From contig JAJEKV010000124.1 in the NCBI GenBank assembly GCA_021234155.1, positions 126,001 to 190,000 of the forward strand: a stretch of 64,000 bases of DNA, read 5' to 3'. Of the stretch, positions 1 through 64,000 are shown in pieces. The translations under genes and the position numbers were made by a program. Each line of letters opens with the position of its first letter. The first letter of the stretch is position 1. The notes beneath the pieces were generated by a model that did not search any database, was not told where the DNA came from, and saw only the letters and a list, made by a program, of their open reading frames with translations. This DNA is from Isoetes taiwanensis. Taxonomy: Eukaryota > Streptophyta > Lycopodiopsida > Isoetales > Isoetaceae.

Positions 1-2
1 TT

Positions 3-1079
3 CCTAATGCCCTGGACATACTCATGAGGATGTGGATGCATTGTTTGGAAAATATAGTCATGTATTGAGACAAAGCAGACAGCTACCAACTTTCCCAAAG
101 CTATTGGAAATATTTCATGGATGTACAAATCCATCTCCTATAGGATCTATCATAGAAGAAGTGCCCGATTGGAAGAGTTTTGTGGATGGTTATGCTCTCG
201 ACATGGAAGGTCATTCTAGACCTCTTCAATTCACTTTTGGGTGAGAGAAGGGATTCCAATCATGCAATGGAAAATGAGACCTTCGTGAGGAGAAGTGGAG
301 AGGGGCAGAAATTTGGCGCAGGATGCAAATGGCAAGCCTATGATACCTCCCCGGTCAACCAAAAAGCTCTAAAACCAACCAAGAAGTCAAGCAATTGGGA
401 TTGACTAAGGATGGCATCAATCTACATCAAGCATTGGCAAACTAATTCAGATGACACAAATCGCATTGATAGATTATTGGAAGAAGGTGATCAACTTGTT
501 GGATGAGGTAGACACATCCTCCTCAAGAGCTGAAAGAAGGGTGGTTCCCCTAAAAGTAAGTGGAAAAACATTAGCTGGTGCTGACGAAGATGATGGTACC
601 ATTAGTAGCATTGTGAAGGCATATGCTCCTCCTCAATCTGATAAACACTATGTTGGTCCTAAGAAGGATAGGCCAAAATATCTAGGCATGGATTCTTATG
701 AACCTTCTACTGACGTGGAGTGCAACCAATTTGTAGTAGTAAAACCAGCAGATCTAGAGACCTATCCAAAGGTGGTTGGGATGGACTATCTCGGATATTT
801 GCAAAGAAGAAGGTGATGTTAACTTCAATAAGGTGCGCTGGGAATGGTGGTGTCCAAAGACATCAGTTGAGTAATGTCACCGATAAAGAAAGATATTCAG
901 ATTGTTGGACAAAGAGGTGGAGGAGAAATCCAAGTGATCCTGATCTTTGGCTAGACATTGAAACCGTATTGTACTCGTGGACTCCAAAAACTATTCCTAG
1001 TAAAACATCGAGAGTTACAATACCTCAGGATGTAAGGAATAAGGTTCTCATATCCTTGGGGATGCTAGTGGAAAAATGA
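3..1079 (+). pseudogene. Decayed transposon-associated ORF (DUF7869-like C-terminus)
   Basis: Several open segments in different frames read as one damaged protein. The first (from about 20 to 243) contains HEDVDALFGKYSHVLR, then IIEEVPDWKSFVDGY and GHSRPLQFTF. After one frameshift it continues as EGIPIMQWKMRP (about 250-290). Later pieces include an acidic stretch with SSIVKAYAPPQSDKHYVGP (about 600-660), a KVRWEWWCPKTS piece (about 830-865) and DPDLWLDIETVLYSW (about 935-980). From memory, the order 'HEDxDALFG...P.F..F...GHS.PLQF.F' resembles the C-terminal part of DUF7869-type proteins carried by transposons in mosses, ferns and algae; that assignment is an inference. At least three frameshifts or stops make it non-functional, and its 5' part lies outside the window. 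Confidence 0.4.
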
Positions 1080-1227
1080 AAAACAATTACTATGTATCTT
1101 TTCTACAGTTAATAAAAGTTGTGTACTACTTGAGTTCCATGATATATGATTTTGTAATTTGAAGTAAAGGTGTGAGTTTATATTCCCGTGTGTGATTATA
1201 TGTTAACGTCTATTCTAGTCTAAGGGC

Positions 1228-1274
1228 AACAAAGTTACTAAAAAAGTGAATTTAACAAAGTTACTAAAAAAGTG
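1228..1274. repeat. Short tandem repeat, 21 bp x 2
   Basis: Two exact copies of a 21-bp sequence beginning AACAAAGTTACTAAAAAAGT (1228-1248 and 1254-1274) sit just beyond the truncated end of the neighbouring LINE. They may mark the break or repair point that removed the LINE 3' part. Confidence 0.7.
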
Positions 1275-1314
1275 CAATATAAAATTTATCCCAAAATTAA
1301 GACATAATCCCAAT

Positions 1315-2865
1315 TTAATTGAATGATGGTTTAGACATGTCATTTTTAGGGATGAGAGCAATAAGGCTAGTGTTGATCCTGCAATCCAACCTTTTGGTTA
1401 GTAGGAATTCATTAGCAATGGAAACCATAAAATTACCCAAAAGCCCCCATGCCTTCTTGAAGAATTCAGCAGGGAGGCCATCCGGTCCAGGAGTTTTGCC
1501 ATTCTCCATTTCATTGAGCACTTTAAAAATCTCCTCATTGTTGAAAGGTCTAGACATGCTGTTGTTCATGGCATTAGTAACTCTGGCCTGCATATCAATG
1601 AAGTTATATATGTCTTGAGAGCTTGTGTCCCTGATAGTACCCATTATTCTGACAAAATGCTCCTTAGCAGCCTCTTTGAGTTGATTGTCTTCAACAATAT
1701 TATTTCCCTCCCAAAGGACACTATAAATGTGATTTTTCTTAATCCTTCCTTTGGCCTTAATGAAAAAGTATTTGGAATTATCCCTCTCATCTTTCATAAG
1801 CTCTTTGACTTTGGCTTTAATCTTCCAACCCTTTGCAATCCTGATTTCTTCCCTTTCGATCTGAATTTTAAGATCCTCCTTATTCTGGCCTTGAGCTGTC
1901 CCATACTGATTTCTCAAATCTTGCAGGTGAATAGTCTCTTTCTGATAGATCTCCTTCCCCCATACTTTTAACCAATTCTTTATGTTTTTAGAGGCCCTAA
2001 ACCACCAATCCATCCACCTGATATCATTACTGGGCTTATCTTCCATATCCAACATCTGAGCTAACTTGGTAAGGAAATCCTCATGATCCAGCAGATTAGT
2101 ATTAAGCTTAAAATAGGAATTCCTTTTCCTCTGATTATTGTTGGCATTAATATTAATAAGCTGAGGATAGTGATCAGAGATAGTGTAATTCGAGAGATTG
2201 GAGACCCTAGACCTGCTGTTCCATAAGGATTCACTAAGGTAAAACCTGTCATGAAGACAACAGATAGGCTGGATTCTGTGATTATTCCAGCTATAGGAAT
2301 GAGGGACCACTCTTGCCAAATTTAAGTGGTGGCTTGTAAGCAAAGTCATCCACTTATCATTCTCTTTCCCACTAAGGGCTCTGAAATTAGCACTCCTCAT
2401 ATAATCATGAGTAACCATATTAAAGTCTCTCCCCATTATAATCTCATCATAAGGGATACTATTCAAACTGTTAGTTATAATATTCCAAAGCTGGGCCCTC
2501 TCACCAACTTGATGATAGGCATAAATATTCACTAGAGCAATGCTATTGTTCCCTATATTGCCATGTAAAATCTGCCACCTCTTACTACCATCGTGCATCA
2601 TCTGAATATCACTTAGATTAATCCTATTGTGCCAAGCAATAGAAATACCTGCCGAAGAATTATTTGCTTTAAGAGACCACTGATTAAAGTTAGTAGGCAA
2701 CACTTCTCTAATAATATTATCAATACTATCATCATGGATCTTGTGCTCTTGGAAGAAAATGAAATCTAAATTCATAGAAACAAGATAAACCTTCACCCTT
2801 CCTCTTTTCAGATTAGAATTAATGCCCTGCAAGTTCCAGGTGATAGCCTTGAGATTTATGTCCAT
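1315..2865 (-). pseudogene. LINE (L1-type) ORF2, endonuclease domain plus start of RT, 3'-truncated
   Basis: This 516-codon open frame is the N-terminal half of a non-LTR retrotransposon polyprotein. Residues 1-235 form an apurinic-type endonuclease (EEP fold): WNLQG (N11), FFQEHK (E40), NIYA (113-116), GRDFN (D147, N149), LHDRFYLS (D206) and SDHYPQ (S230-H232). All usual catalytic positions are present. A linker rich in K/E/N follows. From residue about 447 the reverse transcriptase begins with NGKTPGPDGLPAEFFKKAW and SLIALIPK. The frame then stops, and the RT palm (YADD), the zinc knuckle and the 3'UTR/poly(A) are all missing. Complete relatives run well over 1,000 residues. Loss of the 3' rather than the 5' end is unlike ordinary LINE truncation and points to a later deletion. 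The start was chosen at the Met directly before the endonuclease domain. Confidence 0.85.
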
Positions 2866-3022
2866 TTAACTGGGGGCTTTTACAACTAGAATCATTTTAC
2901 TAAGAGTGCCGATACGGGAAGAATGACCATATATTTGCACCGACCATTCACCATAATACCCCACCAAATTATGCACCTGAAATCAAATAATTGACACCAC
3001 ATTTTAAAATATGCAATAACTT

Positions 3023-6000
3023 TCAAAAACTTTTAAGATATGAATTGATTCTTAATTGTTGCTCACCTTGGCTACCAGTTGAAGAAACAGAATCATCCGA
3101 CGAGACACTATCCATGGAATCATCTTCATCGTAATCAGAATGCCCAGCCATTTCTGCCTCCCATTCATCCTCTTCTTCCTCCACACTTGCATTCTCATCT
3201 ATGATTGTCGTTGTGGCTGCCACACATCTACCTCTTCCTCTACCTCGTCTTCTTTGCAAACGTGATCTACCACTAGAGCTTGATGCAATATTAGAAGCGG
3301 CAGCAGGCAGCAGACCTAGTTTGGCTTCTAGTCACCCTTCTGGTGCTTGAACCTGTGCCTGAACCTGTGCTTTCTTCGAAGAACTTCCTCACCAATTCTC
3401 GTTCTCTCTCACTTAACAATTCAGCAGGAGGAGGAGTTACACTTGACGTATCAGCCTTGGTTAATTCAAATGGATTCACCTACATAATCAATATTAAGTT
3501 AGAAACTATATGAAAATCATGCCATGGCCATATAATCTACTAACTAATTGTAAATAGAAAATATACTAAAGAGCTAATAAATCAAATTTATTACCTGCTT
3601 TGGAGATTTTCCTCGAGTCTCAAACTTATGCATCAACCTTATATTTTCTCTGATAAATACTAAGCGCTCTAATTGAGCTGGTTTCAACCGATTTCTTTTC
3701 TTTGTATGTGCAAGTGCATGTGCACTCCAATTGCGTTCACATGCACCTGAAGAACAATCCTGAAAGAGATACACTAATTATTAAACTAAACCACAACTTT
3801 ACATGCATGCTTATGCATCTACAATGTGGAAATTTAATTGATTATGATACTTCATACCTGTGACAAGATACAGATAGCCAAAGCTTGTAGCTCAGGAGTG
3901 GCGCCTCCAAAATTCTCCCACCATGAAACAGGTTTTGCTTGGTAGCTTTCAGTTTGTGCAAGAGAAATCATGAACATAGAGGATGCATTATTTCGGAAAG
4001 CGTCAAATTGTTCTAACAAGGTAGCTGTCTCTTCCGTGCTATACCCAGTACTAATATAATTGATAAAACTTTCCATCAATGCAGGTGGTACAATAGCACT
4101 TCCTCGCCTCCACAAAGGATGTAGAAGATGTGCAACAATATGAATTGGTTTTAAAAACCATTTCCAACGTGTCTCGAATAATTTTAGCACTTGACCATAT
4201 CTAAAAAGAGAGTAAACTCAATTAGTATTCTGCCCTTGGCTTGGCTGAAAAAAATCAGAATTTAAACAAACAATTTTGCTCATGTCATTGGCTGAATTTA
4301 AGAACATGAATTCACAAAATCAAAATTCTGCTCAATCATTGGCTGAATTTAAATAGATGAAATCAACACTTAGAAAAGAAATACTTTGAAAGAAAATCAG
4401 AATTTAAATGGATAGAATTTAAGAAGATAAAATCAACGTTTAAGAATATGGCATACATACTTGGTAGCATCGAGAGAATCTGAACTTTGCCCATCCTTTA
4501 GTTGTGTTTCAGTTCTTTGCATAAACTCATATAAAAGGCCCATTGTGCATCCCTCCATATCCGTTAAACGCAGCACACAGTATAATGGTTCCATAATTTT
4601 TTTAACCAACTCAAAAGATTGTTGTGTGGCAGGATCCAACTACTTTGGTCTCTTCTTTCCTACTATCAGCCCAATTATTCCAATAATCTGAAACCACGGT
4701 TTGTTGTAGTGGAACCCATACCTTAAGTAGACGCTCTATAACGATAAAAATCACACCAAACCTTGTTGCACAAGGTCTCAAAATGGCAAGGTTTGGGCTG
4801 AAATGCCTAAAAGTATTCTTAGCAAACTTTCTTTTGGCAAAGAAGACGGATATTTTTCTAGCCTTCATGTGGGCTGTCTTGACCCAATCAAGTTTTCCAA
4901 TATCTTCCAATAAAAGATCAAGACAATGTGAAGCACATGGAGTTCTCACAATAGTGGGGAATTCCTCCTCAATTAACCTTCCCATGGATACACACGGAGA
5001 GGCATTATCCGTTACAATTTGGACGACATTCTCTTTGCCAACCTCTATTATAGCTGATTTCATACTTTCAGCCAAAAAAGAGGCATCAACTCTTGTTCCA
5101 ACCTGGCTGCAATCAATAGTCTTCAAAAACATAGATCCGTAGGCACTAGAAACAATGATATTGACGAGACCTCTACCATTTACATCAACCCATCCGTCAG
5201 ACATAATAGTACATCCATATTTTGACCATGTAGCCTTCACATGGTCACATTTGGCTGTCACATCTAAAAGTGTTTTTTTCAATCTTGCATTTCTCATTTG
5301 TTGGTAAGTAACACCGGTGCATTTCTCACCAATTTGGCTAAAAGCTTCTAACATCTTTGTCCAACATGGCAATTGCAACAAATTAAATGATAGATTAGCT
5401 TCCACAAAACATCTTACTTGCATTTCCATTGCGTACTCAATCCTCTTCATAGTAAGGACGCTTCTCCCTTTAAGTTTTGACTGACTTTCATTAAGGCGCT
5501 TGCGCGACTGGGATGAATCGCTTGGAGATCGTGGTGGTGGCATTGCCATGGAAGCATTGAATACAAGAGATGAGGTGTCATCGGACCCTACAAAAAAATA
5601 TATATAACAGATATCAATATCATCATAATTCTGCTGTAAAAAAAAATCAGCAATATAAAAGCATGGATTTGCACAAAAAGGGAAAAACTATAAATTAAAT
5701 ACGAACCAGATTGAGATAATGCTATTGACGGTGCAAATTCTTGGGAGCCCATCCCTAACTCCACCTCATTCATATCCATCATCGAACTTGTGTCCTCACA
5801 TGAACCAACTTTCAACTCTTCCTTGCATGCTTGTTTTACATCATCTGGTACTTGAGGGCAACCTCTAGCACCATGCCCTGCAATGTGACCCAAATGCCCA
5901 CATAGCCTTGTCTTTGTACCAGTAAGAAAACGGCCACAAAATTTGCAATTCCATGACCTGTTGTCATTCTTTATTACTTTCACATTTAGGCAATACATCT

Positions 6001-6028
6001 CCCACATCTTGGACGGTGGACGTGGCAT
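3023..6028 (-). pseudogene. hAT-superfamily transposase (BED finger, DUF659, hAT C-terminal), multi-exon, damaged
   Basis: Minus-strand exons read in order. Exon 6028-5707 starts MPRPPSKMWEMYC and carries a BED-type zinc finger (WNCKFCGRFL ... HLGHIAGHGARGC) plus an acidic tail. A GT/AG intron then leads in frame to the DUF659/catalytic exon (5587 to about 4641) with SDGWVDVNGRG, IVTDNASPCV and TPCASHCLDLLL. The frame shifts by one near 4640 into LVKKIMEPLYCVLRLTD. A further exon (about 4199-3860) has GQVLKLFETRWKW and WWENFGGATPELQALAI, and another (about 3760-3597) has GACERNWSAHALAH. The two Asp (SDGW, TDN) and the Glu (CERNWS) expected of the hAT DDE triad are visible. The C-terminus is acidic (SDYDEDDSMDSVSS), with a second frameshift near 3310. 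I could not find convincing TIRs or an 8-bp TSD. It lies on the same strand as the TPI pseudogene, directly downstream of TPI exon 5. Confidence 0.8.
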
Positions 6029-6094
6029 CTTTACTTCTACAGAACAAGGAGAAAAGTAAAGCAAAACAACAATCATACAACCGTAAAAAAAAAC

Positions 6095-6227
6095 AGCAAA
6101 AGCTTTGAGCTGAGCAAAACAAACATCGAATGTCTTTCCAGATTCTCGTTCCTCTAGCTGTTCTCCAACACATGCAGCAGACATTCAATCCATTGCTCAC
6201 GGCATATGAGCTCTTCTTGCCTATAAA
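6095..6227 (-). pseudogene. TPI: Triosephosphate isomerase exon 5 (separated fragment)
   Basis: After an acceptor (TTATTGTAG) the minus strand reads IGKKSSYAVSNGLNV. After one extra base it reads AACVGEQLEERESGKTF and AQLKAFA. This is the TPI segment normally '[29 protein letters not shown]....QLKAFA', where the catalytic loop-5 Cys and LEERE motif are recognisable. The +1 frameshift (GTC|T|GCT) breaks it. The upstream exons of the same gene lie at 15586-16648, on the other side of the 9.1-kb CACTA-like element. Exons 6-7, carrying the catalytic Glu (AYEPVWAIGTG), are not found in the window; the hAT gene begins within 70 bp downstream. Confidence 0.82.
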
Positions 6228-6389
6228 CTACAATAATAATGCAGCATTAACAACAGACTTAACTTTAGTGATATCCTTCTCCATAACTATGAACGTCAAA
6301 ATATCAAATGTTAATTGTGGCTGAGATATTCTCAAACCAGCAGTAGTTAATGACTTTATATCACCAAACACAACAGGAGAAAGGTCATT

Positions 6390-6830
6390 TAGCGACGTCT
6401 ATAGCGACGTCTGGGTCACGTCTATGCGACGTCTGACGACGTGACACAGACGTCGCTGGAGACACGTCGCATTCGACGTGCGTCGCATGCGGCGCCGACG
6501 ACGCGACACGACGCGTGGCGACGCGTGACACGAGCGTGACACGATGTCGCCGATGCGACGCGTGACACGTGGAATATACACGTGGAATTAACACGTGAAA
6601 TATCAAAAAAATCCACGTGTGCCGTAAAAGCCACGTGTATACGTCGCATGCGACGTGACACGTGGAATATACACGTGGAATATAAAAAAAATCCACGTGT
6701 GCCGTAAAAGCCACGTGTATACGTCGCATGCGACGTCACGCAAACAAATTTATGAAAATCCACGTGTAATTAGAAAAGCCACGTGGCAATAAAAAAAGCC
6801 ACGTGGATACGTCGCATGCGACGTGCAGGA
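6390..6830. repeat. Left subterminal repeats: ACGT/G-box rich with 16-bp palindromes
   Basis: This stretch is built from overlapping ACGT-core motifs. The palindrome ACGTCGCATGCGACGT is perfect at 6641-6656, 6721-6736 and 6809-6824. CACGTG G-box cores occur repeatedly between 6560 and 6810. A block of about 80-90 bp (cacgtggaatatacacgtgg ... gccgtaaaagccacgtgtat) is tandemly duplicated between about 6570 and 6736. Subterminal repeats of this sort in En/Spm-type elements are the binding sites of the element's TNPA-like protein; by analogy that is the likely role here. Confidence 0.75.
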
Positions 6831-6916
6831 AAAAAAATAAAAAAAATAAAAAAAATAAAAAAAATGTTTGGCTTAGATAATTATTACAATATGATGTACA
6901 AGGAGCAAAAGGGCAT

Positions 6917-7061
6917 TTATATTTTTATATTTATATTTTTAAATAATCACAAAAGTATTTTTATATTTATATTTTTAAATAATCACAAAAGTATTTTTAT
7001 ATTTATATTTTTAAATATTCACAAAAGTGAATTGCATTTATATTTTTAAATAATCACAAAA
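6917..7061. repeat. AT-rich tandem repeat, 36-bp period
   Basis: About four copies of a unit like GTATTTTTATATTTATATTT followed by TTAAATAATCACAAAA; exact restarts are at 6955 and 6991. It lies inside the CACTA-like element. Confidence 0.8.
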
Positions 7062-7079
7062 GACTCGTTAAGGGGAGTA

Positions 7080-7815
7080 TCCACCCTTTTAGCCTAGAGC
7101 TAATCTCTGTCAGATTCAGTGGAGTAGTCATCCGATTCGGGGTTGCGATTGGATGGCCCTCCACCATAGTTTGCAGATCCCTCGCCGACCCCGCGCCCCA
7201 TCCCCTCGTCTAATCTCCGCCACTGCTTCCTATAAAAACCAAAAGAATATGGCATTAATGTAGTTCATAGAATTATAATAATTTTCTACAACACACCCCT
7301 GCATTCCCGTGATGTGGGACAGCCCCTCTCAGATAACTGCTGATACAGATAAACAAATAAACTCCACGCCCGGTGGCTATTTGTAATGCGCTCCTTGCTA
7401 GAGGGAAACCCGTATAGCCGTGTCTATGACAATATAACGAAAGTATTAGCTAATGACATTTAAAGTTCTTATTAAAATTAATGTGAACTAATATAGCTCT
7501 TACTTAATCTATGACGAAAACCCTTTCCGATCACTGAGCCCAAATGAGATCGGATGTCGCTCACTTGCGCTTGCTTTGTCGGTCCGGAGCTCTATGTTTC
7601 GCTTCGATCCTTTGCACGTTCGAATGCAATCTGATTGCAAGGCACACAACATTATCACAAGTTAAAGTGAACGAATGGCAAAAAAAATAAGAAATACCTT
7701 GATATCTTCCTTGTGGAGATTAAGTGATTTAGGGACTTTTGACCAATCGCCTCCAACTTTTTCGCAAGTCGTCTTCAGTTCCTTGACCACTCTTTGCCTT
7801 TGACATAAATCGATA
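7080..7815 (-). pseudogene. Decayed short exons inside the CACTA-like element (possible TNPA-like gene)
   Basis: Minus-strand segments look exonic but match nothing I can name. From 5' to 3', one reads RQRVVKELKTTCEKVGGDWS and VPKSLNLHKEDIK and ends at a GTATTT donor (about 7800-7700). Next, after an acceptor, comes IAFERAKDRSET followed by an in-frame stop (about 7630-7590). The last exon (about 7228-7095) reads RRLDEGMGRGVGEG and ends ESDDYSTESDRD before a stop. The Gly-rich, acidic C-terminus and position in the left subterminal region could suit an accessory DNA-binding protein, but this is inference. Stops and frame changes make it non-functional as it stands. Confidence 0.3.
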
Positions 7816-7849
7816 GATCAACGCAATATTAAAATAATAAAAACAAGAC

Positions 7850-8325
7850 TATGACTAGGTCTGGTCCCCTCCACTCATGGTGGAGCCGACCATGTCCTTG
7901 CCCTAGCTACCTCTAGCTAAAACTGACAATGAACGTGAACTAAGGCCCGAACACCTGGTCCTCTCCACTTGCGGTGGAGCCGACCATGTCCTTGCCGTAG
8001 CCACCTCTACCTAAGAATGAGAAAAAAAGTGGACTTGGACCCGGACATCTGGTCCTCTCCACGCAAGGTGGAGCCGACCGTGCCCTTGAACAAGCCACTA
8101 CAATTTTATTTTAGACCTAACAAATAACAAGTCGGTCGACTTGAACCCTGTAAGTGATCCTCTCCCACTCTAGGTGGAGCCGACCGCGTGCCCCTGAACA
8201 AGCTACTCCTTAACCTAGGAAAATAAAATTTGATCATAGTGGAAGTGGACTTGAACCCGGTACACATGGTCCTCTTCACTCTAGGTGGAGCCGACCCGTG
8301 CCCTTGAACAAGCCACTCTGTCAAT
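7850..8325. repeat. Five-copy tandem array, about 95-111 bp period
   Basis: The core GGTGGAGCCGACC recurs near 7878, 7973, 8067, 8173 and 8284. It is preceded by GGTCCTCTCCACT-like sequence and followed by GTGCCCTTGAACAAGCCACT-like sequence. Copies diverge and spacing varies. The array lies inside the CACTA-like element. Confidence 0.8.
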
Positions 8326-8459
8326 TTTTTTTAACCTATTTAAAGCTATAAAAAAAATGCAAGTGTGATGAACTTACCAAATGAAGAACGTGGCATGCAA
8401 CCGCCACGGGCCCAAATAAAAAGGACAAATGCCAAACCCCAACAAAAAGTTAAAAGAAT

Positions 8460-9335
8460 AAGAACAAAAGAAGAAGAAGATCGAAAAAAATAAAAAAATT
8501 AAAGTGAAAAAAATAGAAAATCAAGAAAAGAAAAAAATAATCGAAGAAGAAGATAAGGGTGGGAGAAACAAGAGAAGGGGGGGAGAAGAAATAAGGGAAG
8601 AGTCGAAGATGGGAAGGGAAAGCACGAAGGAGAGAAGAAGAAATGATGGGGGGAGGGGGGAGGGAAGAGAAGAATAGAATCGAAGGGGAAGAGAAAGAAT
8701 AGAAGGAGGAAGAAGGGAAGAAGGGAAGGAAAAGAAATATGAAGAGAAAAATAAAAGAAGGAAAGAAGAGATAAAAAAATAAGAGAAGAAGAAAGAATCG
8801 AAGAAAGGAAGAAGAGAAAGGAAGAATAGAATCGAAGAGAAGAGAAGAATAGAATCGAATAAGAGAAGAGAATAAGAATAAGAGAAGAGAAGAATAAAAT
8901 AGAATAAGAGAAGATAAGAATAGAATAAGAGAAGAGAAGAATAGAATCGAAGGGGAAGAGAAAGAATAGAAGGAGGAAGAAGGGAAGAAATAAGAGAAGG
9001 GAAGAAGGGAAGGAAACGAAATATGAAGAGAAATGAGAGAAGAAGAGAAGAAATGAGAAGAAATGAGAGAAGAAGAGAAGAAGAAGAGAAGGAAAGAAGA
9101 GAAATATGAAGAGAAATGAGAGAAGAAGAGAAGAAATGAGAGAAGAAGAGAAGAAGAAAGAAGAGAAGGAAAGAAGAGAAATATGAAGAGAAATGAGAGA
9201 AGAAGAGAAGAAATGAGAGAAGAAGAGAAGAAGAAGAAGAGAGAAGAAGAGAAGGAAAGAAGAGAAGGGAAGAAGAAAGGAAAAGGAAAGAATAGAAGAG
9301 AAGAAATGAGAGAAGAAGAAAAATGAAGAACACAA
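8460..9335. repeat. Purine-only tract of about 870 bp
   Basis: The plus strand is almost pure A/G, interrupted mainly by isolated T in 'aaatgag', 'aatagaat' and 'aatatgaag'. It is made of imperfect repeats of agaagagaagaaatgagag, especially from 9040 to 9300. The long Ser/Phe/Leu open frames on the minus strand are a by-product of the composition (TCT/TTC codons). Mirror-symmetric polypurine DNA of this length can form intramolecular triplexes. Confidence 0.85.
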
Positions 9336-9530
9336 AAAACCTAGGTTAGGCATGCACCTTTCAATCCAAAAAACCTATTCAATCTAAAAAATATGATGTA
9401 CTAACCTTAGAATAGTTGCTTGCAGGTCGATCAGGGTAGTAGCGCCGCAGATCGCCCAAAAAGCTCGAAGAGGAAGCGAAAAGAAAAGGTGCGGGAAAGC
9501 CGGCCGCGCGTAGTTTCAAAAAATTACAGA

Positions 9531-9600
9531 ACGTCGCATGCGACGTGACGTCGCATGCGACGTCCACGCGACGTATTTTGTTATAGCGACGTTATGGACT
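9531..9600. repeat. Internal palindrome block of the CACTA-like element
   Basis: Two more perfect ACGTCGCATGCGACGT palindromes (9531-9546, 9548-9563) precede GTCCACGCGACGTATTTTG and TTATAGCGACGTTATGG. This looks like subterminal sequence ending here, so the GC-rich block from about 9610 to 15085 may be a later insertion into the element. Confidence 0.7.
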
Positions 9601-10204
9601 TTATATTTTTTTTTTGACCTCTTTTTTAAATGTGATGCTCATTAAAATTTGTCCCTAGGCTTATTTAGACAGTCCCGAGGCCTTTTCGAAGAGAGGCCCC
9701 TGAACGGAGGATCCAACGGTCGGATAGGGGAACCTGGCTCCGGGAGGGTGGTCATTAGCGTGCGGCCCCCCGGGGGAGCGCTGCCAGAAAGGGCTGCCTC
9801 GGGAACTTTTTTTTCCCCCGGGGGGTCCGGACTCTCCCCCTCTTGTGAGGGATCCCCGCAAGGTCCCGCCTCGCTTGACTTGGGGAAGGGTGCCGCCTTG
9901 GTTGCCCCGCAAACGGCTGCCCCGACCGCTTCTAATGCTAACCCTTTGACCTAGACCTTCTCCCAAAAATTCCAAAAATTGGGTTGTGTGTCTTTGAGAT
10001 GAATTAGGAATTCAGCTGGCAAAAAATCAGAATTTATTTTCGTACAATGCATTAATTACGAATTTATGAATGTCTTGCCACTGCAAAAGCGCCCCCCGAC
10101 TTCTAATTGCCACATCGAGAGGAGGACAGGCCCAAACTCCGCTCCGCCGGGCCCTATTGCTCACGTTCTCGGCGCGGCTTCTCGGCCAGTCCCAACCGCA
10201 ATGT

Positions 10205-10970
10205 ACCAAGACTCAGCCCCCAAAACGCAAACCCTTCTAGAACCTGGCAACTCACAGGGTTTACGTTTCGGAGGCCCTCTCCTTGTCAGATTTGGCCGGG
10301 ATCTTGCGCCGTGACTTGATGTGGAGTGGGGGTGTTGACGCCAGAGCGCGGACCCTAAAATCCCCCCGGAAGCTGCTTAACCCTGGGGACGGACGGACGG
10401 GCGACCTCCCCTCTCTGGAACCACGATTTGGCTCTGCCAATGGACTCAAAACGTCGACATTGCCCTAGGGACCAAGTTCTGTGGCCAGAAGACCAAAACT
10501 CGGCCCCCAAAACGCAAACCCTTCTAGAACCTGGCAACTCACAGGGTTTACGTTTTGGAGGCCCTCTCCTTGTCAGATTTGGCCGGGACCTTGCGCCGTG
10601 ATTTGACGTGGAGTGGGGGTGTTGAAGCCAGAGCACGGACCCTAAAATCCCCCTAAGCCGCTTGCCCCGATTTCTCTCCCTAAGGCCCCGGGATGGACGA
10701 GCGACCTCCCCTCTCTGGAACCGCGATTTGGCTCTGCCAATGGACTCAAAATGTCGACGTTGCCCTAGGGACCAAGTTCTGTGGCCAGAAGACCAAAACT
10801 CGGCCCCCAAAACGAAAACCCTTCTAGAACCTGGCAACTCACAGGGTTTACGTTTCGGAGGCCCTCTCCTTGTCGACGGCGGGACCTTGCGCCGTGTCTT
10901 GACGTGGAGTGGGGGTGTTGACGACAGAGCGGGGACCCTAAAATCCCCCCGAAAGCTGCTTGCCCCGAAT
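10205..10970. repeat. Tandem repeats of about 290-300 bp within the GC-rich complex
   Basis: The block running from 'cggcccccaaaacgcaaacc' through 'ggccgggatcttgcgccgtg' to 'gtggccagaagaccaaaact' repeats with restarts near 10226, 10513 and 10813. One or two further single copies lie at 11531 and 14775. Confidence 0.8.
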
Positions 10971-11055
10971 TCAGTTCATTACAAGTTAATTATGCCATCC
11001 ATGTCAAATAGCTTTAGGGAGCAGTCCGTTGAACAAGGGCATTCTCTCTATCCAT

Positions 11056-11137
11056 ATGCTTTTCTGTAATCATTTATCTTCATTCTAGTAGTTATGATGC
11101 TTTTCTGTAATCATTTATCTTCATTCTAATAGTTATG
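11056..11137. repeat. Tandem duplication, 41 bp x 2
   Basis: ATGCTTTTCTGTAATCATTT and its continuation repeat at 11056 and 11097 with one base difference. Confidence 0.85.
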
Positions 11138-12437
11138 ATGCTTATATTCTCAATGCAATCTTAGACCAAGTATAACGTCCAGCCAGCCAAGGTCAACCCC
11201 AAGTACAACGGTCCCACAAACTCCATTCCTTTGACCTTAGCTAACCCTTTGACCTAGACCTTCTCCTAAAATTCGAAAATTGGCTGCAGGTGTCTTTGAG
11301 ATGAATTCAGAATCCAGCTGGCAAAAAATCAGAATTTATTTTCGTACAATGCATTAATTACGAATTTATGAATGTCTTGCCACTGCAAAAGCACCCCCCG
11401 ACTTCTACTTGCCACATCGGGAGGAGGACAGGCCCAAACTCCGCTCTGTCAGTTCCCCTTGCTCCATATTCTCGGCTGCAGCTTCTCGGCCAGGTCCCAA
11501 GTGCAACAGATCAAGTCTCGGCCCCCAAAATGCAAACCCTTCTAGAACCTGGCAACCCACACGGTTTACGTTTCGGAGGCCCTCTCCTTGTCAAATTCGG
11601 CCGGGATCTTGCGCCGTGACTTGAAGTGAAGTGGGGGTGTTGACGCCAGAGCGGGGACCCTAAAATCCCCCTGGAAGCTGCTTGCCCCGAATTTCCTCTC
11701 CCCAAGGCCCTGGGGACGGACGGGCGACCTCCCTTCTCCGGAATCACGATTTGGCTCTGCCAATGGACTCAGAACGTCGACATTGCCCTGGGGACCAAGT
11801 TCCGTGGCCAGAAGACCACCCGACTTCCAAGAAGCGCCAAAGTAGCTCACTTCCATCACACTCGTAGTCAATTGGCCTAGGATGTGGATGCGGGATACTG
11901 TCGTGGAGGGCGTGAGTGTTTCTTTCTTTTGCAAAACCGACCTTGTAACTTGCTCCCTAGGGTAATTTCGCCATTCCTGACGATTTGGCGGGTCGATTTG
12001 CCATTCGAGCCTCCCCGTGCGAATGACAAAACATCAGGGTTTATACAAGGTCCGCACCTCGGGGCGCCCCCGTTTGACAAGTTCTCCTGGACCGATCGAA
12101 TCTTTTGGCCTTCCCAAGAGGGGCCCCCGAGCGGAGGATCCAACGGTGGATAGGGGAACCGGCTCCGGGAGGGTGGTCATTAGCGTCACGTGGCCCGGGG
12201 GCGCCGCCAGAAGGGCACCTCGAGAACTTTTGGATCCCGCCTCTTGGGGTCCTGGACTCTCCCCTCTTGTGAGGGATCCCCGCAAGGTCCCGCCTCGTTT
12301 GACTTGGGGAAGGGTGCCAGCTCGGTTGCCCCGCGAACGGGCTGCCCCCGTTCTAATGCTAACCCTTTGACCTAGACCTTCTCCGAAAATTTCGAAAATT
12401 GGGCTGTGTGCTGGAGATGAATTAGGAATCCAGCTGG

Positions 12438-14559
12438 AACAATGTTTAAAATGAAACGCACTTATTTAAGAAGTGCGTTTGAAAGATTCCTTCTGAAAAT
12501 TTACAAAATTTTAAAATCCCCCTAAAAAGGATCCTTTTATTATCTTTAGTCCAAATATTTACAAAACTGCTCATGAAAACAGACATTTTAGGAAGGCTTA
12601 ACGTTACGGAGGAAACAAAAAAAAAAAAAAATCATATTTTGGAGGTGAAAAGAACTGCTACGAAAGCCAAAGATTTATTATGGGGCAAATTCATGTGAAA
12701 AAATTAAATGCTTTTGTACCTTGTCCCTGAAATTTTTTTTGTTGGCAGTTATAGAAGAAAAAAAGTTCTTATTTTACAATCATTTGGCTAAACGTTCTAG
12801 TTGACCTTAAAACACATCCAGAGCCAGTTGAACAAACTGCTTGAATGTCAAATCATTGTTTTTGCATCACATAATATTACAGACACCAATACGTCCACAA
12901 TATTTCACAATTAGCTGAAGTTTCAGTTGAGGATGCCGTATAAAATTTACACCGAGGAAGCAAAAGTTGAAGTAATGAAGGTTTGTGCTTCCATGCCCTT
13001 CGTTGTTGTTCTCGGAGATGTATTAGTACACGTCTCTAGGCTTGCACAAACCAATCCGCAATGTGGTGATGCTCAGAAGATAGTCATCCTCCTTGTCAAT
13101 GTTGAGTTCATCGCAATTTTGTCATCTGTAGCAGTGGGTGTCACTGCACATTTCTTTACCAGCAAAGTATTTATCTGTCTTGCCCTTTCCTGTCTGTTTG
13201 CAAATAAATAGGTAAACTTCTGAGGGATTGCTACTCGTCGCACCCCTTTAGACAAATCACGTGCTTTCCTTCTTAGAACTTTCGTGTTTCCGTAACATTT
13301 TGGGGTTTTTTGCTTTTAGTAGCAACTTTTAAGCTGTTAAAGTGAAGTTAGAATGTGTGTAGAGTAAAAAAAGTAAAAATAACAACACGATTTGACTAGT
13401 TTATGCTCTAATATTGCATTACAAGCTCAGAAATTTTAGAATCGATTTAGAACTTTTTGAACTAAAAAACTAATATTAATGTATAAAATTATCCCTTAAG
13501 TGTGTTATTTCATCAATATTAAGTTGCAAAACCTTTGGGGGGCAAGAACGACTCCACAAGGACACGGTATATATTATATATGTATAGATATATATTATAC
13601 ATATATAGTATATATATATTAACGTTTTTACCAGGGCTTGATCCGACAAATTTTTTTCACTAACTTGGTTGCCCCACCGAAGCCAGAGAGGGTTTAGCGT
13701 TTGTACATATAAAAAAAAATGGTATAAATTTACACCGCTAGAACTCTTACCGTATAAATTTATACGGCAAGAGTTGACTTTTTGATTTTTGTTATATACT
13801 ATATATATGCTATATATATACTATATATACATAAAAATATATAAATCCGGTATAAATTTATACCGAGAGAACTCTCGCGGTATAAGTTTATACCGAGAGA
13901 GCGGTATAAATATATACCGCTCGAGTCCTCTTGCGGTATAAATTTATACCGTGTGAACTATCTGGCGTACTATGTCCACACATTACTATCTATTGTGGTA
14001 TGAATGTATACCACCTAGAAATTTGTTTGGAAGAAACTATGGACTACAAAAAATAAATACATTATAAATTTTGAAAAAGTCAAGGTTGGATACTTACATG
14101 GCCATCTCGGTATACAGAAGTCTGTAGCGAGCCGGCAGAGCAAATAAGAGCATGTATATAAGGCAAGAGTGAGCTTCAGTGAGACAATGTCAAAATATGT
14201 TGAATTTTTTACAATTTTGTTCATAATCCTGTAATGATTTTGAAAACTTTAAATATAATACCTTTTTGGCACTCTAGTAGACTTGTTGTTTTTTTTCAAT
14301 GTCTATTTTTTTTAGGGTTTGAAAATGTTACTATTTCTCAAACCAAACTACGGGGCCAAAAAGGGGTATCAAATTTTTTTTAATGGAAGCTGAGTTCAAA
14401 TCCCCCCTCAAAAATGGTGCCTAAAATATTCAAATTGTCACACATGTCACAACTATACCGAGAAAATGGACCTTTTTTGGGGAATTTTAGGGAATCTTTC
14501 AAAGATTCCTTTTAAAGTGCGTTTGGAGCAAATTAGTGCGTTTCATTTTAAACTTTGTT
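12438..14559. mobile_element. TIR element A (2,122 bp, non-autonomous, TSD CTGG)
   Basis: The left end reads AACAATGTTTAAAATGAAAC then GCACTTATTT. The right end, on the minus strand, reads AACAAAGTTTAAAATGAAAC then GCACTAATTT. It is flanked by CTGG at 12434-12437 and 14560-14563. The other two copies of the host repeat (near 10014 and 11314) carry the uninterrupted 'cagctggcaaaaaatcag', which proves the empty site and the 4-bp duplication. Just inside both ends lies a second inverted motif related to GGAATCTTTCAAAGATTCC. A 94-codon ORF at 12927-13211 matches nothing I know and I do not call it a gene. The element carries the palindrome cluster listed separately. With a 4-bp TSD and no transposase, the superfamily is open. 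Confidence 0.85.
13721..14013. repeat. Cluster of CGGTATAAATTTATACCG palindromes (element A)
   Basis: Perfect copies lie at 13848-13865 and 13934-13951. One-mismatch copies lie at 13878-13895 and 13902-13919. A variant with swapped outer triplets, CCGTATAAATTTATACGG, lies at 13750-13767, and weaker copies at 13721 and 13996. The cluster is 546-838 bp from the right terminus. An AT-rich tata run (13567-13620 and about 13795-13840) adjoins it. Confidence 0.9.
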
Positions 14560-15089
14560 CTGGCAAAAAATCAGAATTTATTTTCGTACAATGCATTAAT
14601 TGCGAATTTATGAATGTCTTGCCACTGCAAAAGCGCCCCCCGACTTCTACTTGCCACATCGGGAGGAGGACAGGCCCAAACTCCGCTCCGTCAGTTCCCC
14701 TTGCTCCGTATTCTCGGCTGCAGCTTCTCGGCCAGGTCCCAAGTGCAACAGACCAAGTCTCGGCCCTCAAAACGCAAACCCTTCTAGAACCTGGCAACCC
14801 ACAGGGTTTACGTTTTGGAGGCCCTCTCCTTATCAGATTCGGCCGGGACCTTGCGCCGTGTCTTGACATGGAGTGGGGGTGTTGACGCGAGAGCACGGAC
14901 CCTAAAATCCCCCCGAAAGCTGCTTGCCCCGAATTTCCTCTCCCCAAGGCCCTGGGGACGGACGGGCGATCTCCCCTCCCCGGAACAGCGATTCGTCTCT
15001 GCCAATGGACTCAGGACGTCGACATTGCCCTGGGGAGCAAGTTCCGTGGCCAGAAGACCACACATGTTCACCCAACTAAGAAATGAGTT

Positions 15090-15500
15090 TTTGACGTCGT
15101 TGTATTCGTCGCACGCGACGTATTGTTAACGGTCACCTGCCAGGTCACCTACGACTTGGCAGTACACGTGGCAAATAAGTACTGACGTGTCATCTGTTCT
15201 GTAATGTCACGTAACGTCGCAGACATCCACCTGGCGTGACACCTGTCGTCCACCCGGCGCCCCAGTCCACCTGGCGTGACAGATGGACCAAGTGACGCGA
15301 CGTCGCAAATGTGGCGACTGTCGTCCACTTGGCACCGACATCCACCTGGCGTGACAGATCTGCCAGGTCACGAGTGTCAGACGTCGCAGTACACGTCGCA
15401 TGCGACATTCCCGCGACATGACATCGCATTGACGTCGCATGGTCACGTCAATTGCGACGTCACGTCGCAGGAACGTCGCAAGCCCACGTCGCTAAATGAC
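15090..15500. repeat. Right subterminal repeats of the CACTA-like element
   Basis: Many short CGTCGC / GCGACGT motifs in both orientations, including near-palindromes such as TCGTCGCACGCGACGT (about 15107) and ACGTCGCATGCGACAT (about 15393). A CACCTGGCGTGACA-type motif occurs several times between 15228 and 15360. The block runs into the right terminal inverted repeat. Confidence 0.75.
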
Positions 15501-15585
15501 CATTCTCTTGTTGTGAAAGTCTGGTACTTTTACATGTTGTACAATTCAATCCTCTGAAACAACAAAAGCAGAAGCACAAACTTAC

Positions 15586-16648
15586 CTTTACTAGATTCTC
15601 CAATAAGATGCTTGCGTTCCGAGTGCCCATGAATGACCCATTTTACCCCCAACATCCTTTAATTGTTCAACGCTGTTTGCAATACAGGAAACAAAATAAA
15701 TACCAAAACACAAGTTAAGTCTGTCGCAATGTAACAGATACTGTTTTGCAATATATGAAACAAAATCTACCATAAACCAGTCATTTTGTGGCAATGCGAC
15801 GTGACAAGAAAAACAAACAACTCACCTTATTTCCCCAGTAAAAGCACCGCCCTTGGAGACCCAGGCATTTTGGGCTGACACCTCTATTTGTTTTGTTAAA
15901 GAGTTAACAGCTTGATCAATGTAAACAAATGGCGGTGCTACAATCACATCTGTTCCCAAACACATTGACCCAGAATTTAGGGACAAGGCATACAAAATTT
16001 ATCCTTGACAAATGACAATTCATTGGCTCTACCTGATGCTGTAACATGGAAATTTATGACTTTCTTTGCAGTTTAAACATATGGTACATATGGCATCAAC
16101 AAGGCATATTTACATCTTCAACTTAATGATCACGTAATCAGCAGTTTAGTGCCTGCCCTTATTTCCTAACATCCTCCCTAATGCTTTCAACAGAAGCAGA
16201 AGTAGAACTTTGAACTAAGCAGAAGTAATGCATGGAAGTTGCACTGCTGCAGAACCTTGAACAAAGCAGAAATAATACAAAATACGTGGCAGTTGCACTG
16301 TTACAAATACGTTAAAACAAAAACTTACAACTGTGGTCGTGCGTCCCTTTGGCTGACATATGCAAAACCTACATCCTCGTCCTGCATTGTACTATTGCGC
16401 CATTAGAACGACATCTGATTTGTGGAAAGCAAAAAGGAATACTGTTGTGAATTACATTTACTTACCAACATCTTCTTCAAGCTGAGCACTATTCAAGTCG
16501 GATATAAGCTTTGAAATCGATTCCTTCGTACCATTCTGAAGCAAGCAATCAAAATAGGTGAGCCATATAAATTCAGAGGCAGCATAGAAGAACAAAAATA
16601 CCATTTGTTGAGCATACTTACACATTTCCAGTTGCCACCTACGAAGAA
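15586..16648 (-). pseudogene. TPI: Triosephosphate isomerase exons 1(part)-4
   Basis: Four minus-strand segments with proper splice sites spell the first half of TPI. 16648-16622 is FFVGGNWKC. 16535-16466 is NGTKESISKLISDLNSAQLE and on to DV. 15949-15826 is VIVAPPFVYIDQAVNSLTKQ ... AQNAWVSKGGAFTGEI. 15672-15586 is SVEQLKDVG and, after one extra G in a G-run, VKWVIHGHSERKHLIGESSK. The catalytic Lys of NWK and the His of GHSER are present. The exon boundaries match those usual for plant cytosolic TPI genes as I remember them. The start-codon exon before FFVGGNWK is not recognised. A frameshift here, another in exon 5, and 9.3 kb of inserted DNA in intron 4 make a functional product very unlikely. 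Introns are retained, so this is a DNA-level copy, not a retrocopy. Confidence 0.9.
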
Positions 16649-17037
16649 CTGTTTAAAACAAAGTAAACAAGGTCAAATGAAACAGATGCAGCAACCCGTG
16701 CAAGGCTGTTTCTGTTTGATCGGCGAAGGCAACAGGGTGATCAGCCAGAGCAAACCCTACTGGAGGGAAAAAAAATTTGAGGGGGAAAAAAAACCCAATA
16801 TCCATAATATTTTATATTTTTTTATAAAATACGTATTCTACGTATGGTATGGCTCATACCATAATGTAACGTATGGGTAGGGTAACATATATGATTTTCT
16901 CACCAAAACCATTCATTTTTTAATCTGTACGTACCGTACTTCCAGTATGGTATGGTAAGTACTTGAAAGTTACCGTACCCGTACGGATCCAACACTGATA
17001 CAAAAACACCAAACGCAGTGAATATAAACGGCACACC

Positions 17038-17749
<712 letters not shown>

Positions 17750-17849
17750 ACCTTGTAATATCAGTGGTACCAAGTAGTTCCTTTGCAATTTGTACAACAT
17801 AGGAAGCAACTTCTAATGAGCCATTATAAAATCCCTTAAGAAGCAAATA

Positions 17850-18060
17850 TATGTTTGATCAATCACATCCCACAACAATGGATTTCGCTATATTATATTG
17901 GAAGCGCATACCGGAACCAAAAACACTTAACAAAAATGTTAGTGTACCAAGCCTTCTCATGCATTCAGCAATATTTCTTGCAACACCTCCATCAACAAAA
18001 GTGACCACCACCAATCAAGATAGCCATTCCATTTTTCCTTTCGTGCAGCTGTAGAATACG
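17850..18060 (-). pseudogene. Fragment of a PfkB-family (ribokinase/pseudouridine-kinase-like) gene
   Basis: The minus strand reads MAILIGGGHF, then after a frame change VDGGVARNIAECMRRLGTLT and FLLSVFGSGM. The motif GGVARNIAEC.RRLG is the N-terminal sugar-binding signature of plant PfkB carbohydrate/pseudouridine kinases. Only the first exon or so is present, with frameshifts and a stop after VVGCD. A neighbouring open piece (GSLEVASYVVQIAKELLG, about 17822-17770) may belong to the same or another captured gene; I cannot name it. Confidence 0.6.
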
Positions 18061-18359
18061 TAAAAAACCGAACAATTGTCATCTATAGCTTAGAATTTGA
18101 AGCTGCATTCTGGGCTAATGCTATCAAGCTCTAGTTTGTAGCTCTAGACGTTACCTGGTGTGAACATTTTGGCAACAGATGATGTTCCAAAACTGAGAGA
18201 CGTCAACCAACTAAATCGTCCACCATGTGCATTCCAAAAGCCCAAAAGCCATTAATATTCCAAGCAAGCTTATCCTTGTACTCTCTTTGAAATCAGTGTG
18301 TTTGATCCTGCTTTGTGCGTTTGGTTTTGCTTTATAATCAGAATGACAGAGTTACTAAA

Positions 18360-18657
18360 CTGGAGATCGGAATAGCCTCAGTGCGGGAACTAAAGAATGT
18401 CAAATTACTTGGCAAATTGCATACCTATGTGGTGGCATATGTAGATCCGGAGCAGAAAAGGGGGCAAACATCCGGTGTGGAATGAGAAGCTTAATCTATC
18501 GGTAGCTCCACATATGCTGCAACGGCCGAATGCAGTTCTAACACTAGAAATTCTCGCTATGAGTTCGTCATCTCCGCAGCTAGTAGGGTTTGTGAGAGTA
18601 CCTCTGTCGGAGGTATTGCCAGACGCCGGAACAGAGTTTGTGAGTATTATGGAGTAA
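18360..18657 (+). pseudogene. C2-domain (SRC2-like) protein fragment
   Basis: The plus strand reads LEIGIASVRELKNVKLLGKL, then HTYVVAYVDPEQKR. After a short frame disturbance near 18465 it continues VWNEKLNLSVAP, LTLEILAMSSSSPQLVGFVR and VPLSEVLPDAG and stops. This is one C2 beta-sandwich of the plant SRC2 type ('LE..V.SA.DLKNV.L.GK...YV......NP.WNEKL.F'). The Asp residues that bind Ca2+ in canonical C2 domains are mostly absent. Orientation is opposite to the TPI, ATPase and PfkB fragments. Element B is inserted about 100 bp downstream, in what would be the 3' region. Confidence 0.6.
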
Positions 18658-19225
18658 ACAGGCTGTTGGGGCAGGTGCAAGGCTTCGCAGTTCGGTTTGG
18701 TTGGGGTTCGTGCGAGGGGCCGAAGAAGATGAAGTAGAGTTTTTAGAGATTTTAGAATTTAACAAAGTTTAAATTGAAACGCACTAATTTGCTCCAAACG
18801 CACTTCAAAAGGAATCTTTAAAAGATTCCCTAAAATTCCCCAAAAAAGGTCCATTTTCACGATCTATTTGTGACAAGCGTGACATTTTGGACATTTTAGG
18901 TACCCTTTTTGAGGGGGTAATTGAACTTAGCTTACATGCGAAATTGTTTATTGCCCCGTTTTGGCCCCCTAGTTTGGTATGAAAAATACTAACAAATCTA
19001 AATACAATAAAAAATTTGACATTGAAACAAATAGCAATTCCACTAGAGCAACAAAAGCATATAATATTCAAAGTTTTTAAAACCATTACAAATTTTTAAA
19101 CAAAATTGTAAAAAATGTAATACATTTGACATTCCCGAACAAGTTATATTTTTATGGCTTAATTTCCCCACATTTGTTGGACGATATGAATTTGAAGCAT
19201 AGGTGAGCTCAAGAGGCATATAAAA

Positions 19226-19599
19226 ATATAAATTTATACCACGTGAGCTCAAACAGTGCACGGAGAGACAACTCGAGCGGTATAAATTTATACCGCCTGT
19301 AAGCTCAAGCGGTATAAATTTTTACCATCACCCCACAGGGAAAGAGCGAGAGCGATGATAAATTTATCACAGGCATTTTTTACGGGAAGCCCGCGGTATA
19401 AATTTATACCGCCGAGCTCTCTTTAGAAACGTTTTGCTACAACTCTAGTATGCTATAACACACAAAAAATCATTTATATAAAACTATCTTCATGGTTATA
19501 ACGTGACATTGCATAGATATAACATGCCATGTGTTGGTTAAAACAAGGCAAAATATGTTCTACATCTCGTTTTCAGCTTGACGGTATAAATCTATACCG
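19226..19599. repeat. Cluster of CGGTATAAATTTATACCG palindromes (element B)
   Basis: Perfect copies at 19278-19295 and 19394-19411, one mismatch at 19582-19599, two mismatches at 19310-19327, half-copy near 19226-19240. A related palindrome, TGATAAATTTATCA, is at about 19357-19370. Two further copies lie at 21610-21627 (one mismatch) and 21651-21668 (partial) near the other end. The main cluster is 465-838 bp from the left terminus, the mirror position of the cluster in element A. Confidence 0.9.
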
Positions 19600-20325
19600 A
19601 GACTAGGAAAAGTTTTTGTGAAGGAAGCTTTGGGATTTCTATATTCTAACGAATCGCGGGAGTTTCTTGATCTTTGGAGTTTTTAGAGCATGAGTTTCTT
19701 CTGAAAGTGGAAGAAAAAAGCATTTAGGGTTTTGTTGATGCGGCCAGTTTAGGGTTCGTGCATATGCATATGAGGGACGAAGGCGCTGGATCAGAATGAG
19801 AGATGGAGTAGCAAAGTAATGTTGCTTGCTCCTAGATCTTCTCATAGCTACTAAACGTTCCTTTTCATGCCTACAAATCTTGCATCAGTTTATACGAGTT
19901 TTGCATCTTGGCTCTGTTTTGGCACAACCCTGAGTTTAGTTCCTGCCCATTCATGGATCTCTTGTTATATAGAGAAGAAATAACATTAGAATAGCCGAAG
20001 ATTCACAAAAGGCCACTGGAAATTTGAATAGTTGGAACCCTGTGCAGCCATGTGTTGAGGTGCTGCTGATGCTTCAGGAATAGGAGGAGCTTTTTCTTGT
20101 TTTTATGCTGCTCATTTTGGAGACTATTGCTAGTATATTCTACTGGGCTGAGTTCACATTTTGGCGGTCATTTGGAGAAGAGCCCGCCTAAGACAACTAT
20201 CCACCATAGCTAAGAGCTCGCAATGCACGAGAAGAGCCTTTTTTCTACTTAAAGGTAAAAAAAAGTCGGATGTTTTTTGTAGTGCACCGTCCTCTCAAGT
20301 TTAGGCATATCACGAGAACTCCGAA

Positions 20326-20489
20326 GTAACAGTTATGGAAGTAGCTCTGTTGAAGCGGTACTGTGGAAGATGCACAAGCTCCCCGCTGAAGCACCTGTCC
20401 ATTGAAGAGCTCGCCCCAAGTGACACCAAAGGAAAAACGGTGCAGCAAAGGTTGCCCTCTGCTCCTAGACCTTTGTCTCCCTATGCTAG
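20326..20489 (+). pseudogene. Possible captured exon inside element B
   Basis: An open segment reads MEVALLKRYCGRCTSSPLKH, LSIEELAPSDTKGKTVQQRL and PSAPRPLSPYAR and ends at AGG|GTATGT, a good donor. Composition differs from the AT-rich element around it. I do not recognise the protein and see no partner exon. Confidence 0.3.
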
Positions 20490-22181
20490 GGTATGTCTCT
20501 TAAACTTGCACTACATATGTCTAGATTAAGATCATTTTGTTTCTATACTTGCACCAAATGTCTAGATTAAGATCATTTTGAATCTCATTAACCAACTTTG
20601 GTATGCAAAGATCCCGAGTTGAAACCCCCATCTTCGCCAACTCCTTCGAACTTCTTTGAGATGAGAACTTTGCTCGAGGTAAATTTTTACAAAGTTCTCA
20701 TCTCGGCTCGCCCATTAGTTCTTGCAAAGGGAGAGAGATTCCATTGAGAAATGGATCAACAAAAAATAGCTTTAACTTTTCAAGAGAAAGACCTTGGCGG
20801 CGTAAAGTGAGATTGGCTTTTTGAAGATTCAAGAAGGTTCCACTTATACGATGCGCCAAAGGAGATTGAGAACGATGTAACTATGTTGTTACTTTCAAAA
20901 ACTCTAAAGTTACTTAAGGTGTAATAATGGTCTCAATCCTAGTGTAAACCTTCATCTCACCGTTGTGGCACAATGGTACAATCCAGGGCGAGAAGTTTAA
21001 GCATATGCTAGCCAAAAGGAAGCATGGCCCATCCGCAAAAGTGTTCTTGCCATGTGTTATGTGCTTATTCAAGGTTACGCAACATTGCAACCCAAGGAGT
21101 TGGCACTAATTGAAAACGATCACATGTTCTTTTGATTCAAAGTAATATGTGTGTTGGGTTTTGTAAGAAAAGGTTAAGGTTCCTTTCTAATAAAAACTAC
21201 GTAAGATTTAATAGGGTTCTTCCATTGTAGTTTTCTTGGTAAGCTCTTTTTGTCGTCCCGAGAAACTTTTTTTTTTGCATGTCTTGATTGTCGATTTGAT
21301 AATTTTGTGTAAACTTTGGTCTTTCAAGCTTTGATTGTGATTGGATTGACCAAATTCAATTTATCATTAAGTTACGCGATTAATTGGTAGCTAGAAAATA
21401 TTCATATTAAACTTGAAGATTTAATCAAATTCAAGATGTCTTTCACAAGCTCCAAAAAGTGCTAAATACAATAAGCGGTGAAGTACTTCAAATTATCAAA
21501 CAAATGCATCTGAAAGGAATGCATACGTAAGAACGATCTTTGGAGACATCAAGGAAAACAAAATCTCAAGGTCATGAGAGTCTTGTGGGACTGGGTGGAC
21601 CCACCACCGTGGTATAAATTTATACCGATGGGTTTTCATTTCAACTTTGTCGGTATAAATTTATCACATTCTTTCACTGACTATTTCTTACTTGAAACAT
21701 TCTCCGCAAATTGGTGTTTTGGGCACGTGACATCCCCTCATTATTTAAAGACCTTATACAGATAGTGCTATGTAACAACTTTTGGTAACACTATTTAATA
21801 TGAATAGTTACTTCGAATGCTTTCTTCTCTGTTAAAAGTTTAAAGAATTTATTTCTGCTAAACGATGTGTTCTGCTACCGTGAGAGTATTCATGCACGCT
21901 TTGCAACACAACCTACTTCAATTGCATGTATTTTGGCAATGGAAATTCTATGGCTCCCGTGAAATTTTGCTTGACCCCCCTAAATGGCTTCCTTTTTTTT
22001 TGGTCCTATGCTTTTAGAGTATTTCTCTTCAAAAGTGTCGTTTTCATGACGGCTTTGCAAAAATCATATCCAAAAAACTTGAATGCCTCTATTTTTTGCT
22101 CTTTTTAAAAATTTCCAATTTTTTTGAGGGAATCTTTCAAACGCACTTCTTAAATAAGTGCGTTTCAATTCAAACATTGTT

Positions 22182-22680
22182 ATTTACTGGATCGTTGATC
22201 TCAATATTAACAAATCCAACGGCTTAGGTTAAGTTTTGTTGATGTGGCAAGATACGTGCATAGCTAGAATTGCAGCAAAGTGTGCACCTCGGGTTAGGCA
22301 ACCCTGCTAAAAAGCATTGCAAAAGTAGGGATACTCTTCTAATGCATGGATAGGCTAGGACTTTGAGATAAGGTGTGTTGTGCTAAAAAAACATATGAAA
22401 TAAATTCATGGAAAAAACGAATTGAATCTGACACTAATAGAATATAACATACTTTTGTGAAGATTTTTGTAACGAGACAAGCGTATACAATTCTAGGCTA
22501 ACCACTTGTATTTTTTGGCACTTGAACACAACAATGTCATTTGCATGCGATTTGCGCTAAAAGCCCAAGGTTCGGGAAAGAATACACTAAGTAAATCTGT
22601 CACTATCTACAGAAATAGAGATATCCTGCACATGCCGAACAAGTAAACATTTGGGTTGACCCAATCCATGTTTGGCACCA
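22182..22680. other. Spacer between element B and the ALKBH-like gene
   Basis: It starts with the TSD of element B and has no credible ORF or repeat. Confidence 0.5.
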
Positions 22681-22961
22681 ATTTTTATTGGTTTAGATCC
22701 TCTCAGCCACTTCACACCAAGAGGTTCAAAGAATGAATATCCGAAGATGTATACTGCCAAATTTGGTGGCCTGTACCATACCTGGAGATGCAATGGCATG
22801 CGCAGTATAACATTGCCTACTCTACAGCTACAAACTCCATCAAAAATTCTACTTGCAAGTAATTGCATGCAACCCTTAAGAATACCTGTTCTGAACTGCA
22901 CCACAAAAGGGAGCCTTGCATAGGTACTTACTGCCGCCTTTACATTTTGTTTCAGCAGAGT

Positions 22962-25900
22962 TCAAATTTGATCTACCACGTTTGAAACATTTCCGTTTGA
23001 TTCCTTTGTTAGCTTCTCATGTTGGTCTTCTCCATTACACTGGGCCTCACCAACAATGCAACCCTCTGATTGAACTCGAACCATTTCTTCAGACCGAGGT
23101 GAAGTTTCCAGAGCTGTGATGTGATTGGTTGATTTAGAAGAAGCAAGGGAGGAATGCCCGTTCTGGGATCTGAATGAAGCAGGCAAGGAATTCATTTTTT
23201 GCAGCAGAGATCCCTGCCTTCTTTGTTGAGCATTAGATGGCCTGCCAGGGCCACTTGGAGAGGCATTATATGGGAAAAAAACTCCTGTTCCAGGATTGAT
23301 CAATCTGCCAGGACGAGGGACTGACCATCTGGGAACCATCACAGGCATGGGCGGTGGAGGATAAGGACCCGCAGCAGGCGAAAATACAGGCTGTACTTGT
23401 GAGTTTGACACATTACTAATAATCTGATTAGAAGAGACCGGAATCGGGCCAAGTGCCGAATACCCACCAACAGGACTATTCGCCACAGTAACATTTGGAG
23501 GTGGCCCATGAGAAATGTTTCCCCTGCCAATCCCCAACGGTGGAGGAGGAGATACTTGTGGTACAAGCATTGTTGGGCGCTGCTGAGATCCTCCAAAATG
23601 GTTTTTAAAGCTTCTTCTGGACGATGCTTTTCCAAGTACCATATAACAACGCTTGGCAGATGCAGAGGGGACGGCATATCGTGCCACTCGTGTGCAGTTC
23701 CCCTGCAAAACTGCAACGGAACTGTCAAACAGAAAAGAAATTTGTTAGATACATGCCTTTCGACTTTAGAAATACAGCTCTGTTTTCCAAGCAAAAGACA
23801 TGATGAAACTAAACTTAGCGCCAATGATTTGAAGCTCAGAAACGTACCCCACGGGAAGATTAAGTTTGAATTGCCCCTTAATTTCTCCGGACATGTCCAT
23901 ATTCAGATATTTTCCAAATGATATCATGCACTCAGAGAGTAAGGTGATAATGCAGAAGGGCGATTCGAGTTCCTGACTCCACAGCTGCGGTTGCGTGAAA
24001 TCACCCTGCAAAAGCAAAATTCGTCAGCCTACGTAATGACAAAATCAAAGCTTGACAGTATGCTGTAGTGTACAATGGTTGGGAACAGTTCCAATCACAA
24101 ACTGGAACTACACGAAAATTGCATGGAGTATATGTACACCTTTATATTGTTTGAAGCTACAAATGCTTATGACAAATAACATTACAAGATGGCTGTAATA
24201 TGTTTATTTGAAACCAGCATGAGTGCCTCCAAAACATAAAAGTTTGCAAGTAGTTTCATACATGAAGTGTATCGAAGACAAACCCTTAATAATTGCACTT
24301 GCACACTTACCTCGTCTAACATATTGATGGTAAAGGAATCTGGCCGCTTGTTTGCTGGTAAAATATGCCACTGCATTAGACGGTCAATAGCAGCTTTTAA
24401 GATTGCTGGGAGTTTCTCCACTACTTCATCTGAAATTGAACAAGCATTGCTCAATATTATAAGCCACCAAACAATCGACTTGTGATAACAAGAACATTAA
24501 TTGCTCCTCATATTCATGCCCAGATTTGCAACAGTTAGAACTCATCTACTTATCATTCTCTACATGAGGCTTAATGAATGGAAAAAACTTCACAGGCAAA
24601 ACCTAATAAATTTGGCAGAACGTGAAGAACAGAACTTTCATGAATCGATCTTGACCATATCACAAGTAATGTTAAGCTTTATAAAGTGATAAAATGGCTG
24701 GCACAGAGAGTTGCTATACTGAAATGTGAAAAATATGAAAAATGTGTGTAATGGTCATTCTTTAGTTAGATAAGACTTCTGAATGAAATGAAGAGCCTGG
24801 GACTAGTGATATGCTAAAGTTTTGCCACTGCTATACTAATAGAGACAGCTAATAGAGACTCATTGACTGCAATGTTGCATGGTTGATATCATATTTCAAG
24901 GATAATATGATTACAGAAGATTGAAACTGCAAGACATAGTATTCCAAACAAGTGCTGTGCATTACAGAAATGATACCGACTTGCCTGCAATTGACACTAG
25001 TCTGATTGGTAAAATAATATTAAGCTTAATAGAACTTCCACGGAGTATTTACACTAGATCAGACCCTTGTCAGTTAGACATGCCATTACCGTAGTTCAAA
25101 GGATTATATTTAGGTCATGTTTTTTGCCGAGAATTTTAACAGGAATAATTGTGATTGCAGCTAGAGCAGCCTAACACACAAGATTTTATGCATTGAGGTA
25201 GGTGGGAGACTACCTGGCGAATGACCTTGGCATTCATCATTTGAGCTGTTAGGGACACCTCCCAAAGCTAGCAACTCTGATATTTTTCCTTTCATGGCCT
25301 TCTTGCTAGTTACAAGTTGGGTTCCTGTATGTAGCAAAATTGAGGCACTCCAGGCATCAGACTCTGCTTTGTGGGGCTTGATATAAATTTCGTTAAAGAC
25401 ATACTCACCTTTGCTTCCCCCATCTGGTCTCCTTCCCACAGTCTGGAATTCTGTAAAGAGGGTATAAAGTTTGTCACTTTCTGAGGGGTCAAATACGTTC
25501 TCAAACAACTTGAGGCCTTCCACAAGGTTTATCTGTAAAGTAAGCACCAACAAACATAAAATTGAGCGTTAATATACATTGAACAGAATATGCTGCTACA
25601 TCTTTTCTTACTACAACAATGTTTTGCAAATTCCATCAGTGGGTCACACAGCCCTTTTTCTAATAATTACTTACGGATCTGCCTTCAATGTTCTCATAAT
25701 AACGAAAACTTTTGGAAATCTTCATTTGAGATATTTTCTTGTCTTCTTCCTCCTTCGAATTGAACATAAAGTCCCTAGCAGTTGAACTTTCTGCAAGGCA
25801 ACCTAGAATGATAAAAATTAAACTTTAGAAGAAAATCTCATAATTATGACAGGTTCGTTTTGGTCTTCTATGCAAACCTTACCTTCTTGCTGTTTTGACA

Positions 25901-26651
25901 TAATCTGGTGGGGATCACTTCCTGTCTTCCAATCATTCATCTCCTGCACATTGGAATCCGTTTGTGCAGGACAAGTAAAAGGAGGCAGAGCTCCTGGATG
26001 GTACTGGTCATATCCATTTCCCGAGCCTGCACTTTGTGGGCTTTCGGGTTTTGTAGGAGAATGTATTACATTTTCAGGTAACTTAACTTGAGTCTGTGGT
26101 TCCTTAAAACCATGCCTATTTTTCTTGCAAATCTCTTCATTACTACCCTTTCCAGAAAACTCTCTTTTATCTAAACCTAATTCCGCATCCAACATTCCAT
26201 GTCTTCTCTCTCTCTGACCATTCCAAGAACCCTTCTTCCAAAAACTGCTGTCAGGGTCAGCAGGTCCAATCACCAGAGGACTCTGAACCTGCCTTTTCCT
26301 CAATCCAGCTTGTTGAAGTGCACCTACAACATCTTCTATGGAGTAATATTGTTGCATATGCAGTACAGCAGACCAGTTAAACCTACGCTGTTGAACGCAA
26401 CTAAGAACATAGTCATACTCTCCAGGGCTTCCTGTGAATTGCAAATGCTGGCACAATGAATCGATTATGGCATTTGCTGCAGCGAATTCGCTTCGTAGCC
26501 AAGATATAAAACTGTCTCGTTCATCTGGAACCCATTGCTGAGGCACATGCTGTTGTGGCGGCATTGGGACACCCACTGCCCTGGTTTCAGCTATGCACGA
26601 TTTATCTTCAAAATGCCCAGATCTGTTTGAACATGGACTCGCAGCTGCCAT
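22962..26651 (-). CDS. ALKBH9/10-related 2OG-oxygenase-like, hydroxyproline-rich family protein (718 aa, 7 coding exons)
   Basis: Join of exons 26651-25883, 25790-25675, 25532-25409, 25324-25214, 24429-24311, 24005-23848 and 23721-22962. All introns are GT/AG, phases agree, and the total is 2,157 nt. Residues 39-118 (QWVPDERDSFISWLRSEFAA ... CVQQRRFNWSAVLHMQQYY) are the conserved N-terminal module of this plant family. Residues 296-500 are a degenerate AlkB-like oxygenase fold: LVEGLKLFENVFDPSE, SKKAMKGK, ITLLSECMISFG, VLQGNCTRVARYAVPSASAK. The C-terminal 220 residues are Pro/Ser/Gln-rich with PGTGVFFPYNASPSGPG. Active relatives (ALKBH10B type) remove m6A from RNA using Fe(II) and 2-oxoglutarate. 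Here the ligand motif position reads PQLW (420-422) and the distal His is Tyr481, so activity is doubtful, as in the Arabidopsis At1g14710-type branch (memory). A candidate AATAAA lies at 22689-22684. Confidence 0.88.
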
Positions 26652-27490
26652 TCTCTTGATCTAATGTGGCCTATGCAATTCTATGACAAATTCTTAGAAA
26701 ATTCATTCCCTTATCACAGAATTGGCACGCACTCAACTACCAGAAACACTTGTTCATGCAATGCAGGTAAAACTGAAGGCGAAAATGAGTAATAAGAGAG
26801 CAGGTCTTTCAGAAAATGGCAAGCTCTGTGACACTTAATTGTCAAGAAATACAGGATAGAATTGTTTGTCGCGGCCTTACAGCTTAAAAGCAATCAAGAA
26901 CTAGATCCGGTACAAGATCTTCCAATCCTACGCTCAAATCTACAATATCGCTCTCCAATGCACCAATTACGAATCCAAAAAGCTCAAGCTACCAAGATCT
27001 AGCACTCTGGAGCCCAGCTTTTCCAGCTTAAGTCAACATGCATTTGCAAGAAACTAAAGCAGACATTCATCCTTCACCATAAGCAATCCCAGATCTTAAA
27101 ACAATCTCACCGGAATGAAAACGAAGTCGGATCACCATAATTCGCCACATATTGAAGTACTCTAGCGACCCCAATCTAGCTAAGGCGACCGATTCAGGCA
27201 GAAAAGGCCTCTATTCCAAGCATCACACATTTTACAAAGCAAATCATCCATGCGCTTATCAATGCGGAAAGGTTAGATCCACAATTAAGAAGCCGGAAGG
27301 CCGCTGAAGCTCTGATCTAGGCAGCTTACCGATCTGCTCAATGACAGAAGGGGGACCTCTAGAGAAGATCCTCGTGGGACGGAGGGTCGATAGGATGCCA
27401 CGTGTATACAATACTGGAACCTACAGATCTGAACCGTAAGGCCAGATTCAGGAATCCTCGCATCCGGGCCGCAAGTGACATGCTCCACTA
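26652..27490 (-). promoter_or_regulatory. 5'UTR, 5'UTR intron and probable promoter region of the ALKBH-like gene
   Basis: A strong donor, CAGATCG|GTAAGC, ends a likely 5'UTR exon at 27330. Acceptor-like sites (GTCATAG, ACATTAG) occur at about 26665-26685, just before the ATG, giving a leader intron of about 640 bp. No unambiguous TATA box was seen. The transcription start probably lies between 27340 and 27600 (inference). Confidence 0.45.
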
Positions 27491-27499
27491 GCCGATAAA

Positions 27500-29060
27500 T
27501 GTTGCCGGAGAGTTGTCAGAAAAGTTGTGGAGATTCCGACAGGCGGCCACGTCGGACAATTTGACAGCCCATGCACTTCTGTACCTCTTAGATCTTACCT
27601 GGAAGGTAAAAAGTAAAAAGTGGTACCCACGTATGGATGACCTATGACCAAACAAAAGTAAACGCCAAAGTTACCAACCAAAATCAACGGCTAGATAAAT
27701 AATGGTTTAAAACCGACAATGGTGGAAATTTTTCACCCTTGGTAAACTTCATTACATGTTATTTTTCTACCTCTTCCACCACATGGATCTACCCATGTAA
27801 CCATGCACCTCTACTAAACCGTCGGTGACACTAAAAACAGTTTCCACTTTCCACAGACGATCTTACGATTTGCCCGCAGATCTAGCTCGGATCACCTACC
27901 TACAGCCATATGTAATGTCAACTGCACATTGGATGCCCACAAAGGTTGCACAAATTTTTTAATCCTATATTGTGCATCTTGACACCGATGGTTCAACATA
28001 TGAACGTCACCTTTCAAAAAATTGTTTGCGTTCGTTCTATAATCTTATGTATGTGTTTGCCAGCTGTTCTCCATGGCAATGGTTAGCAAACCAAACGTAT
28101 AAGAATTGATAATACTAATCCTATTGCCATTAGACATTCATAACAACTTAAACAACTTAAATTGAACAGCTTAAGTCTGGGAGATATACAACTTGTGCCT
28201 GCAACACACTTTGGTGCTCCTTAAAAAACTGACCTTAAAAAACTCACAAGTCAAACATTTTAGATCTTATATACATGAGTATAAAGTGATAGAACTAATT
28301 TGATGAGTCCACCTTTATAATGACGTGAACAATGACACTGATATCTATATAATTCTTGGACTGACATATTTAAACATACTTTGTCACACATATCATCTTG
28401 GGGTTATGTGCGAACATGAATATGCAGATTGTTTAGCTTGTAGTGAATCTATCCACATTCAAAATCTGTTTTTCTCTTGCTTACAAGCTCCTCGAAGTAA
28501 CAAGATAATATGTCTAATTTTAATGGTCGTGGCCACCTTCCATAGAATATCATGGGACGACAAGGAATAGAGAAAAATAGTGTATGGCTTAACCAACTTT
28601 AAGACAACAAGTAGGATGCTTCTTGCATAGAATTGGATACATAGTACAAAGTATATACTTGATAATTGTCAATCGTTTTCAAATTACTATATAAGACCAT
28701 TATTAAAATAGACACTTGCTCTTGCTAGTTTTGTCATAGCGTACTAGAATGTTTTGTTTATTGATTTCACATGTAGGCAATGTAGATACATGATGTGAAT
28801 GCAAAGCTGTTCTTATTGCCATATTCTATAGAAGCCAAAGTTCAAAACCTATTGGTATCACTAATGTAGCGGACTTCCCATAGTACTTGATATGGTTGGA
28901 AGAGGACCAAGTCCCTTAGTACTAGATGAGACGAGAGGAGAGGCTTATATCCTCTTGTAAATGATAGGGAAGAGGTTGAAGGTGCTTCAATCAGAGTACA
29001 CAGACATTATTATATGGTGCTTTCTTAGCCTGATAGCTGCCTATTTATGACACTGATGCT
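27500..29060. other. Intergenic, nothing recognised
   Basis: AT-rich DNA with only short open frames. I see no domain, repeat array or RNA gene. Confidence 0.5.
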
Positions 29061-29077
29061 TCCTATCTGGTGACCAT

Positions 29078-29188
29078 GTGCTACTTCTTTCTATAAGGCC
29101 ATTTGGGCCACTTTGTAATAAGGTCTTGGACCACTTTTTATTAATAGAAAATCATAACTTCGTACCCTCAAAAAAAAAAAAAAAAACC
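29078..29188 (+). mobile_element. Short poly(A)-ended retroposon remnant
   Basis: The sequence 'tttttattaatagaaaatca...cgtaccctc' ends in an 18-A run at about 29169-29186, like a LINE or SINE 3' end. Its 5' limit is not defined. Confidence 0.35.
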
Positions 29189-29414
29189 TATTGGTATCAC
29201 TTGATATCTTTATACAACATTCTAAATAATATCCCTTTTGCATTTGGATATTATTTCTCCATAGGGCCCTGAACATAACTAACAACAAATAGAGAGACAC
29301 CCCCCAAGACATATTGTAGGATGTGCTACGGAAAAAATGTTAAGAGAATCCAAGAGAGAGCCATTGGTGGTAGAATCAATTAAAGGGAAATCTTTAGAAA
29401 AAAAGCAACCAATG

Positions 29415-29830
29415 AGAGTAACCAAACAAGTGATAGAATAGAATAGAATAGAATAGAATAAAATAGAATAGAATAGAATAGGTTTTTAGCGTCCACGGAG
29501 ACCAATTGGCCTATGGGACCCAAACAAAAAGAGAACAGCAAGTGTATTACTAACAGGATTAAAAAACCCTCGCCCCAAAGGGTTTTCGAGGGAAAAACCT
29601 TAGCAGTAATAAGCATGCTGGCACACTGTACAATTGCATAGGACAGTTCAATATCGTCCTGTAGGACACTAACGAGTCCGTGCATCCATAACCTCCTGGA
29701 GGTATGACCCCAACAAACCCACTGACGCCGTAGTCAATAACTGATGCAACGGCTGGCCAGGCACTAGTAATCGAATATATCGCTCTCGGATATGGGCAAA
29801 TGCTGGGCAGATCTGGAGGGCATGACATTC
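29415..29830 (-). mobile_element. LINE 3' end, copy a, with (TTCTA)n tail
   Basis: On the minus strand a coding-like stretch (CPYPRAIYSI, VIDYGVSGFVGVIPPGGYG) leads into a 3'UTR: AAGGTTTTTCCCTCGAAAAC, CCTTTGGGGCGAGGG, then GTTTGGGTCCCATAGGCCAA and CTCCGTGGACG. It ends in a TTCTA-type simple repeat (29437-29480). The same 3'UTR is found at 31066 and 57975 with different simple-repeat tails. Only the 3' end is present, as in a 5'-truncated insertion. Confidence 0.6.
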
Positions 29831-30236
29831 ATCCTCAATCGCGCCCTGGTAGAGAAGATAACCGATTTAAGGGAATAACCTCGAGCTAAGGAAGTAGAGA
29901 TGCCTAAATGTTCATCAACCATGACCATTACAAAATCCCAAAAGGCAAATGCAAGAAGGCTAATGTTAGTGCAAGCAATTCAAACATTAGACATCTGAGC
30001 GCAAATAATGTAAATAAGAAATTGTGCCTCAAAGATGAACAAAGGATTGTAAAACTCATAAAAAATTACAAAGACAAAAATAAAGTATCCATCCTAATAC
30101 AGGACGTATACATACAGTCATATTCTTTCAAGGATTTTATTTTTTAATTTTTTTAAGCTGGAAGTGTTACTTCTAAAATTTCCTCATACTCTTATTTCCA
30201 CTGCTAGTTCACGGCTCACTCTCCTCCCCCTCAATG

Positions 30237-30355
30237 GGGTGCGATCATAGCAGCACTATCACACCGGATTCTAGCAGGATTCTGAAGTTAAGCTCTTTTG
30301 GGCCGGAATATTATTGGGATGGGTGACCTCTAGGGAAGTCTCTAGTGTTGCAACC
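30237..30355 (+). rRNA. Degenerate 5S rRNA copy
   Basis: The ~119-bp sequence starts GGGTGCGATCATAGCAGCAC and ends GTGTTGCAACC, the layout of plant 5S rRNA. The internal pol III control boxes are intact: GAAGTTAAGC (A box) and GGGATGGGTGACCTC (C box). Many substitutions fall elsewhere (for example in the GGCGAGAGTAGTACTAGG region). It is a single copy, with no T-run terminator immediately downstream and no tandem spacer, so it is probably a dispersed 5S pseudogene rather than part of an rDNA array. Confidence 0.8.
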
Positions 30356-31065
30356 AACCACCTCTCCACATTTACAACAACTCAGATATCCATGTTCTCG
30401 TACCAGATTCTTCTATAGTAAATTACCTTTCCAACGTGCTGCTCTAGAACATCACATGATATATTGTCAGTGAGTGGTGAACGGGGGACACCCGCCTTCC
30501 AACCCTCGCCCACACAATGGCCATGGAACTATGGCAGCTTTAGAGTTTGTTGGAAAGAGAAGCGAGCCACTTGGTACTCTAGATAGAATGTGCAGGAGCA
30601 GGGGTGCATACACCTGCAGAACAATGAGGACCACAATCGCCTCAAGCAGCATCTAGCTCTCTTAGTTACTTGTGGAATGCCAGTACTTAGAGTTGGTAAA
30701 GACATACATTATAAAAGCCAGATCAATCTCATGTTTGTCAGGGATCACAATAGTACTTGTTATTACATTTGCCCATGCGCAGAACGATTGTGGCCATTTG
30801 AACTGGGCCACACCACCTCAAAATTAAGATGAACAGATGGGTCCGATAAGAGAGAGAAAAAAGGATATGAATGCCACGCGCTTTAGAATAGCCCAGCATT
30901 TGCACCTACACGGGCACGATACACCGGGTTGGTTACACCTAACCAACCACTACATATGATGTTGCGTAGTAATGCACTATCATCATATATTCAGGAGATG
31001 CTGGACATGTGAGTTCAATTTTGTTCATCATTACACTAGCATGTACAAATGTACATTTTTTTTAG

Positions 31066-31225
31066 CGAGCTTATTACTACTAAGGTTTTTCCCTCAAGAA
31101 TCCTTTGGGGTGGGGTTTTTTAGTCTTGGACAGTAATGGCCCTAATATGTTCTTATCTTTTTTGTTTGGGTCCCATACACCACTTCATCTCAATGGATAA
31201 TAAAGTTCATTTCAATTCAATCTAC
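31066..31225 (+). mobile_element. LINE 3' end, copy b
   Basis: AAGGTTTTTCCCTCAAGAAT, CCTTTGGGGTGGGG and TTTGTTTGGGTCCCATACAC correspond to copy a at 29415-29830. It ends with AATAAAGTTCATTTCAATTC. Confidence 0.55.
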
Positions 31226-31229
31226 CATA

Positions 31230-32700
31230 AATGTACGTTGGTCAAAAGCAAAAATTTTGTACGTATAATTGAATTAATATTTAGATAACATGCTCGTATA
31301 AAGGACAATCCATTTACTTTTGTATAGTTGTAAAAAAATCATAATTGTTTTTATAGCTCTAAAATTGTTACGAACCATAATTTTAGTACCAAAAGTTTTG
31401 ATTTGTATTCACATCAACCCATCAGAGTACACAAAATAAGTACTGCCTCCCATGAGCCTATATGCATGAAAGCCACGTATACAGATAACAAGATGACAAT
31501 ACAAGATAACTAAATACGTACGTAGTCCCGCCAGCTATCAAATAGCCTGCACATACTACCACATGTTAGTAACATGCACAAGAGTTATCTAGTAGAGTCA
31601 ACATGAAACAATGATTGATGGACTGCAAGAACACACATATAGAATCCACCACGCGCACTATAGCATATGTTAAGCAGATGCACCCCACCATATCTAGATC
31701 GTACGTCGTCTAGAACCCCAGCAGTGTGGGATCTAGTGTACGGGACAAAACTGTAAGCAACCTAAGAACCATTAAGTCACTAGACAGTTGGTATATGCCT
31801 ACCACCGTCCAATACCGGTGGGATGCACAACCTCACCAGCAACTAGCGTCCCAGCTAGACAAGAGATGCTCATCTAATTACATGCCTGCATAAAGCTCCC
31901 TTGAATAAGTACTTATGTACTCATCCCAGTATCATAAGATACAGCAACAATGGAGCATAGCTCCATAGAACATCCAAAGCCCCGGCCTAATGATACACAT
32001 ATATCCTTGTCCCATACCACGGCCATACACCTATCTGTCCAGTATAATGGAGTTCTCCAACAATGATAGGAGAGGGCACGTGTTTGAGGCACAAAATTTA
32101 CAGGTAAAGCCGGCTGAAAGAGCACGACGCGTGTTGGAAACAGAAACAGAAAAATGTACAAATTGTACAGCGAAGCATTTTTGTTGATTGTGAGTGCCTT
32201 GCTGCAAAAGCAGCTCTAACATGGACAAACAACTTTGGTTATGTGCTAATATATCTTGTAAATATCATGATGCTAATGCAGTAGCTAGCACTCATGTTGG
32301 AAATTCATTTGCAGTTATTGTTCTTTGTTGTTGGTATTTTTGTTTTTGTAAGAGCTTAGGTGCAAGAAATATGCATTTATACTTGTAGCAGATCCATTGC
32401 ATGTGGTTTTATGGGTTCATTGTTAGGAATAGATGTATAGGATTAGTGAATCTGTTCTAATTGTGGCTTTAGAATATATTCTGCTAAGCTATCAAGCATT
32501 TGATTCATTAGAGTAGCATATTTGGCTTTAGAAGCTTCATATCCATATATCAAACGATGCAGTGTTAACTACATCTACACCTCCTGCTTTAGAATTTTCA
32601 ATGCATTTGCAAATCTTAGCTCCAAACAATGTTGTCCTTTGTGAAAGCACATAATCCTCAGGCTTCAATTTGCGCACTCAAAGGAATGCATTTTGTTGTC
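31230..32700. other. Intergenic, nothing recognised
   Basis: No credible coding exon, repeat array or RNA gene was identified between the LINE remnant and the enolase fragment. Confidence 0.5.
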
Positions 32701-32750
32701 TTGCCTGCTAAGGAGATGAAGGCAGACAAGAATGCAGCAGTTGTTGATTC

Positions 32751-33355
32751 AAGATTACAAGGAAGGTTTGATTGGGATGGATGTTGCAACTTCAGAGTTC
32801 TAACCTGAACTTCAAGGATGAGGTACTTCTATTGCAATGTATTCAAGAGGGTTGTTAAAGTTATGCCTGCACATATTTAACTTCTGAACTATGCAATGGT
32901 AGCCAGAAGATTTCAGAAGAGGAGCTAATAAAGCTATAAAATTTATTCGTTAATTGGGTACCTTGTTGAGTCCATCGAGGATCCATTTGATCATGATGAC
33001 TTGGAAGACTATATGAGATGATTGCTAAGATAGGTAAACATGTACAGATTGTTGGTAATGACTTTTGTGTCACAAACCCAGAGGTAAATTTCAAAATTGA
33101 TGCAAATAGGGTGCAGGAATCTTATTAATGGTTTTGTCCTTGAGCGTGTTGAGAAAGCTGTCTCTTTCTCTGATTGCAATGCTCCCTTATTGAAGGTATA
33201 ATTTCATTTTGTCATAGTCAAATTTTTTAGTTTACGGTCAGAGGCTATACTGATATCGTTATCTTGTAGGTTAAACAAATTGGCTCAGTCATCGGAACTA
33301 TTGAAGCTATAAAGCTCTTCAAAAGGGTTGGATGGGTATGATGACAAGTCACCAT
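32751..33355 (+). pseudogene. ENO: Enolase pseudogene fragment
   Basis: Across broken frames the plus strand gives enolase in order: YKEGLIGMDVATSEF (32751-32800), a decayed EELIKL piece (about 32919), VESIEDPFDHDDLEDYM (about 32970-33015), QIVGNDFCVTNPE (about 33045-33085), EKAVSFSDCNAPLLK (to 33195), a 74-bp GT/AG intron (33196-33269), then VKQIGSVIGTIEAIKLFKRV and GW. These match the 'GMDVAASEF', 'SIEDPFDQDDW', 'QIVGDDLxVTNP' and 'LLKVNQIGTVTEAI' segments of plant enolase, including the metal-binding SIEDPFD region. Several frameshifts and stops and missing ends mark it as dead. The retained intron means it was copied as DNA. Confidence 0.82.
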
Positions 33356-33359
33356 AGAT

Positions 33360-33900
33360 ATGGGACATTATCCTGTATGCTTTGGCCACAAAAGCAATGC
33401 TATTAATCCATATTTTCGTGTTGAAAGACATGTTTGCATTTTATAATTTTTATTTCCCAAGCCATACTTTAGGGTATGGTCACCTTCTGCCGTGACCCCA
33501 CCTCGGAGCGACAAAAACCCCCTCGTTCCTTCATGGGTTATCGTCATGCTGCCATGGGTATCCGCGTCTATGTACCGTCGTTTCGTGGCCAGGTGTCATT
33601 ATCCGATGTTCCATCAACCGAGACACCAGGGTCCATCAACCGTGCCTGCAGTGGCCTCTGTCGTGAGCGAATGTCCTAGGCACCGTGCCCTGGGTGACCA
33701 TACTCGTGCACTGGATGACCACGTCCGTGTTGAAGAAAAAACCCCGAGCATGCCGATTTGAAACGAATTCATTGCGGGTTTGAAATGATTTAGCGCCCAA
33801 AGCTTGCATTCGATTGCATTCTTCGAAATTCAATTCTCCGACACCCGCTATGGCTTCCATGGCCATAAAATCTTGCCCTCATTTCATAGTTCATATGTTA
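33360..33900. other. Spacer between enolase and pogo relics
   Basis: Short overlapping frames on both strands without recognisable domains. Confidence 0.45.
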
Positions 33901-33929
33901 TCGAAAGGAGGCTATGAAGAGCACGAAGG

Positions 33930-35689
33930 TATCCATGGTTTCGATGAGGGCACGAAGAGAATCCGACGCTGAAAGGGGTATAAGGAGACCGGCATCATCC
34001 AAGAGGGTCTGCGCGCCCAGGACAGTGCTGCTACCAGTCCAATGCCAAGGAGGCCGAGTGGGAGAGGTCAATGGATAGAAGAGCAAATGCTCGACATCCT
34101 CGAAGAGGTAAGCGAATTTGGCATTTCGATTAGAGAGGCATCTAGGAGGTCTGGTATACCAGAGTCCACAATCAGGGTTTAGGGTTTAGAGCTGCCTACA
34201 TGGTTAGCAAAGGGAGGGCTGAACCAAAGAAGGAGGAGATAGCAGAATTGATTTCACAATCAATTGCATGCAGCCTCACACCCCAAAACATCAAGGCAGG
34301 TTTTAGGGCCACTGGTATCTGGCCCTTTGACCAGGAGAAGGTTAAGCCAGGCGAAGAATGTACCAGGTTTGGGAGGGTGCATGTTGAAGACATTACAGCA
34401 GGCCAGGAGCAGGCTGGAGAAGATTATCATCCAGATATGGCACAAGTGGAGGCCTTTGACATGGCAGAAGTGCACCAGCTATAGGAGGCCTTACCTGGAC
34501 AACTCCCAATTGATGTGCAAAATGACCAAACGCCACACAATCCAGCTGGTGAGCAAGTGCCACAATTTGAGCATGTGGAACATACCCATGAATTATCCAT
34601 TGAAGGTGCTGCTGTAGTGAGTCAGGTGCATGTCAATGATGTTGGAGGGTCTCAAACATGTGGCATGCCATCACAGACCATAAGGGCAAGGAAGAGAGGC
34701 TTTGCCCCAGATCTAGGAGGGAGAGTTCACATATCAAGTGATGGTTTCTGTGAGGCATTGAGAGCAGAACAGACTAGAAGGGCAGAGGCCGAGAAATTGA
34801 AATTGGAGCAGCTGGCAGCAAGGAAGGTTGAAACTGCAAGGAGGAAGGTTGAAAGGGAGGAGGCTGCCAAGAGGGCACAGGCTAACAGGGAGGAGAGAGA
34901 GAGAAGAGGAAGTTAGCTGATGCAAGGGAAGCTGCAAGTGCTGCAATGCTTAGGGAGTTTATGTACCCAAGGGGGATGTCTAGAGTGGCATCCATATTTG
35001 GTTTTCAAAGGGTGTTGAGCGAGGAGGTTAAGACAAGAAGATTACAGGTGAGGAACAGACTTAGGGTGAGACAAGGGTTAAGTCCACTTGGGGAACCCAT
35101 TGCTGTAAATCAGACGTCCCCAGGAATTGACCAAGCTCTTGAACCTGTTGTTCCTGCTAGTCCCTGTGTAGACCTGAACTCACAACCATTAGATGATGCT
35201 GATGAAGAGCAAGTCATGTGCAGTTTAGATGACACACATATCTGCTCGGGTGATGCTGGTCATGAGCATAATGTAAGTATAGAGGGTTGCATACCTCTAG
35301 TTAGGCCTGTAGCAAACCCAATCAGCACACTCAATTCCCCATTGAAGAGGTGGGACTTTCCAGCTCCACAGCAACATGCTGACATTGGTCACGACAACTC
35401 AATGAGACTGGACACCCAGGGATGGGTGAACTATGCTGCCGCCAATTCAGGACCCAAACATGACCAGGTTGCTGCAATAGACAAGGCAAGGATTATCAAG
35501 GAGATGGTGGAAATTGGGGTGGACCCTGCAATTGTAAGCCGTGCAAAGGAGATGGATGTTGGGTTTGCAAGGATATGGAGGGCTGACATGGCTCGAGTAA
35601 CCAAGCCAACTCCAAGGTTTGGGGAGGGGACCTCATTCATAGCTACACCCGCTGATAGTCAGGTATGTTTGGTCACCTTGCAATCTTAA
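33930..35689 (+). pseudogene. pogo-like transposase, internally deleted
   Basis: The N-terminal part reads RRPSGRGQWIEEQMLDILEE and VSEFGISIREASRRSGIPES, then TIR (about 34058-34178). This is a pipsqueak-type helix-turn-helix as in pogo transposases. The catalytic DDE core is absent: after GGGTTTAGGGTTTAG (34175-34189) the sequence resumes with the C-terminal signature LTPQNIKAGFRATGIWPFD (about 34275-34335). The same frame continues past a TAG at 34482-34484 into an acidic/His region and a coiled coil (EQTRRAEAEKLKLEQLAARK). A slip in a GA run near 34891-34910 shifts the frame. It then continues KLADAREAASAAMLREFMYP and a long 240-residue tail to 35689. It lacks catalytic residues and has at least two further lesions. 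Confidence 0.72.
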
Positions 35690-36170
35690 TTTTCAGTTCA
35701 CCTTTTATTTGGCACTGCTATTAACAGACAATGTGCACAGGTATCCGAACACTCGGATGAAACCCAAGACAATTAAGTATCTCGACAACTTATTGTACAT
35801 AATATATGAACAAAATAGTGAACTTGTTGTACAAGATTTATGATTAAAATAGTGAACTGACTGTTGCACATTCTGTTGTTTGCAACTGATTTCCCAATCC
35901 ATTAGCAGTATGGGACATGGACCCGACACGATCATTATCATAAATAAATAACAACAGCAATGAACATAAGCAATGAACAGCAATGAACATAAGCAACAGT
36001 AACAGTAATAAGAAGATCATTCCATTAGACAAAAATAATGATCAGACAAAATTGAGCCCTCAGGCTGCACAAAATAAGCCCGAAGGGCCATTTCACAACA
36101 TAAACCAAGAAGGAAGAGGAGGGGAGGATCGTCCAGAGTGGCCTTTCTGTACAAAGGGGGCTGCAGCTCA

Positions 36171-36650
36171 TTAACCTACGGGGCTCTGGAAGAGCACATG
36201 ATTGCCTTCTGTGATTACGATCTGGCAGTGGATCAGATCATTCTCGGAACGAGCCCGCTCAACTTGAGAGACGATTTCGGGCGAGACCTCGACACTTACG
36301 GAAGAACCCACGGCCATTGTGATCTCTGCCGGGGTTACCAAACAGTTTCTAATTTTGAAAGAATTAGGAGTCGTTGAGGTCGAGGAGGAGCTAGCAGGGG
36401 AGGATGGAGCACTCGGAGCAGGGCGAGCCCTCTTCGACAGACCATACCCGCCACCCCTCACCACGTCCCACCTCCCGCCAGACCCGGGATAACTAGTTCT
36501 TCTGGCATGATCCATGGCGCCTAAACCCTGTAACACAACGAAAAAACACAAGATCAATGGAAGATTCGAAACAAAAACATATCAGACGCTCAGAACTTAC
36601 CTCCGACGCTTGAGAAACCCGGATGCTTGAGCGGAATGGACTACCGCCTG
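36171..36650 (-). CDS. 5' end of an unidentified gene (promoter, 5'UTR intron, first coding exon)
   Basis: A TATA-like CCTTTAAATGG (about 36666-36676) precedes a 5'UTR exon ending at 36601 with a GTAAGT donor. A short intron ends in GTTACAG before 36527. Translation would start at 36515 (MDHARRTSYPGSGGRWDVVR) and continue as a basic, Ser/Pro-rich segment (SKRARPAPSAPSSPASSSST). It then reads NCLVTPAEITMAVGSSVSVE and QIVITEGNHVLFQSPV, with a donor-like CGTAG|GTTAAT at 36176. The read-through frame stops at 36171. The layout is that of a real gene start, but I find no downstream exon before the pogo relic 480 bp away, so it may be a truncated or captured 5' end. I do not recognise the protein. 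Confidence 0.4.
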
Positions 36651-36679
36651 CTCGATCTCTCCATTTAAAGGCTTAACTG

Positions 36680-37590
36680 TAATGATGGGTCAGGATTTCG
36701 AAAAATCTGGCTTTTACAGCCGAATTAATTTTCATCCGGACATGGCAGAGAATGTTCGGGCCAATTTGGCTCAAGAATTGGAGTTGGAGTGGAGAAAATC
36801 GCCTCGATTTTTGGACGAAGAGGGCCAAAAAGGCAACCATTACCGTTGGCAGTACCTCGATATCCGGTACCATACGTATCGGTAGCTGGCGACCTAGGCC
36901 TCGAATATGGCACCTAGGTCCGCCGATATTAATGGGATGTGGCCCTAAAGTGGGAGACGGTGTGGCGTGAAGATCCACGCAAGTGCGCGATAGGTGGCAA
37001 CTGGTGCACGGTAGGAGGCAACTGACGCGCGTTAGCATGCAATAAGCCCCGCTAAAGAGGGCCTCGGGTACCACAAAGTGTGGTTAGGAGCCTGGCGACG
37101 GTGGACGTTTGACCCCCCTTTCTTGATGCCACCATAACTTTCAATAGAGATTGAATTTTGGATAATTGTCTTCGGGGAAGATGTTAAGGACAACATCAGG
37201 TATCCGAATAAATTGATGGATCGAAAGACGGGTGAAATCCGGATGTATGAGGACAATTTGCCCCTTAAGTGCGCGGAACATGGCGACCAAACCCTAATGA
37301 GAGTTGCATTGCTTTTGCAGGGAAGAAACAGAAGATACGTTCGTGGCCGATTTTGATGTTCGCTTGGCAACTCTAAGAACTATAAAGTCTAATCCTGTCT
37401 TGGTAATAGAATCCTGAATGAGGTTTTGTTGTATGGTCAGATCAAGACTGACACTCCTTGCAGATCAAAGACTTGCAAAATACAACCAAGTCTGTATTCT
37501 ATTCTAAAGTAGAAGGCAAAATTCGTTTGTAATAATTTTGCTTAAATTCAATTTGCAATATGTCTCAGTTGTTGCACATGGAAGCAGGGA
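36680..37590. other. Upstream/intergenic DNA, nothing recognised
   Basis: Open frames on both strands (for example 36673-37074) lack domains. A direct 'acctaggcctcgaatatggc / cacctaggtccgccg' motif is the only local structure noticed. Confidence 0.4.
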
Positions 37591-38175
37591 ATAAATTACT
37601 AATCACATATTTCTTATTAGCCAGAATAACTTTAGCTAAACTTGCTCGATATTAATCCCAAAACTTTCTGTGGTTTAGCTAAACTCTACACATTTTTCCT
37701 CTCATACTTTCTAACGTTTAGCTAAACTAACCCAAAAATCATCCCAAAAATTCCTATGGTGTGGTCAACAGAAAATATTAAATCAAATTACTATACCTTT
37801 TTTCAATATATTCCACTTATTTTAGTCATTTTCTTTGTGAAAACATTCTAAAATAATGCAAACTAACAAAGTCTAGGACTCAAATTAATTCATAATGCTA
37901 AAAACTAAACTACTAATCATATATTTCATATAAACTAGAATGATGTTAGCTAAACTATCTTGAAATTCATTCTAAAAGTTTCTATGGTTTAGCTAAACAA
38001 TATAAAATTTCACTCTCTTACTTTCTAGCATTCGGCTAAAGAGCTTCAGGGTTGGTGCAGTCCCGAAAAAAGTTAAGCTAAAATTATTATTTTTTCTCAA
38101 TATTTTCCATTTACTTTAGCCAAAGTTTTTTGAAAATGTGCTAAAAAATCGCCAAATAGCTAAGTTTAGCCCTTA
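37590..38175. repeat. Diverged direct duplication, about 300 bp, AT-rich
   Basis: Two blocks share the order 'aatcatatatttc.tat', 'tggtttagctaaac', 'ctctc.tactttcta.c.tt.gctaaa' and 'ttctcaatattttccatttactttag' (37600-37870 and 37913-38160). The motif TTTAGCTAAAC is itself a partial palindrome and occurs repeatedly. Confidence 0.6.
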
Positions 38176-38599
38176 AATTATTCCATGATGGAAGAGGAGC
38201 TTGGAGAAAAGGTCGTGTATGCAGGTTCTTCAAACCAGAAGCCATGTGAGCCTTATTAGGGTTTATAATAGTTTAATGGGCACCCTCTTTTAAGCAATAA
38301 AGCGTAATGAATTTTTGTGCTTGACATCATCATGTGAAAATGAGACATTAAAATCGGATGGAATGAGCATCCCATATATTACTAGAATGCCAAGGGAATT
38401 TGCTGACATCTTTTGGGAATTAATGCAGCCATTAGTGTAAGGATGATTTCTACACAGGCTTTGCCTTTTGGCCTCCCTACGATTGCCCTCGACGTGTGCC
38501 TGAAGAACAACCATAGGTCAGAAGTGCTGATGTGCATATGCAAACTGACATTTTGTACAATCATGTCTATATATTTAGGAAGATTCACTCGTGTATAAT

Positions 38600-38893
38600 G
38601 GCAGATTATTGGCAGCAACAATTTGATAATGGGTTCATGTCGTTGCACATGACTGTAAACTTGGAGATCATAATATTTTACCCAATGCAACTCTTCTTGG
38701 CAGTCGTGTTGTGCTCGAGGTAAGTATCTAAAAATCTCTTGTGACTCTTCTTGTTCATGCTAAAGTCTTGGAACGCTTTATTATAATTCTCAGGATTTTG
38801 TTCACACTGGAGATGTTGTTGCTGCCCATCAATTCTGCCATATTGATTCGTATTCCTTTCTAGCAGCGGGGACAATGGTTGCATCATGGCCAG
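38600..38893 (+). pseudogene. LPXA: UDP-GlcNAc O-acyltransferase (LpxA) gene fragment
   Basis: The plus strand reads IIGSNNLIMGSC (38605-38640). After a 2-bp loss it reads AHDCKLGDHNILPNATLLGS then RVVLE, ending at 38719 on a GTAAGT donor. After CTCAG the next exon (38794 on) reads DFVHTGDVVAAHQFCHIDSY then SFLAAGTMV. This is the left-handed beta-helix of LpxA, including the catalytic-His region (IAHDCKLG) and the HQFCHIG...F motif. Plant LpxA homologues are mitochondrial enzymes of a lipid A-like pathway. Only about a third of the protein is present and the frame is broken. The intron is retained. Confidence 0.8.
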
Positions 38894-39107
38894 CTTTCTA
38901 CATTGTCATGCTTTCTGAGATCATTTCCTCGGTTGCCCATTCTCATATGTTGTATTCTAATTTGTCTTCAGGATTTTGTTTCTCAATGGATCCAAGTACT
39001 CAACACTTGTTCCTCTTTTAACTAATAGTACTCTTTAATTTAGAAAAATATGGAGCACTGATAAGAGAATTCTAATCTTCTTTATTAAAATGGGAGCGTG
39101 TTGGTAA

Positions 39108-39150
39108 CCGTGCCCGGAACGCCGCATGTGCAGATGCATGCGGCGTTCCC
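39108..39150. repeat. Hairpin-forming inverted repeat
   Basis: GGAACGCCGCATGTGCAGAT is followed by GCATGCGGCGTTCC, so the outer 12-14 bases pair. The flank 'ccctctcccccttgcgg' resembles the end of the MITE at 39330-39696, so this may be a relic of a related element. Confidence 0.65.
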
Positions 39151-39190
39151 TCTCCCCCTTGCGGGACTTTTTTTGGTAATCTGCGTCTAC

Positions 39191-39242
39191 TTCGGCATCA
39201 AGTTTGAAATCGAGCTTCGGCATCAAGTTTGAAATCGAGCTT
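39191..39242. repeat. Tandem duplication, about 26 bp x 2
   Basis: CGGCATCAAGTTTGAAATCG followed by AGCTT occurs twice in a row. Confidence 0.8.
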
Positions 39243-39329
39243 TGGTCTCTCAGTCGGTCGCCGTTCTCTCTTGCTCCAGTTTGGGCATTTTCTTTCCTTT
39301 TGAAGAGTTCTTTCCTTCCTCTTCAAAAT

Positions 39330-39696
39330 GACGATGCTAAGGGACGCTTCACATGTGACAGAAAACATATTCACATGTTAATTTTTTTTGACGGACGGCT
39401 CAACGTCCAAACCGTTGGACGTCAAACTGCTCCAGCAGTTCTTGATCGACCGGCTGCTTCAGCGTTTGGACGTCTTGACCTCCGTTTCCAGTAATTTTCG
39501 GTTTCACCTGCAGCAATAGGTAAAATCTTGAAGCAATCTTGAAGTTCGGTGGTGCAAAAACAGCGATGGAGTAGCAAAAACCGGTGATGGTGTAGCAATC
39601 TTGAAGTCTAGCATGTGAACGCCTCAAAATTCTTGCTGGAGACGTTCACATTGGGGAGGAGCCGGAGACGCTACATGTGAGGCGTCCCTAAGCCCC
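39330..39696. mobile_element. MITE, 367 bp, 9-bp TSD (Mutator-like)
   Basis: CTTCAAAAT flanks the unit at 39321-39329 and 39697-39705. Inside, the left end holds GCTAAGGGACGCTTCACATG and the right end, read on the minus strand, holds GCTTAGGGACGCCTCACATG. A 9-bp duplication and GG-rich termini suit a MULE-derived MITE. No ORF is encoded. Confidence 0.65.
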
Positions 39697-40227
39697 CTTC
39701 AAAATAGTGACGAAATTTTTGGAACGGAACGCCTGAGCAGCTAACATATTGGGCGAATGGATCTCGCTTTCATGATGGGCTGGCTGGGTTCAATGTCTCT
39801 GGAAAATAAGAAGCTTATCAAGCTGTTGTGTGCATTTCGAGGTTGGAGCTGGAGCAAATCGTTGCTGTAGTCAATCTCTCACAGTTGATCAAGGTATTTA
39901 ATATTTGTGTGCACAGGTATTGCACAGTTATAAGGTATCAGAGCAGAGCTTGGATATCAAGGCAGAGTTTGGAGCCAAGATTTGAGGGCGTCGCTGAGCT
40001 TGGAGTCGTTATGAATGGTAAATCCATGAAAGGTCTTAGAATGGATTTTTAAGGTGAGAATGATTAGGATCGGAATGATTTTTTAGAATGCTTTGAGTCG
40101 AAATGGTTCAATCTACCAAAAAAAAAAAAAATTTCACTCATGTCATTTTGCTGCTCTTTCCTGCGGTTGTTTCTGTAGAAACAGACTGGCTCTATATAGA
40201 TTTGAGGCGCCAATACATGTTTTTGGA

Positions 40228-40595
40228 TTCCAAAAAACTAAAGCATCCTCGAGTTTTCCTATTGAAACAGGTTTTACGGGTTTTTCTACTGAAATAGGTT
40301 TCTCTGATTAGAGCCCATTTCGCTCTGATTTGGGCACTGTAAACGAGTTTCCAGCTGTTTTTCTGAATCTCAAGACTTCTTCAGCAATGAATCCAAAGGT
40401 GAATTCCTGAAAACTGAAACATCCTCGAATCTTTTTACTGAAATGAGTTTCATGTGTTTTTCTACAGAAATAGGTTTCTGGGATTATGGCCTAAATCGCT
40501 TTAATCTGGGCATTGCAAACGATTCCTCAGCCCATTACTGAAACCCCAGCCAGACTTCTTCAACAAGGAATCCAAAGGTGAATTTACAATACAAA
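40228..40595. repeat. Tandem duplication, about 184 bp x 2
   Basis: Blocks starting 'aaaactaaagcatcctcgag' (about 40228) and 'aaaactgaaacatcctcgaa' (about 40408) run in parallel through 'ctgaaataggtttct', 'tttgggca.tg.aaacga' and 'aatccaaaggtgaatt'. There is no ORF; it resembles UTR or promoter DNA. Confidence 0.75.
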
Positions 40596-41486
40596 TATTA
40601 TAAATAGCTTCAGCGATTTCTGCTTCTTTGCTTTATTTTAGGTAGCAAACACTGTGTATAGGCGCTTGCAGGGTTGAACCTCTGTTTGCCAAATCTGGGA
40701 TATGGCATTATGCAAGACATCTACCCTGCATTAACAAGTAAGTAAAAAAGTGCAATATTCATCTTTTTTGCTGTTGCTTGATGTTTTGCTTGATTCTTGA
40801 TTTTCGCTTCTACTTGATGTTTTTGCTTTGCCAAATTTTCTACTTGATGTCTTTTGCTTTTCCAAATTTCATAACACTTGGATTGTTCTTATGGTAGGCA
40901 CCTGGGCTGCATGTAGAGGCACTGGTAACTATGTCTTACAATTGTGGTATATGCCAATTCTTGCAAGTAAAGTAAGTTTTTTTTCTAAAGTTTCTACTTG
41001 GTTTAGTTTTTTCTTTTTTTAACGTTTTAAGGGATAAGATTGCTTACAAGTTGCACTACTTTGCAAGCAAAACTAGTAAGGTGAATCCTTTTTGGGTTGC
41101 CCCTAGGGGGGCAAACCCTCGTATGTGGGTTTGTGACATATTCTGGGTATATCTTTGGAATATACCCGATATATATCTTTGGATCGCTAAAACCCATCAT
41201 TGCTTTTGTAAAACCTCACTGCGTACCCTAGCATTTGCACGGCTTACATCTCATAATTTTCTTCTCGTGGTTGATCCTTGTATCTGCCTTTGGGTGCTTG
41301 GCAGGGACCGCCTGGACCATTGTGAACCTGATTGATTTTGGTAAGTGAGTTTCCTTGAAGAGGGATTTAAGAGATTTGATTATTTCTACTCATACGAAAT
41401 GTAGACGTTAAGGACCTGGAAAGATCTCCCTCGATTTTGACGGTGAATGGCAGCAATGGGACCAAGGGAATACAGAGGGAAGACCG

Positions 41487-42003
41487 TATATATCATCCGG
41501 GATGTGGTTTTCCCGGACACCCGTTATCAGCCATTGTGGTTAATCCGGACACCCGTTATCAGCCATTAAGAACCACGCAGTTTGAAGCCCAAAACCAAGG
41601 TGTTTTGCCCTTTTTTATCGGGCATTACGCTCTATTTACCTTAAATCTCTTCCTCTCTTCATCAATCTAGCATAAAAGGGTATACAAAGTGATTGGCATG
41701 CTTTTAAAGCGGATCAAACCGCCTACCCGAAGCGCATTTGCAGAGTGATCTCATCAAAATTTCTGCCCCGTGGTTGCAGTTCTCACTTTTGGTTTTTGTC
41801 CCGGATTAACCACTTTTTGTCCATTGATTAACCACTGGCCGATATCCGATGTCCGGATTAATCACCTACGGCGATATCGGATGTCCTGATTAACCACCTC
41901 ATCATCGATATCGGATGTCCTGATTAACCACCACGACGATACCGGATGTCCTGGATTAACCACTCGATTTTGTCCTAAAAACCACATCCCTGGATGATAT
42001 ATC
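41487..42003. mobile_element. MITE-like foldback, about 517 bp
   Basis: The left end TATATATCATCCGGGATGTG then GTTTT is mirrored at the right by AAAACCACATCCCTGGATGA then TATAT. Inside are four to six imperfect copies of 'gatatcggatgtcctgatta / accac' (41800-41950) and a duplicated 'ggacacccgttatcagccat' (about 41515-41565). The TSD is unclear because the ends are TA-rich. Confidence 0.6.
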
Positions 42004-42502
42004 TGAGTTCCAATACTGAGCTTCAATCAATCTTGAGAAGGAATCGAACTTAAAATCATGATACAAAGTTTAGCGGATATCATGCAAGAACAAAATAGAG
42101 GAAACACTACACCTGAGGAGCTTCCAACGCACATTGGTTCTTAGAGGTTGGCAACTTTATTCCCCATAGTAGAAAGAATTTTATGCTCTCTTTCCAGCAT
42201 CTTTTCTCAATATGGATCCTTCACATTGATCTTGCTCGTGTCTCAAATTGGGGTTCTAAGTTTGCAAGTCATTGCTAAAACTGATTCAATGCATGCGTTT
42301 CCTGCAAGATCTTTATAGTTCTATGCTGCGGCATGATGCCGGCTTTTGTGTTCTAGTCATGTGCAGAAGATGGCAATACATGCTAAGAAATTTAAGGTGT
42401 ACATATACTTGGCAAATTCATGTGTAGGTTCACAGTTTTCTTCCCTTTTAGCCTGGAGAATGCACTCTTATATGTCTGACATGGATTAATGTACATCCAC
42501 AG

Positions 42503-43126
42503 GCTTCTGTTTCTGCAAAAGCAGAACAAGATGCAAGGTGTCAAGTTGCGCCATCACAAGTCCAAAGAAAATATGGCAATGATGTGATAGAAAATGGAAG
42601 GCATCCAAGCATATGCATTTACCAAAATGGCGACCATGAGTTAAGAAAACCATCACTGCAATGGACCCAACAACAACCACCAGGAGCAGATCCTAAAGGC
42701 CCTCCGGTGAAGTTGTCTGAAAGCTCTCCAGCTTTACCCTTTTATGGGTTTTACAATGATTACATTGGCTATAATGAACACATATCAAAAAACAACTCCC
42801 AATACTTCTGGCAAGGTAATAATGTACATGATTTAGAAGGGCACCATGCAACTGTTGATATACCATCTGCAGAATTACAGTCTAACAACTATTCCCTTAT
42901 GAATAATGGTATTTCAAATTCAAAGATAGATGCTGGCTTATGGTATGGTTATGTGCCCATGCATCAGACTGCACAGCAGCTCCATCAAGTAGCCACTTTA
43001 CAAGTTGGAGCGCTTCGTCATTAGATACAGGTACATGCATCAAACACGGCATTGCAAAATTCGTTTTTCTCCAACTCCAAATCCTCTTATGATCCTTCCA
43101 TGGAGTACACAGTAGATGGATCACAG
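42503..43126 (+). pseudogene. Unidentified long exon with one premature stop
   Basis: After an acceptor (CATCCACAG) a 208-codon frame starts ASVSAKAEQDARCQVAPSQV and ends at a CAG|GTGAGT donor. It is phase 0 at both ends and is interrupted only by a TAG at about 43022-43024. The product is rich in Asn, Gln, His and Tyr (FYGFYNDYIGYNEHISKNNS, YGYVPMHQTAQQLHQ). After the TAG it continues HASNTALQNSFFSNSKSSYD. Its codon quality and splice sites suggest a once-real exon. I cannot assign a family. A PPR fragment follows within 100 bp. Confidence 0.5.
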
Positions 43127-43214
43127 GTGAGTCACATTCAAACTACTGGATTATTTCTGTTGGCTGTCATGCTTGGTCTGTACTACTAGGCTCAGTGTAC
43201 TGCAATAGGAAATA

Positions 43215-43640
43215 TGGGGTATAATATAGTTGGTGTGGTTGATATGTATGCAAAGTGTGGAAGTTTTGAGGAAGCATGCAAAGTTCTGGATGATTTGCTG
43301 GAATGGAATGTAATATCTGTAACTGCAATGATTGACGGATGTGCACAGGATTCGGAAGGCTTCCTTGCACTGAAATACTATGAAGAAATGCAGGAAAGAG
43401 GAATAAAACCAAATAGTGGCACGTTTCTTATCATGATCAAAGCATGTGGTAGCGTCAGTTTAGAATGGGGCAGATGTATTCATGAGCAAGTAATTGACAA
43501 GTGTTTTCCTGGGGTGCATTCTTCTGGATAAGTATGCTAAACATGGAACCTGCAGGAAGCATGCAAAGTTTTCAGTAACATTTCAGATCTAGATGTCGTA
43601 TTATGGGCCACTATCTTGATGCGTTGATATCTTCTTTCAG
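43215..43640 (+). pseudogene. PPR (PLS-type) protein fragment
   Basis: VGVVDMYAKCGSFEEACKVL, DDLLEWNVISVTAMIDGCAQ, EEMQERGIKPNSGTFLIMIK, ACGSVSLEWGRCIHEQVI and, after a frameshift, KYAKHGTLQEACKVFSNIS are PPR helices. The first 105 residues are open, then the frame breaks and stops. PLS-type PPR proteins edit or process organelle RNA; this piece has no start, no targeting peptide and no E/DYW domain. Confidence 0.8.
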
Positions 43641-44059
43641 TCATATAGTAATGATTTGAAGGGCTGTGAGAACAGTGGCTTTGACGAAAGTGGCCGAAGC
43701 AGCCAGATACACCTAACATTTTTAGCTTTGGTGTTTTAGCTCTATTTACAAATAACTTCAAGTTTCCATCATATGTGGCAGTTGTCTTGGTGTCTCAACA
43801 TGTAAAGGTAGCATGCAATTTAGGATGCTTTCAAGTCTACCCTTGAAATGTTTATCATTATGCCAATATCTCTGTACTTCAGATCCTGCAAATTGTATTT
43901 ATGGTGTTACCCTTGACCGATCAAAATGCAGGTGAATTATGAATGCATTTGATAATGTATATCATATCTGCTATCAAAGTGGATATCCCTTTCTCTTTTA
44001 TCTCTAATAATATGGAAGATGGTTCCGTTTTAGAGCTATCATCGTGATAACCATCTCCT

Positions 44060-44580
44060 GTGCTCCAGCTGGGCCACTCGTACCCGCATGTTTTACAGTT
44101 GGGTTCAATCCACGAGGAAATGAATTGGTAAGTCTACAAAGCATTTGACAGCCTCTTAGTGTTGTATCTTTGCTGGAACTCTCATATCTTCACGTGCTGC
44201 TTGCAGGTTGACAATGGAATCACACAATGGGGTTATGAAAGGATGCATTTGGATTACAGGTAGTGTTTTCAAATGAATTCTTTGAAATTTTAAGATTTTA
44301 GCTCCATTTGCAGCTTCTTGTAAAGGTATCCCTGTACTAGTGAGGCAATCTTAGTATTAGTGAGACATTCACCCATCCATCGCAGGCACAGTTTTTAGTT
44401 AAGAGTAGTGTAATGGAGTTGTATTCATGTATTATTGCATTCGACTAGTTGGGATGCCATATCATTGCTTTTCTGTTACTAAGTGGTGTGCATTGCTGAT
44501 AAGTTGTATGAAGCAGGGATTTCATTCACGGTAAAGGCATGAATCGATTTTGGGCACAGGTTGGAGGGTACAAGGGACCT
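44060..44580 (+). pseudogene. Possible short exons of an unidentified gene
   Basis: Three pieces join in sense: GPLVPACFTVGFNPRGNEL (ends at GGTAAGT, about 44133), VDNGITQWGYERMHLDYR (about 44209-44262, ends CAG|GTAG) and DFIHGKGMNRFWAQVGGYKG (about 44518-44577). Splice-like signals agree, but the family is not recognised. Confidence 0.3.
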
Positions 44581-45329
44581 GTTCTGGTAATGTTTTCTGC
44601 TGGATGGAACGAAGAGGCACGCGAGATTCCAAATATATTATTTCGCTGCATTGTAACATCGATTCTTCCTCTCAAATAATATCTTACAGAGGTAAGCTTA
44701 ATTTCTGTCTTTACAGAAATCATATTTGGAAGTTTGGGAAAATTATGCATCCATTGCCATTATTTGGCACAATAACAGGCAAGTAAAGATTTCCCTTTAA
44801 TACCATGTATTAATTTGTGGCATAGCCCAATTGACCTTCATCTTCCTGGTTTCAGATAGAGCAATTGAGTTGTTCTTTAGCATACAGTCAATGTATTCAT
44901 ATACAGCCGCTTCATAAGCTTTGTCTGGACAATGTAGCATTGGCGAAGAGTATGTCATGGACCGGGCCATCAGCTGAGACAAAGTAACTGGAAAACTGTG
45001 GCTATTGAAATGGTATGGCAAAAGGAGTAGATTGAGCATTCCCCAGTTGTTTGGAGAATGTCCAGTGACTGGTTTTACGAGATGAGAATGGCATGCATAA
45101 TTTGTGCATGATAAATTCAGTAGTTTGAAATCCTACCATGGTGCTTCAAATTGTGAAGATATGATAATTATTCATCATAATGTTTGTTGTCCCACATTTT
45201 TTTTATTACATCTCTGTACAATGTCGGTGTGGTGGGAGTAAAATAGTTCATTAATTTTTTCTTCTCCTTTAGGTCAAATTACGCACAGACATATAAGATG
45301 AACAGATACACACTAATCATACCCCATTT

Positions 45330-45440
45330 GTGCTTCCTATCAAGCCAACCCGTTCCACTTGCATTGGATAACCACCATGTGTTCGTGCTTCCTATCAAGA
45401 CAACCCGTTCCACTTGCACTGGATAACCACCATGTATACG
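45330..45440. repeat. Tandem duplication, 55 bp x 2
   Basis: GTGCTTCCTATCAAGCCAAC and its continuation 'ccgttccacttgca.tggat' restart at 45385 with few differences. Confidence 0.85.
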
Positions 45441-45459
45441 AGCGCAGGATCAAAGACAT

Positions 45460-46060
45460 CCTCCATAATTGCCAAATAATTGTACCCCATGTAATTTCTA
45501 ATGCAAAACATCAAATTCAAGACCTAAAAAGTTAGGATTGAGATAACGTAATAACATATAGCAAATTGGAAGATCACATTTTGTAAAGAACAATATCTTT
45601 TTTTTTTAAGGTCACCATAAGCGTCCCATGTTTAAGAAAGATGTCTTGTTTGCTTAAGACGACGTTTGTAATTACCTTTGAAAATAACCATACAACTTCA
45701 AGTTGTCAAAGCGTTGACGTGTTTCTAATGAGTCAATAATCTGGTAGGAAACTAGAGCAAAACATAGATGAAATCAACTGTGCTACCAGCTATAAATTGT
45801 ATTGAATTATGACACAATGTAGTGAATATATAATATCATTTCCTCCTGCTCTTACCAGCCTCTTCACAACCTGCTATTGGTATAATCACTGGACATACTT
45901 TTTGTCAACAAGGTCTTTGATTTGATTATTAAGAACGAAATGCTGTAACACACTGCTCAAGTCTGATCTATGTACTGGTATATACAAAGAAACTAGATGG
46001 AAGAAGAAAAGTTGAAATAGTAGCCGAATGGGACAATATAATTTTAACAGCCAAATGGAT
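45460..46060. other. Intergenic, nothing recognised
   Basis: AT-rich, no credible ORF. Confidence 0.5.
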
Positions 46061-46069
46061 GACCTTATG

Positions 46070-46255
46070 TCTTGATATATTATTTAGTAGATATTTCTGG
46101 CTAAACAGAAAATTTATCCCTAACAAAATTAACTCCTTGCGTTAACACAACCTAATTGCTTTTGTCTTGATATATTATTTGGAGATATTTTTGTCTAAGC
46201 AAAATATTTATCCCTAGCAAAAAATAGCTCGTTGCATTAACACAACATCAATTCA
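46070..46255. repeat. Tandem duplication, about 95 bp x 2
   Basis: GTCTTGATATATTATTT followed by 'agatattt.tg.ctaa.ca.aa.atttatccctarcaaaa' and 'gcattaacacaac' occurs at about 46070 and 46164. Confidence 0.75.
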
Positions 46256-46399
46256 GTCCATACTCTAGGTTGTGTTACGATATAAATTAGGGCATAAGTG
46301 ATATAAATTAGGGCATAAGATTGTATTCATTTTTTTGTGGCTTCTACATGATGATATGTTGCAACAAATTAGAACCGAAAAATGTTGACCAATGGCATA

Positions 46400-46535
46400 T
46401 AGGTCTAGGGTTCGAACTCAATGTCAGTATAGGTCTAGGGTTCAAGCTCAATATCATGTGGAGCTTGATTCAAACTCAATGTCATATGGAGTTTGAGCTC
46501 AATGTCAGTACAGGTCTAGGGTTTGAGCTCAACGT
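46400..46535. repeat. Short tandem repeats, about 33 bp
   Basis: AGGTCTAGGGTT followed by 'cgaactcaatgtcag'-like sequence repeats four to five times with drift. Confidence 0.7.
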
Positions 46536-46789
46536 CAGATAAGGATGTTAAAATCCTACTTTAATTTGTGAAGACCATATAAACTCCACCTACGTTTATA
46601 GAAATTTGCTACGAATTCTTTCCATAGGCGATACTTACAACTACATGTTGCACACAATTTGATGTGTTGCTTTGTGCAATGTGTGAAGTTAATCTTTGCT
46701 TATAAGGTTTTGCTTACGCAATGCAAAGATTGGCCTAATGCCATCTTTGTTGTTACTTACAAAATCTAATAGTGTGAATTGCCAATACC

Positions 46790-46945
46790 TATATTCCTTT
46801 TTTTTTTTTTTTTTATTTTTACTCTAAATGTGTTAGAATTTCCAACAACCATTGACTCATTCCTCAAACGTATGGGAGTCTTCGTTTTCTACTCCAAATG
46901 TGTTGGAATTTACAACAACCTTTATTTCATTTTCCAAATATGTGG
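46790..46945. repeat. Diverged duplication, about 70 bp
   Basis: 'tactc.aaatgtgtt.gaatt.caacaacc' and the following 'cattc.tcaaa..tatggga' appear twice, preceded by a T-rich run (46797-46815). Confidence 0.6.
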
Positions 46946-46959
46946 GAATCGAGAAAGAG

Positions 46960-48050
46960 AAATGGTCGCAATGGCCTTGGCCGCAACGATAACTTTCTTG
47001 TATGGTTAATCAATTACGTTGCAATGTTTGACTTTGCCTAGTAGAAGTGACAAAAAAAAGAGGGGGGGAGAGAGAGAGAATCAAATCAATGAAGGTTGCA
47101 ATGTTCTTGTGATGACACAATATCTTGGATAGTTTATTTCTAATCTCTGTACTTTAGGGTGGTCATATTGTAAGCTTATGTTTTTGTCAGCAACGAATCT
47201 TGAGTAGAACGACAATCTCACGTTTATATGCTTTGGTTCATGACAATAAGGTGGGGTGTGTGGCATACTCCCATTATGTGTTAGGGAACAATGGTCGATC
47301 CCCCCCATTTTGACAAGAAGAGGAGAGTAGGAGACCCACTTTTCTCCTATAGAATCATAGTTTGCCATAAGAAACATGAAGACACACTTTAGGGCCTCCG
47401 GAGGGCAACCCCTCGTGCGCAGCACCTTGTTTTAAGTTGTTGGCAATCATGGTCGTATATATTTAGAAGATTAACTATCTACATCCATCGTTTTATTGTT
47501 TAAAGAACCTGCTAAGTGATCAGCCCTTTAGAATCTATTGAATGCTTTGTGCCAAAATAGCTTTCTTTCTAGGTATTGTATGCTTTTATTTCACATGTTT
47601 CTAATCTGGATTTTGCTGTTACACTCATGAGTTTTACACAGGGCAAACTATATGTTTGTTTAAAAGCATTCTCATGCCTTCTAATTTTATCAAGGGCCTT
47701 GCATATTTGTGAACTACATAATGAATTTGCTACGTAACAACATGTTGATAGCAACACAACCATTATTAGTTGCAGCGTTTTGATGTGTAAATTACTAGCA
47801 TGTTCGCTTTAAAGGTGTAAGAAATCGTTAGCCCAAACTGCTTTCTTATCCATCCTAGACTAGATAAAGAAGTGGATAGTTCTTGGTGATTCTTCAAATT
47901 AGGATAGCGTAGACTATCTGATTCTTTCAAATGTATACTTTTTCAAGCTTATATGTACCATGGCATACATCTGAGTTTGCAGGTTATGTTGCAATCATTT
48001 AATTCTTCACATGTTCTATTAGGCATTCCTAAAATAATTGGATGATGAAT
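46960..48050. other. Intergenic, nothing recognised
   Basis: Open frames at 47081-47425 and 47569-47763 have no recognisable domain. Confidence 0.45.
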
Positions 48051-48059
48051 TATTATGGG

Positions 48060-48434
48060 GTCATTCGCATGGAAAATGAACAGACAATTTGACAAGTTAG
48101 ATGAGCTCATCTATGTGGAAAGTTATCTCAGCAACATCTCTACAAAGTTCTATGGAGAAATTAATCCTCAAATGTTGAAACTGTTGATTTTTCTGAAAGC
48201 ACAATGATTTCTAAACAATTGTTAGATTTAAAATCAGGGATGATTTCAGAGGTTTACTTGAAACAATACTAGCACTTCAAAGGCCCACTTCAAAGGCTCA
48301 CTGCAGCTAAAACATACCTTTCTCTGAAGGATGTTTATAATACAAGAATTGCTGATATTTACATTCAACATAGTGAACTTGCATTTGAGTATGCTAACAA
48401 GATTGTCTCATCCTTGAACAGTGGCAAAGATTAG
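48060..48434 (+). pseudogene. Unidentified coding relic
   Basis: The latter part reads HFKGPLQRLTAAKTYLSLKD, VYNTRIADIYIQHSELAFEY and ANKIVSSLNSGKD, then stops at 48432-48434. It is preceded by pieces such as VDFSESTMISKQLLDLKSGM in broken frame. The helical, stop-free character looks coding, but I do not recognise the family. Confidence 0.35.
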
Positions 48435-48469
48435 TTAGGGTCATGTATCATTAATATGTAACGTTTGTG

Positions 48470-49656
<1,187 letters not shown>

Positions 49657-49969
49657 ACACCTTCTGTAATTTTCCACTACATTCTAATCGCAGCTATGTT
49701 GACATTGAATTGGATTTTTATCTTCCATAAAACCCTAAACTATTATAAGCACCTGCTAATATCCCTAACTCTATGCAATCAATACAACTATGAACTCCAT
49801 CGCCTACCTACTTTATTCTACTCTGCTCATTCCATTATTCGCATCGACCTCCCTAAACCGTAGACATTTCATACATGTGGCAATATATTATATATATGGA
49901 GACGATTACATTTACAACTCTTTAATCCACCTATAAACTCTGTTACGGCTATGGATTTCACACATCTAG

Positions 49970-50860
49970 GTAATGCCCGGCATCGCCGGGCACACGTTTC
50001 TAGTGTTCATTATGTATACAGGTTGACAGGAATGCAGCGATGTGCATTGGTTGCTGGAGATAGAGTGCAGCTTCGTGGCCTTAATTTAGAAAGCTTGAGG
50101 TGCAGGTTTAATTTCTTTCTTTCTGGACCATGTTGTTTTGATGGAAAATATATCCTTTCATTTTACATCAATATAGCAGGCTTGTTACACATAGTTTAAT
50201 ACCATTCCCAAAGCGCTCTTCTGTTAATGATTTGATGGTGCTTTACTGAGGCATCATCAATAATTCTGAAATGATTTAGACTGTGGCTATTGTAGTGCAT
50301 TTCGATTTCCTTCCTTGTGTAGAAAAAACAGAAAATGATACTACTTCTCTCTAAGTGCCAGCTTCAGTACTTTACTGCAAATTAATAGTCGCAAGTTGCA
50401 ACATTGCAAAGCAATTTTGCTCTGCTGGGTTGGCTACATATTTCTTGTGCCACAGAGTTATCTGATACTATTTGTGTTTTTCCTGATTTGTCCTCGAAAA
50501 ACTTCTTCAATGTGTGATGCATCAGGTTATTCTTCATTCATAAGATGAAATGTCGTAATTTGGTTATTACCTTCGGGAAATGATTATTTTTTAAGCACCT
50601 TTGTTTTCCTTCCATTCAGGTGAAAAGCATCAGGCATGCTTAACAAGAGCCCTTATGAGCACGAAAGCCGCTACTTCTGGGTTGGAGGACAGATTCTCTG
50701 AACTTGTAAGCCTTTTTGTGCTTAAGTCATTCATAATTAAGTAGTCTTGACCTATCACAATTGAAATTGCAACGCAGGAAAGTGATAGCAAGGATCCCAG
50801 CTGTTATGAGAATGCTTACGTCAGTTAGCAACTGTTTTGGCGAGAATCGAAGAGGGTTGT
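49970..50860 (+). pseudogene. Possible exon remnants of an unidentified gene
   Basis: RLTGMQRCALVAGDRVQLRG then LNLESLR (about 50020-50100), EKHQACLTRALMSTKAATSG then LEDRFSEL (about 50620-50705, flanked by TTCAG and a GTAAGC donor) and ESDSKDPSCYENAYVS (about 50780-50825, after ACGCAG) read like exons. The last is followed by a stop. A small inverted repeat, GCCCGGCATCGCCGGGC, lies at 49976-49992. Confidence 0.3.
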
Positions 50861-51210
50861 GTAGGTTTGGCATTGGACAAGTGCGTAATTTGGCTAGGAC
50901 CTTTCGTTTGTTTCCTTGTCATTTTTGAGTATTTTCTAAAAATACGTTTCGTATGCTCTTCTATTTTTTACCCTACCTCATTATTTGGTGGCTCAAAATT
51001 TTGATACCCTGAATCTGGTGATAGCCCTCGCCACCCAAACGGGCCAGTGTCTAGGTACATTTCACCCTGATCAGAAAAACAGGTAAAAACAATCGAAGGA
51101 AGGTGACGATTAATTAATTTTTTTATTGAGTGATTAAGAATGGTTCTTCCATTGTATTATGTGTGTTGAAATAAAGAAGTAGATATTATTTTATCCAATG
51201 CAATAGAGTT

Positions 51211-53412
51211 TTTTTTTTTTAAGGACGAAAGCCAAAAAGTTTATTAATCAGATAAAAAGTACAAAATTTACATGTCTCATCTAACTGTGTAAGCACAAAA
51301 AGATGTCACAGGAGCACAAGCCTGGAGCACAATGTACTTACTCCAGAATAGGAGACTAATGATAAGAATCAATTCGAAGATATCGAATACAGATGCATTC
51401 CATCATTCTGATTCAAGGGAGGAACACTCATAGGCTTCCAATATCTTTTTCTGGGCCACTGTAATAACACCGCATGCAAAAGAATTAATGCCCTGAAAGA
51501 TGTGGTGTCTGCGACGCTCCCATATCGACCATAGGAGCCAACCGGAACCAAGTTGGAATGCCCTTTGTTTAGCTGGAGGCCATGCGTTGGGATAGGACGC
51601 CAAGAGGATGCATCGGTAGTCCAATGTACTGTTAAACAAACCCTGTAGCCAGGACCATGCTGGTTGAACCTCAGGACAATCAAAGAGACAATGCTCAAGA
51701 GTCTCAACGCCTGAAAGACAGAGTGGGCATACTGCAGATATGCGAGGATAGCGATGTCGGAAGGCATTAACCCGCAGGCGCCTGTGGATAACCTGCCACC
51801 ACAGTACAGAGACTTTAGGGTGGAGCAACCTATCCCAAAGCCATCGCCATGTACGACACAAAGTGGGCTGTGGAACCCGTAGGTGCCACCCATCTGGCAA
51901 CTGGAGGGGCTGTGGTGCTAAAAGAAGGCGATATACTGATCTGACAAAGTGCCTGACTTTGTGAATATTTTCATGACAGTCCCATGGCACCCTTTCAGCA
52001 ACACCAACTTGCACTATAAGAGGCAAATTTTCTGCGACCTTCTCCCATAGAGATATATCCCAACGAGAGAGCAGGAACTTTGCCTGAAATTCAGGCCAAG
52101 ACAGTAGGCGACCCGCCTCATACCATGCTTGAATGGAGACAACACCTGCAAGAACCCATCGTCTCTGTGTAAGGGAATGAATTGATGCTGCCAATGGAGG
52201 CGCTAAGGGGTCTGGAGGCAGTGGTGCCCCGCACCATGGAGTCTTCAATAGGGTATGGATAGAGGGGCATGGCCAAAAAAGATGTCTGATCGCCTCCTAT
52301 ACTGTCAACAAGCCACGCAAAAATGGAGAAGCACTTGGAAAAGGCTGCAGAGTCTAAAATAAAGCCCAAGGTAGGACTGGTTTGATAGCCTTCTTGTCTA
52401 GAGGGATACAGTGACCAAGAGCTTGTCTAAAAAGGCATGAACCAGGAGAGTCATCCTCACCATTCAAGAGTCTCCAAATGAACTTTGAAATAAGCACTTT
52501 GCTCTACAGTAAGAAGTCCATCATACCCAGACCACCTGCCCCCTCAGTACCCGCCCAAATAAAGTTCCGAACTATTGCAATGAGCTCACGCATTTTGATC
52601 TTTGGGGCTAGCAGTAAGGATGCCATATAAACATGGGTACTACTAAGGACTGACTTGGCCACTGTAATGCGACCCGCAAGAAACAACTTAGTGGTGGACC
52701 ACCAGAACAAGTGCTTCTTCAAACCCCTAATGATCTCCTCCCATGCAGCTCCCATAGTAACATATGGATGCCAACTGGAATCCCCAACAACTTGATGGCT
52801 TGTCCATGCGCAAGTAATTTCCATGGATAATCGTGAACACATGCCGGAGCCGGATTATCCAATGTCCACAAAGTTGTACACTTCTGCCACCCCACAAGAA
52901 CACCGGAAGCCAGTGAAAAAGTATCTAAGAGCATTTTGGCAGCAGCAAGGTTCTCAGCATTGGCGACTAGAAAGAGGAACGTGTCGTCTGCATATTGATT
53001 GCAAACCTCTTGTGTGCCGTCCTCCATTGCAAGACCATGGAGAAGTCCCTTCGTAGTTGCAACGGTAAATAACTGCGACAAAGCCTCTGCAACAATTGTG
53101 AAAAGCAATGGTGCTAAAGGGCATCCCTGGCGAATACCACGACCGAGTCTAAAGGCATCTGACGGCTCACCATGGAACATAACAGTCGCCCGAGCAGAGA
53201 TATGCAGCTTCATAATATCGGATGTGAATTGTTCCCCAAAACCCAGTCTTAGCAAACATCGGCGCATGAATTCCCAGCTGACACTGTCATAAGCCTTTGC
53301 AAAATCAAGTTTAAGGTATACAACTGGAAGGTTTTGCTTACGTGCCCAATAAATTCCCTCGTAAGCAGCAGCAACATTGTTCAAAATGCACCGTTTTGGA
53401 AGAAAACCTTAC
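51211..53412 (-). pseudogene. 5'-truncated LINE: reverse transcriptase plus zf-RVT, with poly(A)
   Basis: From 53384 the minus strand encodes an RT palm: VVYLKLDFAKAYDSVSWEFM (first Asp), GRGIRQGCPLAPLLF and NQYADDTFLFLV (YADD). A frame change near 52760 leads to the thumb/connector (HLFWWSTTKLFLAGRITVAK), a gap, then 52248-51403 with VSVLWWQVIHRRLRVNAFRH and CPLCLSGVETLEHCLFDCPE, the zinc-binding zf-RVT motif. The 3'UTR includes AATAAAC and GGCTTTCGTCCTT and ends in a 13-base A run (T run at 51211-51223 on plus). Endonuclease and 5' sequence are missing (truncation near 53412), the usual outcome of incomplete target-primed reverse transcription. At least three frame lesions show it is dead. 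Confidence 0.88.
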
Positions 53413-53446
53413 TGGGCCTTGTAATAGAGTTATGTCTTGTAATAAA

Positions 53447-53735
53447 ATTGTATTTTGAGAAGTGTGATAAGAATAAAAGTTCCAATCATGAAGAGGATCT
53501 ATTAAACATCATCAATTTCCCAACCGCACCACCATCTCCAACATTATTAACTACTTCTTTGACAACTTTCATTAATCGACAATAATTTAAATTGTATATT
53601 GAGAAGTGTGATAAGAATAAGAGTTACAATCATAAGTTTGAGGATCTATTGAACATCATCAATTTCTCCACCGCGTCACCGTCTTCAACATTATTAACAA
53701 CTTCCTTGACAACTTTCATTAATCGACAATAATTA
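53447..53735. repeat. Tandem duplication, 144 bp x 2
   Basis: The block from ATTGTATTTTGAGAAGTGTG to TTCATTAATCGACAATAATT restarts at 53591 with about 10% divergence. On the minus strand both copies stay open (LMKVVKEVVNNV, GKLMMFNRSS), so the duplication may come from a coding repeat, but no family is recognised. Confidence 0.8.
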
Positions 53736-53739
53736 CCCA

Positions 53740-56700
53740 TTAACCTCATCAACCCCTTAACCTCATCAACACCATTAACCCACAATGTTTTTTCACTAAT
53801 CTTAAACATCTCTAGCATTATTATAGATAGCCTCATATAGTCTTTCCAACTTTTGCAAATACCTTGACAATTGTCCCTATATAGGAGTGTTGTTGCAGCA
53901 TACTAGTTTAGGGCCTCAATCTCTGTTTTCTCTCGACTCTTCCTATTCTCTATAAATGGCTTCAACCCAGCAACACGACTGCCACACTTTTTCTCAATCT
54001 TTATTCTGGGAAGGGAAGAAATAGTGGCGTCTTCATCATCCATCTCATCTATCCTCTCAAGTCCGTCATTAACTTGCTTTATTAAGGTTCTGTGGATATG
54101 AGGATGTTAGGGTCACTGGTTGCCCTATCCATCACTCTAGCAATGCATGACTCCACTCATGTCGCATGTCCTTCTACGACACCACAGTCAAACCATCGGA
54201 ATGCATAATGTCCATAAGCACTATCCCATGATTGAACTTCACTAGTAGTTGCTTTTGCATAGCATCCCCAATTCCATCAAAGCAAATTACATGCAACAAA
54301 CGTGTTTGAAAAAATGCAAGGAGGAACAATCTATTATATGGTTATTGTTAATTAAGCGATAACTATGGTAACAACTAATTGCAACATTAATGATCAACTA
54401 GCTATCACATTATCAATAATGTTCCAAGACTCAATAATAGTCAAACATTTGGGGATGTTACGATATCATTGTTTGGCGCATTAGACCAACCAAATATAAC
54501 CTTCTGTATCATCATAAGGAAAAAAACACTCCAAACCCGTTACGAAAAAACCACATCCAAGTTTCCCCCCTCGGGGTAGTAGTTGGCGAGCCCCCTAGGA
54601 CGAGCCAGTTCCACATCCTACATAAGAGCACGATGGTTGGTAGGAGCCACATGGCTCAACCACAGGTATACGAGTCAAATGTACTAACTGACGTCTTTGA
54701 TCGTTTGGCTTATGTCATAAGATCTTTTTTAATTTAAGCTAGGCTTGAAATAGGTGAATTGTTCCTCCACCCCAACATGATACAATCAAAACTATGGAAT
54801 AAGTAGAATGATATCACCCTTATATTGCACAAGGCCCCCAAAAATGAACTGCCATATAAAAATGATATCAGATCATCCGAAAACCATAATAGATGTGGTC
54901 TTTTATACGACAATTCATTTGATAGAAGAAAACCACATGCTATATGTAACGGACCTAGGATGTTGAGGTACATTGTGGAATTATTTTATTAAAGGATGCA
55001 AAGGAATAATAATTGAAATATTATGCATGCAGAGTATATATATCGTATATGTAGAAATTATACGGACAGAATACTGGTGGCTAAAAATAAATATAAGTAC
55101 AGAGAAAAGCATTTGGAAAAAGATTGATTGCAGAGGGATTGCTGAAGGAGCGAATTGCGTGCAGAGCTTTGGGAGCGTGTTGGAGCGCAGAAGAAGCAAG
55201 CGGGATTCCAGGTGGGGATCAAGCCTTACACCTGGGGTTTTCTAGCGTAGCAAAATTGTGTTGATACAGTAGGATTGTTCAAGAAATTGGCATGGATTTA
55301 GAGTAAATTGTAAGTGCGTGGATATGAATTAACTTGCATGATAATATATGTATGTTTTTTTTTTATCGCATATAAAAGACTTGCAAAAGCATCATAGATC
55401 TAATGATTTCTAGGGAGTTGATCATTTAAACCATGCCAGAAGTGATTGGAATAGCAGATTAGAACCTGAGGGCTGGACTAAGATAAAAATGTGGCAGAAA
55501 TCAGTTAAAACTGTAAAAGTTTCTCTTGCATGCTGCCCTTTGCATAATATGAACTAGAATGATCAGGAAGCATGAAAAGTTATGTGAAATGGATTAGAAT
55601 TGAAGTGATGAGTCCAGAACTGGCAAAGACTGCAGTATTTTTCTTGAATGCTGCTGGAATAACGGCATGATCTTGCCGATTTGGCATGCTGCAAAAGCAT
55701 GTGAATCGCCCTGGAATGGACCGATTTGGGCCTTAGGGAGGCCGAAATGGAGAGAGGATACAGAATTAGGAAGATTGGATTAAGATCTGGCTGGGAATGA
55801 TATGATCTTGGTAGCCCGGAACTGGCCTGTAACTATCAGATTTACATCATAAACTGGCCGAAATGGCAAGAAATCTTCCTTGCCAGCAAATTCGGGAAGC
55901 CTTGTGTGATCTTCATGTAGATTCAGTGGCCTGGAGGCCAAATCCGGCAGATGCAGGCCGGAATCGTGACCTGTTAACGAATGTTAGGGTTAGGTTTTAA
56001 GAGAAATGTTAACAATTAGTTAATTGTTAGTAAAGTAGCAATACAATAGGTTAAATAGATTAAAGCTAAGGTTTTAAGTTAAAATTACAATAGTGAGGGT
56101 TAGTTGGAGCAAGGAGTTTGGCTCGAGATATATTAAAAAAAATTAAGGCCTAAGTTAATAAGGGGTTATGCTAATGGTTGCAAGTTATCTATAATTACGA
56201 TATGGTGTAATCTAACAAGTTATCTAGCTAAATATTAAAAACCTTTGGAATTAGTTTAAAGAGGGGCAAAATACAAAGCACATATGTTATGTACGGAGGA
56301 AGTTGGTGATGGAAGCATAACGATATTCAAATGCTATAGGTTAAACATTATTAAAGTTTTAAATGTAGATATTAACCTTGAGTTAGTAAATCTTGTTACG
56401 GTGTAGATATTTTTATCTTTTATTTAATGGTGATAGCTGCATATTGCATGATTGAGGTTATTATAATTACTGAGTTATGGTTGGGCTTTCTTTTGCTATA
56501 TGAAGTGTATATTATGGAATTACTGGATGTAAGCTTGTTAAGGCATGGGGGCATGATGGTGAATTGTATGTAATTGTCTATGGTGAAATTCTTTGATATA
56601 GACCTCTGGGGCCGGAGTCTAGGTGCGATGGTCTAGACTCACGGTTTTGCACAGTGCTATGTAAATGGTATTATCTGAACATCGGGCGTTGGTACCGTAT

Positions 56701-57970
56701 GGTACAACGTCATGCACAGTAAGTGGTCCTCCAATGCTGGACGCAGCGTGGATGGGTGTGTACACACGTGGTTACCCCGCCTCTATGTCACTGGCCTGAT
56801 CAGCCGAGTTGACCTTGCTCAGACCCAGAGGAATATTGGTTGCAATGTTGATGCTTTGGTTGCTTGGCTTTTGTATATGTGGTTTTTAATGTGGAATCAA
56901 GTTGCAATGGCTATGTTTGGTAAAATTATGCATTGTGGTTATGCTTGTTGGATTAATTACTCGGATGGCAGGGGCGAGGTTATGGTAAGACTATGTTATT
57001 GTTCTAAGTTAATGCTTTGTGATTATTAATGCTAGATGTGACCTAGATCCCCGATCCCCACTTAGTCCGTGTGACTAACCCCGTGGTTAATGGTGTAAGC
57101 AGAGGTGCAAGATGTTCCAGAAAGTAGCCAAGCTTCGGAAAAGCGAGGGTAGATGCGTGTGGATTGCTGTTTAATTAACTTGACTATTATTGTTATTATA
57201 TATGGGATTGAAGTTAATATTATTTAAAAGCTTGGGAGTTGTGTGAAGCTTTGCTGAATAATGGCAAGAATAATTTTATTTGGGACCTTAGAGCATGTAT
57301 AAAGATTAAATTCTTTACCTAAGTATGCATGTATCAGTTCTTGAGTTCCTAAGGTTAAGTAGATCCAACGGTAGAGATCGATGGGATCTCCAGTTACCGA
57401 GAGGTTAACTGGCCAGGCCCGTCACACTATAGCGGTTTGTTAAAACTGATAGTGTCTTACAACGTGGTTATTAATATTAGTTACTAATGATATAGTGGTT
57501 TGCTAAAACTGGTTATAGTTTATGGTATGGTTTCAATAGATACCTTGTATACCATAGTGGTTTATTAAAACTAGTATCAGTTTATTAGAACTAGGAATGT
57601 TTCAACCCCTGAATGAATAATGTCATAATTTGAAGGTTAATTCAATTTGTTCAAGAACCGTTCTTGCCATATAATGGTTCATGTATAAGCATTGAGCACT
57701 AGTTTATGCCATGGTGGTATAGATGAGACTATAGTCATTGCCACATTGTCAAACTGTTGCACCTTATACAGTGAGCCAACATTCTGACCAAATTCTTTTA
57801 TGGCCATTTGAACAACCTTCTATGCTTTGCTCCTTCTATGCGCTCATTAGCATCATATATTTAGGAGGTAATGGATCTGAGGACTCACATATGCCCCCGG
57901 ACAACCACTTAATGGGCAAGAAATGACTCATCATGTATGTATGTTACATACATACATGAAGTATATCTGT
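53740..57970. other. Long region without a recognisable gene
   Basis: AT-rich with small ORFs only. Around 57425-57590 'agtggttt.ttaaaact.gta' recurs three to four times. The stretch 54970-57440 has the texture of untranslated element DNA, but I found no LTR ends, primer-binding site or coding domain to classify it. Confidence 0.45.
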
Positions 57971-57974
57971 ACAG

Positions 57975-58135
57975 TTTGTCAGCAGTCTTATTGCTGTCAC
58001 GGTTTTTCCATCGAAAACCCTTCAGGGCGGGGTTTTTCTTAATGCGGGCAATAATCACGCCTGATGCGCTCTTGTATTGGGTCCCATAGGTCGATTGGCC
58101 TCCGTGGACGATAAAAAACATCCTTCCTTCCTTAC
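57975..58135 (+). mobile_element. LINE 3' end, copy c, with (TTCC)n tail
   Basis: CACGGTTTTTCCATCGAAAA, CCCTTCAGGGCGGGG and TTGGGTCCCATAGGTCGATT then GGCCTCCGTGGACG correspond to the copies at 29415 and 31066. It ends CCTTCCTTCCTTA. Confidence 0.6.
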
Positions 58136-58139
58136 TTTC

Positions 58140-59840
58140 TCTCGAATGCCCCATAACGGGTATGTACACCTCTATATATGCAAAATCCATTCTGCAACAA
58201 CGGGTGTTAAAAAGGACGGAAATGAGCAGGAGCACCGTTCTTCAGTTATCACAGTCCAAATGCCGTAGTAGTTGAATACGCCACATCAAGCAAGATATGA
58301 ATAGCTATTTAAAGTAAGAGGTAGCTAAGAATTGAGTGTGTACTACTAAGTTCTAGACTGACCTTGTGTTAGATGGCAATATGCAGTTTGTGCTTATTAA
58401 ATTATAGATGATGGAAACATTATCATATTATAATTCATTGGGATGGTGTGACAGTGCTTGTACTGAAGCTAAGATGGATCTAGCATGATAAATGATGAAG
58501 ATATTAAGTTGAGCTGGACTAGAGCAACAATCATGCATAGGGTATTTGGTTAACTTAATGGCTAACCTAGATGCATAAGATATTCGGTTAATGGTAACTT
58601 AATGGTCAATGGTGTCAATCTCGGCATATTATTAGGTGAACTTCAGAAACGGCCCAATGGTATTATGGCATCAAAAAGGACTTGCTATTGTGATAGACGG
58701 TGAGCAAGTTTGGCGCCGATTCTTGATGAATCGGTGCCGAGTAAAGATTTATAAAGAAGTAATGTTGTTCAGCAGATGTTGAGCAGATCAGATTCACAGA
58801 TAGGTGAATGCCTGGGCTGTCGGAATGATCCGAAGTTGTAGTTCTTGGTAAATGATTTTTAATATTGAACTGCTACAGTGATTCATTCGATATTATATTG
58901 AGAATCATAATAAACCATTGAAATCATTATTTTCGAAGGTTATCAATATAAGTTAAGTTTGCATTGAAAAGATTGCATTGTCTAGTTGTTTATAAGAACT
59001 GCCAATTCTAACAACTCTATCAATAGATATGTATACGTCATGTGCACAAAAAATTAGGGAAGGGCAAAGGTAACTAAAGGGTTGGTTTTGTAAAAATATT
59101 TTTGTGAAGCTCAATGATGTGAGCACATCTTACCGGGTCCCTGTATCAGCCTTTTAATGGTGATACTAGATCCCCTTAACAGTCAAACCCATATTTGTAC
59201 AATATTTAGACCCTTATACAACATCATTTTACATGCATGTCTACATAAAACCCAGAATCGCCATTTTGAGGGTTGCTCCATGCTCCTTCAGGCATCCAAG
59301 CTCCCTATTTCAACTTTTGATAAGGAAGCCAAGCACATATTCAAGGTATGAATAGTGTTTGTCTACTGGTGATTTACTACTAAGTGTACGTATATGGGGC
59401 ACTCGATGATTCTATGGTTAGTTATGAAATTGTTCATTGTGCATGCATGTAAGGAGTGGAACTCTAAGCTAGTTAAACCCCTGGCCATTAGCTATGCTGC
59501 TTACAATGGATTAGAGGGGCTTAAGACATTAATATTTGCCTCATGTATGGAGATGCCAATAATAAGATTTACTAAAGAGCATTGTCTCCCTAGCTCCACA
59601 TCGTTATACAATTTTCAAGGACTAAGCACAATCATCCACAAACAAATGTCAAGTGGCATCATTTTTCAAGAAAATCTTCTAGTTCATTGAAGCATCTTCT
59701 ATGAGATTGAAGATCTACCACAGAGGCCATGTCACACATATCAGATCTTGTACTAAGATATTTTCTTCTAAACATGGACTACTAAACCTGCACAACTAAA
59801 TGTTGTAAGGATACTATTAGATGTTATTTTATTTGCGTCT
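58140..59840. other. Intergenic, nothing firm
   Basis: Short open frames only. Parts of 59240-59700 may be far-decayed PPR sequence on the minus strand, but this is not supportable. Confidence 0.4.
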
Positions 59841-59849
59841 ATGTCGTTA

Positions 59850-60205
59850 TGATGCATACTCTCGAAGATGCTCTACAGATAACCCAACCTCCCCAAGTTG
59901 GACATATCCTATGATTATTGTACTCCACGATACCATTTATGGAGCTGGTAGATTTTGAAAGATTATTTTTGCTGCTTCCATTCCCCATATTTAGCATATC
60001 ACCTAAAACATTGTCAGCTGAAGTATATTATCAACTATTTGCTGATGAGTATGTTTGCCATTCCATAAGGCACCTAAGGTTCCACAAGCTTTCAACATGC
60101 TCACAACTATTACTTTGTTAGCCCTACACTTTGAAGATGCGTATTTTATTTTTATTTTATTCGTGAAGGACGAAAGGCAAATATCATTACCAATTAGAAT
60201 ATGTA
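59850..60205 (-). pseudogene. PPR protein fragment
   Basis: The minus strand reads KVIVVSMLKACGTLGALWNG then KHTHQQIVDNILQLTMF. Past stops and frame changes it gives YGEWKQQK and IYQLHKWYRGVQ, which align with the 'LKACG..GAL..GK.IHQQI' and following PPR helices. No start or intact repeat remains. Confidence 0.65.
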
Positions 60206-60394
60206 GCATAATAACAGGGGGTTACTTTTAGATTTTTATACGCTTTTTCACATGGTTTTTCTATGATTTCGTTGTTGTATTCGTTGAGGTGTACTAAATA
60301 GTATTTCTAGAGTGCACCTTTTATGGGCGGTTGATTTTCGTTGGTTGGAACAATCCGAGGGTTGTTGTCTTTCTCTGCATGTGTTTGTGCATGA

Positions 60395-60530
60395 ACACTA
60401 CGCATGCGTATGCATGTGCATGTGCACATGCATGTGCATGTGTGTGCATGTGTATTGTGCATGTGCAAGTGCAAGTGCAAGTGCATGTGCATGTGTGCAT
60501 GTGTGTGCATGTGTGCATATGCATGTGTAC
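60395..60530. repeat. (GTGCAT/GTGTGCAT)n microsatellite
   Basis: Interrupted GTGCAT, GTGTGCAT and GTGCAAGTGCAA units. The Cys/Met/His and Ala/His open frames across it are composition artefacts. Confidence 0.9.
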
Positions 60531-61345
60531 TTGCCCTCTTGGATTCTTATTGCCGGAGTGGATTTTACTACCACGAGATGGATTTTTTGCTCACACTTAC
60601 AAAGGTATTTATTTTTTAATGTTTCTTCAGTTAGCATAATGTTGTATTGGTTTCCCTGATTCTACAATGTAGTCTTTGCAAAACCCCTTTTGTTTCCTTC
60701 CTAAGATTTCTTTGCAGATTCAAGTTTAGGCCCTCTGTTTGCTTCCAACTCTTGGATATTCCTGGCTGCCGGATTGTTCATAGCAGCCAGCCTTTAGCTT
60801 CAATCAACAAACGGATTCTTATGCACACAACAGGCGGATTATTCCACGCCCTTTTCCATGTCACGCAGATCAGTCAAATAGTGGCCACAAGAATGCATTT
60901 ATATTGTAGGTTTGGAACTTTAATCGAACCATAAGGTGAATCATGCATTACCTTTAAGCTAGAGATGGAGCATTCAAAATCATATGGATTGATAAACAAT
61001 GGTGTCATTGTGAAAGAGAAATAGTTGTAGCGGAAGTAACAATATGTAGCATAATAACAGGGGGGTTTTTTGTGTTGCAAATTTTTATGACTTTTCGAGA
61101 ATAATGGGATCAATCTGCTCTATCTTTATGGTAACTTTTACTTATGTTCTATTTGTTTTATTGTCATCAAATTCAAAAGCTACAGTGATGAAAGCCTCAA
61201 ATGAATTCTAGTTTTTTCTCGGTTTGAATTCTAAAATTTTTGTCACACCTGGGCGTCTCTAAGGCCCCGAAGGGGCAAAAAAAAAAAAAATTTGCAACAC
61301 AAACCATTAACATCCAACATGTAGAAATTAAATCCCCAACACATA

Positions 61346-61862
61346 ACAACCAACACATAACAACCATTGACATTAACAACCAACACATAACTACCATTGA
61401 CATTAATTAACACAACCATTGGGTCCAACACATTTAAATTAAAATCCCCTTAAACCCCTTTGGTTTGGGTGCATATTCCCACGGGGGGTGACGTGGGGGC
61501 AGCGAGAGCCCTCATAATTGTATTTTGCACGCATTTAAAAACAACATCATATAGTATTCCGCTTTGAAATCTTATAGTATTTTTGCTTAATCTTGTTATA
61601 CAGTATAGCAAATTTTGTACTTGCATACCCCACAAACGAGGAACTTTACGTACGGTATAGATTAAGGAATAAGGGGTGAATATGCCTATCCAACAGCTCT
61701 CGTTGCCCGGAGTCACCCCCCGTGTGAATATGCACCCAAACCAAAGGGGGTTTAAGGGGGATTTTAATTTAAATGTGTTGGACCCAATGGTTGTGTTAAT
61801 TAATGTCAATGGTAGTTATGTGTTGGTTGTTAATGTCAATGGTTGTTATGTGTTGGTTATTA
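61346..61862. repeat. Large inverted repeat, ~165-bp arms, ~185-bp loop
   Basis: The left arm (61346-61509) and right arm (61695-61862) are near-perfect reverse complements. The right arm runs GCTCTCGTTGCCCGGAGTCA, CCCCCCGTGTGAATATGCAC, CCAAACCAAAGGGGGTTTAA ... GTTGTTATGTGTTGGTTATT, and the left arm carries the same sequence on the minus strand with a handful of changes. The arms contain two tandem units of 'aatgtcaatggttgttatgtgttggttgtt'. No ORF is credible. The structure is either a foldback element or a recent inverted duplication. Confidence 0.85.
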
Positions 61863-61934
61863 AGTACAATAAGCTGAGAGACAGGTTTAAAACTCAAAGG
61901 GAGAAAATGCCCCTCTGTGCAAGGCCATGACTTT

Positions 61935-62710
61935 CTTTAATTCACCCATCACTGCTGAAGATCGCTTCTTCCTAGCTGCCTTCTTGAGCGTAACAATTCT
62001 TTAACATGTTATAAACACTCTAAGGCAAGATAACCTTCACCACACTAAGCATATCCTATGATCATTGTTCCCCATGATATAATGTCCTTGTTTGGTAGAT
62101 GGTCGAAAGCTCTAGGTGCTTCCTCCAAGCCACACATTTAGCATACATGTCAACTAGAGAACTATTTACAATTATGTCATCGTGAAGCTTATTCTTCATA
62201 ATCTGCTTATGAATGCACCTAACCTTTTTAATAAAATCAAGGCTAGCGCAAGCTTTCAAAATGCTTAGAAATATGAGCTTGTCGGATTGATATGACATCC
62301 CGCTGCATACTTTCAAACGAGGGCTAGAATGCCTTCATCATGTTGAGCATCCCCTGCAAGCAATGCACTCCAGATTACTACATTGCAGGTTGGCAATCAA
62401 TAGAAGACATTGCATGCTTCCTCCAAACAACCTTGCCTATCCATATATATCAACAAGGGTGCTACGTACCATATTGTCAAAGTGGAGTTCACACTTTATG
62501 GTCTTCTTGTGAATGCATCTTCCATGCACTACTGTGTTTCGTAACTTGTATGCTTTCAAAATGCCAAAAATGTGGCTTTGTTGGGCTTTTGACCTTTATT
62601 CTGCATCTAAACATTCCAGAGTGACGAACCCTTGCATATACTGCAATCATGATACACGCTTCATCGTGGCTAGGCAAACTATTAAAAATAAATATTGGGG
62701 AGAAAAACAA
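61935..62710 (-). pseudogene. PPR protein pseudogene (several repeats)
   Basis: From 62590 the minus strand reads FGILKAYKLRNTVVHGRCIH, KKTIKCELHFDN and STLVDIYG, then a stop, GCLEEACNVF and NVVIWSALLAG. A second, mostly open part (62316-62062) reads IFLSILKACASLDFIKKVRC, IHKQIMKNKLHDDIIVNSSL and VDMYAKC. These are consecutive PLS-type PPR helices in the right order with about seven lesions. The gene has no start or C-terminal editing domain left. Confidence 0.8.
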
Positions 62711-62759
62711 GGAAGAAGGAGGGGCAGGATCAAGAAATTATGAAGCAGCTAACACGACT

Positions 62760-64000
62760 GAGCAATTACAGTCGCTACCCATACATGACGCCATTGTTTT
62801 ATTTTAATTTCGACTATATTCTTCTACTTGTGTCCAACCCATATCCATCCTCAACACAGATATATTAGGATTAAAAAAAAACTAGAATCAAACAAAAAAT
62901 AACACTGCATTATCTTTGTTGTGAAAGCATGGATATGAAAGCAAATTTGGAAATTGAAATAGATGAAGGGACATAGATGACATCTTAATATGCAAAAGAT
63001 CTTGCTTTTACTATGTTTAACTTGTATCCTAAGTGATAACCAAAGACATGGGCACTAGCACTAGAAGTGAGCTATGTTCAAATCCACTTAAAAAAAATCG
63101 GACTTTTAAGAGAATAGACATCCAAAGCACTACCTCATTATATTTATTAGTCACAAAATCAATTCATATACGAGAGATGGATGGCATGGTATCAGTTTGA
63201 TATGAAGGGCAAACATCTGGGCCATCTGCGCAAGATAAGCCCTAAAATACTCCATGTGGACAGATAAACCCTAAAATTGTTGCCGAATAGCAAGCGACTA
63301 TATCAAAATCTCGGAGGCGGTGGCGAATTTCTGCCCTAGGTGAGCCGAAATTGGTCTTCAATCCCGGATTTGCATGATGGTGGTAAATGGCTAAACGTCT
63401 GCTCCATCTCCGGTCCTCTGCAAGCAAGCATGACATTTTCCATCTCTGCATTTCGTTCCCTTCATACAGCCTCATTTTTGAAGCAAAAGTCTATGATGAA
63501 ATGTTTTTGAAGCGAAGGTCTATGAAGAATGTCTAGGTCAGCTCCGTCTCCTCTCCTCGCAAGCGTGTATGGGGCTTTCCGTCTCTCGCATTGTTCCCTT
63601 GATACATCTTTGTTTCCTTCAATTCGATATTTCAATCGTGCCCCCATAGTTCTGATGCAAAACCATATGTTTGTCCGGGTCCAAGGTGGTGGAATCCATC
63701 CGGAGCCGGTGACAAATCTTGCTTGTTTAATCTGCCCTAGCCGAAATGAGCCGAAAATGGCTCCTCAATTCCAGTTTATAAGAGGTAAGATCCTTGTATC
63801 CCATTCTTCTTCTCCTCTAGAGAAAAAAACTTCTACTCGCTTTAAATCGGCTGCTTTGTTTCTTTTTTTCGTGATGTCTTGCATGCAGATCTCAAAAAAA
63901 AGGAAGTCCTAATATGCAAATGGAAACTTAAGTTTTTTTTTTAATGGCATATCCCTGTTTGATGTATTCCTTGTCCTAGATATGCCATATTTTTGAGTTG
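62760..64000. other. Window end, nothing firm
   Basis: AT-rich spacer to about 63200. Then a GC-richer region (63240-63800) shows two related segments ('ctgccctag.tgagccgaaa.tgg.ct.caat.cc' near 63330 and 63730; 'ctccgtctcctctcctcgcaagc' near 63545 and a diverged form at 63398). It might be a promoter or 5' region of a gene starting beyond the window. The 127-codon frame at 63529-63912 has no recognisable domain. Confidence 0.35.

What the first reader, a model, noticed from the sequence alone, without database searches (positions are those of the whole stretch)
13721..19599. An 18-bp palindrome, CGGTATAAATTTATACCG, marks two related DNA elements at matching positions
Element A has two perfect and at least three near copies at 13721-14013. 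Element B has two perfect and several near copies at 19226-19599, plus outliers at 21610 and 21651. In both, the cluster lies about 0.5-0.84 kb from the homologous terminus. A variant with swapped outer triplets (CCG...CGG, 13750-13767) keeps the symmetry, so symmetry seems selected rather than mere sequence. By analogy with subterminal transposase-binding repeats, these may be dimer-binding sites for an unseen trans-acting protein, or sites exploiting a host regulator. I know of no described element with this signature.
Basis: partly seen in the sequence, partly recalled or inferred. Interest (0 to 1): 0.78.

Follow-up and report, generated by a model that had tools for sequence, protein, structure and literature searches.

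The report
Family-specific palindrome arrays in methylase-carrying transposons
The palindromes mark a very abundant family of jumping genes whose long copies carry a DNA methylase gene; related jumping genes carry a different palindrome in matching places, as if each family tags its own DNA so that its own proteins can find it.

Summary
In detail: 12 copies (up to 3 mismatches) in the window, 0.01 expected. Elements A and B are DNA transposons with shared ends and 4-bp target duplications. The genome (1.66 Gb) holds 13,785 sites (up to 2 mismatches) against 58 for the reversed pattern.

"Subterminal" describes the short copies. Long copies carry two divergent genes: a DUF7869 protein, probably the transposase, and a gene with an N6/N4 DNA methylase and a doubtful ParB-like stretch. 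Their palindromes fill the shared promoter and inferred introns: 8 of 205 fall in coding matches, 132.5 expected.

The core GTATAAATTTATAC is nearly invariant. Other DUF7869 families carry other palindromes in corresponding non-coding places: GTATGAATTCATAC, GTATTCCGGAATAC, CTATGCGCGCATAG. Neighbour spacings favour multiples of about 10.5 bp.

Best reading: docking sites for an element-encoded dimer that changes together with its sites. It resembles the VANC anti-silencing sites of Arabidopsis VANDAL transposons, but no VANDAL-type protein was found. Which protein binds, and that the effect is anti-silencing, is inferred, not shown.

The parts
12438..14559 (-). Element A, 2,122-bp internally deleted copy; methylase-side end at 12438, transposase-side end at 14559
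12438..12461 (+). terminal inverted repeat of A, left
14536..14559 (-). terminal inverted repeat of A, right
12434..12437 (.). target duplication CTGG, left; second copy 14560-14563; empty-site paralogues near 11318 and 10016
12936..12954 (.). degenerate palindrome (one inserted base) beyond the first-exon remnant, where long copies also have one
   Evidence: read by eye; compare L015 4864, L011 4025, L016 5090
12987..13271 (-). remnant of the first exon of the methylase gene
   Evidence: 44% identity, E 1.1e-18 and 3.6e-19
13720..13737 (.). palindrome, 2 mismatches
13750..13767 (.). palindrome, swapped outer triplets, 2 mismatches
13848..13865 (.). perfect palindrome
13878..13895 (.). palindrome, 1 mismatch
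13902..13919 (.). palindrome, 1 mismatch
13934..13951 (.). perfect palindrome
13996..14013 (.). degenerate palindrome (core GTATGAATGTATAC)
18761..22181 (+). Element B, 3,421 bp, same termini, interior without detected similarity to A or to the element proteins, ATTT duplication (18757-18760 and 22182-22185)
19224..19241 (.). degenerate palindrome
19278..19295 (.). perfect palindrome
19310..19327 (.). palindrome, 2 mismatches
19394..19411 (.). perfect palindrome
19582..19599 (.). palindrome, 1 mismatch
21610..21627 (.). palindrome, 1 mismatch, 0.57 kb from B's other end
21651..21668 (.). half-degenerate palindrome, 3 mismatches

Best explanation
The palindromes are cis-acting docking sites of a DNA transposon group whose long copies encode a DUF7869 protein (probably the transposase) and, divergently, a protein with a variable first exon and a permuted N6/N4 DNA methylase (perhaps with a ParB-like stretch). 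An element-encoded dimer, most likely the methylase protein, recognises its family's palindrome (frame YTAT-N6-ATAR, family-specific centre). It binds arrays of sites on one face of the helix in the shared promoter, the introns and one non-coding end, and so marks the element as its own. The likely outcome is control of the divergent promoter and protection from host silencing, as VANC does for VANDAL elements. Short copies keep an array and would be served in trans. Shown: the anatomy, the two genes, the family-specific sites and their placement. Inferred: that the binder is element-encoded, that it is the methylase protein, and the anti-silencing effect.
For: Genome-wide enrichment, 13,785 against 58. 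Near-invariant core without information in the flanks. Two divergent genes: DUF7869 E 1.9e-52; N6_N4_Mtase E 8.6e-12 and 5.4e-15. 24 of 150 scored methylase hits lie within 13 kb of one of 150 scored DUF7869 hits (0.35 expected), 22 of the 24 divergent. Different palindromes in corresponding places in three other families. 8 of 205 sites in coding matches, 132.5 expected. Spacings phased near 10.5 bp. The palindrome differs between families whose DUF7869 is 63-78% identical, while the methylase gene's first exon is 17-26% identical.
Against: No binding, expression or methylation data. The transposase could equally be the binder: its N-terminal part also diverges (best tblastn pieces about 38-58% between families). 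The ParB call is weak: the exon's ParB hits (E 0.0037, 0.011; 0.38; DUF6551 0.013-0.03) are no better than an unrelated Pfam hit of the same exon (IgA0_D2, E 0.003); 1 of 2 exons and 1 of 2 had any, and searches gave none. The first exon has no known relative. The palindromes of family 1 and of F19/F20 differ at one symmetric position pair only, and F19/F20 hold mixed sites, one of them the family-1 core. In F43 and F46 no methylase-domain exon was found in the fetched stretch. F41 has mainly intron-side sites and one weak promoter-side site. Copies are related, so the statistics count non-independent copies. Paired sites with a G/C-starting centre: 1 against 15 in the control.
Confidence: 0.45

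Rival explanations
1. The sites are bound by the DUF7869 transposase (or its N-terminal part) and serve transposition: assembly of the ends, or choice of copies to mobilise, like the subterminal repeats of Spm/En or Ac (recalled).
For: Window B, whose interior is different, has sites within 0.6 kb of both ends, and so have 4 of 6 short copies of 2.1-2.2 kb (L005, L010, L012, L018). F43 and F46 show sites with the transposase gene although no methylase-domain exon was found nearby.
Against: L013 and A have counted sites near one end only (A has a further degenerate one, read by eye, about 0.5 kb from the other). In the 8.6-kb copy the main array is at least 3.6 kb from the right end and lies in the promoter; others lie in inferred introns. 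F43 and F46 still have the first exon of the partner gene beside the array.
Confidence: 0.27
2. The sites are operators only: a classical autoregulatory promoter element for the two divergent genes.
For: In L006, L011, L015 and L016 the densest array is in the divergent intergenic region; in L011 and L006 one site lies about 20 bp before the putative transposase start codon.
Against: Sites also recur in inferred methylase-gene introns (family 1, F19/F20, F41) and, in L011 and L015, at its stop codon, more than 2 kb from the promoter.
Confidence: 0.16
3. A host transcription factor or other host factor binds the palindromes; the element exploits it.
For: No binder has been shown to be element-encoded.
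Against: Four families in one genome use four different centres at corresponding places; one host factor would not be expected to drive that.
Confidence: 0.08
4. Hairpin, cruciform or satellite by-product without protein recognition.
For: The arrays are partly self-complementary as a whole (13848-13951, 81%).
Against: Compensatory changes are rare within the family; linkers are 43-50% identical (random 32-33%), palindromes 88-92%.
Confidence: 0.04

Closest known systems
VANC/VANDAL anti-silencing system of Arabidopsis (PMC5735166, passages read; PMC10398659, abstract and section list read)
   Same: Short family-specific motif repeated in introns, intergenic and terminal non-coding parts of a DNA transposon; arrays; related families have different motifs; the element carries an accessory gene.
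   Different: VANC21 motifs are asymmetric and arrayed in one orientation (YAGTATTAY); here they are 14-18-bp palindromes. VANDALs are Mutator-like (recalled); here DUF7869 and an N6/N4 DNA methylase. Anti-silencing is proven for VANC, not here.
Subterminal transposase-binding repeats of Spm/En and Ac (recalled)
   Same: Clustered short motifs near the ends of short non-autonomous copies.
   Different: In long copies the main array is central, in a divergent promoter, with more sites in inferred introns.
Bdelloid rotifer N4CMT, a bacterial N6_N4 methylase turned eukaryotic epigenetic writer (PMC8885841, passages read)
   Same: Same Pfam domain (PF01555), same permuted order (catalytic motif before the SAM motif), in a eukaryote.
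   Different: A host gene fused to a chromodomain, not a transposon gene with its own palindrome arrays.
Cytosine methyltransferases captured by retrotransposons in dinoflagellates and charophytes (PMC5890265, title and start of abstract in the listing)
   Same: A transposable element carries a DNA methyltransferase.
   Different: C5 enzymes in retrotransposons; whether they have such sites was not looked up.
ParB/parS partition system (recalled)
   Same: Palindromic sites in arrays; a possible ParB-like stretch.
   Different: Homology not established.

Membership tests
DUF7869 (PF25273) protein family | DUF7869 domain above the curated cut-off | tested here: met
   178 bits against a cut-off of 26; 150 of 150 scored genome hits above it, of 9,902 first-look candidates
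DNA transposon | terminal inverted repeats with a target duplication of fixed length | tested here: met
   4-bp duplications in 7 of 8 elements with both ends in view: A, B, L005, L010, L011, L013, L018; not in L012
VANC/VANDAL system | family-specific motif arrays in non-coding parts | tested here: met
VANC/VANDAL system | Mutator-like transposase and VANC protein | tested here: not met
   no MULE-type or VANC-type family listed for the element ORF pieces scanned at E up to 1
VANC/VANDAL system | loss of silencing when the protein is expressed | not testable with these tools
   needs an experiment
Ginger (4-bp duplication, recalled) | Gypsy-integrase-like (rve) transposase | tested here: not met
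   no rve family listed for the pieces scanned
KDZ transposons | KDZ transposase domain | tested here: not met
   no KDZ family listed for the pieces scanned
ParB | ParB N-terminal domain | tested here: inconclusive
   phrog_723 E 0.0037 and phrog_6392 E 0.011, DUF6551 (ParB-like by recall) E 0.013-0.03; but unrelated IgA0_D2 E 0.003 for the same exon; nothing
N6_N4 DNA methylase (PF01555) | domain above the curated cut-off, with SAM-binding and catalytic motifs | tested here: met
   45.9 and 56.4 bits against 26.7; DAFSGSGTT and IPYG motifs read, the IPYG exon before the SAM exon
BAH domain | BAH fold in the first exon | tested here: inconclusive
   first guess by eye only; no BAH hit in Pfam and no PDB hit

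The most novel reading that the evidence does not exclude
A group of DNA transposons in what is probably a plant genome runs a self-recognition epigenetic system: each family carries its own bacterial-type DNA methylase protein and arrays of its own palindrome (same TAT-N6-ATA frame, swapped centre) where that protein docks, spreads and marks the element with 6mA or 4mC, so that many copies escape host silencing without cross-talk between families.
Probability: 0.28. Interest if true: 0.92.

Novelty: new variant of a known kind. Interest (0 to 1): 0.75.

Why it matters
If true, it is a second case, built from other proteins, of a transposon lineage whose families diversify by changing a DNA recognition motif together with an accessory gene. 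It also puts bacterial-type N6/N4 DNA methylase genes in large numbers in a eukaryotic genome (150 scored hits over the cut-off, 1,443 first-look candidates), at least partly inside transposons. Four natural site variants in one genome make specificity switching directly testable, and the work suggests a function for the uncharacterised DUF7869 family.

Tried and rejected
Compensatory symmetry within the family as evidence for structure: rejected. Satellite explanation: rejected. BAH domain for the first exon: suspected by eye, no support, so the report says first exon; notes and script labels still say BAH. ParB: kept as doubtful. CpG decay: the outermost positions change mostly C to T (41 of 66 changes) and G to A (44 of 67), but the neighbouring G and C at positions 2 and 17 do not follow that rule (13 of 57 and 13 of 67), so I do not claim it for the whole CpG. 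Phage methylases similar to the methylase exon (348 records at E up to 0.01) were looked at for ParB fusions: five loci fetched, three proteins translated, none ParB-like by eye, one scanned in Pfam without a ParB hit. No relatives of the DUF7869 alignment in viral contigs, nor of the ParB-like alignment in viral contigs or bacterial genomes. The exact genome count of CTATGCGCGCATAG was never obtained. Literature: no paper in the library holds DUF7869; the other searches listed no such system, weak evidence because only open-licence papers are held and some of them returned mostly unrelated papers. Structure prediction was not used: its stated rule admits window proteins and loci from named tools, and the fetch from genomes is not among them.

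Rows set aside before counts: L001-L004 duplicate L005 and L006 and were left out of the counts. In one search the L015 row is out of frame and was ignored. In one search palindromes made of A and T only were filtered from the list. In one search only 100 of 1,954 places are listed; the size classes rest on those. Only five of 150 DUF7869 hits had their upstream stretch fetched. Family-2 spacings come from the places listed only.
Full report
WHAT WAS CHECKED. The palindrome CGGTATAAATTTATACCG occurs 12 times in the window with up to 3 mismatches; 0.01 are expected and 0 of 100 shuffles reach 12. A runs from 12438 to 14559 and B from 18761 to 22181; they share 374 bp of one end (82%) and 79 bp of the other (89%). 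A sits in a repeat whose empty copies are also in the window: A's joined flanks (160 bases) align over their whole length with two of them at 92% and 94%, with CTGG duplicated; B is flanked by ATTT on both sides.

GENOME-WIDE. The palindrome has 13,785 places with up to 2 mismatches against 58 for the reversed pattern. The 50 sites listed form 15 loci, all fetched in 14 stretches. Fourteen of the 15 have a terminus of this element within element distance; about 0.02 per locus is expected from uniform placement. For one of them (C23, 21,920) the only link is a terminus 5.9 kb away. The fifteenth (C4, L006) has the element's genes. The terminus AACAARGTTTAAAATGAAACGCAC has 971 and 983 places on the two strands with up to 1 mismatch, against 0 in the control. 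The 100 listed places give 33 neighbouring facing pairs: 12 of 2.13-2.26 kb, 5 of 3.5-5.9 kb, 13 of 8.36-9.43 kb and 3 longer ones (12.3, 15.8 and 47 kb). Matching 4-bp duplications were found in 7 of 8 elements with both ends in view; the exception is L012.

THE LONG COPIES. L011 carries an 8.6-kb element with an ACCC duplication. Two divergent genes read outward from its middle. One encodes DUF7869 (E 1.9e-52); I take it to be the transposase by inference. The other starts with an exon without known relatives, followed by a basic exon with a doubtful ParB-like stretch and by an N6_N4 DNA methylase (E 8.6e-12 in L015; 5.4e-15 in F19), the IPYG exon before the FSGSGTT exon. The two genes go together genome-wide: of 150 scored methylase hits (1,443 first-look candidates), 24 lie within 13 kb of one of 150 scored DUF7869 hits (9,902 candidates), where 0.35 are expected; 22 of the 24 are divergent, 1 convergent, 1 tandem. 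The other 126 methylase hits have no such neighbour among the scored 150; most DUF7869 candidates were not scored. Window element A still carries a remnant of the methylase gene's first exon at 12987-13271 (44% identity), so A is an internal-deletion derivative. That explains the matching subterminal positions in A: deletion of coding parts brings the promoter array near one end. B's interior showed no match to the element proteins.

WHERE THE SITES LIE. In long copies the main array fills the divergent promoter (L011 4664-5438, L015 3384-4190, L016 5748-5980). Further sites follow the first exon and lie between later coding pieces (inferred introns), and in L011 and L015 one site contains the methylase gene's stop codon. 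Counting each family's own core with up to 2 mismatches in 12 element stretches, 8 of 205 sites fall in coding matches; 132.5 are expected from coverage (copies are related, so the P value there is not to be taken literally).

WHAT IS CONSERVED. Among 216 copies with up to 4 mismatches, the inner 12 positions of the 14-bp core GTATAAATTTATAC are each kept in 95-99%, its two outermost in 94% and 91%; the flanking CG and CG are kept in 69-74%. Information content drops to 0.02-0.18 bit directly outside the 18 bp. Neighbour spacing peaks at 28-33 bp, with minor groups near 21, 42, 52, 56 and 62-63. Vector strength at 10.5 bp is 0.53 for 146 spacings (0.45 at 10, 0.51 at 11, 0.21 at 9, 0.36 at 12) and 0.55 for the 63 spacings that remain without the main peak, with phase near zero. 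For the GTATTCCGGAATAC family it is 0.77 for 23 spacings, but periods of 13 (0.67), 10 (0.62) and 8 (0.58) are not far behind because 42 bp and its double dominate. No significance was computed. This suggests proteins side by side on one face of DNA, with the caveat that arrays can spread by duplication.

OTHER FAMILIES, OTHER PALINDROMES. The right part of L006 showed a second, diverged pair of genes whose promoter carries GTATTCCGGAATAC instead. I then fetched the upstream stretches of five DUF7869 genes from other branches. F19 and F20 (DUF7869 78% identical to family 1) have nine sites each, five exactly GTATGAATTCATAC, in the promoter and in an inferred methylase-gene intron; the other four are mixtures with family 1, one being the family-1 core itself. 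These two cores differ at one symmetric pair only. F46 has eight GTATTCCGGAATAC-like sites in the promoter, one exact; F41 has seven, one exact, mostly on the intron side with one weak site on the promoter side. F43 has 16 sites within 2 mismatches of CTATGCGCGCATAG, nine exact. Genome counts: GTATTCCGGAATAC 3,720 against 0 reversed, some in runs of 42 bp; GTATGAATTCATAC 64 against 11, a low-copy family; CTAT-N6-ATAG pairs 939 against 401. Of the 30 pairs whose letters were printed, 18 hold an exact CTATGCGCGCATAG and 20 are spaced 41-43 bp (hand count). The frame YTAT-N6-ATAR stays; the centre changes symmetrically. A search for paired sites with G/C-starting centres found 1 against 15 in the control, although GAATTC starts with G; that family's sites are spaced too widely for the pattern. 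In F43 and F46 no methylase-domain exon was found in the fetched stretch, only the first exon, in F43 recognised by alignment at 26% identity, so the link of palindromes with the methylase itself is not complete in all copies.

MECHANISM. Sites that are sequence-specific, roughly helically phased, kept out of coding sequence, repeated through the element and switched between families point to a dimeric protein that evolves with the element. DUF7869 is 63-78% identical between family 1 and the others, while the methylase gene's first exon is 17-26% identical. But the transposase outside DUF7869 also diverges (best pieces about 38-58%), so the choice of binder is close to even; I lean to the methylase protein. 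The closest working parallel is VANC of Arabidopsis VANDAL elements, which binds family-specific motifs in introns, intergenic and terminal non-coding regions and removes silencing (PMC5735166, passages; PMC10398659, abstract). No family of that kind was listed for the pieces scanned here. A ParB-like domain would suggest parS-like loading, but the same exon hits an unrelated family equally well (E 0.003), so this stays a lead.

LIMITS. No binding, expression or methylation data. The exon models are mechanical ORFs and tblastn matches. Only open-licence papers were searched. On checking, the odds of the best explanation were lowered from 0.50 to 0.45, of the novel case from 0.30 to 0.28, and those of the rivals raised slightly, because the transposase's own divergence and the mixed sites of F19/F20 had been left out.

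Noticed in passing
window 6643, 6723, 6811, 9533, 9550, 15395: Another palindrome, GTCGCATGCGAC, recurs in GTCGC/GCGAC-rich stretches around 6-7 kb, 9.5 kb and 15 kb of the window; it may belong to a different repeat with the same style of array.
   Followed up: no
L011 886-903 and L015 7404-7421: The methylase gene's stop codon lies inside a palindrome copy (GTA TAA: V, stop) in two long copies.
   Followed up: partly
L012: A different palindrome, AGGAATATTCCT, occurs six times in this 9.9-kb stretch; the element there also has mismatched flanking tetramers.
   Followed up: no
window 13848-13951: The array as a whole is self-complementary (81% over 106 bp); in other copies linkers recur as reverse complements.
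   Followed up: partly
genome G000: 1,443 first-look candidates (150 scored, all over the cut-off) of the N6_N4 DNA methylase family in this eukaryotic genome, a striking load of bacterial-type methylase genes.
   Followed up: partly
window 1318-2865, 4614-5687, 51406-53408: LINE-type ORFs (Exo_endo_phos, RVT_1, zf-RVT) and a DUF659 ORF, probably a hAT transposase.
   Followed up: no
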